From Acidobacteriaceae bacterium KBS 146 (GTDB lineage Bacteria; Acidobacteriota; Terriglobia; Terriglobales; Acidobacteriaceae): 64,000 nucleotides of DNA. Of this stretch, positions 1-64,000 are shown one piece after another (within the stretch, counting starts at the first letter, position 1; each line of letters opens with the position of its first letter). The DNA lies in assembly GCA_000688615.1 (NCBI GenBank), contig JHVA01000001.1, positions 1,302,001 to 1,366,000 of the forward strand. The letters are read 5' to 3'. The position numbers were made by a program, and so were the translations under genes. Under the pieces are notes generated by a model. The model ran no database searches and was not told where the DNA came from. It saw only the letters and a list, made by a program, of their open reading frames with translations.

Positions 1-730
1 GACCGAGGTTGGCTTTGGCGTTGCCGGCGCGGATGGTCTCCTCAGAAACGGACAACATGCCGCCGGTGCCGCAGGCAGGATCGTAGATTTCCCGATAAAC
101 GCCGGGGCGATACACATCCTCCTCACCGGTATAGACCAAATGGGTCATCAGCCGGATGACTTCGCGCGGCGTAAAGTGATCCCCGGCTTCCTCGTTGGCC
201 TGCTCGTTGAAACGCATGACGAGGTACTCGAAGAGGTACCCCATCTGGATGTTGTCAATGCGGTCGGGGTGCAGATCCACGCCCGCCATGGCTTGCACGA
301 TGGCGTAGAGGCGGTTACTGCTGTCTAGCTTTTCGATCTGGTCGCTGAACTTAAACTTCTCGAATATGCGACGGGCGGTGTCCGAAAACCCGTTGATGTA
401 GGCAACCAGGTTGGGGGCGATGTTTTCACTGTCGTCCAGCAGCTTTTGAAAGGTGTAGGCGCTTGTGTTGTAAAGCGGCTGAGTACGGTTGCGATCAACA
501 ATCTTGGTCAGCAGGCGGGGCAGCGCTTTTTCTGGGGTACGGGCCGCTGTTAGCCGCTTGTGTTCTTTGAGGACCGCGTCCTTCGTCGGTTCGAGGACGC
601 AGTCCAAACGACGCAACACGACCATGGGAAGCATGACTAGTCGATACTGCGGCGGTCGGTACGGACCGCGTAGACGGTTGGCGATTTCCCAGATTTTTCC
701 GGCTATCTCTTTATGGCGTTCGGTAAGCAC
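1..730 (-). CDS. hsdM: Type I restriction-modification methyltransferase subunit, 5' part only
   Basis: The modification subunit of a type I restriction system methylates adenine N6 using S-adenosylmethionine, at a site chosen by a partner HsdS. Only about 243 N-terminal codons are present; the gene runs off the left edge. The minus-strand translation shows the helical HsdM N-domain (starting VLTERHKEIAGKIWEIANRL), then FTPREVIRLMTHLV, then SAM motif I, DPACGTGGM, at bases 56-82. The catalytic NPPF/Y motif would lie outside. GTG at 730 is chosen because AGAGAGG precedes it and an in-frame TAA lies four codons upstream. Its neighbour, a divergent integrase 81 nt away, suggests the system travels on an island. 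HsdS and HsdR are not visible here. Confidence 0.88.
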   Translation of the reverse strand, partial: MLTERHKEIAGKIWEIANRLRGPYRPPQYRLVMLPMVVLRRLDCVLEPTKDAVLKEHKRLTAARTPEKALPRLLTKIVDRNRTQPLYNTSAYTFQKLLDDSENIAPNLVAYINGFSDTARRIFEKFKFSDQIEKLDSSNRLYAIVQAMAGVDLHPDRIDNIQMGYLFEYLVMRFNEQANEEAGDHFTPREVIRLMTHLVYTGEEDVYRPGVYREIYDPACGTGGMLSVSEETIRAGNAKANLG

Positions 731-811
731 TGGCCTCTCTTACTAGCGATGGCTGTTCTGTCGGATGTCTTGATATTCTATATCCGCTGAGACGGCTAGC
801 GGGAGCATTCG

Positions 812-1822
812 ATGCGCGGCGTATACGAACATCCAATCGACAGCGGCATCTGGTGGATTCACTACTATGCGGCGGGCAAGCGTCACCGTGAGAAGGTGGG
901 ACGCAAGTCGGATGCCATCAAGCTCTACCAGACACGCAAGGCTGACGCTGCGGCTGGACGGAAGCTGCCAGAACTACGAAACTCAAAGGTTCTCATCCTG
1001 AGCGAACTCATTGATGATGCGTTGGAGTTCACAGCCCACCACAAAGATCAACGCGGATACAAGAGTAAGGGAGAGATTGTGCGCGAGGCGCTTGGCTCTC
1101 GCCCTGCCGCTGAACTGACGCCACAGGAATTGGAGCGCTGGCTGCGCGCCCGCTGCAAGACTGCGGCCACGGCGAACAGATACAAAGCTTTCATCTCCCT
1201 CTGTTATCGCGAGGGCATCCGGAATGGCAAAGTCTCGATCAATCCTGCTCGGCTGGTGCGCCAACGCAAGGAAGGTTCAGGTCGCTTGCGATTCCTGAGT
1301 CGTGAAGACTATGGCCGTCTATACACGGCCATCTCCAAACGCTTCCCAGAACACGTAGCCGAGTTCGTTGTGAGTGTCCATACCGGGATGCGTTTGAGTG
1401 AGCAATACTCCTGTACCTGGTCCCAAGTGCATTTTGGTCGCAAGACAATCGAGCTCACGAAGACGAAGAATGGCTCGGCGCGTTCCGTTCACCTGAACTC
1501 CGATGCCATTGCGGCTCTTGAATCGCTCAAGCGTCCAAAGCAGCATGCCTCTGATCCGGTGTTCCCCCGCGAAGGCAGCAAGGGCCGATTCGACACCCGC
1601 TCGTGGTTCCAGCCTTGCCTTGAGGAGGCTGGCATTACCGAGTATGTCTGGCACTGCAATCGCCACACGTTCTGCTCCTGGCTGGCTATGGCCGGTGCGA
1701 GCATCAAGGAAATTCAAGAAGCTGCCGGTCACAAGACAATCACGATGTCGGCCCGGTATAGCCATCTGTCTCCCGCGCACCGGCTGTCGGTGGTGGAGCG
1801 AATCGCGTCTGGAGCGAAGTAG
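812..1822 (+). CDS. Tyrosine recombinase / phage-type integrase
   Basis: Site-specific recombinase of the phage integrase family (336 aa), expected to integrate and excise the island it lies on. The catalytic residues are all visible: Arg194 in HTGMRLSEQ, a candidate Lys near 217-219, His281 and Arg284 in HCNRHTF, His307 in GHKT and the nucleophile Tyr316 in SARYSHLSP. An N-terminal arm-binding region (about 1-60) and a SAM-like core-binding region (about 60-150) precede the catalytic domain. The gene points towards tRNA-Leu(CAA), whose 3' end is 1.66 kb away, a typical target for such enzymes. It is clearly homologous to the broken integrase beside tRNA-Leu(UAA) near 59 kb. It looks intact. 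Confidence 0.93.
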   Translation: MRGVYEHPIDSGIWWIHYYAAGKRHREKVGRKSDAIKLYQTRKADAAAGRKLPELRNSKVLILSELIDDALEFTAHHKDQRGYKSKGEIVREALGSRPAAELTPQELERWLRARCKTAATANRYKAFISLCYREGIRNGKVSINPARLVRQRKEGSGRLRFLSREDYGRLYTAISKRFPEHVAEFVVSVHTGMRLSEQYSCTWSQVHFGRKTIELTKTKNGSARSVHLNSDAIAALESLKRPKQHASDPVFPREGSKGRFDTRSWFQPCLEEAGITEYVWHCNRHTFCSWLAMAGASIKEIQEAAGHKTITMSARYSHLSPAHRLSVVERIASGAK

Positions 1823-1837
1823 GCCGTAGCCTCTTGG

Positions 1838-1885
1838 TGACATTCCCCTAGGATTCTGGTTTTCGACCTATACTTCCGGAATCCA
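1838..1885. repeat. Short inverted repeat upstream of the nuclease-like gene
   Basis: GGATTCTGG at 1851-1859 is matched by CCGGAATCC at 1877-1885, with one mismatch and a 17-nt spacer. It is preceded by TGACATTCCCC, which recurs in the large palindrome at 3201-3341. It may be an operator of the downstream gene or an integrase arm site; the sequence alone does not decide. Confidence 0.35.
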
Positions 1886-1902
1886 CTAACACGGGAGTCG
1901 CA

Positions 1903-3147
1903 ATGTCGATTCAACGTCTCAGACAGGTTTTAACCTCGAACTTCACCGTCTCGATCGACAGCTCTCAGGCTACCGTCGCCAAGGTACGGCAGCTCGCCGC
2001 CGCACGTGAACAAAGCCTAGCCGATGCAGGGAAACCTCCTTCAGGTGCGAAAGCTGCCCAACTTGTTCCTGCGTTGGCTAACACGCCATTGATGACGTTT
2101 CGCGCAATTGACTTGCTTCGTAAGACGGGTGAGTTGACCACTCCACAGTGGGCCAACATGGCTAGACTAAGTGCTAGTTGGGCAACTCGGCGGTACTTTT
2201 GGGCAATAGCGGCTGCAAATACTTCGCCTAGTCGATTCCGGATCAACGAGGAATGCAAGGACCTGGATTTTCATCAAAAGACACTTATGTCCGATGAATT
2301 TGGAGTAGGCTTCGCTGGTCTCGCTATGGAAAAACTATTCAACAGTAATTCATGGGTGGATGTCTCAGTGGCCCTAGCCGATCGCATGAGGTATCAGAAT
2401 ATCCGCCGCCAAGGACGACTCCAACCTGACTATCTGATGTGGCAGGATATCCCGGGTGCTCCGTATTACGTGGTTGAATGCAAAGGAAGTCAAACGCAGA
2501 GAGGTGTGTCGATGGACCAGATCAGAAGGGGCCTTGAACAGGTTCCGGCTCTTCGTTTCGGACTTCAAGGTCGACCGGTGGAAAGGTTGGTGGTAGCTAC
2601 TCTTTTGCAAACCACCAATACGACAGTTTTCATTGTGGACCCCGAAGACAACGAGACTGAAGAAGAGCGCAACAAACGCATCAAAGTAGAAAACTCAAAG
2701 GCGACATCTGAAAAGATTTCCGAAAACATCTACTTCATCCCCGATCCAGAGCATTTCGAAGAGAAGGCGACCGATGCAAGATCAGCTCAACTTCTCAACT
2801 GGGCTGGTCAGTATAGGTCAGCCGCAGCTGTCGAGGCCCGCATTGAAATAGCACCACGCACAAGAAATGTTCTGGAGAACAGGCCTGTGGCGATAAAGGA
2901 AGTAGGTGAAATTCGGTTCGACGGATATCGTGTACCGCTGTTTCCAGAACTCGGAATTGGAAATCTTAACTTGTTTATCGGCGTTGAACACGAAGTTCTC
3001 GAATCCGCGACGCATGTTCAAGGCGAGGTTCGTACAGCGATCAGAGAGCGAAGAGAAACACTCGGCAATCTTCAACGAACGCATGACACCGGCAGGATCT
3101 CCATTGGCCCGTCAGGTACGGTACTCGCCGTTGAAGGGCTGGACTAA
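1903..3147 (+). CDS. Unrecognised island protein with a PD-(D/E)xK nuclease-like core
   Basis: I do not recognise the family of this 414-aa protein. A restriction-endonuclease-like signature is visible: a helix with Glu132 (SDEFGVGFAGLAMEKLF), a Pro-Asp at 175-176 (LQPDYLMW), Glu192 and Lys194 in VVECKGSQ after the expected strand spacing, and Gln206 in the following helix. This order matches PD-(D/E)xK nucleases. A charged stretch at about 245-275 separates the core from a C-terminal region of unknown role. There is no signal peptide or membrane segment. It stands alone between the integrase and tRNA-Leu(CAA), downstream of type I restriction genes, so a role in island defence is plausible but inferred. 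Its A+T content looks higher than the flanking housekeeping genes. Confidence 0.6.
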   Translation: MSIQRLRQVLTSNFTVSIDSSQATVAKVRQLAAAREQSLADAGKPPSGAKAAQLVPALANTPLMTFRAIDLLRKTGELTTPQWANMARLSASWATRRYFWAIAAANTSPSRFRINEECKDLDFHQKTLMSDEFGVGFAGLAMEKLFNSNSWVDVSVALADRMRYQNIRRQGRLQPDYLMWQDIPGAPYYVVECKGSQTQRGVSMDQIRRGLEQVPALRFGLQGRPVERLVVATLLQTTNTTVFIVDPEDNETEEERNKRIKVENSKATSEKISENIYFIPDPEHFEEKATDARSAQLLNWAGQYRSAAAVEARIEIAPRTRNVLENRPVAIKEVGEIRFDGYRVPLFPELGIGNLNLFIGVEHEVLESATHVQGEVRTAIRERRETLGNLQRTHDTGRISIGPSGTVLAVEGLD

Positions 3148-3200
3148 AACGGGCTGAAGGTGTATCTCCATTTTGCCGCGCTCTTCTCAGTCGTTGAGTC

Positions 3201-3341
3201 ATGACATTCCCCGGATGTTGGGATGATCTGCCGAGGTTCAGGAGTCGGTGTCAAGGCTCTACGACCGCAAAGCGGCGCGCGTATGCGCGGCCTTGACTCC
3301 GATCCGACCTCGGCTACGCTCTGGGAATCCGGGGAATGTCC
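3201..3341. repeat. Large imperfect palindrome beside tRNA-Leu(CAA)
   Basis: Outer arms GACATTCCCCGGAT (3203-3216) and ATCCGGGGAATGTC (3327-3340) are perfectly complementary. Inner arms GTCAAGGC (3250-3257) and GCCTTGAC (3290-3297) also pair, and the stretches between (3231-3257 against 3290-3313) align as an inverted repeat with small gaps. The loop contains a GC-rich partly palindromic centre around 3275-3288. It fills the gap between the nuclease-like gene and tRNA-Leu and has no convincing ORF. It could be a structured RNA, a small non-autonomous element, or recombinase arm sites. Confidence 0.6.
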
Positions 3342-3485
3342 AATCTGCACTCATTGCAGACCATGGCGCTCACAAACAGCCATTCGGCCACTTATGTAAA
3401 AACGAACAGCCATCAGAACAGCCACCAAAGGAAATTGGCCTCTCGCTTCCGAGAGGCAAATTTCGATATAAAGTCTTTATTTTAT

Positions 3486-3573
3486 TGGTGCCGGGAGGGG
3501 GGGTCGAACCCCCACGACCGCAAGGGTCGGCGGATTTTGAGTCCGCTGCGTCTGCCAGTTCCGCCATCCCGGC
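3486..3573 (-). tRNA. tRNA-Leu (anticodon CAA)
   Basis: Reads on the minus strand as a class II tRNA with acceptor stem GCCGGGA/TCCCGGC, a D arm starting TGGCGGAACTGGCAGACGC, anticodon stem GCGGA/TCCGC with loop CTCAAAA (anticodon CAA), a long variable arm and a T arm GGGGGTTCGACCCCC. An encoded discriminator A and CCA end at 3486. Its 3' end faces the hsdM/integrase island, so it is a plausible integration site. Confidence 0.97.
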
Positions 3574-3652
3574 CTTCCTCGAACACTCAAACCTATCAAG
3601 GCTCGCCATGCTCTCAAAAGTCTTCCTCGATCTAGTATCGCATAGGCCCCGC

Positions 3653-4567
3653 TTACCTTGGGACTTGACGCGTGTTCGGCCACAACCACGCAGCTCCGCG
3701 AACACCACTTGAATCTCCAAAGCGCGCCTGCAAAATCGGGGTGTCTGCCTCTCCACCAAAGACATATGCTGGAAGACGCTTCGGGAGGCTCTCATACAAA
3801 TGCTGCGTCAACGAGAGACCACCTCCAAGAACAAACACATCCGGATCAAGGCTGTTGATGATCGTCGCAAAGCCTCGTGCCAGCCGATCTTCCAATCGGT
3901 CAACGACCCTCACCGCGTTTGTCTCGCCGGCCTCGAATCCAGCAATCACTTCCCTCGCTGTTCTCCGTTGCCCCGTGATCTCCTGGTAGTCGCGTGCGAG
4001 GCCCGTACCCGAAACCCACATCTCCATGCAGCCTCGCTTGCCACAATAGCAAAGCGGCCCCGGATTCTCTTCATCCGTAGGCCATGGCAGCGGATTATGC
4101 CCCCACTCGCCACCCGTACCGTTCGGGCCGGCATGGACACGTCCATCGATAGCAACGCCACCTCCACAGCCCGTGCCCAAAATCACTCCAAAGACCACAT
4201 GCTTTCCAGCCGCTGCCCCATCCGTCGCTTCAGAAACCGCAAGGCAGTTCGCATCATTGGCAATCCGCACCTCGCGCCCGAGGGCTGCCGACAAATCCTT
4301 ATCAAGAGGACGCCCATTGAGCCATGTCGAATTCGCATTCTTCACAAGCCCGGTCTTCTCCGAGATGCTCCCAGGAATTCCCGCTCCGACACTACCCGTC
4401 CTACCGGTCTTTGCCTCCAGCAAATGAACCAGGCCCACCATGGCATCCACCGTGCCTTTGTAGTCGTCTCGCGGAGTATCGACGCGATGACGAATCAACT
4501 CCTCTCCCTGCTCATCAATCGCGAGGGCCTCAATCTTCGTACCTCCTAGATCGATCCCTATCCGCAT
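3653..4567 (-). CDS. mak: ROK-family fructokinase
   Basis: ATP-dependent sugar kinase, most like E. coli Mak, which phosphorylates fructose to fructose 6-phosphate. The ATP-binding start MRIGIDLGGTKIE, the VKNANSTWLNGRPLDKDLS stretch, the catalytic-region NDANCLAVSEA, the zinc-site sequence GEWGHNPLPW followed by CYCGKRGCME, and the end GDSSGVRGAAWLWP all match that subfamily. I start at Met 4567 (304 aa, close to Mak's usual length); an in-frame ATG at 4630 would add 21 residues with no family counterpart. It is the last gene on this strand before tRNA-Leu(CAA). Substrate assignment rests on family resemblance. Confidence 0.88.
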   Translation of the reverse strand: MRIGIDLGGTKIEALAIDEQGEELIRHRVDTPRDDYKGTVDAMVGLVHLLEAKTGRTGSVGAGIPGSISEKTGLVKNANSTWLNGRPLDKDLSAALGREVRIANDANCLAVSEATDGAAAGKHVVFGVILGTGCGGGVAIDGRVHAGPNGTGGEWGHNPLPWPTDEENPGPLCYCGKRGCMEMWVSGTGLARDYQEITGQRRTAREVIAGFEAGETNAVRVVDRLEDRLARGFATIINSLDPDVFVLGGGLSLTQHLYESLPKRLPAYVFGGEADTPILQARFGDSSGVRGAAWLWPNTRQVPR

Positions 4568-4681
4568 CCCGGCCTCATTGGTCGGACGTAACTCTTTCTC
4601 GTTCCCCAGCACGTTTCCGCCTTTCCTCAAAACTATCCGTCACGCCTTACTGCAAAGACTTCATTACTGCAATGCGGAGAT

Positions 4682-5737
4682 TCACTGCACCTTTCCTGAC
4701 GGTCGCAAGCGGCGAAGCTCGCCCGCGCAGGCAATCGCATGCACCGCTGCAAGCTTGAGATTATCCGCAGCCAGCCAAAGCCAGAAACGCGTGCCCTTCT
4801 CCGCATCTCGCGCCACAGCCTCCACCCGAACCATAATCTCCTCCTGGCCCGCTGCCGTCAGATTGCTCGGAGCCTCAGATTCATCCGTAACAATGTCGAT
4901 ATGGTCGCCTGCCAGTGCGCTCTCTACCTCGGCAACCGTGGCAGGGTTGCTTGTTTCGAGATAGACCGACGCAACATAACCATGAAAAACCGGCGCTTGT
5001 ATCAGCTGGAGAGCTAACTCCGGAAGGCTACCGTTTGATAAGGTCGCGTACTGCGATTGAATCCGCGCAGCGGTCGATCGAAGCTTCACCTTCGCCTCCG
5101 CTCCCAATGCCGGCAGCAGGTTGAACGAAACCTGAGCGTCGTATTGTTCCTTCGGCACATCCTGAAACGAAAGTAGGCTCACCGTCTGCTGATGCATCTC
5201 ATCCATAGCGGCTCTACCGTTTTCTGAAGCTGGTTCCATCACCGTCGCTGCAATCGTTCGCACAGGAAAACGACTCTGAATTCTGGCGGCCACCATCCCC
5301 AGCATGACCGTCGCTGGATGTGCCGGAATCACCGCCTGAGTTCCGAGATGAGGCGATGTCCCCTTCGATGCCTTCCCTCCCAATGCTTCGTCAATCCAGG
5401 GAGACATCACCAGAACCTCGCTCTCTCCCTCCAAAGCATAGGTCAGGTCGACAATACTCGCGTTGGCTCTCCGGGCCTCCTGCCAGTGCTTTTTCGTGCT
5501 GTCCACTCCATCCGCGAAAAACACAAAATCCATACCTTCAAAGGAAGACTTATCCAGCTTTTGGATAAATGAGGGTTCGTCGCCGGCCACAGCCAGCCTT
5601 CCCGCAACATCATCCTCTTCCTCCAGCAAAGTCACGTTCGAAGCTGCCAGAGGCGACTCACTTAGCTCCTCGCTCAGTTCTTTCCCTGCCAGCGAAGAAG
5701 CTCCAACAACACCTATGCGATACACTTTGCTCGTCAT
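4682..5737 (-). CDS. Usg-like aspartate-semialdehyde dehydrogenase paralogue lacking the catalytic Cys
   Basis: 351 aa with the fold-typical N-terminal NAD(P)-binding start (RIGVVGASSLAGKELSEEL) and the semialdehyde dehydrogenase dimerisation region (VSFNLLPALGAE, QAPVFHGYVASVYLET). Where true aspartate-semialdehyde dehydrogenases carry NC(S/T)T with the nucleophilic Cys, this protein reads IPAHPATVML, so the Cys is replaced. That parallels E. coli Usg-1, a paralogue of unknown role. I infer it does not perform the usual acyl-enzyme chemistry in lysine/threonine synthesis. ATG 5737, with AGGTGGAG just upstream, is preferred over the TTG at 5749. It lies between mak and pssA on the same strand. 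Confidence 0.75.
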   Translation of the reverse strand: MTSKVYRIGVVGASSLAGKELSEELSESPLAASNVTLLEEEDDVAGRLAVAGDEPSFIQKLDKSSFEGMDFVFFADGVDSTKKHWQEARRANASIVDLTYALEGESEVLVMSPWIDEALGGKASKGTSPHLGTQAVIPAHPATVMLGMVAARIQSRFPVRTIAATVMEPASENGRAAMDEMHQQTVSLLSFQDVPKEQYDAQVSFNLLPALGAEAKVKLRSTAARIQSQYATLSNGSLPELALQLIQAPVFHGYVASVYLETSNPATVAEVESALAGDHIDIVTDESEAPSNLTAAGQEEIMVRVEAVARDAEKGTRFWLWLAADNLKLAAVHAIACAGELRRLRPSGKVQ

Positions 5738-5773
5738 CTCCACCTGCAATGGCTAAATTTTTCGTGCCCTTCC

Positions 5774-6634
5774 TCAATGAGGAGTTCCCACCTGCCGTCT
5801 CTTCTGACCCCACGAATATGCCAACCGTGCCAGAACTCCAGAGACCAGGTAGCCCAGCGCAACTATGATCAAAACCTCTTCTGAATAAAGTGCAATCAAC
5901 GCACCCACGGCAACAATAACGGCTACCAGCTGAAAAGGATGCCGCTGCCCCAGGCTGATCTCCTTACCGCTCCAGAACCGCCACGTGCTGACCATCAAAA
6001 ATCCCGTAAACAGAATCAGGCATAGCCACACCGCCGATAGTCGCGCATCCGAGATCGGTGCCCCGTTCTCAAAATGAATCACGGAAGCAATCACACCCGC
6101 GCCCGCAGGAATCGGCATCCCGACAAAGTATTTCTTCCCCGGCCTTCCTGGATTTCTGGGCTGCGGATTCACGCTGATGTTGAAGCGCGCCAATCGGCTC
6201 GCGCCGCAGATCAAAAACAGGAAGCAGACAAAGACACCCAGATGCGTGATGCGGTCCCGAAGATGCGGGTATTCCGTCATCGGAAGCATTCGGAAGCCCC
6301 AGATGTACGCCAATAGGCTCGGCGCTACCCCAAACGTAATTACATCCGCCAGAGAGTCCAGTTCCCGGCCAAAATCGCTCGCAGTATTGGTCAGGCGCGC
6401 AATCATCCCGTCCACACCGTCAAATAAAACGGCGAATCCAATGGCTAGGGCAGCACGATCGAAAAACGCCGGTTCAGCCGCCGAGCCTTGGATGCTCTGG
6501 GTAATCGCGTAATACCCTGCGGCAACGTTGCCCGCCGTAAACAGTGACGGCAAAACATACATGCCGCGACTCGGACGTCGCTTCTCTTTTCCCGACCTTG
6601 TCTCGCTCGCCATCCCCGACGGTCCGGCTCCCAT
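5774..6634 (-). CDS. pssA: CDP-diacylglycerol-serine O-phosphatidyltransferase
   Basis: Integral membrane enzyme that joins CDP-diacylglycerol and serine to give phosphatidylserine, the first committed step to phosphatidylethanolamine. The CDP-alcohol phosphotransferase signature D-G-x2-A-R-x8-G-x3-D-x3-D is complete (Asp75, Gly76, Ala79, Arg80, Gly89, Asp93, Asp97). Several hydrophobic segments follow to the C-terminus. The 286-aa length fits the Gram-positive/archaeal-type PssA group. Its start overlaps the psd stop as TAATG at 6632-6636, so translation is probably coupled and the two successive pathway enzymes are co-expressed. Confidence 0.94.
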   Translation of the reverse strand: MGAGPSGMASETRSGKEKRRPSRGMYVLPSLFTAGNVAAGYYAITQSIQGSAAEPAFFDRAALAIGFAVLFDGVDGMIARLTNTASDFGRELDSLADVITFGVAPSLLAYIWGFRMLPMTEYPHLRDRITHLGVFVCFLFLICGASRLARFNISVNPQPRNPGRPGKKYFVGMPIPAGAGVIASVIHFENGAPISDARLSAVWLCLILFTGFLMVSTWRFWSGKEISLGQRHPFQLVAVIVAVGALIALYSEEVLIIVALGYLVSGVLARLAYSWGQKRRQVGTPH

Positions 6635-7296
6635 TAGGCCACCGTTACCGTAGTCGAGGTCGTCGTCGGCCGAGTCCCCTGTTGCACAATCTCCGCAAGC
6701 ACTGTCGAACCTCCTTGCACCCGCGAACCCGTCTTGACCTTCAAAGTCACCTCCGCAGGAAGCAGAACATCAACACGGGATCCAAACTTGATCAACCCGA
6801 TTCTCTGTCCGCGCTCCACCCGGTCGCCCGCCTTCAAATTGCACACAATGCGACGCGCCAGCAGCCCTGCAATCTGCTTAAAGCTAACTTCGTAATCTCC
6901 CGCATCGACCACAATCAGCGTCTGCTCATTGTTCAGTACGGATTCCGCCTTCATCGCGTTCAAAAATTCGCCTTTGCGATACTCCACCAGCTTGACACTG
7001 CCGGCGACGGGGGAACGGTTCACATGCACGTTGAAGACATTCAGGAAGATGCTCAGCCTCAACCGGCTGCCCTCCGTCGTCTCAATCCACTCCGTGTCGG
7101 TCACCAGGCCATCTGCCGGAGACACGATCAGACCCGGTCCCGTTGGGATCGTCCGATTCGGATCCCGGAAGAACCACAGAAAAAACGCCGCAAGCAGCAA
7201 AGGAAGCGCCAGAAAAATATAAGAGTGCGTCAGCAGCCACACCATTGCGGCCACGGCACCCAGACCAAGCGCGTAAAAGTACCCATCTCGAACCAT
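6634..7296 (-). CDS. psd: Phosphatidylserine decarboxylase proenzyme (short form)
   Basis: Converts phosphatidylserine to phosphatidylethanolamine and works directly after PssA, which it overlaps by one base. The 220-aa short form begins with hydrophobic membrane-anchoring segments (about 8-42), followed by FRDPNR, the active-site SPADG (Asp62), [11 protein letters not shown] (His91) and the self-cleavage site Gly172-Ser173 in IKFGSRVD, where the pyruvoyl group forms. All autocatalytic elements are present. A Thr-rich tail ([12 protein letters not shown]) ends the protein. It is the first gene of the psd-pssA pair. Confidence 0.95.
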
Positions 7297-7511
7297 AAAG
7301 GACGATTATAAGACCACGGAATACACCAGCCTCTTCAAGCTGTTGAGGATGCCTCCCAAAATCCATCTTTTTCCTGCTCTCGTAACATATCCGTTTATTC
7401 ACCGAAGCCAGTCCTGGGAAGGGTGTCATTCCGAGCGAGACGGCAAGCTCAACGCGCGTCTCGAGTGAAGCAACAATAAAGGCAGCGTCATCCGTTTTCG
7501 GCACCCACTTC
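7297..7511. other. Gene-free stretch with a diverged repeat copy
   Basis: No credible coding frame. Around 7423-7480 the sequence GTGTCATTCCGAGCGAGACGG is a degraded relative of the dispersed TGTCATCCTGAGCG repeat. The rest shows nothing I can name; it should contain the psd promoter near 7297. Confidence 0.4.
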
Positions 7512-7836
7512 ATGGCGCACTCTCATCGCGGCAGGAGTGGGAATTCGAGCAAGCTCGAACCGCTCACTTCAAACCAAGCCATCTACCCACGCATAACTCC
7601 CACCACAACCGTGTCATCCTGAGCGAAGCGACCGAAGGGAGCGCAGTCGAAGGATCTGCGGTCCTGCCGAGCCCATTCATGGCGCAATCTCATCGCGGCA
7701 GGAGTGGGAATTCGAGCAAGCTCGAACCGCTCACTCAAAACCACGCGCTCTACCCACGCATAACTCCCGCCCTACAGCCGTGTCATCCTGAGCGAAGCGA
7801 CCGAAGGGAGCGCAGTCGAAGGATCTGCGGTCCCTG
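7512..7836. repeat. Two tandem ~167-bp units, each carrying both dispersed repeat families
   Basis: Unit 1 begins ATGGCGCACTCTCATCGCGG at 7512 and unit 2 begins with nearly the same sequence at 7679, a period of 167 bp. Each contains GAATTCGAGCAAGCTCGAAC and ends with the ~50-nt repeat TGTCATCCTGAGCG...GGATCTGCGGT (7611-7664 and 7781-7833). Identity between units is very high, suggesting recent duplication. No open frame of merit lies here. Confidence 0.85.
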
Positions 7837-7941
7837 AAAAGAACAGAGATCCGTAATCGAAACCAAAAAGACCGAAACCCAGGCACACTCCGCCCCGACC
7901 GTGTATACCTCGGTTCAAGTGGGATCGGCACTCTAAACTGC

Positions 7942-8172
7942 CTAGTGTTCTGCTTGCGACATCTCCACTCGCCGCAATCGTTCCATCTCATCTTTAATAC
8001 TTAGCTTCAGTTTCTTCAGCCGTATCTCTTCCAGCTTCTCTGGCTCGCTCAGAAACATCTTCGCGCGCAGCATATCCAGCCTGCGGTCGTACAAACTATG
8101 TTCCTGCGCCAACTGTTGAAGAGATGGATGTGAACCAGCATTCGGGAGCTCTGTGTATTTCGCAGTCTGCAT
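7942..8172 (-). CDS. YdcH/DUF465-family small protein
   Basis: 76-residue, highly charged and probably helical protein. The stretch LQQLAQEHSLYDRRLDML and the downstream LEEIRLKKLKLSIKDEMERL fit the YdcH family of short helical-hairpin proteins of unknown function. No membrane segment or signal peptide. It is the last gene on the strand after rimI, 124 nt away, followed by the repeat region. Family call is fairly firm; function is unknown. Confidence 0.75.
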   Translation of the reverse strand: MQTAKYTELPNAGSHPSLQQLAQEHSLYDRRLDMLRAKMFLSEPEKLEEIRLKKLKLSIKDEMERLRRVEMSQAEH

Positions 8173-8296
8173 CAGTAAGATACCTCCAGCTCATTCGACT
8201 TCCCTACGCTGGCTCAACACGCTACCACAGCCTCGCAAAGCCCGGCAAAGCCTGTTATCCACTGCTCCTCCCGTTCACCAACCCCCACGCCGAATC

Positions 8297-8776
8297 TCAT
8301 CGTTCGACGACAACCCGCATCAGCACCGCATCATCGGAGGGCGCGCGATAATAATCCTTCCGCCGCCCCTCCTCGACAAAACCGAGGCGTCGATAAAGTG
8401 CCAATGCTGAAGAATTTAACGACCGCACCTCGAGTTCGACGTTGCTGGCTCCTTCCGCGCGGCACCAGTCAAGCACCGCCTCGCAGAGAGCCCTCCCGAT
8501 TCCCTCTCTCCGGGCCTCCTCTGCCACAACTACGCTCTCCAACTCGGCGATCGGCTCGTCTCCGGCTTCCACAATCCTGCCAACGGCGAATCCCACAAGA
8601 CCGGGCTTATCCATCCGCTCGGCAATCAGCAGGCACCGGCGAACCGCCTCCGGGCGCGCTTCAACCATCTCCATATAGGCGCCCAAAGGCCAGTGCGGAG
8701 CCTCCTGCACCTTGCATTCAAGTGCGAATACTTCCGCCACATCCTCTGCCCGTGCTGCTCTGATCCTCGACCCCAC
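8297..8776 (-). CDS. rimI: Ribosomal-protein-S18-alanine N-acetyltransferase
   Basis: GNAT-fold acetyltransferase (159 aa) that would use acetyl-CoA to acetylate the N-terminus of ribosomal protein S18. It shows the acetyl-CoA-binding motif A region (VVVAEEARREGIGRALCEAVLDW) and the RimI-typical following stretch LEVRSLNSSALALYRRLGF. It starts 2 nt after the tsaB stop; tsaB-rimI adjacency is common in bacteria and strengthens the call over a generic GNAT enzyme. Confidence 0.87.
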   Translation of the reverse strand: MGSRIRAARAEDVAEVFALECKVQEAPHWPLGAYMEMVEARPEAVRRCLLIAERMDKPGLVGFAVGRIVEAGDEPIAELESVVVAEEARREGIGRALCEAVLDWCRAEGASNVELEVRSLNSSALALYRRLGFVEEGRRKDYYRAPSDDAVLMRVVVER

Positions 8777-8778
8777 GT

Positions 8779-9459
8779 CTAACCCGCCGAACCCGCTGAA
8801 GGGATCTTCGCCATCTTCGCGAAGATCTCCAGATCCGTTCGCCGCAGATAATTCGCATCGAGAGTCGCCACATCCTCAAACTCCCCCGCAGCCACTCTCT
8901 CTGCCACTAACGGCAGCACATCCGCAGCGCGAGGCTCCGCGACCAACCGGGGTCCCAGATCCCTCAGCGCCTCCGCCACCCTGGGCTCACAGACCACCAC
9001 CGTCGCAGTTCCTTGTGCGGCAGCCGCAACCTCGTCCGCAGTCAATAAGGTTTCGCTTACCTTCTGGCCCCGTGCGTAAACTCCGCAGTAGAACTCCCCG
9101 CGCCCGGCATCCAGCACCGCACAGATATCTCCCTCTGTCCTATCCGCCACATCCGCCAGCACAGCCAGCCGTGAAATCGCAATCAGTGGAATCTTCCCCG
9201 CCTCGCTCAGCCCCTTCGCCGCACTCACTCCTACCCGCACCCCTGTAAACGACCCCGGCCCATGAACCACGGCAATCGCTGAAAGCTCATTCAATCTCCA
9301 ACCCTGTGCGTTCAGCATCTCTCGGATCACTGGGATCAGCCGCTCCGAAGCGCTCCTTCCCGGCATCTGCTCCGACGCCGTTACTCTCAGCTCGCGCTCC
9401 CCTTCCGCCAGCGCAACGCTGCCCTCTCCTCCACTGGTATCGATCAACAGCAGCCGCAT
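8779..9459 (-). CDS. tsaB: tRNA threonylcarbamoyladenosine biosynthesis protein TsaB
   Basis: Inactive ASKHA-fold partner of TsaD in the complex that makes the universal t6A37 modification of ANN-decoding tRNAs. The family hallmark VHGPGSFTGVRVG is present (about 68-80), with the N-terminal LLIDTSGGEGSVAL. The 226-aa length is normal. Its ATG directly follows the stop of the MeaB-epimerase gene with no intervening base, and rimI follows closely, so the three genes look like one transcript. tsaD and tsaE are not in the window. Confidence 0.93.
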   Translation of the reverse strand: MRLLLIDTSGGEGSVALAEGERELRVTASEQMPGRSASERLIPVIREMLNAQGWRLNELSAIAVVHGPGSFTGVRVGVSAAKGLSEAGKIPLIAISRLAVLADVADRTEGDICAVLDAGRGEFYCGVYARGQKVSETLLTADEVAAAAQGTATVVVCEPRVAEALRDLGPRLVAEPRAADVLPLVAERVAAGEFEDVATLDANYLRRTDLEIFAKMAKIPSAGSAG

Positions 9460-10746
9460 CTATTTCTTCCCCACAATCTCAACCAGCACACCGCCCGTGC
9501 TCGCAGGATGCACGAAAAAATAACGGTGCCCTCCTGCTCCCACTCCAATCCGATCGTTCACCAGCCTCACTCCGCCCTCTTTCAGCTTCTTCAACATCCC
9601 CTCGATATCCTCTACCTTCAAAGCAATGTGATGGAGCCCTTCTCCACGCTTCGCCAGAAAACGCCCGATCACCGAATCTTCCGCCGTAGGCTCCAGTAAC
9701 TCGATTCGACTCGCACCGACTGGAAGCATCGCCACCTTCACCTGCTCCTGCTCCACCGTCTCTTCCTGCGCAGCCCTCATCCCCAGCGCCTCGTAAAACC
9801 CACGAGCACCGGTGATACTCTTCACCGCGATCCCCAGGTGGTCCAGCGCCAGCCCACGCATCCACTCAGCCCCCTGGTCCGCGATCCCATCCAAATCTCG
9901 ATCCGGAATCTCTCGTCTCCGCTTCCGCTCCCCACACGCCGCAACCGCAGCCATCAGCTCGTCAGTTCCTGCGCCCGTCGTCGCCACCGTCTGCACCACA
10001 GCCGCCGCGTCTTCGGTCGCACTCCCCAGACCCTGCATTGCAACAATCTCTGCCGCCATCCGATCCGCGCCTGCCAGATCGCTCTTATTGACGGCAAAGA
10101 CATCCGCAATCTCCATCACCCCGGCCTTCAGGCTCTGGATCTCATCTCCCATACCCGGTGCCAGAACCAGCACCGTAACATCGGCCAGCCGGGCAATCTC
10201 CACCTCATCCTGCCCTACCCCGACCGTCTCAATCAAAATCTTTCCTCTGCCGGAAGCCCGCATCACCTCGCAGACATCCCGCACTGCACTCGCCAGGCCG
10301 CCTACCTTCCCACGCGATGCCATGCTGCGTACGTAGATTCCTCCATCCTCCACCGGCTCGCGCATCCGAATCCGATCCCCCAGCAACGCTCCACCCGTAT
10401 AAGGACTCGAAGGATCCACCGCAACCACCCCTACTCTCTCCCCCCTGCCATGCAGCCACTGCGACATCTGATCGACCAGCGTGCTCTTCCCCGCTCCCGG
10501 AGGCCCCGTCACTCCAATCTTCAGGCTACTTCCTGCCATCGTGTGGCATGCCGCCAGCAACTCCTCCGCCCCCGCAGTCCTGTCCTCCACCATCGAGATC
10601 GCCCGCGCCAGCGCCCGCACATCTCCACTCCGCAGACGCTCCACCATCGCCTGCACACTCGCCGCTCTCGACTCGTCTCCGCTCACCAGTGCGATAATAA
10701 CCCCGCTTCCAAGCCCGGACGTTTTTGACTCCTCAGATATTTGCAT
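9460..10746 (-). CDS. MeaB-type G-protein chaperone fused to methylmalonyl-CoA epimerase
   Basis: Two-domain protein. In numbering from an upstream TTG at 10821, the first domain is a MeaB/ArgK GTPase: P-loop GPPGAGKST (106-114), ETVGVGQDE (198-206) and NKSD (245-248). MeaB protects and loads the B12-dependent methylmalonyl-CoA mutase. From about residue 325 a VOC-fold methylmalonyl-CoA epimerase follows, with likely metal ligands His328 (LDHLGIAV), His398 (HHIAL) and Glu448 (VEIV). This couples two helpers of the propionate/succinate route in one chain; the mutase itself is not here. I start at ATG 10746, because the upstream start would overlap the divergent fucosidase gene. Both active sites look complete. 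Confidence 0.88.
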   Translation of the reverse strand: MQISEESKTSGLGSGVIIALVSGDESRAASVQAMVERLRSGDVRALARAISMVEDRTAGAEELLAACHTMAGSSLKIGVTGPPGAGKSTLVDQMSQWLHGRGERVGVVAVDPSSPYTGGALLGDRIRMREPVEDGGIYVRSMASRGKVGGLASAVRDVCEVMRASGRGKILIETVGVGQDEVEIARLADVTVLVLAPGMGDEIQSLKAGVMEIADVFAVNKSDLAGADRMAAEIVAMQGLGSATEDAAAVVQTVATTGAGTDELMAAVAACGERKRRREIPDRDLDGIADQGAEWMRGLALDHLGIAVKSITGARGFYEALGMRAAQEETVEQEQVKVAMLPVGASRIELLEPTAEDSVIGRFLAKRGEGLHHIALKVEDIEGMLKKLKEGGVRLVNDRIGVGAGGHRYFFVHPASTGGVLVEIVGKK

Positions 10747-10806
10747 CCATGAATGAGTACTTTCACCTATAATTCCCGTGCCGTAAATTAATCCAAAGGA
10801 CCGCCC

Positions 10807-12252
10807 GTGAATCTTCTGCATCGCAGCATCGCAACCGGACTCCTCTTTGCCTCCTCAGCTTCGCTCAGTTTCGCCCAGCTTCAGGGCAGCAAGCCCGACA
10901 CCACCCCCACCCATCACCCCGTACCTTCCATTCAGGACAAGGAGACTCCCGCCCAGCGGGATGCCCGCATGGCATGGTGGCGCGATGCCCGCTTCGGGAT
11001 GTTCATTCACTGGGGTCTCTACTCCATCCCCGCCGGGGAGTGGCACGGCCAGCGCACCACCCACATCGGCGAGTGGATCATGAACGACCTCTCCATCCCC
11101 GTCGCCGACTACAAAGGCTTCGCAAAACAGTTCAACCCCACCGGCTTCTCCGCGCATGACATCGTAGCCCTCGCCAAGGGAGCCGGCATGAAGTACATCG
11201 TCATCACCTCCAAGCATCACGATGGCTTCGCCATGTTCGACTCCAAGGTCGATCCCTTCAACATCGTCGCCGCCACCCCCTTCAAGCGCGATCCTCTAAA
11301 AGAGCTCGCCGAAGAGTGCCGCAAGCAGGGCGTCAAACTCGGCTTCTACTACTCGCAGTCACAGGACTGGACCGCTCCCGGCGGCGGCGCAGCCGTCCGC
11401 GGCGACCACAATAAAGACACCGGCCATTGGGACAAGGCGCAGGACGGCTCCTTCGACGACTACCTCCACAAAAAATCCATCCCGCAGATCAAGGAACTGC
11501 TCGAGAACTATAAGGGCTACCCCGTCGTCGTCTGGTTCGATACCCCCGGCAAGGCTATGGCTCCCGAACGCTCCGCCGAGATCGTCAAGCTCCTCAACAA
11601 ATACCCCAACCTCATCTGGAACAATCGTCTCGGCGGAACCTACAAAGGCGACACCGAAACCCCTGAGCAGTACATTCCGCCTCAGGGATTCCCTGGAGAA
11701 GACTGGGAGTCCTGCATGACCATCAACGACACCTGGGGCTTCAAATCCTTCGATACCAACTTCAAGTCCTCTGAAGTTCTCATCCGCAACCTCATCGACA
11801 TCGCCTCCAAGGGAGGCAATTACCTGCTCAACATCGGCCCCGACTCCAAGGGCATCGTTCCCCAGCCCGAAGTCGATCGTCTCCACGACATGGGCAAGTG
11901 GATGAAGGTGAACGGCGAAGCCATCTACGGAACCAGCGCCACCATCTTCGACACTCCCACCGGCACCTTCAGCCAGACCGACAAGGACAAGCGCGGCAAC
12001 CCGAAGTTCACTCCCACCTGGAACTGGCGCTCCACCACCAAGGGCAACAAAGTCTATGTCGAAATCTTCGACTGGAAGGGTCACTTCCACGTAGACAAGA
12101 TGCCTCGCAAAGTCACAGGAGCCTACCTGCTCGCCGACTCAGCCCATAAGCCACTCAAGTTCACCCAGAAGGGCACCGCCCTCGACGTCGATCTCCCTGC
12201 CCAGGCGCTCGATCCCGTCGCCACCGTCCTCGTCCTCAACACCAACAAGTAG
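10807..12252 (+). CDS. Secreted alpha-L-fucosidase, GH29
   Basis: 481-aa glycosidase releasing alpha-linked fucose from glycans. A Sec signal peptide (MNLLHRSIATGLLFASSASLSFAQ) predicts export. GH29 features follow: WWRDARFGMFIHWGLYS, the SKHHDGFAMF histidine cluster, and VVWFDTPG, whose Asp is in the position of the catalytic nucleophile. GGNYLLNIGPDSKG is also typical. The acid/base residue is not conserved enough to name by eye. The gene is divergent from the MeaB fusion, and converges on a pectinesterase across a repeat. Together they suggest plant or algal polysaccharide use. Confidence 0.92.
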   Translation: MNLLHRSIATGLLFASSASLSFAQLQGSKPDTTPTHHPVPSIQDKETPAQRDARMAWWRDARFGMFIHWGLYSIPAGEWHGQRTTHIGEWIMNDLSIPVADYKGFAKQFNPTGFSAHDIVALAKGAGMKYIVITSKHHDGFAMFDSKVDPFNIVAATPFKRDPLKELAEECRKQGVKLGFYYSQSQDWTAPGGGAAVRGDHNKDTGHWDKAQDGSFDDYLHKKSIPQIKELLENYKGYPVVVWFDTPGKAMAPERSAEIVKLLNKYPNLIWNNRLGGTYKGDTETPEQYIPPQGFPGEDWESCMTINDTWGFKSFDTNFKSSEVLIRNLIDIASKGGNYLLNIGPDSKGIVPQPEVDRLHDMGKWMKVNGEAIYGTSATIFDTPTGTFSQTDKDKRGNPKFTPTWNWRSTTKGNKVYVEIFDWKGHFHVDKMPRKVTGAYLLADSAHKPLKFTQKGTALDVDLPAQALDPVATVLVLNTNK

Positions 12253-12266
12253 CTCCACAGCCGGAT

Positions 12267-12392
12267 CCCCATTCATGGCGCAGTCTCATCGCGACATGAA
12301 TGGGGTATTCGAGCAAAGCGCAACCGCCTCGCTTAAGAGCACGGCTTCAGCCCTGCCATCGCTTTCATAACAAGGAAAGGGGCTTCAGCCCC
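12267..12392. repeat. Dispersed palindromic repeat between convergent genes
   Basis: Contains CCCCATTCATG (12267-12277) perfectly complementary to CATGAATGGGG (12295-12305), then the hairpin GGGGCTTCAGCCCC (12379-12392). Relatives occur at 7512-7740, 15311-15446 and 50276-50410. Lying between the fucosidase and pectinesterase stops, it could act as a bidirectional terminator, though it lacks long T runs. Confidence 0.75.
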
Positions 12393-12400
12393 TGAGGCAC

Positions 12401-13411
12401 TCACTTCACCCCCGTAGGATCCCAACCATCCGCCCCACGCAGATACACCTTCGCCTCGTACCTCTTCGCCTCATCCGAAGTCAGCTGCTTCGCCAGCCTC
12501 TCTCGCGCCACCGCATTGGCTCCCGGTCCGCTCGACCGATACTCCGCGTACGTCGCCGTCGGCAGCCGGGGAGCAGGTGCACTCTTCCACTCCGACCATC
12601 CCTCCGGCTCAATATGTGCACCCATCTTCGTATTCATGAAAATCACCGTCGAGTAATCCCGCCACGGCCTACCCAGATAAACCTTCCCCGCACCATCTTC
12701 CGCAGTCAGACGGCAATGGTTGAAGACATATCCCGCATCCTGATGAGGCCGCGTATTGCTCTCAGCCGTCACATACCCTCCCGCCTCATGCGCTATGCTG
12801 CGAATCTCGCAATTCTCGAACACCGCCTTCGCGTCCCCAAAGATGAAATCCACATGGCCCTCGATGTAGCAGTCCCTGTAGTACTGCCGCCCGGTCACGC
12901 AGTTCGGCCCGGCCTCTGCGCCCTTCATGCAACCCATGCTCGAGGCATACAGGGTGTCCTGCGCTCCCAGCAGCCTCACCCTCCGAAACACCGCCCGGTC
13001 CGCCCGCACCGAGGCCGCCACCGCCTGCGACGGCACCTGGCTCGTCTTGCTGTAGTCGTTCGCGATGGTCATATTCCCGGCAAAGAAGTCCTCACCCGTC
13101 ACAAACAGCGTCGCCGAGCAGCCCGTACCGCACGTCGAAGCCGCGCTGTTCCCATAAACCAGCACCACGTCCTCCGGCCTCTTGCCCATTCCCCGAAACT
13201 CGATGCGAGGCTTGTCGACATGGACCACCTCCCTGTAAATTCCCGGTGCAATCCGAATCACCGCGCCCTCTGCCGGAGCCGCACTCACCGCCGCCTGGAT
13301 CGTCGTGAACTCGCCACCCGCCTGCGCTACCCCAATCTCGCGCTTTTTGCCCCACGACACTCCCGAACACACTCCCAGCAACACCAGCACAGCCAGCACT
13401 CGCAACCGCAT
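12401..13411 (-). CDS. Secreted pectinesterase, CE8
   Basis: Removes methyl esters from galacturonan. After a signal peptide (MRLRVLAVLVLLGVCSGVSWG) the right-handed beta-helix begins with FTTIQAAVSAAP. The CE8 catalytic signatures are intact: GAQDTLY, YIEGHVDFIFGDA (catalytic Asp) and LGRPWRDYSTVIF (substrate Arg/Trp). ATG 13411 is preferred over the track start at 13435 because it begins the signal peptide directly. It is divergent from a hexuronate-type transporter, and products of pectin breakdown are the expected cargo of that transporter. Confidence 0.93.
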   Translation of the reverse strand: MRLRVLAVLVLLGVCSGVSWGKKREIGVAQAGGEFTTIQAAVSAAPAEGAVIRIAPGIYREVVHVDKPRIEFRGMGKRPEDVVLVYGNSAASTCGTGCSATLFVTGEDFFAGNMTIANDYSKTSQVPSQAVAASVRADRAVFRRVRLLGAQDTLYASSMGCMKGAEAGPNCVTGRQYYRDCYIEGHVDFIFGDAKAVFENCEIRSIAHEAGGYVTAESNTRPHQDAGYVFNHCRLTAEDGAGKVYLGRPWRDYSTVIFMNTKMGAHIEPEGWSEWKSAPAPRLPTATYAEYRSSGPGANAVARERLAKQLTSDEAKRYEAKVYLRGADGWDPTGVK

Positions 13412-13509
13412 CTCCACTCCTCCGCGAATCCACAAAAGCCTACTTTGCCAAGACCGAACAAAGCAATCATTGGCTGGACCACTTACAGCTCAACCTATTT
13501 TGTTTGGTC

Positions 13510-13540
13510 TTGACACAACTGGCCTTCAAACGGCTATCCT
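13510..13540 (+). promoter_or_regulatory. Possible promoter of the hexuronate transporter
   Basis: TTGACA at 13510-13515 and TATCCT at 13535-13540 resemble -35 and -10 elements, but the 19-nt spacer is longer than ideal. It is 94 nt upstream of the start codon and points the right way. Confidence 0.35.
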
Positions 13541-13598
13541 CATCCAGAAAACGAATATCTTTGAACTCCCACGGCCTTAGCGGCCCACTTTCAAGCAA

Positions 13599-13609
13599 TG
13601 GTCTGACCA
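13599..13609. promoter_or_regulatory. GntR/FCD-type operator candidate
   Basis: TGGTCTGACCA is a perfect palindrome around a central T, the form bound by many FadR-subfamily GntR regulators of hexuronate and related genes. A weaker relative, TGGCTGGACCA, lies at 13471-13481 near the pectinesterase side. Two sites in one divergent promoter region suggest joint control of both genes. No GntR gene is in the window. Confidence 0.5.
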
Positions 13610-13633
13610 GCCTTGCCGCCGGAGCTTTGATTC

Positions 13634-14977
13634 ATGTCGACAAATTCAGCTGCAAGCCCCTCCCCAAAGGGCTTCACCGTCTCAGCACCTCAGAAGTCCT
13701 CCGATAGCTCCAATGTCCGGTGGTTTGTCTGCTTTCTTCTCTTTCTTGCCACGACCATCAATTACATGGACCGCTCGGTCTTCTCGCTCATCGAGCCGCT
13801 CCTGCACCTCAGCTTCATGGGCTGGGTCCCCGGCATCGACGCCGCTCATCAAACTGTCTACAACATTAATTACGGCCGCATCCTGATCTGCTTTCAGATC
13901 GCCTACGGCGTCGGCTTCCTCTTCGCCGGTCGCATCATCGACAGGCTCGGCACCAAGACCGGCTATGCCCTCGCCATTCTCGTCTGGGGATGCGCCTCCA
14001 TCAGCCACTCTCTCGTCGGCAGCGTAGTCGGCTTCTGCATCGCCCGCATCTTCCTCGGCCTCGGCGAATCCGGAAACTTCCCCGCCGCCATCAAGGCCAC
14101 TACCGAGTGGTTCCCCTCTGAAGAACGAGCCCTCGCCACCGGCCTCTTCAACTCCGGCTCCAACGCCTCCGCCTTCGTCGCTCCGGTCCTTATCGCCGCC
14201 GTCACCATGCGCTGGGGATGGAACGCCGCCTTTATCACGACCGGCTCCATGGGGCTCATCTGGTGCGTCATCTGGTTGTTCTTCCCCTACAACAAGCTGC
14301 GTCGCGGATTGACCCAGACCCAGGCCGACCTCGCGCCCGTCACCAAGGGAAAGCCAATCTACTCCGTCCTGATGCGCCATCGCGGCTTCTGGGCCTTCTG
14401 TATCGGAAAGGGATTCACCGATCCCATCTGGTGGTTCTACCTCTTCTATCTCCCTAAGTTCCTCAACGATAACTACGGGCTCGATCTCAACCACGTCAAG
14501 TACCCGCTCATCGTCATCTACACCGTCGCCAGCATCGGATCGATCGCAGGCGGCTGGCTCTCCGGCTTCCGCATGAAGCACGGACACAGCGTCAACTCCG
14601 GACGCAAGTTCGCCATGCTCGTCTGCGCTCTCTGTGTCCTTCCCATCATGCTTGTGCCTCACATGCACGATCTCTTCCCCAATAACGCCTGGCCCGCGAT
14701 TGCGCTCTTCTGCCTCGCCACCGCCGCGCATCAGGGTTGGTCCGCGAACCTCTTCTCTACCCCGACCGACATGTTCCCATCGACGAGCGTCAGCACGGTG
14801 GTCGGCATTGGAGGAACCGCCGGAGCCATCGGAGGAGCCGTCTTCACCTGGATCGTCTCCCACTACTTCTCACTCCACCCTTTACCCATCTTCGCCATGG
14901 CTGGCTTCGCCTATGTGACCGCACTGCTGATCTTCCAGCTGCTCGTCCCACGCCTCGGCGAACCCCGCACCGCCTGA
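13634..14977 (+). CDS. MFS transporter, hexuronate (ExuT-like) anion:cation symporter family
   Basis: 447-aa inner-membrane transporter with about 12 hydrophobic segments. NYMDRSVFSLIEP in the first helix, the loop FAGRIIDRLGTKTGYA (MFS motif A region) and IARIFLGLGESGNFPAAIKATTEWFP are characteristic of the anion:cation symporter group that includes ExuT (galacturonate/glucuronate) and related carriers. GGAG lies 9 nt before the ATG. The neighbouring divergent pectinesterase and shared palindromes support hexuronate uptake, but the exact substrate is inferred. Confidence 0.82.
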   Translation: MSTNSAASPSPKGFTVSAPQKSSDSSNVRWFVCFLLFLATTINYMDRSVFSLIEPLLHLSFMGWVPGIDAAHQTVYNINYGRILICFQIAYGVGFLFAGRIIDRLGTKTGYALAILVWGCASISHSLVGSVVGFCIARIFLGLGESGNFPAAIKATTEWFPSEERALATGLFNSGSNASAFVAPVLIAAVTMRWGWNAAFITTGSMGLIWCVIWLFFPYNKLRRGLTQTQADLAPVTKGKPIYSVLMRHRGFWAFCIGKGFTDPIWWFYLFYLPKFLNDNYGLDLNHVKYPLIVIYTVASIGSIAGGWLSGFRMKHGHSVNSGRKFAMLVCALCVLPIMLVPHMHDLFPNNAWPAIALFCLATAAHQGWSANLFSTPTDMFPSTSVSTVVGIGGTAGAIGGAVFTWIVSHYFSLHPLPIFAMAGFAYVTALLIFQLLVPRLGEPRTA

Positions 14978-15065
14978 TCTCAAAAATCAACAGATGGCGT
15001 AAGGCCCGGTGCAACCCGGGCCTTCGTCGTTTGGCCTTCCTGCATCCACCGGATCCTGCAACAGC

Positions 15066-15172
15066 AAGCACTCCAGTCGGACATGACAGCAAGGTGTCAT
15101 CCTGACAGCAGGACAGGATAGCGAGGTGTCATCCTGAGCGAAGCGCAGCGAAGTCGAAGGATCTGCGGTCCT
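15066..15172 (+). repeat. Dispersed TGTCATCCTGAGCG repeat with a partial upstream copy
   Basis: A full copy runs from TGTCATCCTGAGCG at 15127 to CTGCGGTCCT at about 15172, preceded by a partial copy (GTGTCATCCTGACAGC, about 15094-15109). It lies in the 14978-15513 gap after the MFS gene, which otherwise holds only the second repeat family and no credible gene. Confidence 0.8.
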
Positions 15173-15310
15173 CATCAGCCCGATCAGCCGCACATCTCGA
15201 TTTTGAGAGGTGGGGCTGATCGGCTACTTCGCGAACTTCTCCAACACCCAGCCATAAGTCACGTGGAGATCGTTGATCCGCAAGCGAGTTTCTTCTTCGA
15301 TGCAGGCGGG

Positions 15311-15446
15311 TACCCCCATCTTCGGCACAGCTTCATCGCGCCTAAGGTCGGCCATTTGGGCGAAGCTCAAAACGCCTCGTTAAGGGCACGGCTTCAGCCG
15401 TGCCAAAAGTAGCTTCCGCCGGGGAAGGCGCTGCAGCGCCTGAGGT
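15311..15446. repeat. Dispersed palindromic repeat upstream of the STN-like gene
   Basis: Same family as 12267-12392 and 50276-50410. It carries GGCACGGCT-TC-AGCCGTGCC (15385-15404), a perfect 9-bp stem with a 2-nt loop, and GGCGCTGCAGCGCC (15427-15440), a perfect palindrome. It ends about 70 nt before the start codon of the next gene. Confidence 0.75.
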
Positions 15447-15513
15447 CCGCATTCCAAAGCACCAACTCGATGACCTTCAACCAATCGAACCGTCGTACCA
15501 TAGAGCCCAGAGC

Positions 15514-16230
15514 ATGTCCGCCCAGACCCCAATCCGACTCGCAGCTCTGTTCTGCCTCGCGATTCCGGCGTGCGCTCAGTACCCGCAGCCATCTCAGTTC
15601 CCGGCAACTCCGACGACGGTTCCCGCCGCCCAGCCCCAACCCGCTGTCCCCAATCGTCCGCAGGTCACCTACACCGGCGACAAGCTTACGGTAAAAGCCG
15701 ACAACTCGAGCCTCAATCAAATCCTTCATGAAATCTCTCGCGTCACCGGAATCACCATCACCGGCGGCGTAACTGATGAAAGGGTCTTTGGTGGTTATGG
15801 CCCCGGATCGATCTCTGAGGTTCTCAATCAGCTTCTGGACGGCACGAGCAGCAACATGCTCTTCCTCTCGAGCACCGGAGGCAAGCCCGCCGAGCTGATC
15901 CTCACTCCGCGCGCCGGAGGCCCGACGCCTCCCAACCCGAACGCCATGCGCTTTGAGGACAACAACGCCGACGATACGGATGCGCAGGCGGCCCAACCGG
16001 TCAATCCCCCGGAGCCTCCGGACGAGTCCAACCCTCCGCAACCCGCTCGATCCGCCGCTCCGGTAGCTCCGGCAAACCAGGCGGCCCCGGCAACGCCGAC
16101 CAACACCACCGGCACCGCCGGCTTGAACGGTTCTGAGGCTCCTACCGACGCCAGAACGCCGCAGCAGATCTTCGATCAGCTTATGAAGCTGCGGCAGCAG
16201 CAGCAGCAACAACAACAGCAATCTCACTGA
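15514..16230 (+). CDS. Secreted STN/secretin-N-like protein with Pro/Ala-rich linker and poly-Gln tail
   Basis: 238 aa. A signal peptide (MSAQTPIRLAALFCLAIPACAQ) is followed by a proline-rich stretch, then a ~90-residue domain (TVKADNSSLNQILHEISRVT, ... GPGSISEVLNQLLDGTSSN) that resembles the STN/secretin N-terminal fold. The rest is low-complexity Pro/Ala/Thr/Asn sequence ending in about eight glutamines coded by CAG/CAA repeats. I prefer ATG 15514 because upstream codons fall in a dispersed repeat. Envelope function is likely; the specific role is unknown. Confidence 0.65.
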   Translation: MSAQTPIRLAALFCLAIPACAQYPQPSQFPATPTTVPAAQPQPAVPNRPQVTYTGDKLTVKADNSSLNQILHEISRVTGITITGGVTDERVFGGYGPGSISEVLNQLLDGTSSNMLFLSSTGGKPAELILTPRAGGPTPPNPNAMRFEDNNADDTDAQAAQPVNPPEPPDESNPPQPARSAAPVAPANQAAPATPTNTTGTAGLNGSEAPTDARTPQQIFDQLMKLRQQQQQQQQQSH

Positions 16231-16549
16231 TCCCAATCGCATTGATCCAAAGGGAACGACGCCGCATCTTGAAGGAACAACGCCGGATCGTGCGCTGCTG
16301 TGAGCGTAGCCGTGTCAAGCAGGAGAGCCCGCTAACTTCAACAAGGCAAACAAGATAGTTTTGCCGTTTTCGTTCTCTCGGTTTGCTATCCTTAAATGAG
16401 AGAGACGAGTTCCCGAAACAGGCCGCAAGCCATTCCATTTCAACAGCTTACAGCAAGCCTTTTAGTTACAAGACTTTAGCTTGGAAGTCCAGACCTATCT
16501 TCTCTATTTTGAAGACTTTGCGCGAATATGCGCAGGGGGGACCGTGCGA
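16231..16549. other. Gap with no gene seen
   Basis: Short frames on either strand lack ribosome-binding sites and family features. A GAGAGA/TCTCTC-like inverted pair flanks 16375-16405 (TTCTCTCGG...AATGAGAGAGA), which might form a weak hairpin. Nothing else can be supported. Confidence 0.3.
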
Positions 16550-16726
16550 TCAGCTTCGAGCAACCTGCGACGGGGCTACAACCGTGCGGGACTGGCGCTC
16601 TGCAGCGACCTGCCGGGCGTGAATCCGGAAGAGGCGAAACATGCTTACGCAGATTCCATAAGCGCTGAGAACACCGGCTGCCAGCGATGCGAGTACAGCG
16701 GAGATAAGAACAATCGACGAATTCAC
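16550..16726 (-). CDS. Small single-helix membrane protein (58 aa, GTG start)
   Basis: GTG at 16726 is preceded by AGAGGA at a 7-nt spacing and opens a frame with an N-terminal hydrophobic helix (IVLISAVLASLAAGVLSAYG, about 5-24) followed by a basic, Arg-rich cytoplasmic-type tail (FRLFRIHARQVAAERQSR). This pattern of one membrane helix plus an Arg/Gln tail looks like a genuine small membrane protein rather than a chance frame. It is divergent from uvrA. I do not know its function. Confidence 0.55.
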   Translation of the reverse strand: MNSSIVLISAVLASLAAGVLSAYGICVSMFRLFRIHARQVAAERQSRTVVAPSQVARS

Positions 16727-16981
16727 TGCATTTTCCTCTAACTTTCGCGCAGCGGTCAGCGACGTTCTTGTCTGAATCAGCTTCGCATTTACTACTGTGA
16801 TGCAAAGATCGGCAGAAATTCAATGCCCCATGAGGCCCGGGATATTGAATGTTTGGGTACGTTTGCCCAATTCGGGCCCCGAGCTCCGAGTTGTCCGCAC
16901 CCCAGGACTCGTGGCTGGATCGAACACAGAGCACAAATGCCGTATCCTAGATACTTGGCCATAAAGCCTCAGCAACCGTCT

Positions 16982-19900
16982 ATGGGAACCCAAACCACTC
17001 CCCGCAATTTACGAGGAATCACCCACATCACCGTGCGCGGCGCGCGGCAGCATAACCTGCGCAACGTCTCGGTCTCCATTCCGCGGAACACCCTGACCGT
17101 CGTCACCGGGCTCTCCGGCTCCGGCAAATCGTCTCTCGCCTTCGACACCATCTACGCCGAGGGCCAACGCCGCTACGTCGAGACGCTCTCCGCCTATGCC
17201 CGGCAGTTTCTCGACCAGATGGAGCGCCCCGACGTCGACTCCATCGACGGACTGAGCCCCGCGATCTCCATCGAGCAGAAGACGACCTCGCGCTCCCCGC
17301 GCTCGACGGTCGGAACCATCACGGAGATCTACGATTACCTGCGGCTGCTCTACGCCTCGGTTGGCCAGCCGCACTGTCCCAACTGCCATCGCCCCATCTC
17401 GCGCCAGTCTGCCGATCAGATCGTCGAGCGCATCGTCTCCCTCGCTCCCGGCGAACGCATCACGATCATGGCTCCCATCGTGCGGGGCCGCAAAGGCGAG
17501 TTCCGCGAAGAGCTCGAAGCCCTCGACCAGCAGGGCTTCCGCGCCCGCGTCGACGGCGAAATGATCGAGATCACCGAAGGCATGCGCCTGGAAAAGCGCA
17601 AGAACCACGCCATCGAAGCCATCGTCGACCGCATCATCCTCAAGCCGCTGCCGCCCGACGACACCACAGCGGCTCTCGCCGGAGCGCAGCCGAAGTACGA
17701 CACGCGCCGTCTCGAAGCCTCCGTCGCCAAAGCCCTGCAGATGGCCAACGGCCTGGTGCTGATCGGAATTCAGGATCCTGTCACCCGGAAGCAGGAGGAG
17801 ACACTTTATTCCTCCTCGATGGCCTGCCCGGACTGCGGAATTAACGTTCCCAAGCTCGAGCCGCGCAGCTTCTCCTTCAACTCCGCCTACGGCGCCTGCC
17901 CCGAGTGCCACGGCCTGGGATCCATCTACGACTTCGATCCGGCCAAGACCATCACCGACTGGTCCAAGCCCCTGCTCGACGGAGCCATGGGACCGGGCTC
18001 GGCTTCGCAGTATCTGCTTCGTCTGATCAAGCTCGCCGCAGAAAAATACAAGATCGACATCCGCAAGCCCTTCGACCAGCTCACGACCGAGCAGCAGAAT
18101 CTGTTCCTTTACGGGCCGCCCAAAGGCGAAGCAGGAAGAACCGGCTTCCACGGCATCTTTGCGTACCTCCGCGCCAACCTCGAAGACACAAAGTCCGAAG
18201 GCTATCGCGAGTACATGATGCAGTACATGTCCGCGACCACCTGCCCTCGCTGCCAGGGCAAACGGCTGCGCCCGGAGTCGCTGGCGGTCACGGTAAACGG
18301 CCAGTCGATCGCGGATTTCACAGCTCTCTCTCTCGAACGCGCTCTCGGCAGCGCCCGCAGCATGAACTTCACCGGACGCGAACGCCTGATCGCCGACCGG
18401 CTGCAGCGCGAGGTGATCGAACGGCTGGAATTTCTCAATGCCGTCGGCCTCGGCTACCTCTCCCTGGATCGCTCCGCAGCGACTCTCTCGGGCGGCGAGG
18501 GCCAACGCATCCGGCTTGCAACGCAGATTGGCTCGCGCCTCCGCGGAGTCCTCTATGTACTCGACGAACCCTCCATCGGGCTGCACCAACGTGACAATCA
18601 GCGCCTGATCGCCGCGCTGGAAAATCTGCGCGACCTTGGCAACACCGTCCTCGTCGTCGAACACGATGAAGACACGATTCGCAAGGCCGACTACGTACTC
18701 GACCTTGGCCCCGGAGCTGGTAAAAATGGCGGCCATCTGATCGCGGACGGCACGCCGGAGCAGATCATGGCCAACGATGCTTCCATCACCGGCAAGTATC
18801 TCGCTGGGAAGATCGACATCGTCACGCGCCCCACGCCGGGGCAGGCTCCGCGGCCTCTGACCGGCAACTGGATCACGGTCGAGAATGCGCAGGCACACAA
18901 TCTGAGGAACGTTACAGCGCACTTCCCTCTCGGCGTAATGACTGTCATTACGGGAGTCTCCGGATCGGGCAAGAGCACGCTGGTTAACGACATTCTCTAT
19001 CGCGCGCTTGCGAAAGAGCTTTACGGATCGCGGGAAGAACCCGGCCAGCACGGCCGTGTGCGCGGCATCTCCCAGATCGATAAGGTCATCGAGATCGACC
19101 AGTCGCCCATCGGACGTACTCCACGCTCGAACCCCGCGACCTATACGGGCGTCTTCTCTGCGATCCGCGATCTCTTCGCCATGCTGCCGGAGTCGCGCGA
19201 GCGCGGCTACAAGCCGGGCCGCTTCAGCTTCAACGTGCAGGGCGGACGATGCGAAGCCTGCCAGGGCGAGGGCCAGCGCCGCATTGAGATGAACTTCCTG
19301 CCTGACGTCTATGTGTTGTGCGAGGTCTGTAACGGCCGCCGTTATAACCAGGAGACGCTGGCGGTAAAGTTCAACGGCTACTCCATCGCTGACCTTCTGG
19401 ACTTAGCGATTGAGGACGCGCTGCCGATCCTGAAGGACATTCCCGCTGTCCACCAGCGTCTGCAGACCCTGGTCGACGTCGGGCTAGGCTACATCCATCT
19501 GGGACAGTCGGCGACGACGCTCTCCGGCGGCGAAGCTCAGCGGATGAAGCTTGCCCGCGAGTTGTCAAAGCGACAGACCGGCCGCACGCTGTACCTGTTG
19601 GACGAGCCGACGACAGGACTGCACTTCGATGACGTTCGCAAGTTGTTGGAGGTGCTGCACCGGCTGACGGATCTGGGCAACACGGTTGTGATCATCGAGC
19701 ACAATCTCGACATCATCCGGAACGCGGACTATATCCTCGACCTTGGCCCCGAAGGGGGCGAAGGGGGCGGCCAGATTATCGCGCACGGAACCCCGGAGCA
19801 GATCGCTACGGTGAAGGGCTCTTACACGGCGGAGTTTCTCGCCCGTCATTACACGCCCGACCAGCTCGCCTCCAGCCGAAACGGAACCAGCCACGCCGGT

Positions 19901-20098
19901 CCTCAACCCCAAAATATTGGGGCGGCCGATGATCCTGAGAAGAAGGCGAAGGGCAAATTCGTTGCGCCTGAAAAGAAAACCGGGGTTCCTACCGCCCGGG
20001 CGATTAAACTGACGGAAACGGCAGCTTCCAAAACACCGAAGAAGTCTGCGAAAGCAGCAAAGAAGACCGCCGTAAAAACGGCAAAGAAGAAGGCATGA
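16982..20098 (+). CDS. uvrA: Excinuclease ABC subunit A with a Lys/Ala-rich C-terminal tail
   Basis: DNA-damage recognition ATPase of nucleotide excision repair. Both ABC halves are complete: Walker [13 protein letters not shown] and [11 protein letters not shown], signatures [12 protein letters not shown] and [12 protein letters not shown], and zinc-binding CPNCHRPIS and [11 protein letters not shown]...[11 protein letters not shown] start at ATG 16982 (1038 aa), where the conserved [14 protein letters not shown] begins soon after; earlier in-frame ATGs add non-conserved sequence. After the usual UvrA end (near EFLARHY) about 90 extra residues follow, rich in Lys and Ala ([20 protein letters not shown]), like histone H1-type tails. 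The stop overlaps the next start by ATGA. Confidence 0.96.
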
Positions 20099-21060
20099 GC
20101 CGACCTGCTACACCTCCGCTGCCCGATGATCTGCCCCGCGACTACTCCCAGCCGCAGGTTCCTGCGGTGGACGCATCCACGCTGCCACCGCCGAATGGCG
20201 AGGCCCTCGTTATCCAGGCGCCTCCACCGTCGGACGCTCTCGGCCCGGGTGTTCCCGCCCGCGTCCCGCATATCGGCCACGCGCTTCTCTTTTTCTCGCT
20301 GGCAATTTTTCTGCTGTTCGTCGCCCAGGTCTCTCTGCTGGGTCTTGCCCATCCGGTCGCGGACCCGCACAAGACCGCTATTGCTGCAGCACATCCAAAA
20401 CTGATGGTCGCGGCCGAAGCTGTCAGTTATGTCCTCACGCTTGTAGCCTCGTGGCTCTTCTTCCCCACGCTTTGGCAGCGTTCGTTTGGCGAAGGAATCC
20501 ACTGGGACTTCGCCGTGGCACGCCGGAATATCCTGAAGCTGATCCCGATGGGCCTTCTCATGGGATTTACCGTACAGGCGGTCTCTTCGCTGATTCCTGT
20601 CCCGAAGTCCATCCCCATGGATGACTTCTTTCGCACGCCGTCCGATGTCTGGGTTGTCACCGCCTTCGGCACACTCCTCGCTCCGTTGGCCGAGGAGATC
20701 GCGTTTCGCGGATTCCTCTTCCCCGCCTTTGCAATTGCATACGACTGGCTCTGTCTGCCCAAGACACCGGCGGCCCGCGAGCACTGGCATAACTCGACGA
20801 ACCTGACTCTGGCTTCCGTTATCTTTTCAGCCATTCTGTCGAGCATCTTCTTTGCGCTGCTTCACAGCGAGCAACTGGGACACACATGGGTCGCGCTGTT
20901 TGTCCTGTTCTGCGTATCGCTGGTACTGACGGTCGTCCGCATCCGGACGCATTCGGTTGCCTGCTCTACGCTGGTTCATGCGAGCTATAACCTGTCGGTG
21001 TTCCTGACGATGTTTGTCGCAACAGGTGGGTATCGGCATCTGGAGCGGCTAGCGCGCTAG
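20095..21060 (+). CDS. CPBP-family intramembrane glutamic endopeptidase (Abi/CAAX-like)
   Basis: 321-aa multi-pass membrane protein with a proline-rich cytoplasmic N-terminus (about 1-60). The three family motifs are visible: [12 protein letters not shown] (EExxxR), [11 protein letters not shown] (FxxxH) and TLVHASYN (HxxxN), which together form the catalytic site in a membrane cavity. It overlaps the uvrA stop by four bases (ATGA), so it is translationally coupled to it. Bacterial members act in membrane-protein processing, bacteriocin immunity or protein sorting; its target here is unknown. Confidence 0.88.
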
Positions 21061-21079
21061 TGCGTTCCACACGCTCTGC

Positions 21080-21652
21080 TCAGTTCGCTCTCTTATAAGA
21101 CAAGGAGTAGACGACGGGATTTGTGAGCCGTGGACTGGATAGTGTGACCTTGAGGGTCATCACCTTGCCCTCCTCCGAAAAGGTGTACTCGTTCTGGCGC
21201 TTCCCATCGTCCGACACAAACACCTGCGTAATGCGGTCCTCGGCAAAGACTTGCGTAAGCTTGCTCCGCTTGCCGTTGTAGACATAGTCAGCAGGCTCGC
21301 CATGGTCTCCGGAGATCATCTCGGGCCGCGATTGCGGACGGATCCGAATTTTTCCCGGTTCCAGGAAAAACGAATACAAACTCAGGATCTGAGTCGTCGC
21401 CGTGATGCGGCTTCGCGCAGCTGATCGAATGAGAAAGGACATCCCTTCGACGGCATGATCGATCGCCGCTTTCCGGGCCTCTTCCTCCTGGGCGTTCCCG
21501 GCATAACGATAGGTGCCGGAAAACTGCGCTACCTGGTCTGGAGTTGCCTTCACTAAGGCTGCACCCGCGGCCAGTAATTTCGCGCCGAGTCCAAATCCTG
21601 CAACGGTGCAGATCAACAGACCGATGCCTGCAAAACTTCGTCGAGATCGCAT
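21080..21652 (-). CDS. Secreted hypothetical protein
   Basis: 190 aa with a signal-anchor or signal peptide (SFAGIGLLICTVAGFGLGAKLLAAGA). The rest includes VAQFSGTYRYAGNAQEEEARKAAIDHAVEGMSFL and later strands, FVSDDGKRQNEYTFSEEGK, reminiscent of lipocalin-like or DUF-type beta proteins that report oxidative or detergent stress, but I cannot name a family. It is convergent with the CPBP gene and starts about 190 nt from the first DGPF gene on the other strand. Likely envelope-located; function unknown. Confidence 0.6.
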   Translation of the reverse strand: MRSRRSFAGIGLLICTVAGFGLGAKLLAAGAALVKATPDQVAQFSGTYRYAGNAQEEEARKAAIDHAVEGMSFLIRSAARSRITATTQILSLYSFFLEPGKIRIRPQSRPEMISGDHGEPADYVYNGKRSKLTQVFAEDRITQVFVSDDGKRQNEYTFSEEGKVMTLKVTLSSPRLTNPVVYSLSYKRAN

Positions 21653-21841
21653 GGCTCCGCACCTACTCAGGTTCAGTCTTTGCTCACCTGCCGCGTCGTC
21701 GTAAGAATACCTCTCCCCGAAATCTCAGTGCAGGAACATCCCGTGTTTCTCCCTGCTGCTGGTCACAAGAACAAGCCTTTCCGCACGGATTCCACAGCTG
21801 GGCCGCGGAGCTGGCAACTACAATCAACCCGGGAGAGACTC

Positions 21842-22294
21842 ATGCGATTCATGATTCTTCGCAAGGCCGACAAACACATGGAACAGGGCGCAGGCCTGCC
21901 CAGCAAGTCGCTTCTTGGCGCCATTGGAAGCTATTACCAGGAGATGCGGGATGCCGGTGTTCTTCTGACCGGGGAGTGGCTGCAGCCGAGCGCAAACTCT
22001 TCGCGCATTCTGGTAAACAAGGGCAAGCAGACCATCGTCGATGGGCCGTTTACTGAACTCAAAGAGCTGGTGGCCGGTTTTATTGTGATCGACGTGCCTT
22101 CTAAAGAAGAGGCGATCGCCTGGGCTCGGAGATGTCCCACCCTCACGGGCGAGTGCGACGTCGAGGTCGAGATCCGGCAGGTCATTGAGGCAACCGACTT
22201 TCCCGCTGATTATGCGGAGGAACTGACCAGGCACGCCTCAAAGACCATGGCGGACGACGCAGCGAAGATTTTGCAGACGACGACCGTCGCCTAG
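21842..22294 (+). CDS. YCII-related (DGPF) protein 1
   Basis: 150-aa protein of the YCII/DGPF family: the start MRFMILRKADKHMEQGAG and the hallmark VDGPFTELKELVAGFIV are present. Members have a ferredoxin-like fold and often sit next to ECF sigma factors; their chemistry is unproven. GGGAGAG precedes the ATG at a good distance, deciding the start over the longer frame from 21680. It opens a cluster of four such paralogues. Confidence 0.88.
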   Translation: MRFMILRKADKHMEQGAGLPSKSLLGAIGSYYQEMRDAGVLLTGEWLQPSANSSRILVNKGKQTIVDGPFTELKELVAGFIVIDVPSKEEAIAWARRCPTLTGECDVEVEIRQVIEATDFPADYAEELTRHASKTMADDAAKILQTTTVA

Positions 22295-22335
22295 GGAGTT
22301 TCTTTGCGGCTTTGTTCTGTCTATCTGGTCGGGGA

Positions 22336-22387
22336 ATCTGCGTAACGCAGATCCTTCGACCTTGCTGCGCTCAGCTCAGGACGACAA
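22336..22387 (-). repeat. Dispersed TGTCATCCTGAGCG-family repeat, inverted, diverged
   Basis: On the minus strand it reads TCGTCCTGAGCTGAGCGCAG...GGTCGAAGGATCTGCG, the same layout as the other copies but in reverse orientation. It lies between DGPF gene 1 and the VOC gene. Confidence 0.7.
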
Positions 22388-22508
22388 ATTCTGCAAGCGA
22401 GTTCGCGCTGCCAAGTCGCCAGCGCCTCGAATTCTGGCATTGGAGACGAAAAGGTTATTTTTTTTGTGAGGAGTGTCGATTTCCTGCGGCTCCATTCGAC
22501 GAGTATGT

Positions 22509-22531
22509 AGAGCGGCAGGAAAAGCCGCTCT
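22509..22531 (+). promoter_or_regulatory. Hairpin in the leader of the VOC gene
   Basis: AGAGCGGC and GCCGCTCT form a perfect 8-bp stem around a 7-nt A/G-rich loop (AGGAAAA), 21 nt before the VOC start codon. It may terminate or attenuate transcription, or be a repeat-type palindrome. Confidence 0.45.
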
Positions 22532-22552
22532 ATCAAGCGAAGGAGATCGACG

Positions 22553-22966
22553 ATGCAAATCCAACCTTACCTGTTCTTCAAGGGCGACTGTGAAGAAGCC
22601 TTCAAGTTCTACGAGCGTGTCCTCAAGGGCAAGATTGAGGCGATGCTTCCCCACGCCGGAACCGCAGCCGAGGAACATGTCGCTCCTGAATGGCGCGACA
22701 AGATCATGCACGCGCGGATTACGGTGGGCGATGCTGTCCTGATGGCCTCCGACTCTCCGCCCGAGCACTATCAAAAACCTCAGGGCTTCTCCGTCAACCT
22801 CCAGATCGATCAGGTGGTTGAGGCCGAGCGCGTGTTCAACGACCTTTCTGTCGGCGGCAAGGTCATTATGCCGATTCAGCCTACGTTCTGGGCTACGCGT
22901 TTTGGCATGTTCACGGATCGTTACGGCATTGGCTGGATGATCAACTGCAATGAACCAAAGGCCTGA
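22553..22966 (+). CDS. VOC-family protein, PhnB/glyoxalase-like
   Basis: 137 aa with the PhnB-type arrangement: MQIQPYLFFKGDCEEAFKFYERVL at the start, KIMHARITVGDAVLMASD in the middle and WATRFGMFTDRYGIGWMINC at the end. These proteins share the vicinal-oxygen-chelate fold, but the metal ligands are often degenerate and the function is unknown. AAGGAGATCGACG before the ATG is a strong ribosome-binding site. It is embedded between DGPF genes, a frequent neighbourhood. Confidence 0.88.
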   Translation: MQIQPYLFFKGDCEEAFKFYERVLKGKIEAMLPHAGTAAEEHVAPEWRDKIMHARITVGDAVLMASDSPPEHYQKPQGFSVNLQIDQVVEAERVFNDLSVGGKVIMPIQPTFWATRFGMFTDRYGIGWMINCNEPKA

Positions 22967-22999
22967 TGCAGCACAAATCTGAAAAGAGGAGATTTAGAG

Positions 23000-23398
23000 A
23001 TGCGATTTCTTATGCTTTATCGTCCAGCGGATACTGCCAGCGTGGAAGCTGACCTCCCTCCAACGCCCGAGATGATGGCCAGGATGGGCACGCTTATCCA
23101 TAAGAAGATTGAGGAGGGCAAGATGCTCGCCACCGAAGGCTGCGCCGCGACCAGCAAAGGAGCGAAGGTCAGTCTTTCGCAAGGGAAGCTGAGCGTCACC
23201 GATGGCCCGTTCTCGGAGGCCAAAGAGCTGATCGCAGGCTTTGCCCTGTTTCGCGTCAATTCGAAACAAGAAGCCATCGCCGAAGCTCGGGAGTTTCTGG
23301 AGATCGCAGGGGATGGCGAGGTGGAGATTCGCCTCGTCCATGATTCCGGCAACTGCATTGAATCCTTCAAACTCAGCCACCAGGTTCAGAACGCTTAA
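23000..23398 (+). CDS. YCII-related (DGPF) protein 2
   Basis: 132 aa. MRFLMLYRPADTASVEADLPPTPEMM and TDGPFSEAKELIAGFALF place it in the YCII/DGPF family, with the usual later strand EVEIRLVHD. AGAGGAG lies a short distance before the ATG. It follows the VOC gene by 33 nt and precedes DGPF 3 by 11 nt, so co-transcription is likely. It is closer to dehydrogenase-like PhnB-associated members than to copies 3 and 4, judging by length. Confidence 0.87.
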   Translation: MRFLMLYRPADTASVEADLPPTPEMMARMGTLIHKKIEEGKMLATEGCAATSKGAKVSLSQGKLSVTDGPFSEAKELIAGFALFRVNSKQEAIAEAREFLEIAGDGEVEIRLVHDSGNCIESFKLSHQVQNA

Positions 23399-23409
23399 GG
23401 GGACGAAAC

Positions 23410-23832
23410 ATGCGATTCATGATGCTGATGATTCCCAAGGGCTACGAAAGCGCCGCGCCGGATACGATGCCGGGCGCGGAAGCTGTAGCCGCAATGATGA
23501 AGTACAACGAGTCCCTGCAGAAGGCTGGAGTCCTGCTGGCTGTGGATGGCCTGCATCCGCCTTCGACGGGAGCGCGCGTTACGTTCCCGGACGGCAGAGC
23601 GCAGGTGAGCGATGGTCCCTTTGCCGAGGCTAAGGAGGTCTTGGGAGGCTACTGGATGATTCAGGTCCGGTCTCGCGAAGAAGCCATCGAGTGGGCAAAG
23701 CGCTGCCCTGCCTCTCCCAACGAGATCGTCGAGGTTCGCCAGGTGCAGGAGATGGCCGACTTCCCCCCGGATGTTCAGAGAGCGGCTGCAGGGTTTACCG
23801 AGATGCAGGCGCGTGCCAGGAAGGCCTCCTGA
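23410..23832 (+). CDS. YCII-related (DGPF) protein 3
   Basis: 140 aa. The N-terminus MRFMMLMIPKGYESAAPDTMP and the motif SDGPFAEAKEVLGGYWMI identify the family; VEVRQVQEMADFP is the usual end of the domain. AGGGGACGAAAC precedes the ATG. It lies 11 nt after DGPF 2 and 41 nt before DGPF 4. Similarity to copy 4 is high throughout, suggesting local duplication. Confidence 0.88.
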   Translation: MRFMMLMIPKGYESAAPDTMPGAEAVAAMMKYNESLQKAGVLLAVDGLHPPSTGARVTFPDGRAQVSDGPFAEAKEVLGGYWMIQVRSREEAIEWAKRCPASPNEIVEVRQVQEMADFPPDVQRAAAGFTEMQARARKAS

Positions 23833-23873
23833 TCCTGCAGCAACCACTCTTTTGAGAAAGGAATACAGAAGCA

Positions 23874-24305
23874 ATGCGATTCATGATCATCCTCAAGGCA
23901 ACGCCCAGCTCCGAAGCTGGCGCAGTCCCCGACCAGAAGCTCCTCGAAGAGATGGGCAAGTTCAACGAGGAGCTGGTGGCAGCCGGTATTATGCTCGCCG
24001 GCGAGGGCCTGCAGTCCAGCTCGAAGGGTGCGCGTGTGCGCTTCAAGGGCAAGACGCGGACGGTCGTCGATGGACCCTTCTCCGAGACCAAGGAGCTGAT
24101 TGCCGGCTTCTGGATCTGGCAGTGCAAATCGAAGGAAGAGGCGATTGAATGGGTGAAGCGCTGCCCCAATCCATTCGACGAAGAGAGCGAGATCGAGATT
24201 CGGCAGGTCTTTGAGCTGGAGGATTTCGGCTCCGAGCTTACGCCTGAGTTGCGGGCGAGCGAAGAGCGACTCCGTGCTGAACTGGAGTCGCGCCAGAAGG
24301 CCTGA
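23874..24305 (+). CDS. YCII-related (DGPF) protein 4
   Basis: 143 aa. MRFMIILKATPSSEAGAVPD, a central VDGPFSETKELIAGFWIWQ and IEIRQVFELEDFG define another YCII/DGPF paralogue. A Glu/Arg-rich helix (ASEERLRAELESRQKA) ends the protein. GAGAAAGGAATACAGAAGC is the ribosome-binding region. A reversed dispersed repeat (24319-24366) separates it from the DoxX-like gene. Confidence 0.88.
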   Translation: MRFMIILKATPSSEAGAVPDQKLLEEMGKFNEELVAAGIMLAGEGLQSSSKGARVRFKGKTRTVVDGPFSETKELIAGFWIWQCKSKEEAIEWVKRCPNPFDEESEIEIRQVFELEDFGSELTPELRASEERLRAELESRQKA

Positions 24306-24318
24306 TGTTAACATTCTG

Positions 24319-24366
24319 ACCGCATCTCCTTCGACTTCGCGCCGTGCGCTTCCCTCAGGGTGACAC
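24319..24366 (-). repeat. Dispersed TGTCATCCTGAGCG-family repeat, inverted
   Basis: The minus strand reads GTGTCACCCTGAGGGAAGCG and ends GAAGTCGAAGGAGATGCGGT, a diverged copy of the family. It occupies the gap between DGPF 4 and the DoxX-like gene. Confidence 0.7.
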
Positions 24367-24462
24367 GTTTTGGAGTGGAAGCAGAGAAGCGGCAATCCGG
24401 GGACCGCGGCGCACCGAGACGTCGCGGCTCCACTCTACCTCTACCGAGAAAGAAGAACGTAC

Positions 24463-25266
24463 ATGACCGTCGAGATACAGAACGCCCCGTCCAAGGCAAA
24501 GTTCTACACCGGCTATACCTTCACAGCCCTTTCCATTCTCTTTCTGCTGATGGATGCAGGCATTAAATTCACCACCAATCCGCACGTTGTCGAGGCACAG
24601 ACACAACTCGGATTTCCCATGGGGCTTACGCCGGCGATCGGCGTAGTCGCTCTGGTCTGCACCGCACTCTACGCGCTTCCGACGACGTCCATCCTGGGCG
24701 CGCTCTTGCTGACCGGCTACCTTGGAGGTGCGATCGCTCTGCACCTGCGGGTGGATAATCCGCTCTTCTCGCACACCCTCTTCCCTATCTACGTTGCTCT
24801 TTTTATCTGGGGAGGCATCTGGCTGCGCGAAGACAGACTGCGCGATCTCTTTCCGATCACCAGCCCTTCTGCTTTGCCGAGTCCATCGAAGAAGCTCGTA
24901 CGAACAGGCTATGTCCTTACGGCGCTCTCCGCTCTCTTCATGCTGTTTACCGCGATCATGAAGTTTGTTTACGTCGCGCCTGCAGGTTCACCGCCGCCGA
25001 TGTTTCCTCTCCACCATATCCACCATCTCGCCTACATCGAGATAGGATGCACACTGCTTTACCTGTTTCCCGCCACATCGTTCCTGGGCGCGGTCCTGAT
25101 GACGGCCTATCTCGGCGGTGCAACCGCAGTTAGCCTTCGAGGGGGCGAATCGGTCGGTGCAAGCCTCGTTCCTGCCTTCGTGGGAGTCGTGGTCTGGGCC
25201 GGTCTCTGGCTGCGCGACGCTCGGCTTCCCCGGCTCTTTCCTGTTCGCTCGGCCGCATCTCGCTAG
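24463..25266 (+). CDS. Tandem-duplicated DoxX-like membrane protein
   Basis: 267 aa composed of two homologous four-helix halves. Half 1: GYTFTALSILFLLMDAGIKF ... LGALLLTGYLGGAIALHLR ... WGGIWLREDRLRDLFP. Half 2: GYVLTALSALFMLFTAIMKF ... LGAVLMTAYLGGATAVSLR ... WAGLWLRDARLPRLFP. Each half matches the DoxX-like (DoxX_2) unit, which is normally a single-domain protein of about 120-130 aa. I start at ATG 24463, since upstream codons fall in non-conserved leader sequence. Its stop overlaps the convergent amidohydrolase stop by about four bases. Function unknown; the family is loosely tied to redox/thiosulfate roles. Confidence 0.82.
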   Translation: MTVEIQNAPSKAKFYTGYTFTALSILFLLMDAGIKFTTNPHVVEAQTQLGFPMGLTPAIGVVALVCTALYALPTTSILGALLLTGYLGGAIALHLRVDNPLFSHTLFPIYVALFIWGGIWLREDRLRDLFPITSPSALPSPSKKLVRTGYVLTALSALFMLFTAIMKFVYVAPAGSPPPMFPLHHIHHLAYIEIGCTLLYLFPATSFLGAVLMTAYLGGATAVSLRGGESVGASLVPAFVGVVVWAGLWLRDARLPRLFPVRSAASR

Positions 25267-26318
25267 CGAAGATGCGGCATGAGCTTGAGCGCGTTCTCCC
25301 GATAGACTTTGCGCAGAACATCGTCCGGAAGAAACAAGCCATAGATATTCCACCTGCCTTGTCTTGAGGCGTGCGATGGGTACTCGAAGTACTCATCCGC
25401 CGTCTCAAGAAAACGAAAGTACAACCGGTACATGGCATCGTCCGGCAGCAGATCGGTCCCGAATAGGATCCGGTCTGCGTATTTGAGAAAGAAGTTGCGT
25501 GCGCTGTAGGGCTGGCGGCCCAGCTCCGGCGTTCGAGCGCTGATGTCGACCTGAAGATTGGGAAGAGCATCGAGCTGCTCCGTCAGGTAGCGCAGATCTT
25601 CCGAGCTCTCCGCACAATGCGCCCCCACAAACGTCACCTCAGGATGCCGCGCAATCACGCGGTTGCGTTGTTCCAGGAGCTCCCGCTTGGAGACAGGGGA
25701 GTTGTGAAAGCCCCAGTCCGGATGCGCGGCGAGCTCCTCATACCGCTCGTTGCGCTCATCGATCGGATCGAAGAAGGCGGTAGGGTCGGCGGTATGGAAC
25801 ATGACGGGCAGCCCAAGCTCGCCGCAGGCGGCAAAGATGGGAGCAAAACGATCCTCATCGATCCGCACCAGCTCGCCCGTGGCGTCACGCAGGGTCAGGC
25901 CGAGATCTTTCCAGAACTTGATACCGCACGCGCCATGATCCATCATCCTCTTCAGGCGCTCGATGGTGACCTCGGCGAAATCGCTGCGGTCGACTCCACT
26001 CCAGTCCATCCAGCCGATAGACGAGAACCTCTCCGGAGCCGCCTTGTGGAAGCGGTCCATCGTATCCAAAGCTTCCTGGCCAACCCGCATGGTAATGTTG
26101 ACGACATGCTCGACGCCGCACCGGTCCATGATCGCAAGCACTTCGTTCGGATCAGTCGAGTCCAGATGGTTGTGATAATCGATCGCCGGGTACTTCGGCT
26201 TAAGGACTGTATGCTCCTCCAGCGCGAGCGAGGAACGCGGATGAAAGTCACTCAATCGCAGGTCAACCGCGGCCGTTGCAGTGACCATGTCTACAAACTT
26301 GTCGTTCCGTTCTGTCAT
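25263..26318 (-). CDS. Amidohydrolase family 2 (TIM-barrel metal-dependent hydrolase)
   Basis: 351 aa. Likely metal ligands are visible: His-x-His in AIDYHNHLDST, His in PVMFHTADP, His in FVGAHCAESSEDL and Asp in LFGTDLLPDD. This matches the amidohydrolase-2 superfamily (decarboxylases, lactonases and hydrolases of small cyclic compounds). GIKFWKDLGLTLRD and an ordered C-terminus ending LPDDVLRKVYRENALKLMP are typical. It is divergent from the DeoR-type regulator, so it probably belongs to the same sugar-related regulon. Substrate not predictable from sequence. Confidence 0.83.
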   Translation of the reverse strand: MTERNDKFVDMVTATAAVDLRLSDFHPRSSLALEEHTVLKPKYPAIDYHNHLDSTDPNEVLAIMDRCGVEHVVNITMRVGQEALDTMDRFHKAAPERFSSIGWMDWSGVDRSDFAEVTIERLKRMMDHGACGIKFWKDLGLTLRDATGELVRIDEDRFAPIFAACGELGLPVMFHTADPTAFFDPIDERNERYEELAAHPDWGFHNSPVSKRELLEQRNRVIARHPEVTFVGAHCAESSEDLRYLTEQLDALPNLQVDISARTPELGRQPYSARNFFLKYADRILFGTDLLPDDAMYRLYFRFLETADEYFEYPSHASRQGRWNIYGLFLPDDVLRKVYRENALKLMPHLR

Positions 26319-26506
26319 CGGGTAAATTCGTGCCTCTCAAGGAAAGATAACTCTTCGAAAGATAAGGAAACCAATTTCTCATAAAAAAGTGACCACCGAT
26401 AGGTGGAATACGTCCAATCAATGATCCTGGGCCCCTGTACGACATTTGAACGGTACCTGAGACGAAGATGAAAAAAGCGAGACCGGTTTCCAGAAAAGGA
26501 AACCCG

Positions 26507-27268
26507 ATGTTGATTGAGGAGAGACGGCAGCACGTCCTCTCCGAGATTCAGAAGAACGGGAAAGTGATCGTTGCGGAGCTCTCCGACACTCTCGGAATCT
26601 CCCGCATTACCATCCGCAAAGACCTTAATAATCTTGAGAGCCGCGGGTTAGTGCAGCGAACCCACGGCGGCGCTCTTGCTCCGCAGCCTACAACCCTGGT
26701 GGATCCTTCTCTGAAGGAAAAGCAACGTCAGCGGCTGAAAGAAAAGCTGCGGATCGCTGAGGCCGCAACAAAGTTCGTTCGCGACGGGCAGTGCATTCTG
26801 CTGGATTCAGGAACGACGACGACCGCTGTTGCGCAGGCCCTGCGGCGATTCCATAACCTCACCATCGTTACCAACGCCGTCAATATCGCCTCGGAGCTTG
26901 CGGGCACCGACTTCGAGATCATCCTGATCGGCGGCACCATGCGGAAGAACGCCTTTTCGCTGGTCGGCCCGCTGGCCGAGGAGATGCTGGGAGAGATCCA
27001 CGCCGACATTCTCTTCCTCGGAGTCGATGGTTTTGATTCGTCCGTGGGAATCACCACACCGAATGTGCTGGAGTCGCGAGTCAATCGCGCGATGGTCCGG
27101 GCAGCGCGCCGAACCATTGCGGTGTGCGATTCGACAAAGTTCAATCGACGAAGCCTGGCCCTGATCGTTCCCCCTTCGGCCGTTCACACGGTCATCACCG
27201 ATTCTCAGATTCCAGAGAAAGATCTCGAGTCGCTTCGGGCTGCAGGAATCGAAGTGATCCTCGCCTGA
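26507..27268 (+). CDS. DeoR/GlpR-family transcriptional regulator
   Basis: 253 aa. The N-terminal winged helix-turn-helix (MLIEERRQHVLSEIQKNGK, then GISRITIRKDLNNLESRG, RTHGGA) and the C-terminal sugar-phosphate-sensing DeoRC domain (LDSGTTTTAVAQAL, GGTMRKNAFSLVGP) are complete. ATG 26507 is favoured over 26468 because AAAAGGA lies 6 nt upstream and the family begins at this residue. Such regulators repress sugar operons and release on binding a phosphosugar. It precedes a SIS isomerase and a PfkB kinase, the expected target operon. Tandem repeats at 27283-27323 are its likely operators. Confidence 0.9.
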   Translation: MLIEERRQHVLSEIQKNGKVIVAELSDTLGISRITIRKDLNNLESRGLVQRTHGGALAPQPTTLVDPSLKEKQRQRLKEKLRIAEAATKFVRDGQCILLDSGTTTTAVAQALRRFHNLTIVTNAVNIASELAGTDFEIILIGGTMRKNAFSLVGPLAEEMLGEIHADILFLGVDGFDSSVGITTPNVLESRVNRAMVRAARRTIAVCDSTKFNRRSLALIVPPSAVHTVITDSQIPEKDLESLRAAGIEVILA

Positions 27269-27282
27269 GGTATCGTATCTAT

Positions 27283-27323
27283 AAGTGAGTCTGTTTTCCC
27301 GACAAGTGAGTTGTTCCCCCGAC
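27283..27323 (+). promoter_or_regulatory. Tandem direct repeats, probable DeoR operators
   Basis: AAGTGAGTCTGTTTTCCCGAC-like units stand head to tail: copy 1 at 27283-27303 and copy 2 (AAGTGAGTTGTTCCCCCGAC) at 27304-27323. They lie between the regulator stop and the SIS gene, upstream of a T-rich stretch. DeoR-family proteins often bind tandem direct repeats, so these are good candidates for the regulator's sites. Confidence 0.5.
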
Positions 27324-27416
27324 ATTCCCTGATTTTCTTTTGTTTCGTTTTATTTCCTTTCTTGAGTATGATGAAATTACAGGAGTGCATTGCTCCTGCG
27401 GAGGGAATTGTCTTTT

Positions 27417-28463
27417 ATGCATCATGATGTGTGGACGCTGAGAGAGATTCAGAACCAGCCGAAGGTCTGGAGCGATTGCTTTTCGATGCTCGATCAGATC
27501 GACCTGACGGGACTGGTCGCAGGACGCGAGCCGGAGAGAGCGGAGTGGGTCTTCGTCGGATGCGGTACAAGCTACTATCTGGCGCAGGCCGCGGCATCCA
27601 GTCTCAGCATGCTTCTCAACGTCCCGGCGCGTGCAATTCCTGCGTCAGAGATTCTTCTCTTTCCCTCGCTGGCGCTTCCTCATCGTGAAGGCGCTTACTT
27701 TCCTATCCTGATCTCTCGATCGGGTCACACCTCAGAGGTTCTGCGGGTCGCCGAATATCTTCAGGCGCACGGAATCTCGTTTCTCGCGGTCACCTGCGAC
27801 GGTCACGAGCTGAAGGAGATGACTCCACGTGTTCTTAAGCTGCCTGTTGAAGAGAAGAGCACGGTGATGACCTCTTCCTTTACAGGTATGCTGCTTGGTC
27901 TGCAGTACCTTGCCGGAACCCTGGCCGGCAGGACTGCATTTCTCGATGCACTAAAGAGTCTTCCGGGAGAGCTGACGCGCCTGCTTGAAACCTACACCTC
28001 CAAAGTTGAGGCGTTCGCCCAAACAGAGTTGAACGACATTGCCTTTCTTGGGCAGGGACCTCTCTATCCCATCGCCTCCGAGACGGCTTTGAAGGTGATG
28101 GAATCTTCGAGTACCTACGCGCAATACTTCCACACGCTGGAATTTCGTCACGGTCCGAAGTCCATCGCAGGCCCAAAGACGCTCGTTGGAGCCCTGATCT
28201 CTGAGGCGGGTCTCGATCAAGAGGCTGCAGTACTGAGTGAGATGAAGCTGCTTGGCTCTTCGACGATGGCAGTCACCAATACCGCGTCGCGTGCTCTTAC
28301 GGAATCCGCAGATCTTCTCATCGAGCTCGGCCTCTCTGTCCCGGAGCTAGCGCGAATTGCCGTGTACGTTGTGTGGGGGCAGCTTTTCGGAAGCTATCGC
28401 GGTCTGGCGAAGGGGCTGGACCCGGATAACCCCAGAAATCTGAGTCGTGTTGTCACCCTTTAG
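27417..28463 (+). CDS. SIS-domain sugar-phosphate isomerase/deaminase
   Basis: 348 aa with two SIS domains. The phosphosugar-binding patterns are FVGCGTSYYLAQAAASSL, ILISRSGHTSEVLRVAEYL, KSTVMTSSFTGMLLGL and MESSSTYAQYFHTLEFRHGP. This layout matches AgaS/FrlB-type and glutaminase-less GlmS-like enzymes, which isomerise or deaminate amino-sugar or glycated-amine phosphates. ATG 27417, with GGAGGG upstream, is taken; a TTG at 27390 is an alternative. It forms a probable operon with the PfkB kinase 8 nt downstream. The sugar is not identifiable. Confidence 0.85.
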   Translation: MHHDVWTLREIQNQPKVWSDCFSMLDQIDLTGLVAGREPERAEWVFVGCGTSYYLAQAAASSLSMLLNVPARAIPASEILLFPSLALPHREGAYFPILISRSGHTSEVLRVAEYLQAHGISFLAVTCDGHELKEMTPRVLKLPVEEKSTVMTSSFTGMLLGLQYLAGTLAGRTAFLDALKSLPGELTRLLETYTSKVEAFAQTELNDIAFLGQGPLYPIASETALKVMESSSTYAQYFHTLEFRHGPKSIAGPKTLVGALISEAGLDQEAAVLSEMKLLGSSTMAVTNTASRALTESADLLIELGLSVPELARIAVYVVWGQLFGSYRGLAKGLDPDNPRNLSRVVTL

Positions 28464-28471
28464 AGCTCGGC

Positions 28472-29410
28472 ATGAAAAGTTTTGACATCACCATTGCAGG
28501 CGATATCAATCTCGACCTGATCCTCTACGGTCTTCCTCGGCAGATGCCCACGGAACGTGAACTTCTGGCGAAGGACTTCAAGCTTACGCTTGGGGGCTCC
28601 TCTGCCATTCTGGCCCACAATCTTGCCGTGTTAGGCAGCCGCGTAGGACTAATCGGCAAGGTAGGACGCGATGAGATGGGTATAGTTGCGCTCGATCGGC
28701 TGCAGCAGGCTGGCGTCGATCTTTCTCATTGCATCCAGACTGTCGATGGAACGCGGACCGGAGTTACCATCCTGCTGCATCATGGCACCTCCCGGCACAT
28801 CCTCACCTATCTGGGAACGATGGCCGAGCTGACGACCGATGAACTGAACGTCGACTATCTCGCACAGGCAAAGCACTTTCATGTCTCCTCCTTTTTTCTG
28901 CAGAAGGGACTTCAGAAAGGCCTGCCTGGGCTCTGTCGAGAGCTTCGTGAGCGGGGTCTGTCTGTTTCGCTCGACACCAACGATGATCCGGACGACGAGT
29001 GGGGCGAGACCTTCACATCCATGCTTCCGGTCATCGATCTTCTTTTACCCAATGAAGACGAAGCTCGACGGATGGCTCACAAAGACGACCTGAGTGAGGC
29101 GGTTGACTGGCTGTCGCAGCAAGTCCCGATCGTTGCCGTCAAATGCGGGGAACGCGGTGCGCTGGTACAACAGGGCAAGCAGCGATGGGAGATTCCTGCC
29201 ACGGCGGTCATCCCCATCGATACAATCGGCGCCGGTGACAGCTTCAATGCAGGCTTTCTCTCACGCTTTGTTCAGGGAGAGCCATTGGCAGCCTGTGCGG
29301 CAGCAGGAAACCTTGCTGCAGCGACGTCCACGTTGCGAGCCGGCGGAACGGAGTCGTTCCGCGATCCCGAACTGGTTCGCCGCCTCAGGCAAGCGGACCG
29401 TGAGGGTTAG
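28472..29410 (+). CDS. PfkB-family carbohydrate kinase
   Basis: 312 aa. The PfkB signatures are present: LTLGGSSAILAHNLAVLG near the N-terminus and the C-terminal catalytic GAGDSFNAGFLSRF, where the Asp is the catalytic base. LLLPNEDEARRM and VVAVKCGERGALV are family-typical. It would phosphorylate a sugar, sugar phosphate or nucleoside. Eight nt after the SIS gene, it should share its transcript. Its stop overlaps that of the convergent beta-CASP gene by about four bases. A SIS-PfkB pair under a DeoR regulator suggests an amino-sugar or glycated-compound pathway. Confidence 0.9.
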   Translation: MKSFDITIAGDINLDLILYGLPRQMPTERELLAKDFKLTLGGSSAILAHNLAVLGSRVGLIGKVGRDEMGIVALDRLQQAGVDLSHCIQTVDGTRTGVTILLHHGTSRHILTYLGTMAELTTDELNVDYLAQAKHFHVSSFFLQKGLQKGLPGLCRELRERGLSVSLDTNDDPDDEWGETFTSMLPVIDLLLPNEDEARRMAHKDDLSEAVDWLSQQVPIVAVKCGERGALVQQGKQRWEIPATAVIPIDTIGAGDSFNAGFLSRFVQGEPLAACAAAGNLAAATSTLRAGGTESFRDPELVRRLRQADREG

Positions 29411-30867
29411 CTAATCTCGAAGCGATCTCCTCGCGCAGGACAAACCACCTCCAGGCCATAGCGTCTGTGGATCTCTTCCATCAACGCCTGCTGTGCCAAT
29501 GGCTCGCCATGGACGAGGAAGACTTTTTTCAGCCCTTTCACCGCGGGTGCCATCCATTCCAGCAGTTCGGACTGATCGGCATGGCCGCTCAGTTCCCCGA
29601 TGGAGTCAACCTCGGCACGCAGCCGCATCGGCTCGCCGAAGATGTTGACCTCAGGAAGCCTATCGACCAGTTTGCGGCCCAAAGTATTAGCAGCCTGATA
29701 TCCGGTGATCAGAATCAGGTTTCGTGGATCCTCGATTCCGTTCTTCAGATGATGAAGGATTCTTCCTGCCTCACACATGCCTGAGGCAGCCATCACGATG
29801 AATGGGACATGAAGATCGTTGAGAGCTTTGCTCTCCTGTACGGTCTGGGTGTAACGCAGACGTTCCCATCCGAAGGGATCGATGCCCTTCTTGAAGTATC
29901 CGCTGATCTCCTCGTCCCAGTCGTCCGTGTGCTCGCGAAATACCTCGGTGATCTTGCTGGCAAGGGGGCTGTCTACGAAGATTGGAAGATCGGGAATCTG
30001 CTTTTCTTCGGTAAGCTCGTGCAGCAACATCACGAGCTGCTGCGTTCGTTCTACAGCAAAGGCCGGGACGATAACTCTGCCGCCACGTGCGGTCACTCGC
30101 TTGATCAGCCTGGAAAGCTTCTGCTTTACCGGGCCGGGAGGCTGATGCAGCCGATTGCCGTAAGTGCTCTCCATAATCAGGTAATCGGCGGACGGCGCCT
30201 CATCGGGGTCTTTGATGATCGGAAGATTTTTTCTTCCCACATCTCCGGAAAATAGCAGCCGCGTCTTCTCGCCCTTCTCCTTCGCCTCGACGAGAACGCA
30301 GGCCGACCCGAGCATGTGTCCTGCATTGGTTAGCGAGACGCTGAATCCTTCATCCCTGGTCGAGCCCGCCAGGATCGTCGGTTCATGCAGATGCACCGGG
30401 CGCATCTGCTGCAGTACCTGTTCTGCATCTTCCTGCGTGTAAAGCGGAGCGAAAGGTTCTACTCCAGGAGGCGCACCGATCTGTCTGCGGCCCCAGCGAC
30501 GACGATTCATGAAGTCCGCATCGCCTTCCTGGATATGCGCGCTGTCTTTCAGCATGGGATTGCAGAGGTCGATTGTGGTCGGGGTGGTATAGATTGGTCC
30601 GCGGTATCCCTGCTTCACCAGCCCGGGAAGATTTCCACTGTGGTCGATGTGAGCATGCGACAAGACAACTGCACTCAGTGCGGTTCCGTTCTGGCTGGCT
30701 AACTCTTCCGGCTTTAGAGCCAGATGGGTATTGATCTCGTAAGCCTCCTGGCGTCTGCCTTGAAAAAGTCCGCAGTCCAGAAGAATCTGGCGCCCCGCAC
30801 ACTCCAGATGATGCGATGATCCGGTAACTGTTCGGGCGGCGCCCCAAAAATGCAAACGAATTCCCAT
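29407..30867 (-). CDS. Metallo-beta-lactamase/beta-CASP RNA-processing-type hydrolase
   Basis: 486 aa. The MBL zinc ligands are present (SHAHIDHSG, NAGHMLGSA, FSGDVGR), followed by beta-CASP features (motif A-C region including PAFAVERTQQL, ASGMCEAGRILHHL) and the C-terminal ELSGHADQSELLEW with an RMMBL domain. Members act as RNA endo/exonucleases related to CPSF-73 or RNase J-like enzymes. The arrangement is that of bacterial homologues without extra KH domains. It is divergent from tRNA-Val by 156 nt; whether it processes that tRNA is unknown. Confidence 0.9.
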   Translation of the reverse strand: MGIRLHFWGAARTVTGSSHHLECAGRQILLDCGLFQGRRQEAYEINTHLALKPEELASQNGTALSAVVLSHAHIDHSGNLPGLVKQGYRGPIYTTPTTIDLCNPMLKDSAHIQEGDADFMNRRRWGRRQIGAPPGVEPFAPLYTQEDAEQVLQQMRPVHLHEPTILAGSTRDEGFSVSLTNAGHMLGSACVLVEAKEKGEKTRLLFSGDVGRKNLPIIKDPDEAPSADYLIMESTYGNRLHQPPGPVKQKLSRLIKRVTARGGRVIVPAFAVERTQQLVMLLHELTEEKQIPDLPIFVDSPLASKITEVFREHTDDWDEEISGYFKKGIDPFGWERLRYTQTVQESKALNDLHVPFIVMAASGMCEAGRILHHLKNGIEDPRNLILITGYQAANTLGRKLVDRLPEVNIFGEPMRLRAEVDSIGELSGHADQSELLEWMAPAVKGLKKVFLVHGEPLAQQALMEEIHRRYGLEVVCPARGDRFEIS

Positions 30868-30973
30868 GCTGTTCTCTGGTTCCTCTCACGAAAAAGCGGG
30901 TAACCCCACACAATGGATGAAGATATCCTGAACCCGCGCGCGGTGGCAATTGCGCCGAAGGAGTGCTTCCACA

Positions 30974-31002
30974 TTGCATCTCGCTCCGCGCTCCCTTACA
31001 CT
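30974..31002 (+). promoter_or_regulatory. Promoter of tRNA-Val
   Basis: TTGCAT at 30974-30979 and TACACT at 30997-31002 are separated by exactly 17 nt and lie 21 nt upstream of the mature tRNA 5' end, a good match to a sigma-70 promoter. Confidence 0.65.
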
Positions 31003-31023
31003 GAAGCAGGTCCACCACAGAAT

Positions 31024-31100
<77 letters not shown>

Positions 31101-31366
31101 TTCACCCGTCCGAACCACGTTCGGAGGTCAGGACTTCTTCCCTACAGGTCATCGAAAGCGCACTCATCAGAGTCAGCTTGCTTCTAGGCCGCGCGGTCTC
31201 TTCTTAAGGGACTTCTGCGTGGACTCAAGCTCACAAATCTGGTTCGGAAGTTACTCCGGATAGATGACTCTCGTCATCACCATGAACTTAACTATAGTGT
31301 CTTCAATAGCTTACCGCGAATAATTTTTAAAAGCGATTGGTAAATGTGGGCTAAAGTGTGGGCCAC
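31101..31366. other. Gap after tRNA-Val, with a possible terminator
   Basis: TCCGAAC-CA-CGTTCGGA just after the tRNA (about 31109-31125) can form a 7-bp hairpin and may end the tRNA transcript, although no T run follows. The rest is A+T-richer near 31275-31350 and should hold the acyltransferase promoter. No gene seen. Confidence 0.4.
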
Positions 31367-32449
31367 ATGAATGCCAGTGCTCGCTATTACGGAATACAGA
31401 TTTTGCGAGGCGTCGCAGCGGTTCTTGTTCTATTTCACCATCAGGTGGTTGCCCTTCGCGATCTGCGGATTCCCGGTGCGGAACATTTCTTCTTCCTGCT
31501 GCGGGGAGCGTTCGGCGTAGATATCTTTTTCCCGGTCAGCGGATTCGTTATGTTCCTAACAGCTTCGGCTGCGTTGAGGCGAACCGATTCCGTCAACGCT
31601 GCCGCTGAATTTACGTGGCGTCGTCTTATTCGCATCTTGCCCCTCTATTGGATCTTCACCACGCTCAAGCTTGCTGCCGATCGGTTTACTGTTTCGGGAA
31701 GCCTGGTCGCACATTTCGGTCTTTGGTATATCGCCGCTTCCTATCTGTTCCTCCCGGCATATAACCCGCATGGACAGGTTCTGCCCATTCTTCCGGTCGG
31801 CTGGACGCTCGCCTACGAGGCGATGTTTTATCTCGTTGTGGCTTTGTGCATACGATGGAGAGCGCCTCTACTCACCTGGTGCGCTCTTGCCATCGGGGTA
31901 TCTTCACTCATAGGAATCTATATCCCGCATGCGTGGGGAGCTCTTACCTGGATGGCGAATCCCATCGAGTTGGAGTTTCTCGGCGGGCTCTTTCTGGCAG
32001 CTCTCTGTCAGAGAAAGATCCTTCTTCCCTCTCCACTTGCTGTCCTGATCATCATCTCCTGCGTTCTCTGGATCGCTTCGATTCCATGGGAGGCGGAAGA
32101 GTCGCTCCTGCGCGCCGCTCTGTGGGGTATTCCGGGATGCCTTCTGTTGTGGTCGTTTACGTCACTTGAGCGTGGATTGAATCTCTCTAAGAGACGCCTC
32201 CTTCTGCTTCTGGGGGACGCGTCCTATTCTCTCTATCTTGTTCATCTCTTCATCGTCCCCCTCACGGCTCGGCTTGTCGCAAGACTTCATCCCGGAGGGC
32301 TAATATCGCTGACGCTCGCTCAGCTCGCAGGCGCGATGGGCACTATCGGCGTCGCAATTCTCGTTCATACTCGGATTGAGCTGCCCTTGATGTCATTCTT
32401 TCTGGGGCGGGTTCCCTGGTCGCTGCGGGTTGCGGAAGAGCGAAGCTAA
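31367..32449 (+). CDS. Acyltransferase family 3 membrane protein (OafA/YrhL-like)
   Basis: 360 aa with about ten hydrophobic helices. The start reads YYGIQILRGVAAVLVLFHHQVV, and the early arginine pair RRLIRILPLYWIFT fits acyltransferase-3 proteins, which O-acylate cell-surface sugars or lipids using cytoplasmic acyl donors. HxxxDxFFxxSGFV-type sequence is represented by GAFGVDIFFPVSGFVMFL. ATG 31367 is used; GTG 31358 is in frame as an alternative. It is monocistronic. Substrate unknown. Confidence 0.88.
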   Translation: MNASARYYGIQILRGVAAVLVLFHHQVVALRDLRIPGAEHFFFLLRGAFGVDIFFPVSGFVMFLTASAALRRTDSVNAAAEFTWRRLIRILPLYWIFTTLKLAADRFTVSGSLVAHFGLWYIAASYLFLPAYNPHGQVLPILPVGWTLAYEAMFYLVVALCIRWRAPLLTWCALAIGVSSLIGIYIPHAWGALTWMANPIELEFLGGLFLAALCQRKILLPSPLAVLIIISCVLWIASIPWEAEESLLRAALWGIPGCLLLWSFTSLERGLNLSKRRLLLLLGDASYSLYLVHLFIVPLTARLVARLHPGGLISLTLAQLAGAMGTIGVAILVHTRIELPLMSFFLGRVPWSLRVAEERS

Positions 32450-32534
32450 TTGCGCACGTTGATCTTGCTGCGGTTCCAGGAATAGCGTTTCTGGCTCCGA
32501 TCTCACTTTCTGCGTTCAACCGATATCGGAAATC

Positions 32535-32819
32535 TCAACGCTTCTTCCCGTTTTTCTTCTTCTTTTTCTTCAGCGCTTTAGATTTAGGTCTCTGCTTTTT
32601 GCTTTTGACTTTCTTCTTCTTTTTTTCAGAAGCGGGTTCTGCTCCGGTCAGTATCTCTGCGTGATAGGTAATTTCGCTCTCGTACCAGCACAGCAACTCG
32701 ACGCCGCAGGAACACAGCTCCCGATGCGGCATGCTCTTCACCCAGTCAGAACACTCTCCGTGCTTTTCTCCACAGGAAGGACAGACCACCCAATCTCTGC
32801 TTACCGTCCTTAGAACCAT
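32535..32819 (-). CDS. Small zinc-ribbon-like protein with lysine-rich tail
   Basis: 94 aa. Cysteines pair as CPSCGEKHGEC and LCSCGVELLC, suggesting a metal site. The C-terminal 30 residues are almost all Lys with Ser, Ala, Arg and Asn, coded largely by AAG/AAA. The tail suggests nucleic-acid contact by charge; I do not recognise a family. It lies between the acyltransferase and OpgC-like genes on the opposite strand. Confidence that it is expressed is moderate. Confidence 0.5.
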   Translation of the reverse strand: MVLRTVSRDWVVCPSCGEKHGECSDWVKSMPHRELCSCGVELLCWYESEITYHAEILTGAEPASEKKKKKVKSKKQRPKSKALKKKKKKNGKKR

Positions 32820-32991
32820 CCCTTACGCCTCCTTCTCTTAGGATGCAGGAAAGTGTCCCTCCTCGGCCAGAAGAGTCTTCGCTTTCAGCCGTTCCTCCGC
32901 CTGCAACCGAATTGTCTCCGAAGCATCAAAACCAAGACCTCTGACGCAACATCGTTCTTCCGGGCGCGTCTTAATAACAGGAGCGCCGCTG

Positions 32992-34176
32992 GTGGCCCTT
33001 GAGCAAACATCGACTTCCCTCCCACGGCTCGCTCCCACAAGGCGGCGTCCGGAGCTGGATGCGCTGCGTGGATTCTTCCTCGTCTGGATGACGCTGAATC
33101 ATCTACCCACCAGGCTGAGTGACTACTTCAATCAGCCACTCGGATTCATCTCGTCGGCAGAGGGCTTCGTCTTTCTCTCCGGTCTTCTTCTGGCGATGCT
33201 CTCCATCCGACTAGCTAAAAAAGAACCCCAGCAGATGTGCGAGAAGATCTGGAAGCGTAGCCTGCGCATCTACGGGTATCACCTTTTCATGCTGCTGTTC
33301 GCCTTCACCATCGCAGCGACCGTAGCCTCGCATGCACATCGCACCGCTCTCTACAATCTGCTGAATTACTACCTTGCGCATCCTTTCTCGGCGATCGTCT
33401 CATCGTTGCTGCTGGTTTACTGCCCGCCGCTGCTCGATATCCTGCCGATCTATATCGTCTTCATGTTCACCACGCCGCCGCTGCTGATCTTTGCCGCGCG
33501 AAGAGGCTGGGGTTGGATTCTCGCGGCCAGCGGCTCTATCTGGCTTCTCGCACAGTTCGGCCTGCGAACCTGGGTCCACGACCTTACCGTCAGGACGACT
33601 CACCTCAACATCCCCTTGCAGGAGACCGGGGCCTTCAATCTCTTTGCCTGGCAATTGATCTGGGTTCTTGGCCTCTGCTTCGGCGCCTTCATCGCTGGGC
33701 GCAGACAGCCGTTTCCGAGAATCCCTCGCGTTGTTTACCTTCTGAGCACGGCCATCTGCCTGTTCTTCCTTGGAGTACGCCACTCCTGGTTCGGGGCGCA
33801 CCTTACACCGCAATTTTTCGGCATGCAGCTCGATAAGTGGCAGATCGGCCCTCTTCGCCTGCTCAACCTCGCAGCGTTCGCGCTCTTCCTCTATGGCTCA
33901 CGAGCCGTGGTCAAGCGCATCGTCAGCATCGAGCCCTTCCTCACCCTCGGCAAAGCCTCGCTCGAAGTCTTCTGCGCGCATCTCTTCTTCGTCTTCGTCG
34001 GGCTTGCTCTTCTCTCAGGGGACGCTGGCCAGCTTCATGGCGTCCGTGCCGCGCTTCTCATCCTTATGACTTTCTCCGGAATGTTTCTGGTGGCGCTCCG
34101 TGCGATCAACCGCCAGCAGCAGAACAATGGGCGTCGTGTCCATCCCTACCCGAGCGATGCAGCTTCGCCTAGCTGA
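32992..34176 (+). CDS. OpgC-domain membrane protein
   Basis: 394-aa multi-pass protein. RRRPELDALRGFFLVWMTLNHLP at the start and FGFISSAEGFVFLSGLL-type sequence match the OpgC domain, known from succinylation of periplasmic glucans. GTG at 32992 with AGGAG 8 nt upstream defines the start. RRSGWILAAS-like loops and a final helical segment fit about ten membrane helices. It is the second acyltransferase-type membrane protein in 3 kb, so surface-polymer decoration is a plausible theme. No glucan synthase is nearby. Confidence 0.85.
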   Translation: MALEQTSTSLPRLAPTRRRPELDALRGFFLVWMTLNHLPTRLSDYFNQPLGFISSAEGFVFLSGLLLAMLSIRLAKKEPQQMCEKIWKRSLRIYGYHLFMLLFAFTIAATVASHAHRTALYNLLNYYLAHPFSAIVSSLLLVYCPPLLDILPIYIVFMFTTPPLLIFAARRGWGWILAASGSIWLLAQFGLRTWVHDLTVRTTHLNIPLQETGAFNLFAWQLIWVLGLCFGAFIAGRRQPFPRIPRVVYLLSTAICLFFLGVRHSWFGAHLTPQFFGMQLDKWQIGPLRLLNLAAFALFLYGSRAVVKRIVSIEPFLTLGKASLEVFCAHLFFVFVGLALLSGDAGQLHGVRAALLILMTFSGMFLVALRAINRQQQNNGRRVHPYPSDAASPS

Positions 34177-34206
34177 TTCTGCACAATCCTAAAAGCGAGC
34201 TTTGGA

Positions 34207-34782
34207 TTATTGAGTGTCTTCAATCTTTCCCGCCAATGTCAGATCGATCGAAACCTCTTTCGCCACACGCAGCACAAACGTACTTGGGTCTTTCATACCC
34301 CACTGCACATACGGAACAACGAAGTGCGTCGTGGCAGAACATCGTCCGCCTTCGATATGAACTGAGACTGGAACCGTGAGCGGATGCGACGAGCCGTGCA
34401 CCGTGAACAGTCCGGTGACCTGCACCGTCGAATCCCCGCTTTCAGCCAAGCTCCCGGTCATCGTCTGTGGTGCGAAGGATACGGTTGTGAACTTTCCCGC
34501 CTCAAGAACGTCCTTGCTCATGCGCCGGTCACGCGTGTCGTTGCCGCTCTTTCCGCTGCCGGCACCCACATTGATGACACCTGAGACCGTTGAAGCGTCA
34601 CGGTTGAATCTTACCTCTCCCTCCGAGACCTGAAAGTTTCCGCGCACCGTGTGCAGAACGTCTCCAAGTGTGAAGGAAACCTGGCTCTGTACGGGATCGA
34701 TGCGAACCGTCGTCGTCTGCGCTCCAGCAAGCCCAGCGCAAAGGAGCACTCCCGCCATCACAAACTTTGAACGCAATCCCAT
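34207..34782 (-). CDS. YceI-family secreted protein
   Basis: 191 aa. A signal peptide (MGLRSKFVMAGVLLCAGLAGA) leads into the YceI/lipocalin-like fold with VRIDPVQSQVSFTLGDVLHTV, VINVGAGSGKSGNDTRDRRMSKDVL and the beta-strand-rich end. Members bind isoprenoid-like lipids in the periplasm. Its start overlaps the end of the FAD reductase gene by 25 nt, so the two are co-transcribed. That partner belongs to the geranylgeranyl-reductase family, giving a consistent isoprenoid/lipid theme (inference). Confidence 0.9.
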   Translation of the reverse strand: MGLRSKFVMAGVLLCAGLAGAQTTTVRIDPVQSQVSFTLGDVLHTVRGNFQVSEGEVRFNRDASTVSGVINVGAGSGKSGNDTRDRRMSKDVLEAGKFTTVSFAPQTMTGSLAESGDSTVQVTGLFTVHGSSHPLTVPVSVHIEGGRCSATTHFVVPYVQWGMKDPSTFVLRVAKEVSIDLTLAGKIEDTQ

Positions 34783-35894
34783 ACCTCCTGTGTCGCGAGA
34801 ATCTGCAGCCCCAGACTAAGGATTCCGCTGCTTCCCAGAATGGTTAGTGGAGCGATTCCAACGTGAACCGACAGCATCTGCTCAAAGACTCGCGGGTCTC
34901 GATAGAAAGCTTTCTGCATCCAATGGCGCGCGGCCGCAAATCGATCCAGCAGCAGCATCGACCGCGACATGAAGATCGGAACCCGATTGATTCTTCGATG
35001 AGCCTGCTGGTAGAGATTCAGGTTGCCGCGACTGAGAGCGGTCGCGAGTTCTCTGGCCTGTAGAAAAGAAAGCGCCAGTCCCTGCCCGGCGATCGCGTCG
35101 ACAGAGCCCGAGGCATCGCCCACCAGCGCCGTGCATCCGCTCGTAACCCGATCGTAGATGCGCCCCTCGGTAACGGCACCGCGCTGCGAGCTCTCCACTT
35201 CCGCACCCTGCAGCCGTTCCGCCAGCTCTGGAAACCAGGCTAACGATGCATCCACGGAACGGAATCGATCACGGCCGACGACGACCACGCAGACCGCCTC
35301 GGGCCCAACCGGCGTCACGTACGCCTGGCCCCGATCGCTCCAGTGAATTTCCATGAACTTGTCCCACGGACGAACTTTGAAGTGTTGCCTTAATCCAATC
35401 CTTCGGCTCAGCCGTCTTCCTTTTCCCAGGCCAAGACGCTCACGCGTCCGAGAGTGAATGCCATCGGCTCCGATGACCCACTTCGTTCGGATCGGTTCGT
35501 GCCCGGTCCGAACTACGCCGTCCTTCACGTCCAGGACCTGCGTCGACCAGCGGAACGTTACGCCCAGCTCGGAAGCCCGGCGATGCAGCATCTCGTGCAG
35601 CGTCGTCCTTCGCAGGCCTCTACCCTCTCCCTGCGAAAACCGCGCCTCGACCGATCTTCCGGCCTCAACAAATCGAATGCCGCAGAAGAGCCCGGATTCC
35701 TCGTCCGAAGGAAACACGCCTAGCGCCGCCAGCGCGGCTAAGCCGTCCGGCATCAAACCCTCGCCACAGGCCTTATCGATCGGTGGCTTAAAACAATCCG
35801 CAACGACAACATCGAAGCCCTCAAGCCTTGCAGCAATTGCCGCTGCCAGTCCTGCAGGACCGCCTCCGCACACAAAGACGTCCGTCACCTGCAT
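34758..35894 (-). CDS. FAD-dependent oxidoreductase of the geranylgeranyl-reductase family
   Basis: 378 aa. An N-terminal dinucleotide-binding motif (VFVCGGGPAGLAAAIAARLEG), the characteristic CGEGLMPDGLAAL and DASGSVDAIAGQGLALSF place it in the FAD-dependent group that reduces isoprenoid double bonds or hydroxylates aromatics. The GDASG motif binds FAD. It is divergent from the ChbG/HpnK gene and overlaps the YceI gene downstream. Quinone, carotenoid or lipid modification is likely; substrate unknown. Confidence 0.83.
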   Translation of the reverse strand: MQVTDVFVCGGGPAGLAAAIAARLEGFDVVVADCFKPPIDKACGEGLMPDGLAALAALGVFPSDEESGLFCGIRFVEAGRSVEARFSQGEGRGLRRTTLHEMLHRRASELGVTFRWSTQVLDVKDGVVRTGHEPIRTKWVIGADGIHSRTRERLGLGKGRRLSRRIGLRQHFKVRPWDKFMEIHWSDRGQAYVTPVGPEAVCVVVVGRDRFRSVDASLAWFPELAERLQGAEVESSQRGAVTEGRIYDRVTSGCTALVGDASGSVDAIAGQGLALSFLQARELATALSRGNLNLYQQAHRRINRVPIFMSRSMLLLDRFAAARHWMQKAFYRDPRVFEQMLSVHVGIAPLTILGSSGILSLGLQILATQEVWDCVQSL

Positions 35895-36042
35895 ATGGGG
35901 TTAGACCCGCAAAGTTTCAATTCGATGCCAGTAAAAGTGTAATTTATGTTCAAGAAACAGATTCTGCATGAGATCGGCCTGGACCTTCACCTGCTAAAGT
36001 AAGTGCAGACGGCGCTTGGATAGCAAATGCCGCTTTGATTTC

Positions 36043-36921
36043 ATGCCGTCCCGACTCATCATTAACGCTGACGATTTCGGCCTGACCCCCGGCATCAATC
36101 GCTCCATTCTTGAGCTACATAGCGCCGGAGTCCTCACCTCGGCCACCCTTATGGCCACCGGACCGGCGTTTGAAGATGCCGTCGCGATCACCAAAGCCCA
36201 TCCGACCCTCGGCGTCGGCTGCCACGTCGTCCTCACCGATGGCATCCCAGCCTCGCCACCGGAGACGATCTCCACGCTGCTCGGCCCTGATGGAAGAACC
36301 TTCCGCCCCTCCCTGCTGGACTTCGTCCAGGCACTGCTGCGCGGCCGCATCCGCGAAGAGGAGATCGAGCGCGAAGCAGAAGCGCAGATTCACAAGTTGC
36401 AGCGCGCAGGCATCACCGTTACTCACGTCGATACCCACAAGCACAGCCACCTCTTCCCCGCCGTTGCGCAACCCCTCCTCCGCGTGCTTCAACGTGCCGG
36501 AATCTCCGCAATCCGCAATCCGTTCGAGCCTGCATTCACGCGGCAACTGACACATGCCGGTCTGAAGCGACGCGTGCAGATTCGGGTCCTCAACTCCTTC
36601 GAGCCACACTTTCGACGCCTTGCTCCGATTCGCGATCGGAAGGTTCTCACGACAGGCGGCACTGTAGGAGTCTCCGCTACCGGTACCCTGAACGCCACCA
36701 CCCTGACACAAATCCTCCGCGCTCTCCCCGCAGAAGGCACCTACGAGCTGGTCTGTCACCCTGGCTACAACGACCGCGATCTCGATCGTGTCACCACACG
36801 TCTCCGCGCTCACCGCGAGATCGAGATGCAGGCTCTGCTCTCCGCTATCCCTGCAATACGGCAGCAACCGAACGCACCTGAGCTCATCCACTACGGTAGC
36901 GTTATCTCCGCGCACGCTTAG
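36043..36921 (+). CDS. ChbG/HpnK-family carbohydrate deacetylase
   Basis: 292-aa YdjC/ChbG-family hydrolase that removes N-acetyl groups from glycans. Metal-binding motifs are LIINADDFGLTPGIN near the N-terminus, THVDTHKHSHLFP and ELVCHPGYNDRDLDRV. It resembles HpnK, annotated near hopanoid genes, but the direct neighbour here is bshA, 12 nt downstream. Bacillithiol synthesis needs deacetylation of GlcNAc-malate, usually by a LmbE-type BshB; this enzyme could supply that step (inference). ATG 36043 is the first good start; the earlier start codon is TTG. Confidence 0.85.
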   Translation: MPSRLIINADDFGLTPGINRSILELHSAGVLTSATLMATGPAFEDAVAITKAHPTLGVGCHVVLTDGIPASPPETISTLLGPDGRTFRPSLLDFVQALLRGRIREEEIEREAEAQIHKLQRAGITVTHVDTHKHSHLFPAVAQPLLRVLQRAGISAIRNPFEPAFTRQLTHAGLKRRVQIRVLNSFEPHFRRLAPIRDRKVLTTGGTVGVSATGTLNATTLTQILRALPAEGTYELVCHPGYNDRDLDRVTTRLRAHREIEMQALLSAIPAIRQQPNAPELIHYGSVISAHA

Positions 36922-36933
36922 CCCACAGGAGCC

Positions 36934-38094
36934 ATGATGAAGATCGGCATTACCTGCTACCCCACCTACGGCGGTTCCGGCGTCGTCGCCACCGAACTTG
37001 GCATCGAGCTGGCCGCGCGCGGTCACCAGGTCCACTTCATCACCTCGTCGCAGCCATTCCGCCTTACCGGGCGCGAAGCCAACATCCACTTTCACGAGGT
37101 CTCGGTCTCTACCTATCCGCTCTTCGAATACCCGCCTTACGACCTCGCCCTCGCCACTCGCATGGCCGAGGTCGCCGACTTCTACTCTCTCGATCTGCTG
37201 CACGTCCACTACGCCATCCCGCACTCTGTCTCCGCTTTGCTCGCCAGCCAGATGCTTGCTTCGCACTCCTTCGCCGAGCGCCGGCGCAACCTTCCCTTCA
37301 TCACCACACTGCATGGAACCGACATCACTCTTGTCGGCCTCGATCCTTCCTATCTCCCGATCACTCGCTTTGCCATCGAGCGCTCTCACGGTGTCACCGC
37401 CATCTCTTCACACCTCGCAGACCGTACACGTGAAGCTTTCGGTATCACCGGCGAGATCGAAGTGATCCGCAACTTCGTCAACTGCGATGTCTATGCTCGT
37501 CAACCCGATCTTGTCGCCGAGATGCGGCCACGATTCGCCTCTGCCAACGAGCATCTCTTCGTCCATCTCTCCAACTTTCGCGCAGTCAAACGAGTTCTCG
37601 ACGTTGTCGAGGTCTTTGCACGAGTTGCTCGCGTCCTGCCATCGCGGCTCATGCTCATCGGCGACGGCCCCGATCGCAGCGCAGCCGAACATCTCGCACT
37701 CCGCCACGGCGTCCAGGACCGCATCCACTTCCTCGGCAAACAGGACAACGTCAACGAGCTGCTTCCTCTGGCGGACCTTATGATCATGCCAAGCCAGATG
37801 GAGTCCTTCGGTCTTGCCGCCCTTGAAGCCATGGCGTGCGGCGTTCCCGCAATCGCCACCCGCGTGGGAGGCGTGCCGGAACTGATTGAGAACCATGTCA
37901 ACGGACTTCTCTTTGAGATTGGCGACGTCGATGCAATGGCGGACGGCGCGATTGCCCTGCTCAAGGCGCCGGACCGCTTCCAGGCAATGTCGCAGGCGGC
38001 GCGCAGAACAGCGCAGGACCGCTTCTGCACGACACGCATCATTCCGCTTTATGAGGAATACTACCAACGCGTCCTCGACCGGAATGCCTCATGA
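36934..38094 (+). CDS. bshA: N-acetyl-alpha-D-glucosaminyl L-malate synthase
   Basis: GT4 glycosyltransferase that joins UDP-GlcNAc and L-malate in the first step of bacillithiol synthesis. The BshA-specific start MKIGITCYPTYGGSGVVATE, HFITSSQPFRL, PYDLALATRMAEVA, TTLHGTDITLVG and HLSNFRAVKRVLDVV closely follow the Bacillus enzyme, as does ESFGLAALEAMACGVPAIAT at the nucleotide-binding end. ACAGGAG precedes the ATG. It shares a transcript with the deacetylase upstream. BshC was not found in the window. An isolated DinB/BstA-type gene lies 4.7 kb away. Confidence 0.93.
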   Translation: MMKIGITCYPTYGGSGVVATELGIELAARGHQVHFITSSQPFRLTGREANIHFHEVSVSTYPLFEYPPYDLALATRMAEVADFYSLDLLHVHYAIPHSVSALLASQMLASHSFAERRRNLPFITTLHGTDITLVGLDPSYLPITRFAIERSHGVTAISSHLADRTREAFGITGEIEVIRNFVNCDVYARQPDLVAEMRPRFASANEHLFVHLSNFRAVKRVLDVVEVFARVARVLPSRLMLIGDGPDRSAAEHLALRHGVQDRIHFLGKQDNVNELLPLADLMIMPSQMESFGLAALEAMACGVPAIATRVGGVPELIENHVNGLLFEIGDVDAMADGAIALLKAPDRFQAMSQAARRTAQDRFCTTRIIPLYEEYYQRVLDRNAS

Positions 38095-38135
38095 TTTCAT
38101 GGATGTTCTGCCTACGGCTTAGCCGGCTGCGGAGA

Positions 38136-39539
38136 CTACGCCCGCGTTCGTGTGGTTCGGCTGATCACATCATCCATCGCACTCACCGCCAGCTCCAGCA
38201 TATGTCGTCCACTTTCAGACCATACTGTCGGCTCAAGAACGGGCATCCGTAAGGTGACCTTGGTGCCGCGACCTGGCCTGCTGTTCACCTCAACACTGGC
38301 TGGGCTTCCGTACTGAACCTCAAGGCGTTCGCGTACATTCTTCATGCCGATTCCTGCGCCCTGCCGCACCAGGGACTCAGCCCCTGAAACCTCGTTTCGC
38401 TCGATGGAGATTCCAACGCCATCGTCTTCCACTTCAATGACCAGCAGCCCATCTTCGTCGATCCTGCTGTGGATGGTGATTGTTCCTCCGCTGATCCTCG
38501 GTTCGAGGCCATGCTTGATGCTGTTCTCAATGAGAGGCTGCAACAGCATTCCCGGAACCATGACATCCAGCGTCTCCGGCGCAATTTCTTTGACAACCCG
38601 CAGCTTCGCGCCAAAGCGAACGACCTCGATGTCAAGGTAGTCGTCGGTGAAGGCAAGCTCTTCCCGGAAGGGAACAAATGCCTCGCGGTCCTTCAGGAGC
38701 ACCCGAAGTATGTTCGCCAGCTTAACGATCATCTCGCGAGCCAGCTCCGGCTGCGAGCGAACCAGCGATGTGATGGAGTTCAACGTATTGAAGAGGAAAT
38801 GTGGATTGATCTGCCGCTGCAACGCGTCGAGCCGTGCCTCAAGCAGAAGCCGCCCCTGCTCTTCCAGCTGTCTCTCCACACGAATCGCATTCCATATCTT
38901 CAGTGGGATTCCCACAACCACCGGCGCATTCGCACAGATCAGCAGCTCAACCCACCACTCGTTGGAATGCAGGCTAAAGTACCGCCGCGGATTGAACCAG
39001 GAGACCACGCTGGCGCAGAACTGCATCGCCGCAATCACCACCAGAAGCAGCACCTGGCGATCCAGATGCGGCCGCTCCAGGTTTCTCCTGATCCACCGAT
39101 AGATGCTGAGGTCGATCATGGGCGAGAACGACCAGACATCTTCAGGATCGGCAAAACGGGCGAAGGTGCCGGCTACAGCGGCGACGATCAGGTTGACCGG
39201 CAGGGCCCAGTACTCCTGATGCAGCAGGGCAGGAATCGCCAAGGCGGTCCCACCCGCCATCGCGGCTACCGGTCCCAGCAGAATACCCAGGAGGAATGTG
39301 GTCTCAAAGGAAAGATCGGCAGCCAAAAAGTTCGGAACTTTGACCCGGACCAGCACACCAAGTACAAGGGGAGCGCAGATCATCGCCGCAAGGACGAATT
39401 TCTGCCGCGAACTCCGCCGCGGAGCCAGAAGTGCATCCTTGAACCTCTTCGACCGCGCGAGCGAACTCGACACCGCTGCGGCCACACCCAGTTCGACCAG
39501 CAGGGTTATCAGGATCAGCGACTGTGAGATATGCGCCAC
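38136..39539 (-). CDS. LytS/YehU-type sensor histidine kinase
   Basis: 467 aa. The N-terminal half has about six membrane helices of the 5TM-LytS type; the C-terminal half holds the His-kinase core with LQRQINPHFLFNTLNSITSLV (phospho-accepting His) and ATPase motifs LQPLIENSIKHGL (N box) and VEDDGVGI with GAGIGMKNVRERL. Such kinases normally partner a LytTR response regulator, but none is adjacent; it stands alone between bshA and ribA. It is convergent with bshA. Signal unknown, possibly cell-wall or nutrient. Confidence 0.9.
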   Translation of the reverse strand: MAHISQSLILITLLVELGVAAAVSSSLARSKRFKDALLAPRRSSRQKFVLAAMICAPLVLGVLVRVKVPNFLAADLSFETTFLLGILLGPVAAMAGGTALAIPALLHQEYWALPVNLIVAAVAGTFARFADPEDVWSFSPMIDLSIYRWIRRNLERPHLDRQVLLLVVIAAMQFCASVVSWFNPRRYFSLHSNEWWVELLICANAPVVVGIPLKIWNAIRVERQLEEQGRLLLEARLDALQRQINPHFLFNTLNSITSLVRSQPELAREMIVKLANILRVLLKDREAFVPFREELAFTDDYLDIEVVRFGAKLRVVKEIAPETLDVMVPGMLLQPLIENSIKHGLEPRISGGTITIHSRIDEDGLLVIEVEDDGVGISIERNEVSGAESLVRQGAGIGMKNVRERLEVQYGSPASVEVNSRPGRGTKVTLRMPVLEPTVWSESGRHMLELAVSAMDDVISRTTRTRA

Positions 39540-39676
39540 ATCCTTAATCTACGCTTTCACCTCAGTCGGGATGCCATTCGACTGCCAGATCCAGGCAGAC
39601 GCCGCAGTCCCTGCATCGCAGGCCACCCCATCGGAATCCAATCAGGGTGAGCAGCAAACCGTATAATCAAAAAGAG

Positions 39677-40315
39677 ATGCCTTTTACCTCTGTTACCAAG
39701 GTTGCCGATGCCGATTTCCCTACCCGCTGGGGACACTTCCGGATTCTCGGCTTTGAAGGCGTCATCGATCGTCCGGAGCCCTGCAATGATGCCCTCCCGG
39801 CACCTGCCCGGCGGGTCGAAGGCGCAGTTGCCCTGGTCATGGGGGACATCCATAGCCATCCTCCGATTGTCCGGATCCACTCTCAGTGCCTGACAGGAGA
39901 CGTCTTCCATTCCCTACGCTGCGACTGCCGCCAACAGCTTGAGCTTGCGCTGGCGATGATAGCCGAGGCAGGCTCCGGCATCCTGCTCTACGAACAGCAG
40001 GAAGGCCGCGGAATCGGGTTGATGGCCAAGCTTCGCGCCTATGAGCTGCAGGATCAGGGACTGGACACCATCGAGGCCAACCTCGAGCTCGGTTATAAGG
40101 CCGATTGTCGCGAGTTCGAGCTTCCTGCGGAAGTCCTCAAGCTCCTCGGGGTGCACGCGGTTCGCCTGATTACCAACAATCCTGCCAAAGTCGAAGCCCT
40201 CGAACAGGCCGGTGTTCAGGTGACGGAGCGAATCTCCGCAGAAGTTCCCTCGGAACCGACGAATGAGCGCTATCTCCAGACCAAGCGAGAGAAGATGGGC
40301 CATCTGGTCAGCTGA
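39677..40315 (+). CDS. ribA: GTP cyclohydrolase II
   Basis: 212 aa. Converts GTP to the first riboflavin precursor. Zinc site and catalytic sequences are clear: SQCLTGDVFHSLRCDCRQQL, EQQEGRGIGLMAKLRAYEL, and the phosphate/substrate loop VRLITNNPAKVEAL. It lacks an attached RibB domain, so it is the stand-alone form. ATG 39677 with AAAGAG upstream is used. The other rib genes are absent here; an archaeal-type riboflavin-kinase-like gene lies 12.5 kb away. Confidence 0.94.
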   Translation: MPFTSVTKVADADFPTRWGHFRILGFEGVIDRPEPCNDALPAPARRVEGAVALVMGDIHSHPPIVRIHSQCLTGDVFHSLRCDCRQQLELALAMIAEAGSGILLYEQQEGRGIGLMAKLRAYELQDQGLDTIEANLELGYKADCREFELPAEVLKLLGVHAVRLITNNPAKVEALEQAGVQVTERISAEVPSEPTNERYLQTKREKMGHLVS

Positions 40316-40554
40316 ACAGGAATGAAGTATCTGGTCTAAGCTTCTCAATATAATGAATGAAAGCTCTTGCATAAGAGCCGGTAAGTCTCCCTTTCTGCCA
40401 ACCTCCGTCTCCCCCGTCTCTTTTTTGCAAAAGTTCGATTAAGACATTGAGAAAAGGCGATTTAGCTGCGCAAAGTTAGCTGTAGCATGCAGCCACCGTC
40501 TCGTGGTGCGCATCGCATCTCCAAGGCTCCAAAGAATCGAAAAGGATACAGCTC

Positions 40555-42750
40555 ATGGCATCCCGTCACCGGACTCTTCTGATCATCCTCGGCAGCCTCG
40601 CGGCGCTCATCCTTCTGGCTGTAATCGCCGTACCTCTCTTTCTCAACGCCGACAGCTTTCGCGCTCGCATTGAAAACGAGCTGGGCACCTCGCTTGGAAG
40701 AAAAGTTACCCTCGGCAAGCTCGACCTCTCTGTATGGTCAGGAAGCCTCGTAGCCCAGAATGCCGTGGTCTCTGACGACCCCGCGTTCAGCACCCAGCCG
40801 TTCCTTCAGGCCACTGAAGTCAAGATCAACGTCGAGATGATTCCCCTGGTCCTGAGCAAGCAGGTCCGCATCACCGGATTTTCCATTAACGGACCGAAGG
40901 TCAACCTGATCCGCCACGCGAATGGAAGCTGGAACTATTCGACCATTGGAGGGAAGTCTTCCAAAGCTCCCGGCAGCGGAGAATCCGCGAGTTCCATGAC
41001 GGGCGTCACGGTCGGCCACGTGGACGTCAGCAATGGCCAGGTGACGGTGTCGACCGAGCACACAACCGGAGGAGCCGCAGCCGTCCGCCGCACCTACGAC
41101 CAGGTAAATCTGCGGGCGAAGAACTTCGCCTTCGACAAGGCCTTTCCCTTCACCCTCGCGGCACATCTTCCCGGCGATGGAGCCGTTACGTTGAACGGAA
41201 ATGCCGGTCCCATCAACCCCAACGACGCCTCCCTCACGCCCTTCGGAGCGAAGCTCTCCATCAAGCACCTCGATCCGGTCGCGTCAGGATTTCTTGATGC
41301 TACTGCAGGTGTCACCGGCACCATCAATGCCATCGATGTCGAGGCTACCTGGAATGGCCAACAGCTCCATGTAACCAATCTCACCGTGGATACGCCCAAC
41401 GTGAACGTCGTCCATAAGGCTGCTCCGTCGACAAGTCCAGTGACTCCGAATAAACCCGACAGCAACGACATGCTGAGCACAATGGTTGCGGACCACCTGC
41501 AGGTGAAGAACGGAACCCTTTCGCTGCTGACAGCCGGCCAGTCCAGGCCCGCCGTCTATCAACAGCTCAATGCCGAAGTCACAAACCTCTCTCCAACAGG
41601 ATCGTCTCCCTTCAAACTGACGGCCCAGGTTCCGGGAGGAGGTTCTTTGAAGGCCGATGGCACCGGCGGCCCCATCAACTACAACGATGCATCAGCGACG
41701 CCGGTCAATCTGCATGCCGCGCTTAACCACATCGACCTCGCTTCGAGCGGCCTGGTCGCTTCAGAGACAGGCATCAGCGGGTTGGCCAGCGCAGACATCA
41801 AAGCCGTCTCAGACGGTAAGAATCTCAACGCGAACGTCTCCGCCACCGCGCAGAATCTGCAGCTCGCCCGTAACGGATCGCCATCCGCAAAACCCGTTGA
41901 CCTGAAGATGACGCTTGCGCAGAACATGCAGGCGCTCACAGGACAGATTCAGAGCGCAACCCTGACGGTCGGTCAGGCCGTCGTCAACATCAACGGCACC
42001 TATCAGACCAGTGGGCCAACGACCGCGATCAATCTCAAGCTCTCTGGCCAGTCTCTTTCGATCGACGAATTGCAGGCTTTCCTTCCTTCTGTAGGAGTTC
42101 ACCTTCCAACCGGTTCGCGCCTGCAGGGTGGAACATTGACGGCAAACCTGGACGTCTCCGGCTCCACCGCTAACCCGATCATCAGTGGACCGATCCGACT
42201 CCAGAATACGAATCTCGCGGGCTTTGACCTGGGTTCGAAGCTTCAGGCAGTCACCGCGCTGACAGGAGCGAAGACAGGATCCGGCACGGCAATCCGGTCG
42301 CTCAGCACCAACATCCGAGTCGAGGGAGGCAACGTACGCACGGACAATGTCGTGCTCGATGTCCCCGCGCTTGGAACAGCGACCGGCGCTGGAACCGTGG
42401 CTGCCTCCGGCGCGCTGAATTACAACGTCATCCTCAAGCTCACAGGTCTTGTGGGAGGCGGGACGGCTGGGAGTGCCGGTTTGGGTGGTATCGCGGGACA
42501 GCTGATGGGCATGATTCCGAACAGTAGCGCCGCTGGCGCCGTGGGCAGCTTCGCGACCAGCGCGCTTCGCAACGGTGTTCCCGTTGCCATCGGTGGAACG
42601 ACCGCGAATCCGACGTTCACCCCAAATCTTAGCGGAGCCGTCAGCAGCGGCGCCTCCTCCTTTACTGGATCCAACAAAGGAACGACGAAGCAGAACTCCA
42701 CCGACTCACTGACCAATGCGCTCGGCGGCCTGCTCAATCGCAAGCGTTAG
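40555..42750 (+). CDS. AsmA-family protein
   Basis: 731 aa. An N-terminal membrane helix (LLIILGSLAALILLAVIAVPLFL) anchors a long, repetitive beta-rich region with FRARIENELGTSLGRKVTLGKLDLSVWSGS near the start, the typical AsmA/TamB-like entry, and several copies of GxGPINxNDAS-type strands. The C-terminus is Gly/Ser-rich (SAGLGGIAGQLMGM, then Ser/Gly/Thr repeats). Family members bridge the envelope and carry lipids. It lies downstream of ribA with a 239-nt gap holding a small GCTCTT/AAGAGC hairpin (near 40365-40380). Precise role unknown. Confidence 0.85.
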   Translation: MASRHRTLLIILGSLAALILLAVIAVPLFLNADSFRARIENELGTSLGRKVTLGKLDLSVWSGSLVAQNAVVSDDPAFSTQPFLQATEVKINVEMIPLVLSKQVRITGFSINGPKVNLIRHANGSWNYSTIGGKSSKAPGSGESASSMTGVTVGHVDVSNGQVTVSTEHTTGGAAAVRRTYDQVNLRAKNFAFDKAFPFTLAAHLPGDGAVTLNGNAGPINPNDASLTPFGAKLSIKHLDPVASGFLDATAGVTGTINAIDVEATWNGQQLHVTNLTVDTPNVNVVHKAAPSTSPVTPNKPDSNDMLSTMVADHLQVKNGTLSLLTAGQSRPAVYQQLNAEVTNLSPTGSSPFKLTAQVPGGGSLKADGTGGPINYNDASATPVNLHAALNHIDLASSGLVASETGISGLASADIKAVSDGKNLNANVSATAQNLQLARNGSPSAKPVDLKMTLAQNMQALTGQIQSATLTVGQAVVNINGTYQTSGPTTAINLKLSGQSLSIDELQAFLPSVGVHLPTGSRLQGGTLTANLDVSGSTANPIISGPIRLQNTNLAGFDLGSKLQAVTALTGAKTGSGTAIRSLSTNIRVEGGNVRTDNVVLDVPALGTATGAGTVAASGALNYNVILKLTGLVGGGTAGSAGLGGIAGQLMGMIPNSSAAGAVGSFATSALRNGVPVAIGGTTANPTFTPNLSGAVSSGASSFTGSNKGTTKQNSTDSLTNALGGLLNRKR

Positions 42751-42756
42751 AGACGT

Positions 42757-43266
42757 TTACTTTTCGCGAAGCGCAAGAACCAGCTTGGCCATGATGACCG
42801 CCTGGCCAACGTGGCGCTGCGTGTGATCGGCACAGTGCACCAGCAATCCGCCCACCGTGGTTGGCAACTTCTTTCGTCCCACGGTCCTCGTCTGCTCGTA
42901 GCTCTTCTCCGAGAAGGCGAGGATTCGCTTGATGGAAACTTCAATCGCTTCCGCAAACTCCATCAGGGTCGCCTCGCGATCGACAAACTCGTCTTCAGTC
43001 TTCAGCAGCTTCAACTGTCTTTCGGTGAGATGCTGTGCTTCGGCATAGGTCAGCAAACGATCCAGCGAACGTGCGATGTGGCGCAGATGAAATCCCACTG
43101 GGGCAAGGCCAAAAGGCATCGCCTCCATCTCGTCTCCATTCAGAAGATCGGACCATCTCGCAATGTCTTCTGCAGCAAGATCCAGCGCATGAAGCACTCC
43201 ACGACGGACAGCATCGATCTCCATCCGTGTTCCTCGCAGCCAGGGTTCGACTCTCTCAGCAGCCAT
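42757..43266 (-). CDS. DinB/BstA-superfamily protein (possible bacillithiol S-transferase)
   Basis: 169-aa four-helix-bundle protein. DinB metal-binding His positions are suggested by GFHLRHIARSLDRLL and LLVHCADHTQRHVGQAV. Members include thiol S-transferases (BstA) that use bacillithiol to detoxify electrophiles. Because bshA is nearby, a bacillithiol-dependent role is reasonable, though DinB proteins are diverse and the call is not specific. It converges with the AsmA gene and precedes guaA on the same strand. Confidence 0.8.
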   Translation of the reverse strand: MAAERVEPWLRGTRMEIDAVRRGVLHALDLAAEDIARWSDLLNGDEMEAMPFGLAPVGFHLRHIARSLDRLLTYAEAQHLTERQLKLLKTEDEFVDREATLMEFAEAIEVSIKRILAFSEKSYEQTRTVGRKKLPTTVGGLLVHCADHTQRHVGQAVIMAKLVLALREK

Positions 43267-43327
43267 CCACCTACCTCCAAAACCAGCTTAGCGCGGTGAG
43301 ATCGACGCAGCTCCGAACCGCGTCATC

Positions 43328-44887
43328 CTACTCCCACTCGATCGTTCCGGGTGGCTTGGACGTGATGTCGTAGACCACGCGATTGATTCCACGCACCTCA
43401 CTGACGATACGACTTGAGATCGTCCGTAGCACCTCATACGGCAGAGGAGCCCAGTCCGCTGTCATGCCGTCCTCGCTCTCAACCGCGCGAATGGCACAGG
43501 TGTAAGCATAGGTCCTCTGATCGCCCATCACGCCAACGCTCTTGACCGGAAGCAGTACGGCGAAGCTCTGCCATACCTTTCGGTACAGGCCCGCCGCTTT
43601 GATCTCGCTGACGACGATGTCGTCGGCCTCCTGCAGCAAGGCAACGCGATCTGCCGTTACCTCTCCCAGGATGCGCACCGCCAGCCCTGGGCCGGGGAAC
43701 GGTTGCCGCTCCAGAATGTCCTCCGGCATGCCTAGGTCGCGCCCGATGCGACGGACCTCATCCTTGAACAGATCGCGCAGAGGCTCAATCAGCTTCAGCT
43801 TCATGTCCTCCGGCAGACCCCCGACGTTGTGATGGCTCTTGATGGTGTGCGAAGGTCCATGCACGCTCGACGACTCGATGACGTCCGGATAGAGAGTTCC
43901 CTGCACCAGCCACCCGACCTCCTGCCCCGCGCTCGTCTCAGCCTTCAGGATCTTCGCGGCTTCATCGTCAAACACCGAGATAAACTCGTTCCCGATGATC
44001 TTCCGCTTCTGCTCAGGATCAGTCACGCCTGCCAGGCGCGTCAGAAACCGCTCCCCCGCATCGACAGCGACCACATTGAGGCCCAGTCCTTCGCGCATCG
44101 TGCGCTGCACCTTGGCGAACTCATCCTTGCGCAGTACGCCATTGTTTACGAAGATGCAGGTCAGACGATCCCCGATGGCACGCGCCACCAGTACCGCCGC
44201 GACGGACGAGTCCACACCGCCGCTCAAACCGCAGATGGCATGCCCATCCCCGACCTGTGCACGAATCTTTTCGACCGTCGCCTGGATAAAGTGCTCGGGC
44301 GTCCAGTCCTGCTTCGCTCCGCAGATATCGATACAGAAGTTCTTCAGCAGCTCCATGCCCTGGCGCGTGTGAGCGACCTCAGGGTGGAACTGCACTGCCC
44401 AGATGCGCCGAGCCTCGTCAGCGATTCCAGCAACGGCATTGGACGTCTTCGCTGTCAGCTCAAAGCCTTCGGGAAGCGATCGTGCCTCGTCGCCGTGCGA
44501 CATCCAGACATCCATCGTCTGCGGCAGTCCGCGAAACAATGCCGTCTCGGCAACGATGTTCACCTGCGCATGGCCGTACTCCCGCGCCGACGCCGACTCC
44601 ACCTTGCCCCCAAGATGGTGCGTGATGAACTGAAGGCCGTAGCAGATTCCCAACACCGGCACGCCCAGCGAAAGCACAGCAGGGTCTGCCGCAGGCGCGT
44701 CTGCGTCATACACCGAGCACGGTCCGCCCGAAAGAATCAGACCTTGCGGGTTGAGCGCTCGAACCTTGTCGAGAGAGGCTGTGCAGGGCAGAACGACCGA
44801 GAAAACATTGAATTCGCGAATACGGCGGGCAATCAGCTGAGTGTATTGCGAGCCGAAGTCAAGGATAACGATGGTAGAGGTGTCCAC
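43328..44887 (-). CDS. guaA: GMP synthase (glutamine-hydrolysing)
   Basis: 519 aa. Makes GMP from XMP. The glutaminase half shows [12 protein letters not shown] and the nucleophile Cys in [10 protein letters not shown]; the ATP-pyrophosphatase half has [14 protein letters not shown] and ends with the GuaA-typical [16 protein letters not shown]. No insertion or truncation is seen. It is separate from its usual partner guaB, which is not in the window. It lies between the DinB gene and the small membrane protein on the same strand. Confidence 0.96.
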
Positions 44888-44927
44888 CTATCCAGTGTAA
44901 CTGCCTCACACAACTGCATGCTTATGC

Positions 44928-45098
44928 CTAGTTGGGGTCCTTCTGCCGCGTCGACTGAACGCCGGTGACCACACCGACTCCCGCCAGGATGACGGCAACA
45001 GCAATAATGTAATGCTGAGGAATGTGCATTAAATGTGCGAGGTAGATGACTCCCGCAATCAGGATAAGGTAACCGACGACGTAAATCGCGAAAGACAT
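44928..45098 (-). CDS. Small two-helix membrane protein
   Basis: 56 aa from ATG 45098, which has a GGAG ribosome-binding site 8 nt upstream; an upstream frame start is less likely. Two hydrophobic segments (about 2-22 and 28-47: YVVGYLILIAGVIYLAHLM, YIIAVAVILAGVGVVTGVQ) with a short polar loop and a polar tail. I do not recognise it. It sits between guaA and the multi-pass membrane protein, in its own orientation on the same strand. Confidence 0.65.
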   Translation of the reverse strand: MSFAIYVVGYLILIAGVIYLAHLMHIPQHYIIAVAVILAGVGVVTGVQSTRQKDPN

Positions 45099-45187
45099 AG
45101 CATTCTCCGTCCATGCTTTATTACTGATCTGCAACACTCAGATGCGATCTTCACCGGCCATGTCAGGACAATATAGAAAAAGATTAA

Positions 45188-46165
45188 TTACTTCGTCGGC
45201 CGTTCGATTTTGCTGTCCCTGACGTGTGGCACCGGCTGGGCTTCAAAGGCACGCCACAGATGCAGATACCCCATCAGCCGCGCTACATGGAAGAAGTCCG
45301 ATGCCACCAGGTAGAGTAGTCCCACAAAAACCCACCAAATCGTCAGGAACTGCGGTGTTGCCACGCTCTCAAAAGGCAGAGGAGTCGCGGAGAACACCAT
45401 CGCCAGCACCAGCAGAGCAATCTTGACGATCCCCATCACCAGGTTGATCTCGACCAGCTTTCCTTTTACCTCTCCCAGCCTCCAGGCTGCGGAAAGGCTC
45501 TGGATCGGTCCCAGATTCCTCAGCATGGCAAGCAGAGGAGCAATACTGAGAAACCAGCTGAGGATGGCCCACAGAGCAAAGACCCCCAGCGTGGACACAA
45601 TGACCATGGCAAAGTAGCCGACCAGGTTCGGTTCCGAACCGTGCTCCAGCGGACCGGTGACGGCCGTGGCAGCGGCCCAGTGCAGGCAAACGAACCACAG
45701 GAAGAAGGCTCCGGCAAGCGCAATGACCCGTAAAAGCTGCAACACCATGACCGTCCCCGCCCTGGCATGCAGTTCGGAGTCGACGCGCCGGAGGACAACA
45801 GTTCTTCCCAACGAAGACCACACCACCCAGGTAATCAGAAGCAGCGGCACCAACCAGGTCGCCCGTTGCGCAACGGGAGGCAAAAGCACCGATGCTGCCG
45901 TTGCCAGCGTTTGGGCGGCCTCCAGCGGTCGAGTTACCGTCATTGCCTCAAGCGCCGCGAAATCCAGCGGTGTCTCGGCCAGAATGCGATGTCCTACATG
46001 CCACAGCAGTGCCAGCGCCGGTATTCCGTAAGTCCAGCGCCACAGTACCTCAACCACCGTCAGCGATGGACGCGACCAGCACTCCGACAGCGTCCAGACA
46101 AAGGATTGCGTGCCGCGGACAGACCCATCGGCAGATAAAACGAGATCACCCCGGTCTCGAGCCAT
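45188..46165 (-). CDS. Multi-pass membrane protein
   Basis: 325 aa with about six to seven hydrophobic segments. The N-terminal part has an Ala/Thr-rich helix pair around residues 40-130, then LLLITWVVWSSLGRTVVLRRVD and later SWFLSIAPLLAMLRNLGP and a C-terminal helix ending FHVARLMGYLHLWRAFE. No catalytic motif is recognised. Its ATG overlaps the leuS stop as TAATG (46163-46167), so it is translated downstream of leuS. Envelope function unknown. Confidence 0.7.
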   Translation of the reverse strand: MARDRGDLVLSADGSVRGTQSFVWTLSECWSRPSLTVVEVLWRWTYGIPALALLWHVGHRILAETPLDFAALEAMTVTRPLEAAQTLATAASVLLPPVAQRATWLVPLLLITWVVWSSLGRTVVLRRVDSELHARAGTVMVLQLLRVIALAGAFFLWFVCLHWAAATAVTGPLEHGSEPNLVGYFAMVIVSTLGVFALWAILSWFLSIAPLLAMLRNLGPIQSLSAAWRLGEVKGKLVEINLVMGIVKIALLVLAMVFSATPLPFESVATPQFLTIWWVFVGLLYLVASDFFHVARLMGYLHLWRAFEAQPVPHVRDSKIERPTK

Positions 46166-48798
46166 TACTTCACCACAAGGTTGACGAGCTTGCCCGGGAC
46201 CACAATCACCTTCACCACGTTCCTGCCTTCCACGCGCGCCTTCACCTTCTCGTCCGCGAGCGCGGCCGCCTTGATCTCATCCTGATCCGCATCGGCCGGG
46301 ACCTTAATCACGTTGACCAGCTTGCCGTTCACCTGCACTGGAATCTCGATCTCGTTCTCGCGCGCCAGCTCCTCATCCGCAACCGGCCAGGGCGTGCGGA
46401 AGACTACACCCTCTTCGCCAATCTGCTCCCACAACTCCGCCGCAAAGAACGGTGCGAACGGTGCAAGCAGAAGGACCAGGTTGCGGACGATCTCAGCAAC
46501 CGCTGCAGGCGAAGCCTGTCCCGCATCAATGGCCGCCTCTGCCGCGACGATCTCATTGACCAGCGACATGATCGCTGCAATCGAAGTATTGAAGTGCCAG
46601 CGCCCGCTGAAGTCCAGCGTGATCTTCGCAATCGTCTGGTGCAGTGTCCGCAACAGCGCCTGATCGGTCTGCGTGCGACTGACCAGACTGGGAATACGCC
46701 CCAGGCGCGTCGTTTCGGCGTACTTGTTCGCCAACCGGTAGACGCGGCCCAGGAAGCGGCTGATCCCGGCGACGCCTTCCTCCTGCCACTCCAGATCCCG
46801 ATCCGGCGGCGCGGCAAACAGCGCATACATGCGCGTCGCGTCAGCGCCATAGCGCGCAATCATGTCGTCGGGCGACACCACATTGCCCTTCGACTTCGAC
46901 ATCTTCGCGCCGTCCTTGATCACCATACCCTGCGTAAACAACCGCTCCGCAGGCTCATCGTTGTTGATCATTCCCAGGTCCCGCATCACCTTCGTCCAGA
47001 AGCGGGAGTAGATCAGGTGCAGAATGGCGTGCTCTACGCCACCGATGTACTGATCGATGGGGAACCAGTAGTTTGCCTTCTCGCTGGAAAACGGCGTGGT
47101 GTCATCCTTCGCGTCGGTGTAGCGATAGAAGTACCAGCTCGAATCGACAAAGGTATCCATGGTGTCCGTCTCGCGTCGCGCAGGGCCACCGCAGACCGGG
47201 CAGGTCGTGTGCAGAAACTCCGGGACCTTGCCGAGCGGAGATCCGCCCTCCTGGGTGATCTCGATCGACTCAGGCAGAAGCACCGGCAACGCACTCGCAG
47301 GCAGCGCAACCACGCCGCCCGGCTCCACGCCCGCGTGCCCGTTTTCGCAGTACACCATCGGGATCGGGGTGCCCCAATAGCGTTGACGGCTGACGCCCCA
47401 GTCCTTCAGGCGATAGGTCACCGTGGGCTCGCCAAAACCATTCTGCTTCGCAAAGGCAGCCATCTTCTGCTGCGCCTCCGTGCAGCTCAACCCGTCCCAC
47501 TCGCGCGAGTTGATCAGCACCGCATTCTCTTCGGCGGTGAAGGGTAGATCCGGCTGCTCTCCTTCTTCGGCTGCAATCACGCGGCGCACCGGAAGACCGT
47601 ACTTCTGCGCAAACTCGAAGTCGCGCTCATCGTGCGCCGGGACGCTCATAATTGCGCCCGTACCGTAGTCGGCCAGGATGTAGTTTCCCACCCAGATCGG
47701 GACGCGCTCGCCGTTGAACGGGTTGATCGCAAAGCGGCCAGTGTTCACGCCATGCTTTTCAATCGCGCCAAAGTCGTCGCTCTCGCGCGCCTTCTTTTGT
47801 TCTTCCCGCAGCGCCTCAATCTTCGCGGCCAGGTCCGCATCCTCGGCAGCAAATGCCTTCGCCACGGCGTGGTCAGGAGCCAGCTGAACCGACGTTGCGC
47901 CATAGATCGTATCGACGCGCGTCGTAAAGACAGTGATCACGCTACAAGCGTCGCCCTGAGCGGACTGCCCAGTCCCCCCGGCAGTGTCATCCTGAGCGGA
48001 GCGCAGCGAAGTCGAAGGATCTGCGGTTGCCTCTTTCGACGAACCGCCCTCGACCGCAAAGTTCACCAGCGCACCCTCGCTGCGCCCAATCCAGTTCCGC
48101 TGCATCGTCCGGACCTTCTCGGGCCAGCCCTCCAGCTTCTCCAACCCGTCCAGCAACTCGTCCGCATACTTCGTGATCCGCAGGAACCACTGCGTCAGGT
48201 CGCGCTGTTCGACGATCGTGTCTTCATGGCGCCAGCACCGGCCGTTGACCACCTGTTCGTTCGCCAGAACCGTCTGGCAGTCGGGGCACCAGTTCACCTT
48301 GCTCTTCTTCCGGTAAGCCAGCCCCGTCTCGTACATCTTCAGGAAGAACCACTGGTTCCAGCGGTAGTAGTCCGGCAGGCAGGTCGCTACCTCGGTCGAC
48401 CAGTCGTAGCTCAACCCCATGCGCCGCATCTGCTTCTTCATCGCCGCGATGTTCTGCAAGGTCCAGTCACGCGGAGGCGTATTGTTTTTGAGCGCCGCAT
48501 TCTCCGCGGGCAGGCCGAAGGCGTCCCACCCCATCGGGTGCAGCACATTGTGCCCGCGCATCCACATAAAACGCGCCAGGGCATCGCCAATCGAGTAGTT
48601 CCTGACATGGCCCATGTGCAACTGGCCGCTCGGATACGGCAGCATCTCCAGGCAATAGAACTTCGGCTTGCCCGAATCGTGACCCTCCGCCGTATAAAGC
48701 TTCGGATCGGCGTCCCAGCGCGCCTGCCACTTCGGTTCAATCTCCGCCGGGTTATACCGGGCCTGCCGTTCGGTCTCGTTGGTCTCAATCTCTGACAT
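46165..48798 (-). CDS. leuS: Leucyl-tRNA synthetase containing an in-frame dispersed repeat
   Basis: 877 aa. Charges tRNA-Leu; both tRNA-Leu genes in the window are substrates. The class I signatures are present: PYPSGQLHMGH (HIGH) and KMSKSKGN (KMSKS), plus the editing domain with FTTRVDTIYGA. At about residues 255-275 (bases 47984-48030) the sequence reads ATADPSTSLRSAQDDTAG, a translated copy of the dispersed repeat, followed by a partial second copy (SAQGDA). The inserted segment falls at the entry of the CP1 editing domain. Start ATG 48798, normal family length elsewhere. Confidence 0.95.
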   Translation of the reverse strand: MSEIETNETERQARYNPAEIEPKWQARWDADPKLYTAEGHDSGKPKFYCLEMLPYPSGQLHMGHVRNYSIGDALARFMWMRGHNVLHPMGWDAFGLPAENAALKNNTPPRDWTLQNIAAMKKQMRRMGLSYDWSTEVATCLPDYYRWNQWFFLKMYETGLAYRKKSKVNWCPDCQTVLANEQVVNGRCWRHEDTIVEQRDLTQWFLRITKYADELLDGLEKLEGWPEKVRTMQRNWIGRSEGALVNFAVEGGSSKEATADPSTSLRSAQDDTAGGTGQSAQGDACSVITVFTTRVDTIYGATSVQLAPDHAVAKAFAAEDADLAAKIEALREEQKKARESDDFGAIEKHGVNTGRFAINPFNGERVPIWVGNYILADYGTGAIMSVPAHDERDFEFAQKYGLPVRRVIAAEEGEQPDLPFTAEENAVLINSREWDGLSCTEAQQKMAAFAKQNGFGEPTVTYRLKDWGVSRQRYWGTPIPMVYCENGHAGVEPGGVVALPASALPVLLPESIEITQEGGSPLGKVPEFLHTTCPVCGGPARRETDTMDTFVDSSWYFYRYTDAKDDTTPFSSEKANYWFPIDQYIGGVEHAILHLIYSRFWTKVMRDLGMINNDEPAERLFTQGMVIKDGAKMSKSKGNVVSPDDMIARYGADATRMYALFAAPPDRDLEWQEEGVAGISRFLGRVYRLANKYAETTRLGRIPSLVSRTQTDQALLRTLHQTIAKITLDFSGRWHFNTSIAAIMSLVNEIVAAEAAIDAGQASPAAVAEIVRNLVLLLAPFAPFFAAELWEQIGEEGVVFRTPWPVADEELARENEIEIPVQVNGKLVNVIKVPADADQDEIKAAALADEKVKARVEGRNVVKVIVVPGKLVNLVVK
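47984..48030 (+). repeat. Dispersed repeat inside leuS
   Basis: GTGTCATCCTGAGCGGAGCG...GTCGAAGGATCTGCGGT matches the intergenic copies at 7611, 7781, 15127, 53561 and 56512. The sequence at 47947-47967 (AGCGTCGCCCTGAGCGGACT) is a partial neighbouring copy. Both keep the leuS frame. Confidence 0.85.
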
Positions 48799-48909
48799 AT
48801 TCTTTGATTGTAAAGAATTCCTCGCCGCTGGCAGGAACAGCCCGCTCTTCCCTCTCCGGCATGCCAGCCATTACCATGGCCGGGTTCCGTTATTGACACT
48901 CGAGGGATC

Positions 48910-50253
48910 ATGGATAAGCGAGAATTTCTGAAGACCTCCGGCGCCTTCGCCGCAACCGCCCTTTTACCCGGTTTCGCTTCTGCTGACGAAAAAAAGATGA
49001 CACATCGAACCAACTGGTCTGGAAACCTCACCTACCACACCGATAATCTCTTCGAACCCTCCACTGTTGCCGAGCTCCAGCAGGTGGTCAAAGACAATCC
49101 CAGCATCCGTCCGCTCGGAACCCGGCACTCCTTCAACGCCCTCGCCGATAGCACCCACGCCCAGGTCTCCCTCGGCAAATTCAAGGACATCGCCATCGAC
49201 GAGAAGGCAAAGACCGTCACCGTCGGAGCCGGTGTCCGCTACGGCGACGTCGCTCCCGTGATCGACGCCAAGGGCTTTGCGCTGCACAATCTTGCCTCCC
49301 TGCCCCACATCTCCGTCCCCGGCGCCATCGCCACCGGAACCCACGGCTCCGGAATCCACAACAGGAACCTCTCCTCCTCGGTCGCGGCCATCGAGTTCGT
49401 CGACGCCAACGGTGACCTCCACACCCTCTCCCGCGCCGACGGCGAAAAGTTCAACGGAGCCGTCGTTAACCTCGGTCTGCTCGGTGCCATGACCAAGATC
49501 ACGCTCGACCTCGAACCCACCTTCCAGGTCGCCCAAACGGTCTACACTGACCTGCCCTTTGCCGAGCTCGAGCACCACTTTGACGACATCTTCGGCGCAG
49601 GCTACAGCGTCAGCCTGTTCACCGACTGGCAGCAGGGCCGCGGAACCGAGCTCTGGATCAAACGCAGGGTCGCCCCTGGCCAGAAGCTCGACACGCCCCA
49701 GATGTTCTATAACGGCAAGCTCGCCACCAAAAACCTGCACCCCATCCCCGCTCTCGACGCCGTCAACTGCACTCCGCAGATGGACGTCCCCGGCCCCTGG
49801 TACGAGCGTTTGCCGCACTTCCGCATGAACTTCACTCCATCCAGTGGCGAAGAGCTCCAGACCGAATACTTCGTGCCTCGCAGTCACGCCTACGAGGCCA
49901 TCCGTGCGGTTGAAACCCTGAAGGACCACATCACACCGCACCTTCTGACCACCGAGCTGCGCACCATCGCCGCCGACGACCTCTGGCTCAGCATGGCCTA
50001 CAAGCAGGACTCCCTCGCTATCCACTTCACCTGGAAGCGCCAGTGGCCCGAGGTCCAGAAGATCCTCCCGCTCATCCAGCAGAAGCTCGCCCCCTTCAAC
50101 CCGCGCCCCCACTGGGCCAAGCTCTCCACCTACGACGGCGCGCACTTCCGCCAGGTCTATCCCAAACTCGCCGACTTCAAAGCGCTTGCCCAGCAGTACG
50201 ACCCCAAGGGCAAGTTCCGCAACCAGCTCGTCACCGCCGAGCTCTACAGCTAA
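48910..50253 (+). CDS. FAD-binding alditol/sugar oxidase-like protein with Tat-like signal
   Basis: 447 aa. MDKREFLKTSGAFAATALLPG is a Tat-like or lipoprotein-like leader; the VAO-type FAD domain follows (IRPLGTRHSFNALADS, SVPGAIATGTHGSGI) and a C-terminal ALO-type domain containing FRMNFTPSSGEELQTEYFVPR and ending with the conserved HWAKLSTYD region. It resembles AldO-type alditol oxidases, which oxidise xylitol or sorbitol with O2. His in GTHGSG is the usual FAD-attachment or active-site position. It is divergent from leuS and followed by an SDR. Confidence 0.85.
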   Translation: MDKREFLKTSGAFAATALLPGFASADEKKMTHRTNWSGNLTYHTDNLFEPSTVAELQQVVKDNPSIRPLGTRHSFNALADSTHAQVSLGKFKDIAIDEKAKTVTVGAGVRYGDVAPVIDAKGFALHNLASLPHISVPGAIATGTHGSGIHNRNLSSSVAAIEFVDANGDLHTLSRADGEKFNGAVVNLGLLGAMTKITLDLEPTFQVAQTVYTDLPFAELEHHFDDIFGAGYSVSLFTDWQQGRGTELWIKRRVAPGQKLDTPQMFYNGKLATKNLHPIPALDAVNCTPQMDVPGPWYERLPHFRMNFTPSSGEELQTEYFVPRSHAYEAIRAVETLKDHITPHLLTTELRTIAADDLWLSMAYKQDSLAIHFTWKRQWPEVQKILPLIQQKLAPFNPRPHWAKLSTYDGAHFRQVYPKLADFKALAQQYDPKGKFRNQLVTAELYS

Positions 50254-50275
50254 GCCCGACACTCCTCGACTAGCT

Positions 50276-50410
50276 GGGTGCCCCATCTTCGCGACAGCTT
50301 CATCGTCGCTAAGGTGGGACATCGAGCGAAGCTCGACCGCTTCGTTTAGGGGCGCGGCTAGCCGTGTCGCACTCATAAAATGCAGTAAGTCGCCTTCAGC
50401 CCCTGAGGTA
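50276..50410. repeat. Dispersed palindromic repeat between oxidase and SDR genes
   Basis: Contains CCCCATCTTCGCGACAGCTT, GTGGGACATCGAGCGAAGCTC and GGCGCGGCTAGCCGTGTCGC, closely matching the copies at 12267 and 15311. It ends about 40 nt before the SDR start codon. Confidence 0.75.
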
Positions 50411-50446
50411 CCTATCCTCTCCAGCGGACTCCGCATCCAACCCACC

Positions 50447-51160
50447 ATGACCGAAGAACTCAAAGGACAAGTCGCCGTCGTCACCGGAGCCGCACGCGGC
50501 ATCGGCGCTGCCATCAGTAAGCAACTCGCCTCCATGGGAGCCACCGTCGTTCTCGTCGCCCGCGACCTCGCCCGCCTTGATCAGGTCCGTCAGGAGATCG
50601 TAGACGCAGGAGGCTCCGCCCAGACCGCCCCGCTCGATCTCCTCGACGAATCCTCCATCACCAGCCTCGCCAAGACCGTCCAGACCCAGCATGGCCGCTG
50701 CGACATCCTCGTCAATAACGCCGGCATCGGCCTCATCGGCAAACCGCTCGTCGAGATGGCGCCCTCCGACTGGGACACCCTGATGGGAACCAATCTCCGC
50801 GGCCCCTACCTGATGATCCGCGCCCTGGCCCCTATGATGATCGCCGCGCAGTCCGGCCACATCGTCAACATCTCCTCACTCGCCGGTCGCAACCCGCTTC
50901 CTAACGGTGCAGCCTACTCGGCCTCCAAGTGGGGACTGAACGGCCTCACCTATTCTGTCGCCGAAGAGCTGCGCCCTCACAACATCCGCGTCTCCGTCAT
51001 AGCTCCCGGCTCCGTTAATACCGGCTTCTCCCGGAGCGACAAGAACACCGACAAGAAGGTCCAGCCGGAAGACGTCGCCCGCGTCGTCGCCATGCTCGTC
51101 ACCCAGGCTCCGCAGTCCTTCGTCAGCGAAGTCCTGCTGCGTCCCACGCAGAAGCCCTGA
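50447..51160 (+). CDS. Short-chain dehydrogenase/reductase
   Basis: 237 aa. Rossmann motif VTGAARGIGAAISKQLASMG, NNAGIGLIG, the catalytic Ser/Tyr/Lys arrangement NISSLAGRNPLPNGAAYSASKW, and PGSVNTGFSRS. It is a classical SDR; homologues include 3-oxoacyl-ACP reductase, but substrate cannot be stated. ATG 50447 is used; upstream codons fall in a dispersed repeat. It follows the alditol-oxidase gene, so a linked role in polyol or sugar oxidation is possible. Confidence 0.88.
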   Translation: MTEELKGQVAVVTGAARGIGAAISKQLASMGATVVLVARDLARLDQVRQEIVDAGGSAQTAPLDLLDESSITSLAKTVQTQHGRCDILVNNAGIGLIGKPLVEMAPSDWDTLMGTNLRGPYLMIRALAPMMIAAQSGHIVNISSLAGRNPLPNGAAYSASKWGLNGLTYSVAEELRPHNIRVSVIAPGSVNTGFSRSDKNTDKKVQPEDVARVVAMLVTQAPQSFVSEVLLRPTQKP

Positions 51161-51172
51161 CCGGTCAACTGG

Positions 51173-51976
51173 CTATTGGCTATCCGCCGCCTCATTCAGC
51201 TTCTGCGCGATCTCTCTGAGCGTCTGCTTTACATCTTTGACCTCGTACCCTTTCGGGGCATGAAACAGGGCGGCATCCGGTTCGACGCGTGAGAACTGAC
51301 GCAGCTCCACGGTCCTGACTCCGCTTCGGGGATCCGTCCATTCCTCCTTCATCACCAGCTTCATCTCATCCGAGGTCCACATCTCGCGCGTCTTCGTAAT
51401 CGGAGTGTCATAGCCTGAGCGGCCCGCCGGAACCACTGTCGTCGTCTTCACATCGGTAACAGCCAGTCCATCCAGCATCTGCGTCCCAAGATTCTCCGTG
51501 GTCACCGTCGGTTGTGGGAGGGACGGATCTTCTCTCATCGGCCGCACCGCCGGCTGCAAAGTCTTCCGTTCCCCTGACAACTTGATCACGGTGGCGACAT
51601 GCTTCGCCTGCGGCGCTGTCGACCACGTCGTCAGAGTATGCGCGACTGGGTCCGACACGAACACCATCGCCGAATCCGGTTGGCCGCCCTGCCCCTTCGC
51701 TGTCCTGATCTCAACGCGAACGCGTCCGGCACTGTCCCTCGCCACAAAATGATGGCCCTGACGCGAAGCTTTCGTCCCATCTTCCAGTCTCCGCACCGTG
51801 GTATGCACCTGCATCGCGGAGTACGGTTCTCCTGTCACCGGTTCGGCAACCAACGTATGGATCACGCCGCCATTCGAGAGAGCTCCGCCCTCGGAAGACA
51901 CGCTTCCGCTCTGCGCCCAGGCCAACGGCGCCCCCATCGTCATCCCAACCACACAGGCCAGCAGACACGCTCGCAT
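51173..51976 (-). CDS. Secreted hypothetical protein
   Basis: 267 aa. A signal peptide (MRACLLACVVGMTMGAPLAWAQ) is followed by a beta-rich region containing HFVARDSAGRVRVEIRTAK, VFVSDPVAHTLTTWS and TREMWTSDEMKLVMKEEW with RTVELRQFSRVEPD, a layout like outer-membrane-lipoprotein-carrier-type domains of unknown role, and an amphipathic C-terminus. It converges with the SDR gene, 12 nt apart. Family name not recognised. Confidence 0.65.
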   Translation of the reverse strand: MRACLLACVVGMTMGAPLAWAQSGSVSSEGGALSNGGVIHTLVAEPVTGEPYSAMQVHTTVRRLEDGTKASRQGHHFVARDSAGRVRVEIRTAKGQGGQPDSAMVFVSDPVAHTLTTWSTAPQAKHVATVIKLSGERKTLQPAVRPMREDPSLPQPTVTTENLGTQMLDGLAVTDVKTTTVVPAGRSGYDTPITKTREMWTSDEMKLVMKEEWTDPRSGVRTVELRQFSRVEPDAALFHAPKGYEVKDVKQTLREIAQKLNEAADSQ

Positions 51977-52107
51977 CGTCGCTCCACTTGCTCAGCCGCC
52001 GTAACGGAGGTCAGGAAGCACACGGCCGGGCAACTTATTTTTTGGTTAATTGCTGGATTTATAAACGGCGCTCACCCACAAAAAGTCTCGCCTTGAAAGA
52101 TGAATAT

Positions 52108-52488
52108 TTATCCTGCTGCGATCTCGACCTCTACGACATCACCATCTCGTAGCTGAAAGTGGTCGCGAAGCTTCACATCGGTCGCGATCTCAATGATCGT
52201 TCTCGGATGATGTCCTCGCTCCTGCTCATTCGCATCGGTTCGCAGAAGAAAAGCAGGCCGGCCGAAGATCCGGCACGGAACGAGATTCACGGAAACCGTC
52301 CCGCCATACTCCTCACCCTCGAGTCGCAGAACCTTCTCCGGCAGACGATAAGGCTCCGGGAGCGCGACGTTCAACGTTCCAGGAAACAACCTCATCTTCG
52401 TCTTCCGCTCATAGTGATCCGATAACTTGTCAATCCAGAACGAAAAGTTACCCATGCCTGAGACGACCTTTCCGCGAAGAATGGCCAT
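52108..52488 (-). CDS. DUF120/RibK-like protein (archaeal-type CTP-dependent riboflavin kinase fold)
   Basis: 126 aa. The archaeal RibK/DUF120 features are visible: GKVVSGMGNFSFWI, the hallmark FPGTLNVAL (residues 35-43), and the C-terminal HPRTIIEIATDVKLRDHF followed by LRDGDVVEVEI. In archaea this domain phosphorylates riboflavin with CTP to give FMN, while bacteria normally use RibF. It starts 3 nt after the nfo stop (TGA-GCA-ATG), so it is coupled to nfo. A kinase role here is inferred from the signature only. Confidence 0.75.
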   Translation of the reverse strand: MAILRGKVVSGMGNFSFWIDKLSDHYERKTKMRLFPGTLNVALPEPYRLPEKVLRLEGEEYGGTVSVNLVPCRIFGRPAFLLRTDANEQERGHHPRTIIEIATDVKLRDHFQLRDGDVVEVEIAAG

Positions 52489-52491
52489 TGC

Positions 52492-53376
52492 TCACCCCGC
52501 CGCCAAAGCCCGCAGCACGCCGACATTCCGCGCCTCATCGCCAGGAGCATCCACCGGGGTCTCCGCAATAAACGCGCAGTGGCTGAAACGGTCATCGTGC
52601 AGCAACCTGCGAAAAGCCTCCGCCCCAATCGTCCCCTCGCCGATATGCTCATGCCGGTCCAGCTTCGAACCCATCGCGGCCTTCGCATCGTTGCAGTGCC
52701 ACACCTTCACCGCGTCAAAGCCCACCGTCGACTCCACCAGCTTCATCGTCTCGATATACCCATCGACCGAAACAATGTCGTACCCCGAAACATGTACATG
52801 ACAGGTATCCAGACACACCGCAACAGGAGCGCACGCCTTCAGGCACTCCACCAGCTCAGCCACCTGCTCCAGCTTGCCGCCAAGCGAAAACTCCGCGCCC
52901 GCCGTATTCTCAATCAGGATCTTGAAGTTCTTCCCTGGGCTGGTGGTTTTAGAAAAATCAATCCCCTCAATCGCCTTCTCGATCGACTGCGCTGCGTACG
53001 TCAGCCCCTGCTCCCGCGTAAGCCCCTTCCAGCTTCCCGGATGCAGCACCAGAAACTCAGCTCCCAGCGCCAGCGCACGCTCCACCTCGCCGCGAAACGC
53101 CGTCGTTGAGTTCGCGCGCACGCTTTCGGTCTGGCTGCAAAGGTTGATCAGATAACTCGCATGGATCGCAACCGGGTGCACATCGTGCTTCGCGCGCAGC
53201 TCCTGCATCTTTCCGGCATCCGCAGGCTTCACCGGCGCAGCCTTCCACATCCTGGGGCTCGACGAAAAGATCTGAAACGTATTCGCACCGGCAGCTGCAG
53301 CCCGCTCCACCGCGGTCCACGCCCCGCCCGCCGTCCCTACATGCACGCCAATTCTCTTCTTCGCCTTCGTCGCCAT
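52492..53376 (-). CDS. nfo: Endonuclease IV (AP endonuclease)
   Basis: 294 aa. Zinc-dependent TIM-barrel nuclease that incises abasic sites. Characteristic metal and catalytic regions are IGVHVGTAGG, AIHASYLINLCS, LVLHPGS, ILIENTAG, VCLDTCHVHVSGYDIV, VKVWHCNDAKAAMGSKLDRHEHIG and FIAETP. All zinc ligand regions look intact. Its end is directly coupled to the DUF120 gene, giving a DNA-repair/flavin-related pair without an obvious shared pathway. Confidence 0.95.
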   Translation of the reverse strand: MATKAKKRIGVHVGTAGGAWTAVERAAAAGANTFQIFSSSPRMWKAAPVKPADAGKMQELRAKHDVHPVAIHASYLINLCSQTESVRANSTTAFRGEVERALALGAEFLVLHPGSWKGLTREQGLTYAAQSIEKAIEGIDFSKTTSPGKNFKILIENTAGAEFSLGGKLEQVAELVECLKACAPVAVCLDTCHVHVSGYDIVSVDGYIETMKLVESTVGFDAVKVWHCNDAKAAMGSKLDRHEHIGEGTIGAEAFRRLLHDDRFSHCAFIAETPVDAPGDEARNVGVLRALAAG

Positions 53377-53688
53377 CTTTCTAGCCTACCGCACTCCCAC
53401 GACACACATCGAGCACGTGTCCCTGAGCGAAGCGGCGCAGCCGCCCCCTCGAAAGAGCCGCGTTCTGGCCCAAGCGTGACGCTGTTCCTATTTCCCGTCC
53501 CTATTCCCTGTCCCTATTCCATCTTCCCAGTTCCGTGTTTCCTGTCCCCCCCAGTAAAAATGTCATCCTGAGCGGAGGCAAAGCCGGAGTCGAAGGATCT
53601 GCGGTTATGATGCACGCGTCAATCCAACAACCCTTCGCGAATTCCCCCATGCTATCCTCATCCCGCAATCCACAACGAAAGGACATCT
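53377..53688. other. Gap holding dispersed repeats
   Basis: No convincing gene. A full TGTCATCCTGAGCG-family copy lies at about 53561-53606 on the plus strand, variant internally (GGAGGCAAAGCCGGAGTCGAAG). A more diverged relative starts near 53418 (GTGTCCCTGAGCGAAGCGGC). Short C-rich tandem stretches (TTCCC/TATTCCC) at 53490-53530 are also present. Confidence 0.6.
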
Positions 53689-54129
53689 ATGGCCACTCCG
53701 CAGAACTACGCGAACCACGCCCGCACCGATCCCCCCATGCACTTCTTCGTCTTTCCGGCACTCATCGTCAACTTCGGCGTCGCCATCTACATCGCCATCC
53801 ACTTCCGGCACGACTATCCCTACCTCGGCCACTGGTCCATCGTCGTCTCGTTCGCGCTTCTCGTTCTTGCCTTCAAGTGCCGCATCAACGACCTCAAGCT
53901 GCAGGACCGCATGATCTGCCTGGAAGAGCGCCTGCGCATCGCCTCGCTCTTACCCGCCGATCAGCAGAAGCACATCCCGGAGCTCACCGTGCGCCAACTC
54001 ATCGCCCTCCGCTTCGCCTCCGACGAAGAGCTCTCCGCGCTCGTCCACAAGACCCTCACTCAGAACCTCGAACCCAAAGCCATCAAGCAAAGCATCACCA
54101 CCTGGCGGGCCGATAATCACCGCGTCTGA
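53689..54129 (+). CDS. Two-helix membrane protein (DUF6526-like)
   Basis: 146 aa. MATPQNYANHARTDPPMHFF and two hydrophobic helices (about 19-40 and 48-64), followed by a charged region IQDRMICLEERLRIASLLP-like and an ordered Arg/Glu-rich end. The N-terminal pattern matches small membrane proteins I associate with DUF6526, common in acidobacteria; function unknown. It stands upstream of the glycosidase-like gene. Confidence 0.7.
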   Translation: MATPQNYANHARTDPPMHFFVFPALIVNFGVAIYIAIHFRHDYPYLGHWSIVVSFALLVLAFKCRINDLKLQDRMICLEERLRIASLLPADQQKHIPELTVRQLIALRFASDEELSALVHKTLTQNLEPKAIKQSITTWRADNHRV

Positions 54130-54170
54130 CAACGGACCAACACGCTCTTGCAGATATAAAATCCTCACCT

Positions 54171-54293
54171 ATGAAACGGCTCGTCGTTGCGACTGCTCTG
54201 TCGCTCCTCTATTCCTATCCACTGGAAGATCAAATCGTCGTGCCGCCCGGAAGAACGTCCTTCACGAAAGACAGGAGCTTCAACGTCCCATGA
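54171..54293 (+). CDS. Possible 40-aa leader peptide upstream of the glycosidase-like gene
   Basis: MKRLVVATALSLLYSYPLED begins a 40-residue frame with a signal-peptide-like start, whose TGA overlaps the next ATG as ATGA (54290-54293). The overlap suggests translational coupling. No Shine-Dalgarno sequence is obvious and no family is recognised, so it may be a decayed leader. Confidence 0.3.
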   Translation: MKRLVVATALSLLYSYPLEDQIVVPPGRTSFTKDRSFNVP

Positions 54294-56461
54294 AAATGAC
54301 ACGGCGCGAGTTCAATGCCCTCACCGCAGGCACGCTTCTCTCCACGCTTCCCTCCATAGAGAGTGCGGCAGCGATCACTGTGAACCAGGGCGACCCTTCC
54401 CCCGCCCTGCCGTGGTACAGAACCATCAAACGCATCGGGCAGACCAATTTCAACGAGCATGATGGCGATTCGCAGTACGTGGAGCAGTGGGCAGACTTCT
54501 GGGCGTCAGCAAAGGTGCAGGCGGTCGCTCTGTCGGTCTCCGGACCGGTCGCCTTTTATCCCTCGAAGATTCCTTACTTTCATCACAGCATCTACCTGAA
54601 AGGCCGCGACCTCTTCGGCGAATGTGTCCACGCCGCGAAGAAGCGCGGACTGTACCTGTACGGCCGCATGAGCCCTGATATTCAGTGGACCGATCCAAAG
54701 TTACTGGAAGCAAATCCCCTGTGGTTTCGGAGAAACCAGGATGGAAGCCTGCAGCAGCCTGCACCCGACATCGCCTACACCTGCATCTTCAGTGACCACT
54801 ATGCAAAGCAGCAGCCGGCCATCATTCGCGAGCTCAACGCAAACTATCAGATCGACGGCGTCTACATGAACGGCTGGCCTACGATGCAGGTGTGCTACTG
54901 CGAAAATTGCCGCAAAATCGGCGATCCCCACTCGCCGCAGTACCGAACGGCCCTCATGGACAAGGCGTTCGAACTGATTCAGCTCTATAAAGCGACGGTA
55001 CTTGAAAAGAGCCCAAACAACTTTTACTCATGCAACCTGGGAGGAGGCCTCAAGGAATCTGGCCTGGATCAATGGAGACTGACGAGAGAAGCCACCTGGT
55101 ACACCGCTGACAATCAATCGCGTTCCGGCGTTGTGGCTCCGGTGTGGCAGGATGCGCAGCAGGTAAAGTTTGCGCGCTCCCTGATGGGAGATCGCTCCGT
55201 CGCTGCCGTGAGCGCAAGCTACGGACGCGCTGGCCGGATCTCCTGGCGTCAGACGACCGACACCTCAGCCGAGCCCTCATTTCGCATGGCCCAGACCGCA
55301 GCCGCTGGAGGCATCGTCTGGTACCACTGGCTCGGCTTGGAGCAGGGCTTCAGGGACGACCGCCGCTGGCAGGCGCCAGGACGAGATTTCCTCTCCTGGC
55401 ACGCCGCCAACGACGCGCACTTCCACACCAAGCGGTCGCTCTCGAGCGTCGCCGTAGTCGTATCGCCTCGCTCCGTCAACGCGTACAAGGCCCCCTACAC
55501 AGAGGACCGTACCGATCATCTCGAAGGTATCTACGCCGCTCTGGTGGAAGCGCGGATTCCATTTGATTTTGTCCACGAGCAGGACCTTACCCAGCAACGC
55601 CTCTCGCCATACGCAGTCCTGATCCTCCCCAACATGGCGTTGATGTCAGACGCGCAGGCGGCAGCCGTTCGCCTCTACGCCCAGCATGGAGGATCGGTGC
55701 TGGCCACGTTCCAGACTGGCCTCTTCGACGAGACAGGCCATGCGAGGAAGGACTTCGCTCTGGGTGAGCTCTTCGGCATCCGCAAGGCAGGCGAACCGGA
55801 ACAGGCCGACGGGACCTCTCATCAAGCGATGGGTGGAATCCATCTGCAATACATCCGGCAACGCGGTTCGCTCACCGAAGGTTTCGAGGAGACAACCTGG
55901 ATCGCGGGGCCGGTATGGCGTCAGCCGATAGCGCCGCATCGCGATGCTGGAATGACGTTCATCAAACCCTATCCCGTCTATCCGCCAGAGGCTGTATACC
56001 AGCGTGAACCGCCGAGCGATATTCCTGCAATGGTGTCGCGCGAGGATGGCAACTCACGACTGGTCTACATGGCGGGAGACGTGGATAGCTCCTTCTGGAG
56101 GCTCGACCATATGGACCTTGGCCGGCAGATGAGCAACGCGGTCCGCTGGCTGCTCAAGGGGAATAACGCCGTGGACGTTGAGGGTGACGGCCTCATGGAG
56201 GTCATCGCCTGGGAGACAGAGCGAGGATTCGCAGTCCATCTGCTTAACTACAATGGCGCAAATGCCTTTCGAGGCCACATGCGAAAGCCGGTTGCACTCG
56301 CCGCCCAGCAGGTGCATATAACGCTGCCTGCGGAGAGGACCGTTCGCCGTGCTTCCTTGCTTCACGCCGGGACTACAGTTCCCTTTCAGCAGAGCCGCAA
56401 TCGCGTATCGCTGACCGTACCGAAGGTGGAAATGTATGAGGTTGTGGCGCTTGAGATCTGA
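54290..56461 (+). CDS. Tat-type secreted glycosidase-like protein with C-terminal galactosidase-like domain
   Basis: 723 aa. A Tat-like leader (MTRREFNALTAGTLLSTLPS) precedes a catalytic-type barrel region with GLYLYGRMSPDIQW, YQIDGVYMNGWPTMQVCYCENCRK and GGIVWYHWLGLEQGF. From about residue 375 a beta-galactosidase-trimerisation-like domain follows (ALVEARIPFDFVHEQDL, YAVLILPNMALMSDAQAAAV). Two close cysteines in CYCENC suggest a metal or structural site. The family is not certain; a secreted glycoside hydrolase is the likely role. It is the last gene before the island region near 56.5-60 kb. Confidence 0.7.
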   Translation: MKMTRREFNALTAGTLLSTLPSIESAAAITVNQGDPSPALPWYRTIKRIGQTNFNEHDGDSQYVEQWADFWASAKVQAVALSVSGPVAFYPSKIPYFHHSIYLKGRDLFGECVHAAKKRGLYLYGRMSPDIQWTDPKLLEANPLWFRRNQDGSLQQPAPDIAYTCIFSDHYAKQQPAIIRELNANYQIDGVYMNGWPTMQVCYCENCRKIGDPHSPQYRTALMDKAFELIQLYKATVLEKSPNNFYSCNLGGGLKESGLDQWRLTREATWYTADNQSRSGVVAPVWQDAQQVKFARSLMGDRSVAAVSASYGRAGRISWRQTTDTSAEPSFRMAQTAAAGGIVWYHWLGLEQGFRDDRRWQAPGRDFLSWHAANDAHFHTKRSLSSVAVVVSPRSVNAYKAPYTEDRTDHLEGIYAALVEARIPFDFVHEQDLTQQRLSPYAVLILPNMALMSDAQAAAVRLYAQHGGSVLATFQTGLFDETGHARKDFALGELFGIRKAGEPEQADGTSHQAMGGIHLQYIRQRGSLTEGFEETTWIAGPVWRQPIAPHRDAGMTFIKPYPVYPPEAVYQREPPSDIPAMVSREDGNSRLVYMAGDVDSSFWRLDHMDLGRQMSNAVRWLLKGNNAVDVEGDGLMEVIAWETERGFAVHLLNYNGANAFRGHMRKPVALAAQQVHITLPAERTVRRASLLHAGTTVPFQQSRNRVSLTVPKVEMYEVVALEI

Positions 56462-56511
56462 GAACGTGTCTTAGAGCGATCCTCGCTCAACTATCGTTGT
56501 AGATAGAGGGT

Positions 56512-56563
56512 TGTCATCCTGACCGAAGCGACCGAAGGGAGCGCAGTCGAAAGATCTGCGGTT
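56512..56563 (+). repeat. Dispersed TGTCATCCTGA-family repeat
   Basis: TTGTCATCCTGACCGAAGCG...GCGCAGTCGAAAGATCTGCGG, a slightly diverged copy, lies just after the glycosidase-like gene. Beyond it, to 56693, no gene is seen. Confidence 0.8.
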
Positions 56564-56693
56564 TGCCTACCTCCGCGCTACCAAAGAAATTTCCACGGGT
56601 ACCGCATTCAAACAGAGTCTACTCGCGATGGACTTCTCACTTCCGATAAGCCGACATGTCGGTACTAACGGCAGCAAATACGAGCGTGGGTCG

Positions 56694-57974
56694 TCATTTA
56701 GTTTCTTTTGGCTTCGGCAATGGTTCCCGCAACGAAAGCCTCATCGCGCCGAAGTCGATGCGAAAGCCTCCCGTTTGCATAAGAAGATCCTTTCCAAGGT
56801 TCGCCACGACCCACTTTCGCCAGGTTTCGTGCTCCGTCATGACCGAGACTGGCCTAAGCCAAACCTGCTGTCCGCCGATGATCAGTGAGAGTTCTGGAAC
56901 ATTTATCGCTTCGAATGTCTCAGCGCCGCCGATCCCTCGAATCTCATTAGTCGACTTCGTTCCGTGCTGCGCTAGGTATTCTGGAAAGCGTCGTGCGAAG
57001 CCTGAATATACATCTGTTGTCATAGCTCCGGTATCGAGTGACGTGAACACGTCTGTACCTTGGAAGCTGACAGTCACTACCGGACGCTTGCCCCCGTCGA
57101 AGAAGAGGTTTGCGTGCTTTGGTTCAAGCGGCTGCGACTTTTCTCCGACCGTGATAGTGCCGTCTGCGGACCATGCGAAATTTCCCATGCCAACCATGAT
57201 GGGCAAGCCGATGATTCCTCGCTCATTCTTCGGAACCAAAGACCACGGCTCCTGATTGTCTGGAAAGACTGCAAAAGATACGTTCCTAAAATGCACGTTC
57301 CCGATGACCATGTCTTTTGCGACGGCCATTCGGAAAGAAGCGTCTTTGGTCATGCTGTGCATTGCACCCGAGGCACTGCTGATCGTCATACCCAGGGATC
57401 TCGCCTCTTCCTCGCTCATAGACGAAATGTCCGCTCCGTCATCGAAGAAGAATTTTGCAGTGTTGCCGTTGATCGTGAGGGACACGGATAGAGATTGTGG
57501 CTCGTGAGTCAATATAGAAACACTTCGTTGGCCGTTCTCCTGGTCAGGCAGGCCACGTAGTGGCGCAAGCTCCGCTCGCTCTCTTGCATTGCTTTGCTTC
57601 TTCGGGAATGCCGCCCACCTAGCCTCCATCACGGCCTCCAGACTGTGGTATCTGCCGGACTTCAAATAGATGTTGGAGAGCCAGTCGTACGCCTCATAGG
57701 CCTCTTCTGAGGTTGGCTCTTCAGAGATAGTCGCCCTAAAGAGCCGTTCGGCTTGAGGTTCGTTGAAGACAGCAGCAGCCATCGCTTGATAGAAGGTTGA
57801 GTGTGTTGTCGCTGCAGTGTCTCTTAGCTCCGACCAGCGATGTTCATCAGCCAGCTGCTTCAACTGAACGGAGGCTTGTGAACATGCTGGGAGGCTGCTT
57901 AGTCCGAGAAAAAGAGCCCCTGCGAGAGATGAGGAATAGAAAATTTTCTTCAGTAGCGTACTGGATTTAGACAT
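56694..57974 (-). CDS. Retropepsin-like aspartic protease, two-domain, secreted or lipoprotein
   Basis: 426 aa. A leader with a possible lipobox (SLPACSQ) is followed by a helical repeat-like N-terminal part (about 35-135). Two retropepsin-type domains follow: FFDDGADISSMSEEEARSLG (Asp-Asp-Gly where Asp-Thr/Ser-Gly is usual) and TSLDTGAMTTDVYSGFARRF (canonical DTGA), each with a later hydrophobic-Gly strand (GIIGLPIMVGM; ANLGKDLLMQ). If active, one canonical and one altered catalytic half would pair, as in fused pepsin-like enzymes. No family symbol is certain; function unknown. It lies left of the decayed element. Confidence 0.7.
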   Translation of the reverse strand: MSKSSTLLKKIFYSSSLAGALFLGLSSLPACSQASVQLKQLADEHRWSELRDTAATTHSTFYQAMAAAVFNEPQAERLFRATISEEPTSEEAYEAYDWLSNIYLKSGRYHSLEAVMEARWAAFPKKQSNARERAELAPLRGLPDQENGQRSVSILTHEPQSLSVSLTINGNTAKFFFDDGADISSMSEEEARSLGMTISSASGAMHSMTKDASFRMAVAKDMVIGNVHFRNVSFAVFPDNQEPWSLVPKNERGIIGLPIMVGMGNFAWSADGTITVGEKSQPLEPKHANLFFDGGKRPVVTVSFQGTDVFTSLDTGAMTTDVYSGFARRFPEYLAQHGTKSTNEIRGIGGAETFEAINVPELSLIIGGQQVWLRPVSVMTEHETWRKWVVANLGKDLLMQTGGFRIDFGAMRLSLREPLPKPKETK

Positions 57975-58226
57975 TCGTTGGCCGACCTGTGCAGAGCAGA
58001 ACGATCATACCGAGCCTTGATCTCGCTGTGCGATTCAAATCGGTCCTTATAAACGCCCTTCTCGTCGCCTGCGCCGCAGACAGTAAAGGGGAAAGTGCAG
58101 GAAGGGGAACGTCTTCCCGCCGCGCAGCCGGCGAGCGGGGGGCCGGAACCAAAGCGGGAATGTGGATTGCAGGGAGAAACCGAAGCGGTGTCTTCCTGCG
58201 CGATTTTTTTGAGCGAAAGAAAATTA
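57975..58226. other. Gap left of the ParB remnant
   Basis: No gene seen. A GGAAGACACCGC/GCGGTGTCTTCC-like pair and a poly-T GATTTTTTTG at about 58200 occur. GC-rich tracts (GCCGCGCAGCCGGCGAGCGG near 58118-58137) dominate the middle. Confidence 0.3.
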
Positions 58227-58256
58227 GAGGCGGCAGGTGCGCCGCCCCTCGAAAGA
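58227..58256 (-). terminator. Rho-independent-type terminator of the ParB remnant
   Basis: On the minus strand GAGGGGCGGC, GCACCT, GCCGCCTC forms a strong GC hairpin followed by TAATTTTC. It lies about 10 nt beyond the stop of the remnant at 58264. Confidence 0.55.
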
Positions 58257-58263
58257 TGGAGCG

Positions 58264-58864
58264 CTAGGCCGCTTTCTTGGTCTTGGCAGCGGGTTTGGCT
58301 TCAAGCTTGGGTTCTTTCTTCGTCTTTGCCTTGGCTGCGAACTCCAGTTTGACCTTCTGGCCAATGGCTTCGGTGTCCACCTTGTACAGCGTCGCGGCAT
58401 CCTTCAGGACAGTCGCTCCGTTCTGACGAGCAGATGCAAGGAGTATCGTGGCCTCAATCATTTGCCGGGACAAGGTGCCTTCATCGGCGCGGCGCATGAA
58501 TGGGTCTTCGCAACGTGAGCGTCCACCTTGGACTGATAGCAGGTTGGGTCGGTGCACTGATCGCCCTGCTTGCAAAGGTCATCCCCAAACAGCAGCTTGT
58601 TGTGACCTGTCCGTTTCGGGCAATCGGCACAACTGCCAGCGGTCGGCACAAGCTGCGTGTCTCGCTTGTTGAACGGCGCGTCTTTGAGGATGAGCAGAAC
58701 GTTGGTGGCAATCCAGAACTGACGATTGCGGACGGGCAAGAGAATCGGACGGGCAAGAGAATCCTTGCTGGCTTACTGCCGTTGGCGTAGACCTCTTTAA
58801 AGCAAGCCTTGAGCGCCTGTTCCTGCTGCTCGGCTGGTAACTTCACTATCACAGAGGCAACTCC
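58264..58864 (-). pseudogene. Broken ParB-like plasmid/element partition protein
   Basis: Remnants of a larger ParB-type protein. The middle part is recognisable (NVLLILKDAPFNKRDTQLV, TAGSCADCPKRTGHNKLLF, DLCKQGDQCTDPTCYQSK), and the C-terminal part too (RRADEGTLSRQMIEATILL, then a Lys/Ala-rich tail KTKKEPKLEAKPAAKTKKAA). Three lesions are visible: the N-terminal ParB nuclease-like domain is missing, a 17-bp tandem duplication at 58730-58763 shifts the frame, and between about 58490 and 58510 the reading frame jumps with probable loss of central sequence. It belongs to a degraded mobile element with the integrase pseudogene to its right. Confidence 0.72.
58730..58763. repeat. 17-bp perfect tandem duplication in the ParB remnant
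   Basis: GGACGGGCAAGAGAATC occurs at 58730-58746 and again at 58747-58763. Deleting one copy restores an open frame from ANGSKPARILL through NRQFWIATNVLLIL, so this duplication is the frameshift cause. Confidence 0.9.
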
Positions 58865-58888
58865 CTAGAGGCCCGTAGGGCAGAATAG

Positions 58889-59904
58889 CTAAAGGAGAGC
58901 AATTGCAGCCGCAAGGGCAGTATCAGTGGCTTTTGCATATCGAGCTGTCATCGCAATAGTCTTGTGCCCCGCTAACTTCTGGATGACCTTTAGTGGCACC
59001 CCTTGCTCGGTGAGGACTGTGCAAAATGTGTGCCGGTTGCAATGCCATACATATTCGTCTAGCTTTGCCCGCTTACGAGCGTCGTCCCACCAATCGTGCG
59101 GGGCCGAATTCTTGAAGGCACGCTCGTGTGGCTTACCAGGGCCGAGCTCCTTCAGGGCTGCTCGGACTTGAGAAGACATTGGGATATCTCGCGCCGTTCC
59201 ATTCTTCGTACCAGACAGGTGAATAACGCCGTTACCTCGCATGTCAACATCCTTTCACGTCAGACCGTACTGTTCACCCAATCGCATGCCGGTCTCGAGC
59301 GAAACGACCAGTTCAGCAAGATATTCTGGATAGCACTTCCGCATAGCTGAGAGTAGGCGTTCGCGTTCATCGTTACGTAGCCAGCGAACGCGCTCATTGT
59401 TTTCACGAGCTGGGCCAGAAGACGAGTCGGATTAGACTGCACTTGCCGGTTTCTGACTCCTTCCCGGTAGATGAGACTAAAGACAGCCTTGTATCGGTTA
59501 GAGGTAGCCGGAGTTCGCGTATTCCTCGGAAGCCATGCAGATATATCCTCGGGCAACAACTTGCTCGCCTCCGTTGGCCCAAATTCTTTGGAGAGCCTTT
59601 TAACTCGGGCGGTCACGTTTCGCTTGTCTTTGTAGTCTTTTTTTCCGATGTAGATCAGAATGGCATCTGCAGGGTCCTTGAGGATCACGCCCCTATGCCG
59701 AATGTTATCGGGCATCTTCACCCCGAGACGGGCTTCACTCTTGCGGTTTTGGTAGAGGGCTACTGCATCGCCACGCCTTCCAACTTTCTCTCGCTTGTTT
59801 TTGCCTACGCCGTCGGTGTAGCGAATCCACCAGATGTTCGAGCCTAGCTCCTTCTCGAATACACCACACAGATTTTGCTGCTCACCCGTTTTTGTACCCA
59901 CCAT
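58889..59904 (-). pseudogene. Tyrosine integrase pseudogene
   Basis: A second member of the integrase family seen at 812-1822 (NIWWIRYTDGVGKNKREKVG against GIWWIHYYAAGKRHREKVG; VWHCNRHTFC and AGHKTIAMTARY match). ATG 59904 with GGGAGGG upstream is the original start. A frameshift near 59404 separates the N-terminal part from the ENNERVRWLRND frame, and at about 59255-59257 a TGA replaces the Trp codon after GEQYGLT. The 3' part then reads KDVDMRGNGVIHL to the end with catalytic His, Arg and Tyr intact. It lies beside tRNA-Leu(UAA), its probable integration target. Confidence 0.88.
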
Positions 59905-60015
59905 CGCCGCCCTCCCTATAGCACCTAATAGCACCAAGGTGTTTTTTAACGTCGAGGGCTTACGATGATTTACGTCGAGATCATCCCATAAATTCTTGAT
60001 TTGCCGTTGATTATA

Positions 60016-60104
60016 TGGTGCCCGGAGGGGGACTTGAACCCCCACGACCGGTTAAGGTCTGCGGATTTTAAGTCCGCTGTGTCTGCCGATTTCACCATCC
60101 GGGC
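60016..60104 (-). tRNA. tRNA-Leu (anticodon UAA)
   Basis: Minus strand: acceptor GCCCGGA/TCCGGGC, D arm TGGTGAAATCGGCAGACAC, anticodon stem GCGGA/TCCGC with loop CTTAAAA (anticodon TAA), long variable arm, T arm GGGGGTTCAAGTCCCCC, and encoded CCA ending at 60016. Its 3' end is followed 112 nt later by the integrase pseudogene start, the arrangement of an integrated element. Confidence 0.97.
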
Positions 60105-60575
60105 TTCGGAAATTCGTGGCAATACTTTTCCATCCTATCGCATTGCTACCCAGGAAGAGGAACCGGCGAGATTAGGCTTGCGTGTGAATCCTACGCTGCG
60201 GCAACTCTAATGGCGACATCCTTCTGCGCGCCGCCTACCATCGTGCTTGCGGCCTTTGGAAGGCTGGACGCGGTCGGTGTGATTCGGGTCTGTTATCGGC
60301 GCAGCAAGCGGTCGGAATGCATTCGGTCGTCAGCCTGCTGCTTAAGTGGCATTCTTGTTGAATCAACATGAATCTCATTTGAAACATCGAAATTCATCAG
60401 GTTCATTTTTGATTGGTGATTTTGGAGCGCTGCGATCAGTCTGTATTTCGTCTGTTCGGCGCACAAATCCAAGAAGGGGTTCTCCAAAACGAACGCGCGG
60501 AAATGTTAGTCCGATTCGGTCAATAACTGTCGAATCGGAAATTGAACCCTCATGATATCCGGTAGGCGTGTGAGC
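60105..60575. other. Gap with no gene seen
   Basis: Short frames here lack ribosome-binding sites and family features. A perfect 9-bp inverted repeat, TCCGATTCG (60510-60518) and CGAATCGGA (60531-60539), lies 37 nt after the stop of the zinc-ribbon gene and may form a hairpin, but no T run follows. Confidence 0.4.
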
Positions 60576-60839
60576 TCAATTAGGAAGTCGATAGCAGATA
60601 TGGCCATCAGAAAAAAAGTATTCGGCCGAGCACGACTCCGAACCGCAGATCATTGCCTCCAGCCCGACACATTGTTGCCGGGTGATGAGTCCCAGTGCTC
60701 CACAGGAAGGACAAGACAACACGGCCCAGTAGGGATTTTCGGGCTTTCCCAGATCCCCAGCCTTTTCCAGCAGAAACATCGTGCCGGGTTCCATCTGTTC
60801 CGGGATCCACTCATCGAGGAAGTTCAAATCAGCGACCAT
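60576..60839 (-). CDS. Small zinc-ribbon-like protein
   Basis: 87 aa from ATG 60839 (AGAGGTG just upstream); a longer frame to 60872 is possible. LSCPSCGALGLITRQQC and MICGSESCSAEYFF provide two cysteine pairs for a probable zinc site. DLNFLDEWIPEQMEPGTMFLL fills the N-terminus. Function unknown. The NtrC-like palindrome at 60929-60948, 90 nt upstream, is the most striking element of its promoter region. Confidence 0.6.
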   Translation of the reverse strand: MVADLNFLDEWIPEQMEPGTMFLLEKAGDLGKPENPYWAVLSCPSCGALGLITRQQCVGLEAMICGSESCSAEYFFSDGHICYRLPN

Positions 60840-60928
60840 AAACACCTCTTTTGCAGGTTTTTGGTTGTTCACGAAGGCGTGGGAGCGCCAAATGTCTGCT
60901 CTTGGGGTACAAATCCTCCTTCCCTAGA

Positions 60929-60948
60929 TTGCACCATCTATGGTGCAA
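60929..60948. promoter_or_regulatory. NtrC-like palindrome
   Basis: TTGCACCAT-CT-ATGGTGCAA is a perfect 9-bp inverted repeat with a 2-nt spacer; it fits the NtrC consensus (TGCACC-N5-GGTGCA) closely. It lies upstream of the zinc-ribbon gene and downstream of the pruA stop. No clear sigma-54 -24/-12 element was seen at the expected distance, so the assignment is tentative. Confidence 0.5.
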
Positions 60949-61098
60949 AGCATATCCCAAATTCGGGGCATGTCAATGCCCGCAGGAGAGTAGAAGGTTT
61001 TCTTTGATTCCTAGGAGATTGAAACGAACTAACCGGCCTTCGCGTTCGCGAAAGCTGTCGGCCAATTTGTTCTCCTGCTATTCGGTATTCGGATGAGC

Positions 61099-62703
61099 TT
61101 ATCCAACCTTCTCGCCGATGCTCTTCGCCTGCGTGAACAGCAGAAGATAATCCGGGCCTCCGGCCTTAGAGTCGGTTCCACTCATATTGAAGCCGCCAAA
61201 AGGGTGCGCTCCTACCATGGCACCGGTCGACTTGCGGTTAAAGTACAGATTCCCAACATGGAATTCCTCCCGCGCGCGATCCAGCTTGTGCCTCGATGAA
61301 GAATAAACCGATCCGGTAAGGCCGTACTCCGTGTCATTGGCGATCGTCAGTGCTTCGTCGAAGCTCTGTGACTTGATGACTGCCAGCACCGGGCCGAAGA
61401 TCTCCTCCTGCGCAATGCGTGCTTTAGGGCTGACATCGGCGAAAATTGTCGGCTGAATGTAGTAACCGCCTTCAGGCGTTTTGATGGTTACGCCTCCATT
61501 TAGCAGGCGGCCTTCCTTCTTTCCGATCTCGATATAGTCGACAACCTTCTTGAACGCCTTTTCGCTGATCACCGGTCCCGTGTAGACGTTCTTTTCAGGA
61601 TCTCCGGTTTCGATCCGGGCGACCCTGGCCTGTAACCGGTCGCAGAAGGTGTCGTAGATGCCGGCATCGACAATCGCCCGGGAGCAGGCCGAGCATTTCT
61701 GACCGTTGAAGCCGAAGGCGCTGGCAACGACTCCTTCGACGGCGGCATCGAGGTCCGCATCGCCATCGACGATGATGGCGTCTTTTCCTCCCATCTCGAG
61801 GATGGTCCTCTTGATGAACTTCTGTTCCGGCTGGGTGCGGGCAGCGTTTTCGTGAATCTCCAGGCCGACGGCCTTGGAGCCAGTAAAGGCAATGAAGCGT
61901 GTCTGAGGGTGAGCCACGATGGCTGAGCCGAAACCCGGGCCTTCACCCTGGCAGAGATTCACGACTCCGTCGGGAAGGCCAGCCTCTTCGAGCAGACTGA
62001 CGAAGCGAGCCGCAATGGTGGGCGCATCGACCGACGGCTTCAAGATGACGGTGTTGCCGCAGACGATAGCAGCTGAGGTCATTCCTGCCATGATGGCAAA
62101 GGGGAAGTTCCAAGGTGGAATAATCGCGCCAACTCCGAGTGGAATGTAACGAAGTTGATTGCGCTCGCCGGGAAACTGAATGGGAGTGGTTGCAGCATCC
62201 AGCCGAAGGGCTTCGCGACCATAGAACTCGAGGAAATCGATCGTCTCGCCCACATCAGCGTCGGCCTCGCCCCAGTTCTTCCCTACCTCAAAGACGAGCC
62301 ATGCACAGAACTCGAACTTACGCTGACGGACGAGGTCGGCGGCGCGGAACAACAGGGCTGCCCGTTCCGGGGCCGGGGTGCGGCTCCAGGCCGGAAATGC
62401 GGCAAGAGCAGCCTCCATCGCTTTCGCGGCAAGATCGGCCTCGGCTCGCTGATGAACCCCGATGACCTGCGTCGGACGCCCGGGATTAATAGAAACGATC
62501 TTCCCCTCGGTCCTCAAACGCTTCCCGCCGATGACCAGGTCATATTCGCGCCCCAGCATCGACTGGACATCAGCCAATGCATTCTCCATGGCTCGTTTGT
62601 TTTCGGCTGATGTGAAGTCAAGGAACGGCTCGTTGACGAAAGGCGTCAACGCCCCGTGCTGAGGGGCATCGGAGATGATGTCAGCGGTTGCCATAGCGCT
62701 CAT
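61099..62703 (-). CDS. pruA: L-glutamate gamma-semialdehyde dehydrogenase
   Basis: 534 aa aldehyde dehydrogenase of the PruA/RocA (P5C dehydrogenase) type, oxidising glutamate semialdehyde to glutamate in proline and arginine catabolism. Catalytic Cys is in FNGQKCSACSR and Glu in ILEMGGKDAII; NAD-binding PWNFPFAIMAG, FTGSKAVG and the C-terminal GAMVGAHPFGGFNMSGTDSKAGGPDYL are typical. Proline dehydrogenase is not adjacent. ATG 62703 is taken; ATG 62694 is possible. Confidence 0.9.
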   Translation of the reverse strand: MSAMATADIISDAPQHGALTPFVNEPFLDFTSAENKRAMENALADVQSMLGREYDLVIGGKRLRTEGKIVSINPGRPTQVIGVHQRAEADLAAKAMEAALAAFPAWSRTPAPERAALLFRAADLVRQRKFEFCAWLVFEVGKNWGEADADVGETIDFLEFYGREALRLDAATTPIQFPGERNQLRYIPLGVGAIIPPWNFPFAIMAGMTSAAIVCGNTVILKPSVDAPTIAARFVSLLEEAGLPDGVVNLCQGEGPGFGSAIVAHPQTRFIAFTGSKAVGLEIHENAARTQPEQKFIKRTILEMGGKDAIIVDGDADLDAAVEGVVASAFGFNGQKCSACSRAIVDAGIYDTFCDRLQARVARIETGDPEKNVYTGPVISEKAFKKVVDYIEIGKKEGRLLNGGVTIKTPEGGYYIQPTIFADVSPKARIAQEEIFGPVLAVIKSQSFDEALTIANDTEYGLTGSVYSSSRHKLDRAREEFHVGNLYFNRKSTGAMVGAHPFGGFNMSGTDSKAGGPDYLLLFTQAKSIGEKVG

Positions 62704-62959
62704 TCTACCGCCGCCGGATTAGATCGGCCCCCTCCGTACACTTATCGCGCAAAGTCTTCAAAGTATTCGGGTTAGCTGAGGACTTCGTGAAAGAAGTCAC
62801 CGTTGGGACATCTGATCCGTTTTCGAAGGAGGGGTCTTCTGTATTAATTGTGGCCGCATTAATTGTAGCCGCCGAGGCAAAACCAATCGGCTGATTTAAG
62901 TCGCCGCAGGTGCGGGAGATAAAGGCAATCAAGTCTTGACATGATTAGAAGGCGAGAGG
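62704..62959. other. Gap with a short tandem repeat
   Basis: No gene is supported. ATTAATTGTGGCCGC and ATTAATTGTAGCCGC stand in tandem at about 62842-62871 (15-bp period). It separates pruA from the two terminal genes and would contain the pruA promoter. Confidence 0.4.
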
Positions 62960-63451
62960 TCAAAGCACGTTGTCCTTTGCCCACCCGAAGAGAGCCGCTG
63001 CAGCCGAGAAGCTCATTAAGATCCAGGTTGGAGTCGTCACGCACCCGAAACCGGTGCATGGCTGCGCAGAGGATGCGCCGTGCTGACTGGCGTTGATGGA
63101 AGTGGCGCCACCGATCCCAACCGACAAGAGGATGGCGACCAGTGAAATTCTCGCCTTGCTGGTTCCCATGGCTTTGTAGAGACGGTAACGAGTCTCGGAG
63201 ATGCGGCGGAATCTGCCGGTTGCCGTCTGCGTCGCTCCGTGCAGAATAATATTGTCTCGATTGGCGAGGTTATTGATGTTCGTCAGGCTGGCGACCGTCA
63301 GGTAGTAAGCCTTGTTACCGACCTGTACGACGATCTTTGAGCCTACCTCTGCGTTGATGGTGTTCTTTTCGGTAAGAACGGCTTCGCCCTGGGCGACGGT
63401 GGAGCGAAACGAGATACTGCACCCGCGTCCTGGAAAGAGAGTGATGGCCAT
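62960..63451 (-). CDS. Hypothetical membrane-associated protein
   Basis: 163 aa. The first ~95 residues form a soluble-looking domain (SISFRSTVAQGEAVLTEKNT, VVQVGNKAYYLTVASLTNI, NIILHGATQTATGRFRRISE). Two hydrophobic segments follow: ISLVAILLSVGIGGATSIN and TWILMSFSAAAALFGWAKD. I do not recognise the family. Its ATG lies 3 nt from the stop of the following gene's product on the same strand, indicating an operon with 63455-63916. Confidence 0.6.
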   Translation of the reverse strand: MAITLFPGRGCSISFRSTVAQGEAVLTEKNTINAEVGSKIVVQVGNKAYYLTVASLTNINNLANRDNIILHGATQTATGRFRRISETRYRLYKAMGTSKARISLVAILLSVGIGGATSINASQHGASSAQPCTGFGCVTTPTWILMSFSAAAALFGWAKDNVL

Positions 63452-63454
63452 AGG

Positions 63455-63916
63455 CTATGCTCCACTGACTTCGAGGGTGGCGTTCTGCAGGCGCTTGCGA
63501 AACTCGGCTACTCCAGATGCCTCTTCGAAGGCGGCGGCAGCAATCTCTCTCGCGCGACGGTCCATCTGGTAGGGCTCGAAGGTGTTGCTGAAGTATTCGT
63601 CGAGGCGGCTTCGAATCGCATCGAGAATCTCGATGCGGAGTTCGCTGTAGGCTCGGAGGAACTCATCTTTATCAGGACCGGGTTTCACGGGCTGCTGTGG
63701 ACCATTGCCTCCGCCGCCGTGCCGCTTGATTCCGGGACCGACGCAGAGGGCGCACTGATACTCGTCAGGGGTCTCGCTGCGGAAGCCGTGTCCGGTGCAA
63801 ACGGCGATACCGCAGACTTTACAGAACCCCCAGCATGCGTTTTCGGGGGACACACGGCCAAGGATGAACTCCATGCGAGGTTCAGGCCCGTCGCAGATAT
63901 AACAGGCGAGGTTCAT
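63455..63916 (-). CDS. Cys-rich zinc-binding-like protein
   Basis: 153 aa. Cysteines at 5, 8, 28, 32, 35, 40, 55 and 58 (CYIC, CWGFCKVCGIAVCTGH, CALC) suggest two zinc sites, followed by a Gly-rich linker (KRHGGGGNG) and a helical C-terminus (AYSELRIEILDAIRSRLDEYF). No family recognised. It precedes the membrane-associated gene by 3 nt; the two probably function together. Its start, ATG 63916, has no obvious ribosome-binding site in the bases shown. Confidence 0.6.
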   Translation of the reverse strand: MNLACYICDGPEPRMEFILGRVSPENACWGFCKVCGIAVCTGHGFRSETPDEYQCALCVGPGIKRHGGGGNGPQQPVKPGPDKDEFLRAYSELRIEILDAIRSRLDEYFSNTFEPYQMDRRAREIAAAAFEEASGVAEFRKRLQNATLEVSGA

Positions 63917-64000
63917 GGCAGCGGATCATACGCCCAGCGTGGTGCGGGGGCAAGAAATTTGCGTACTTCCCATGTCTCACAAGCGAGGCGCCGGGCACTC

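Follow-up and report, generated by a model that had tools for sequence, protein, structure and literature searches.

How does a short dispersed repeat come to be translated inside an essential enzyme, and what becomes of it there? The question is raised by leuS, the gene for leucyl-tRNA synthetase (LeuRS), in the genome of Acidobacteriaceae bacterium KBS 146. In the stretch of 64,000 nt analysed here (the window), a first-pass annotation had described a repeat, otherwise found between genes, that is read in frame within leuS at the CP1 editing domain. We consider it probable that a copy of a dispersed REP-like unit forms the leuS insert, in the turn of the beta-hairpin that opens CP1, and that it is kept because this loop tolerates many kinds of short peptide. 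As far as sequence comparison goes, the repeat family, its reading frame, its position in the loop, the mosaic of filled and empty loops among relatives, and a bias in core and frame among the coding copies are established.

A repeat unit in the leuS reading frame

The leuS frame is unbroken over its 877 codons, and the 44-bp unit within it codes for residues 258-272, reading TADPSTSLRSAQDDT, which bears out the in-frame translation first described (Table 1). The peptide pointed out at that stage, ATADPSTSLRSAQDDTAG, corresponds to residues 257-274, and the partial copy mentioned with it was located at about 47950-47964. In a repeat comparison of the window, the unit at 47984-48027 and the copy at 15126-15169 match over 44 nt with 98% identity; the former spans the whole repeat unit as bordered by an alignment of 73 copies. 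The LeuRS of a 93% identical relative (P0004) has a less degraded second piece, SAQDE(T). The PF13603 domain at residues 287-449 and a TM score of 0.87 between the predicted model and 4aq7_A identify the product as a LeuRS, and a genome search found one LeuRS gene, with the next match at E 8e-14. An assembly or annotation error is unlikely, since near-identical LeuRS on other contigs (P0001 and P0002; branch lengths 0.0013 in the tree) have the same loop, and P0004 agrees; P0003 was not counted as an independent witness of the loop.

Table 1. Features of the leuS locus and dispersed copies of the repeat in the window.
Feature	Position	Strand	Basis or remark
leuS, leucyl-tRNA synthetase, 877 aa, single copy	46165..48798	-	ORF; Pfam PF13603, PF00133, PF08264; best PDB matches are LeuRS
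REP-like repeat unit, GTGTCATCC...CTGCGGT	47984..48027	+ (element orientation)	minus-strand reading gives residues 258-272
Degraded partial second copy, left arm of the repeat	47950..47964	+	read within GQSAQGDA; 13 of 15 bases by eye
Expanded loop, residues 253-284	47947..48042	-	loop alignment; AlphaFold2 model
LeuRS CP1 editing domain core PF13603, residues 287-449	47452..47940	-	Pfam; directly after the loop
Dispersed copy, 42-nt core	7611..7662	+	no ORF of at least 150 codons with 35 on each side spans the copy
Dispersed copy, 42-nt core	7780..7831	+	no ORF of at least 150 codons with 35 on each side spans the copy
Dispersed copy, 34-nt core, closest in the window to the leuS copy	15126..15169	+	no such spanning ORF
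Dispersed copy, 34-nt core	22344..22387	-	no ORF of at least 150 codons with 35 on each side spans the copy
Dispersed copy, 36-nt core	53560..53605	+	spanning 229-aa ORF without Pfam family, poor coding score

Structure prediction of the inserted loop had been suggested as a check. An AlphaFold2 model made from 61 more diverse LeuRS, which replaces one made from close relatives (mean pLDDT 62.6), reached a mean pLDDT of 90.0 and a pTM of 0.84. It predicts a normal LeuRS apart from a disordered repeat peptide: residues 258-282, between the strands at 239-249 and 287-292, are the only internal segment with pLDDT below 50. The best structural matches of the model are LeuRS entries, including the E. 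coli LeuRS with tRNA (4aq7_A) cited above, and the alignment to T. thermophilus LeuRS skips the insert, at T. thermophilus residues 240-242. A few residues after the insert, the TTR-x-DT motif, which we take to be part of the LeuRS editing site, is intact as TTRVDT. Given a single-copy leuS and a loop that is disordered in the model, the early suggestion that the repeat can enter an essential enzyme without killing it, and be tolerated as a loop, is the best reading of these data.

The dispersed family and its relation to known repeats

The family was defined by the strict pattern TCCTGAGCN{8,38}CGAAGGATCTG, with the same pattern backwards as the control. Over the 5.0-Mb genome it matches 73 times, with 35 copies forward and 38 reverse; six of them are inside the window. 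The reversed control has no match. The description of the repeat as one found at many intergenic places agrees with this count, as the 73 strict copies are mostly non-coding; 5 of them are in family-backed genes. With many short copies on both strands, mostly between genes, the family is of REP type in the broad sense. Unit borders in the alignment of the 73 copies are sharp: the left arm is preceded by GTGTCA and the right arm is followed by CGGT. The TGTC ahead of the arm has T in 69, G in 71, T in 71, and C in all 73 copies. The outer arms are constant (TCATCCTGAGC ... TCGAAGGATCTGCGG) and start with AT; in the consensus, as judged by eye, ATCCT pairs with AGGAT over 5 bp and a mismatch follows. 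Core lengths range from 29 to 57 nt in three genomes, with variable inner stem-loops. This inner part varies in length and sequence and stays self-complementary, many hairpins thus sharing one frame. Trimming to the inner part was possible for 143 of the 213 copies in these genomes. Pairing was counted in the 46 of these with at least 24 nt: 7.48 of 8 terminal positions were paired within a copy, versus 6.38 for joined halves taken from different copies.

Strict copies were found in 23 of 60 genus genomes, with a range of 0 to 117; the most, 117, are in G064, the sister species of the window's species. In another genome, G024, LeuRS carries the insert and the 93%-complete assembly has no strict copy, as if the coding copy had outlived the family. 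Some copies are arranged together. At 7505-7831 of the window, a copy of the dispersed repeat follows each of two 96-nt direct repeats, which are 93% identical and 167 nt apart, and locus L065 has three copies in the same direction spaced about 257 nt. A separate pair of 135-nt direct repeats, 73% identical, is at 18632-18766 and 19670-19804 of the window.

Three Y1_Tnp genes with open frames of 158-165 codons (L001, L002, and L003) score above the Pfam cut-off in this genome. A transposase flanked by the repeat was considered and rejected: no relaxed match to the repeat was found around these genes in loci of 3.2-3.3 kb. We therefore assign no mobiliser to the family.

Rickettsia palindromic elements (RPE) are short palindromic dispersed repeats that are read in frame inside proteins. 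Compared with RPE by description only, the family studied here is similar in that one family occurs both outside genes and in frame inside them (at least 8 of 213 copies). It differs in belonging to another phylum, and in that one loop can be compared over many species of a genus and holds several repeat kinds.

The portions available of PMC3733652 (Di Nocera 2013) describe RPE inside protein genes, as well as GTAG and CGTC REPs lying wholly inside ORFs, including those of DNA repair genes, DNA ligase, and tRNA synthetases. The hosts of these intragenic REPs are X. oryzae, E. litoralis, and S. alaskensis, and different REPs are described there at about the same recB site in two Xanthomonas. 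In-frame REPs inside proteins, tRNA synthetases included, are thus already known, both from these portions and from RPE. The same portions state that the terminal CGTC of CGTC-tagged REPs is often changed to TGTC or CCTC, and that the stem of CGTC families is 8-9 bp long, with complementary A and T at its start, and their loop 4-5 nt. Against that description, our unit starts with TGTC followed by AT, a start found in many CGTC elements, and so agrees in its tetranucleotide, whereas it differs in an outer stem of 5 bp and in a variable inner hairpin, the 29-57 nt core standing in place of the short loop. In GTAG families, copies flank a tyrosine transposase gene; for the present family, no relaxed match was found in the 3.2-3.3 kb loci of the three Y1_Tnp genes. 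A sharply defined acidobacterial transposase group is also named in those portions; with its three Y1_Tnp genes, this genome is comparable to the setting of REP-associated tyrosine transposases (RAYT) in Acidobacteria.

Coding copies in other enzymes

Beyond the scope of the first-pass annotation, the same LeuRS loop takes other repeats, and this repeat is also present in other enzymes, both here and in two relatives. We checked 213 copies in three genomes for coding (73 of 73 in this genome, 52 of 52 in a second, and 88 of 117 in G064). At least 8 of these are in frame inside family-recognised genes, with family evidence on both sides of the site or across it. In this genome they are in LeuRS, LysRS, AsnRS, NrdJ, and a propeller/phosphoesterase-like protein, which is only weakly assigned to a family (26.5 bits for PF04185, with the cut-off at 23, and NCBIfam below cut-offs). 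In the relatives they are in PcrA helicase and ATP-dependent DNA ligase (both G083) and in FolC (G064). Pfam was run on 19 ORFs of this genome outside the leuS locus and on 10 of the 38 ORFs of G083 and G064; with this partial Pfam and copy coverage, the count of coding copies in G083 and G064 is a lower bound. Targeting of synthetases only was considered, as three of the five family-backed genes here encode synthetases, and was dropped because of the helicase, ligase, and FolC copies in G083 and G064.

All eight coding copies have cores of 34 or 36 nt, lengths found in 53 of the 213 copies (hypergeometric 1e-5, a comparison framed after seeing the data). All eight are also read in the frame class whose mean charge is most negative, giving TADPSTSLRSAQDD for 34-nt cores and VILSEGxAxVEGSA for 36-nt cores; under an even choice among 3 to 5 open frames, use of the acidic frame in 8 of 8 has a chance of 1 in 61,440, again framed after the data. 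In the 36-nt cores, this class is at the same time the most hydrophobic one, at a mean hydropathy of 0.67. Nor does it score highest for disorder: in 36-nt and 34-nt cores alike, another frame is more disorder-prone than the one used. In view of the hydropathy result, we state the frame rule as one of charge only and not as one of soluble or flexible peptides. A ninth candidate (L258 of G064, with a 57-nt core and no family match) would break the short-core rule, and was excluded because its true start may fall after the repeat. The bias towards short cores and the acidic frame amounts to a testable rule.

LysRS and AsnRS were compared in sets of 30 best-matching loci each from 62 genomes, of which 28 were parsed, a selection that favours query-like loops. 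In LysRS, VILS-type repeat peptides were recognised by eye in 7 of the 28 parsed linkers, and three more linkers share GAPGLAVADLGEA. In AsnRS, repeat-like loops are present in 11 or 14 of the 28 parsed sequences, depending on the motif. The AsnRS tree is weak, and on it the repeat label is no more clustered than in shuffles. The AsnRS of G064 has two different repeat peptides in a row. The leuS insert is not a lone event, and LysRS and AsnRS have similar loops.

We propose that REP-like units arrive often and land widely, moved perhaps by the genome's small Y1 transposases, or else by recombination among copies. Of the units that enter genes, almost all would be lost. The survivors would be those with a short core, a kept frame, and the most acidic possible peptide, situated in loops or linkers, as if through a filter.

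Filled and empty LeuRS loops among relatives

In the genus, 62 genomes were searched, a LeuRS fragment match was obtained in 60, and 58 loops from the genus were read, those of two genomes (G011 and G075) not being parsed. The repeat is present in 7 of the 58 LeuRS loops (those of the window's own species, G000, together with G079, G034, G028, G024, G081, and G083), and a GTAGGGA-type simple repeat is present in 5 of the 58. The six other carriers have LeuRS 84-88% identical to that of the window. A private, recent insertion in the window's species was considered and is rejected, as the type is common to these six.

A comparison with relatives lacking the insert had been proposed at the outset, and presence of the peptide in all close relatives had been named as the sign that it is ancestral. 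That pattern was not found: beside the 7 carriers, four species with empty loops belong to the carriers' own clade. The carriers and these four form one clade of 11 species (SH-aLRT 98) in a LeuRS tree built without the loop, and each empty species is paired there with a carrier (SH-aLRT of 99 for G064 with G000, 97 for G033 with G024, 99 for G010 with G081, and 93 for G012 with G028). The DNA of the rest of the gene pairs G012 with G083 instead (bootstrap 93, SH-aLRT 94). A single clade of the empty species is rejected both by the rest of the gene (p-AU 4e-6) and by the 60 codons on either side of the loop (p-AU 0.033). The loop region of leuS measures 144 nt versus 60 nt in the sister species G064, a difference of 28 codons; the loops of the empty species stay close to the DGEVKADCGKITV of the outgroups, and that of G083 is a remnant of the repeat. 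The predicted disorder of the loop, together with the presence and absence of the repeat between nearest kin, suggests that repeats are likely tolerated as spare protein.

The insert might instead be useful, altering LeuRS editing, tRNA passage, or stability and being selected for it, for example by tuning mistranslation. Its place a few residues ahead of the TTR-x-DT motif, presumably an editing-site motif, and its retention in six other species whose LeuRS have diverged to 84-88% identity would fit such a role. However, the sister species does without it, its length and sequence vary freely, from the remnant in G083 to three units in P0055, and similar peptides occur in unrelated enzymes; we consider a selected function very unlikely. 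Tolerance of the insert would need no role in catalysis or editing.

The history of the loop was further examined at silent sites. The five two-armed carriers do not differ at any third position of the eight arm codons; the corresponding mean, taken over 586 invariant codons of leuS, is 0.325. Carriers G083 and G081, which have no matching right arm, were left out of this test. Random codon sets are as low at a frequency of 0.0005, and successive runs of eight invariant codons at 0.0017, an equally silent run of eight successive invariant codons also occurring once elsewhere in the gene. With all seven carriers and only the four left-arm codons, random sets are as low at 0.0045. The silent arm codons suggest that the repeat segment is young, has been refreshed from other copies, or is held at the DNA level, and plain drift of one old insert hardly explains them. 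Between the sisters G000 and G064, the host codons adjoining the unit have diverged strongly, and in this alignment the flank divergence does not look like the trace of a fresh, clean insertion.

Were the unit held at the DNA level, it could be retained for a role of its DNA or RNA, such as that of a hairpin or a binding site, with the protein merely tolerating it. The lack of silent change in eight arm codons across five carriers agrees with this, as do the paired inner stems kept by the family (7.48 of 8 within copies versus 6.38 between them). On the other hand, no strong hairpin was seen in the leuS copy, whose folding on the two strands is no more stable than that of shuffled sequences (z 0.50 and 0.18), and the eight counted coding copies are short-core kinds without a long stem. 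A search for known RNA elements in 47500-48500 gave none above the gathering score, with one weak sRNA match at 20.2 bits versus 50. We regard maintenance for the sake of DNA or RNA as quite unlikely.

Two histories of the clade deserve more weight. In the first, one old insertion in the ancestor of the carriers was followed by the swapping of empty and filled loops through short homologous recombination tracts. By eye, an A-rich stretch precedes the unit in six of the seven carriers and Cys-x-Val follows the insert in four of the seven, and the empty species lack both. Within 40 codons on either side of the loop, species of the same state are more alike, with 1 of 330 label sets as low and the value the lowest of 155 windows; at 50 codons, 3 of 330 are as low. 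This signal of exchange is weak at other widths, however, with 25, 24, and 19 of 330 at 20, 30, and 60 codons, and at 10, 15, and 25 codons other windows are lower than that of the loop in 42 of 167, 53 of 165, and 26 of 161 cases. The 60-codon tree moreover still rejects the empty species as one clade (at the p-AU of 0.033 given above), and the silent identity is in the repeat arms and absent from their neighbours. A single entry with later swapping stays a candidate because of the flank oddities shared by the carriers and the faint sign of exchange at 40 codons; we find it plausible and incline slightly against it.

In the second, the repeat was inserted repeatedly and independently at one turn of leuS, perhaps through a target preference, each lineage having its own gain. 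Different repeat kinds do occupy the same turn across species, at least 49 state changes are required on the wider tree described below, and the empty species keep an outgroup-like loop close to DGEVKADCGKITV. Independent gains do not, however, account readily for the flanking oddities common to the carriers of the clade, nor for G024, which has the insert yet no strict copy in its 93%-complete assembly. G064, with the most copies of the 60 genomes, has a LeuRS without the insert and two repeats in its AsnRS loop; its many copies and empty LeuRS loop indicate that repeat load alone is not deciding. We hold repeated insertion to be possible and on balance doubtful.

A bolder and rather unlikely reading is that some loops of essential enzymes in this genus, above all those of LeuRS, LysRS, and AsnRS, serve as permanent docking sites at which repeat DNA is inserted, replaced, and removed with the gene left intact. 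Conversion or re-insertion would then keep the leuS segment identical to the intergenic family even as its flanks change. If true, part of an essential protein would evolve as a member of a selfish DNA family. Under our preferred reading, that of a loop tolerating short peptides, the loop would have changed later through small in-frame duplications, decay, and replacement of a repeat or of the empty form by another.

The loop was also compared beyond the clade. A database search with the loop region gave at least 7997 related proteins, of which the best 120 were listed, a set biased towards query-like loops. Among these 120 are loops with this repeat, both single and in tandem (three units in P0055), loops of a related ADPSASLRDDN kind, GREEG kinds, and others. 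On a loop-free tree of 174 LeuRS, taken from these and from the genome set and given crude labels, at least 49 changes of loop state are needed, and the well-supported branches alone force 20 changes for this repeat type, again with crude labels. These labels were taken from crude motifs, type C including G068 and also P0092, the latter being A-like; 6 of 180 rows were dropped from the tree for length or a missing motif, and near-copies were included, 164 of the sequences being different. Outside the genus but within the family, many of the turns are long and lack this repeat; L190, however, has it.

The new part of these observations is the recurrent filling and emptying of one essential-synthetase loop by several repeat kinds. 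The portions available of PMC3733652 contain no account of a single essential-enzyme loop in which repeats have turned over time and again across many species, and a literature search, in the titles and abstract openings of the matches listed, gave no paper on repeats in the LeuRS editing domain or on such recurrent filling. In effect, nature has repeated one insertion experiment in the same loop in many species, so that the peptides an essential enzyme can absorb, and the ways in which non-coding repeats become coding sequence, may be read from the comparison of LeuRS loops. The changes of loop state also provide a way to ask how REP-like DNA moves without a known flanking transposase.

A dispersed family behind the GREEG-type loops was considered and rejected. 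Two joined GTAGGGA heptamers occur 16 times in G067 and 0 or 1 times in six other genomes, and since they are nearly confined to G067, we call the GREEG type a simple repeat. Outside the first loop, none of the listed motifs other than SAQDD was found among 119 LeuRS, save for two LRAQ matches. A second LeuRS loop, near residue 412 of the window's protein, contains SAQDD in 4 of the 119 (P0014, P0019, P0031, and P0116), in peptides of LRSAQDD type.
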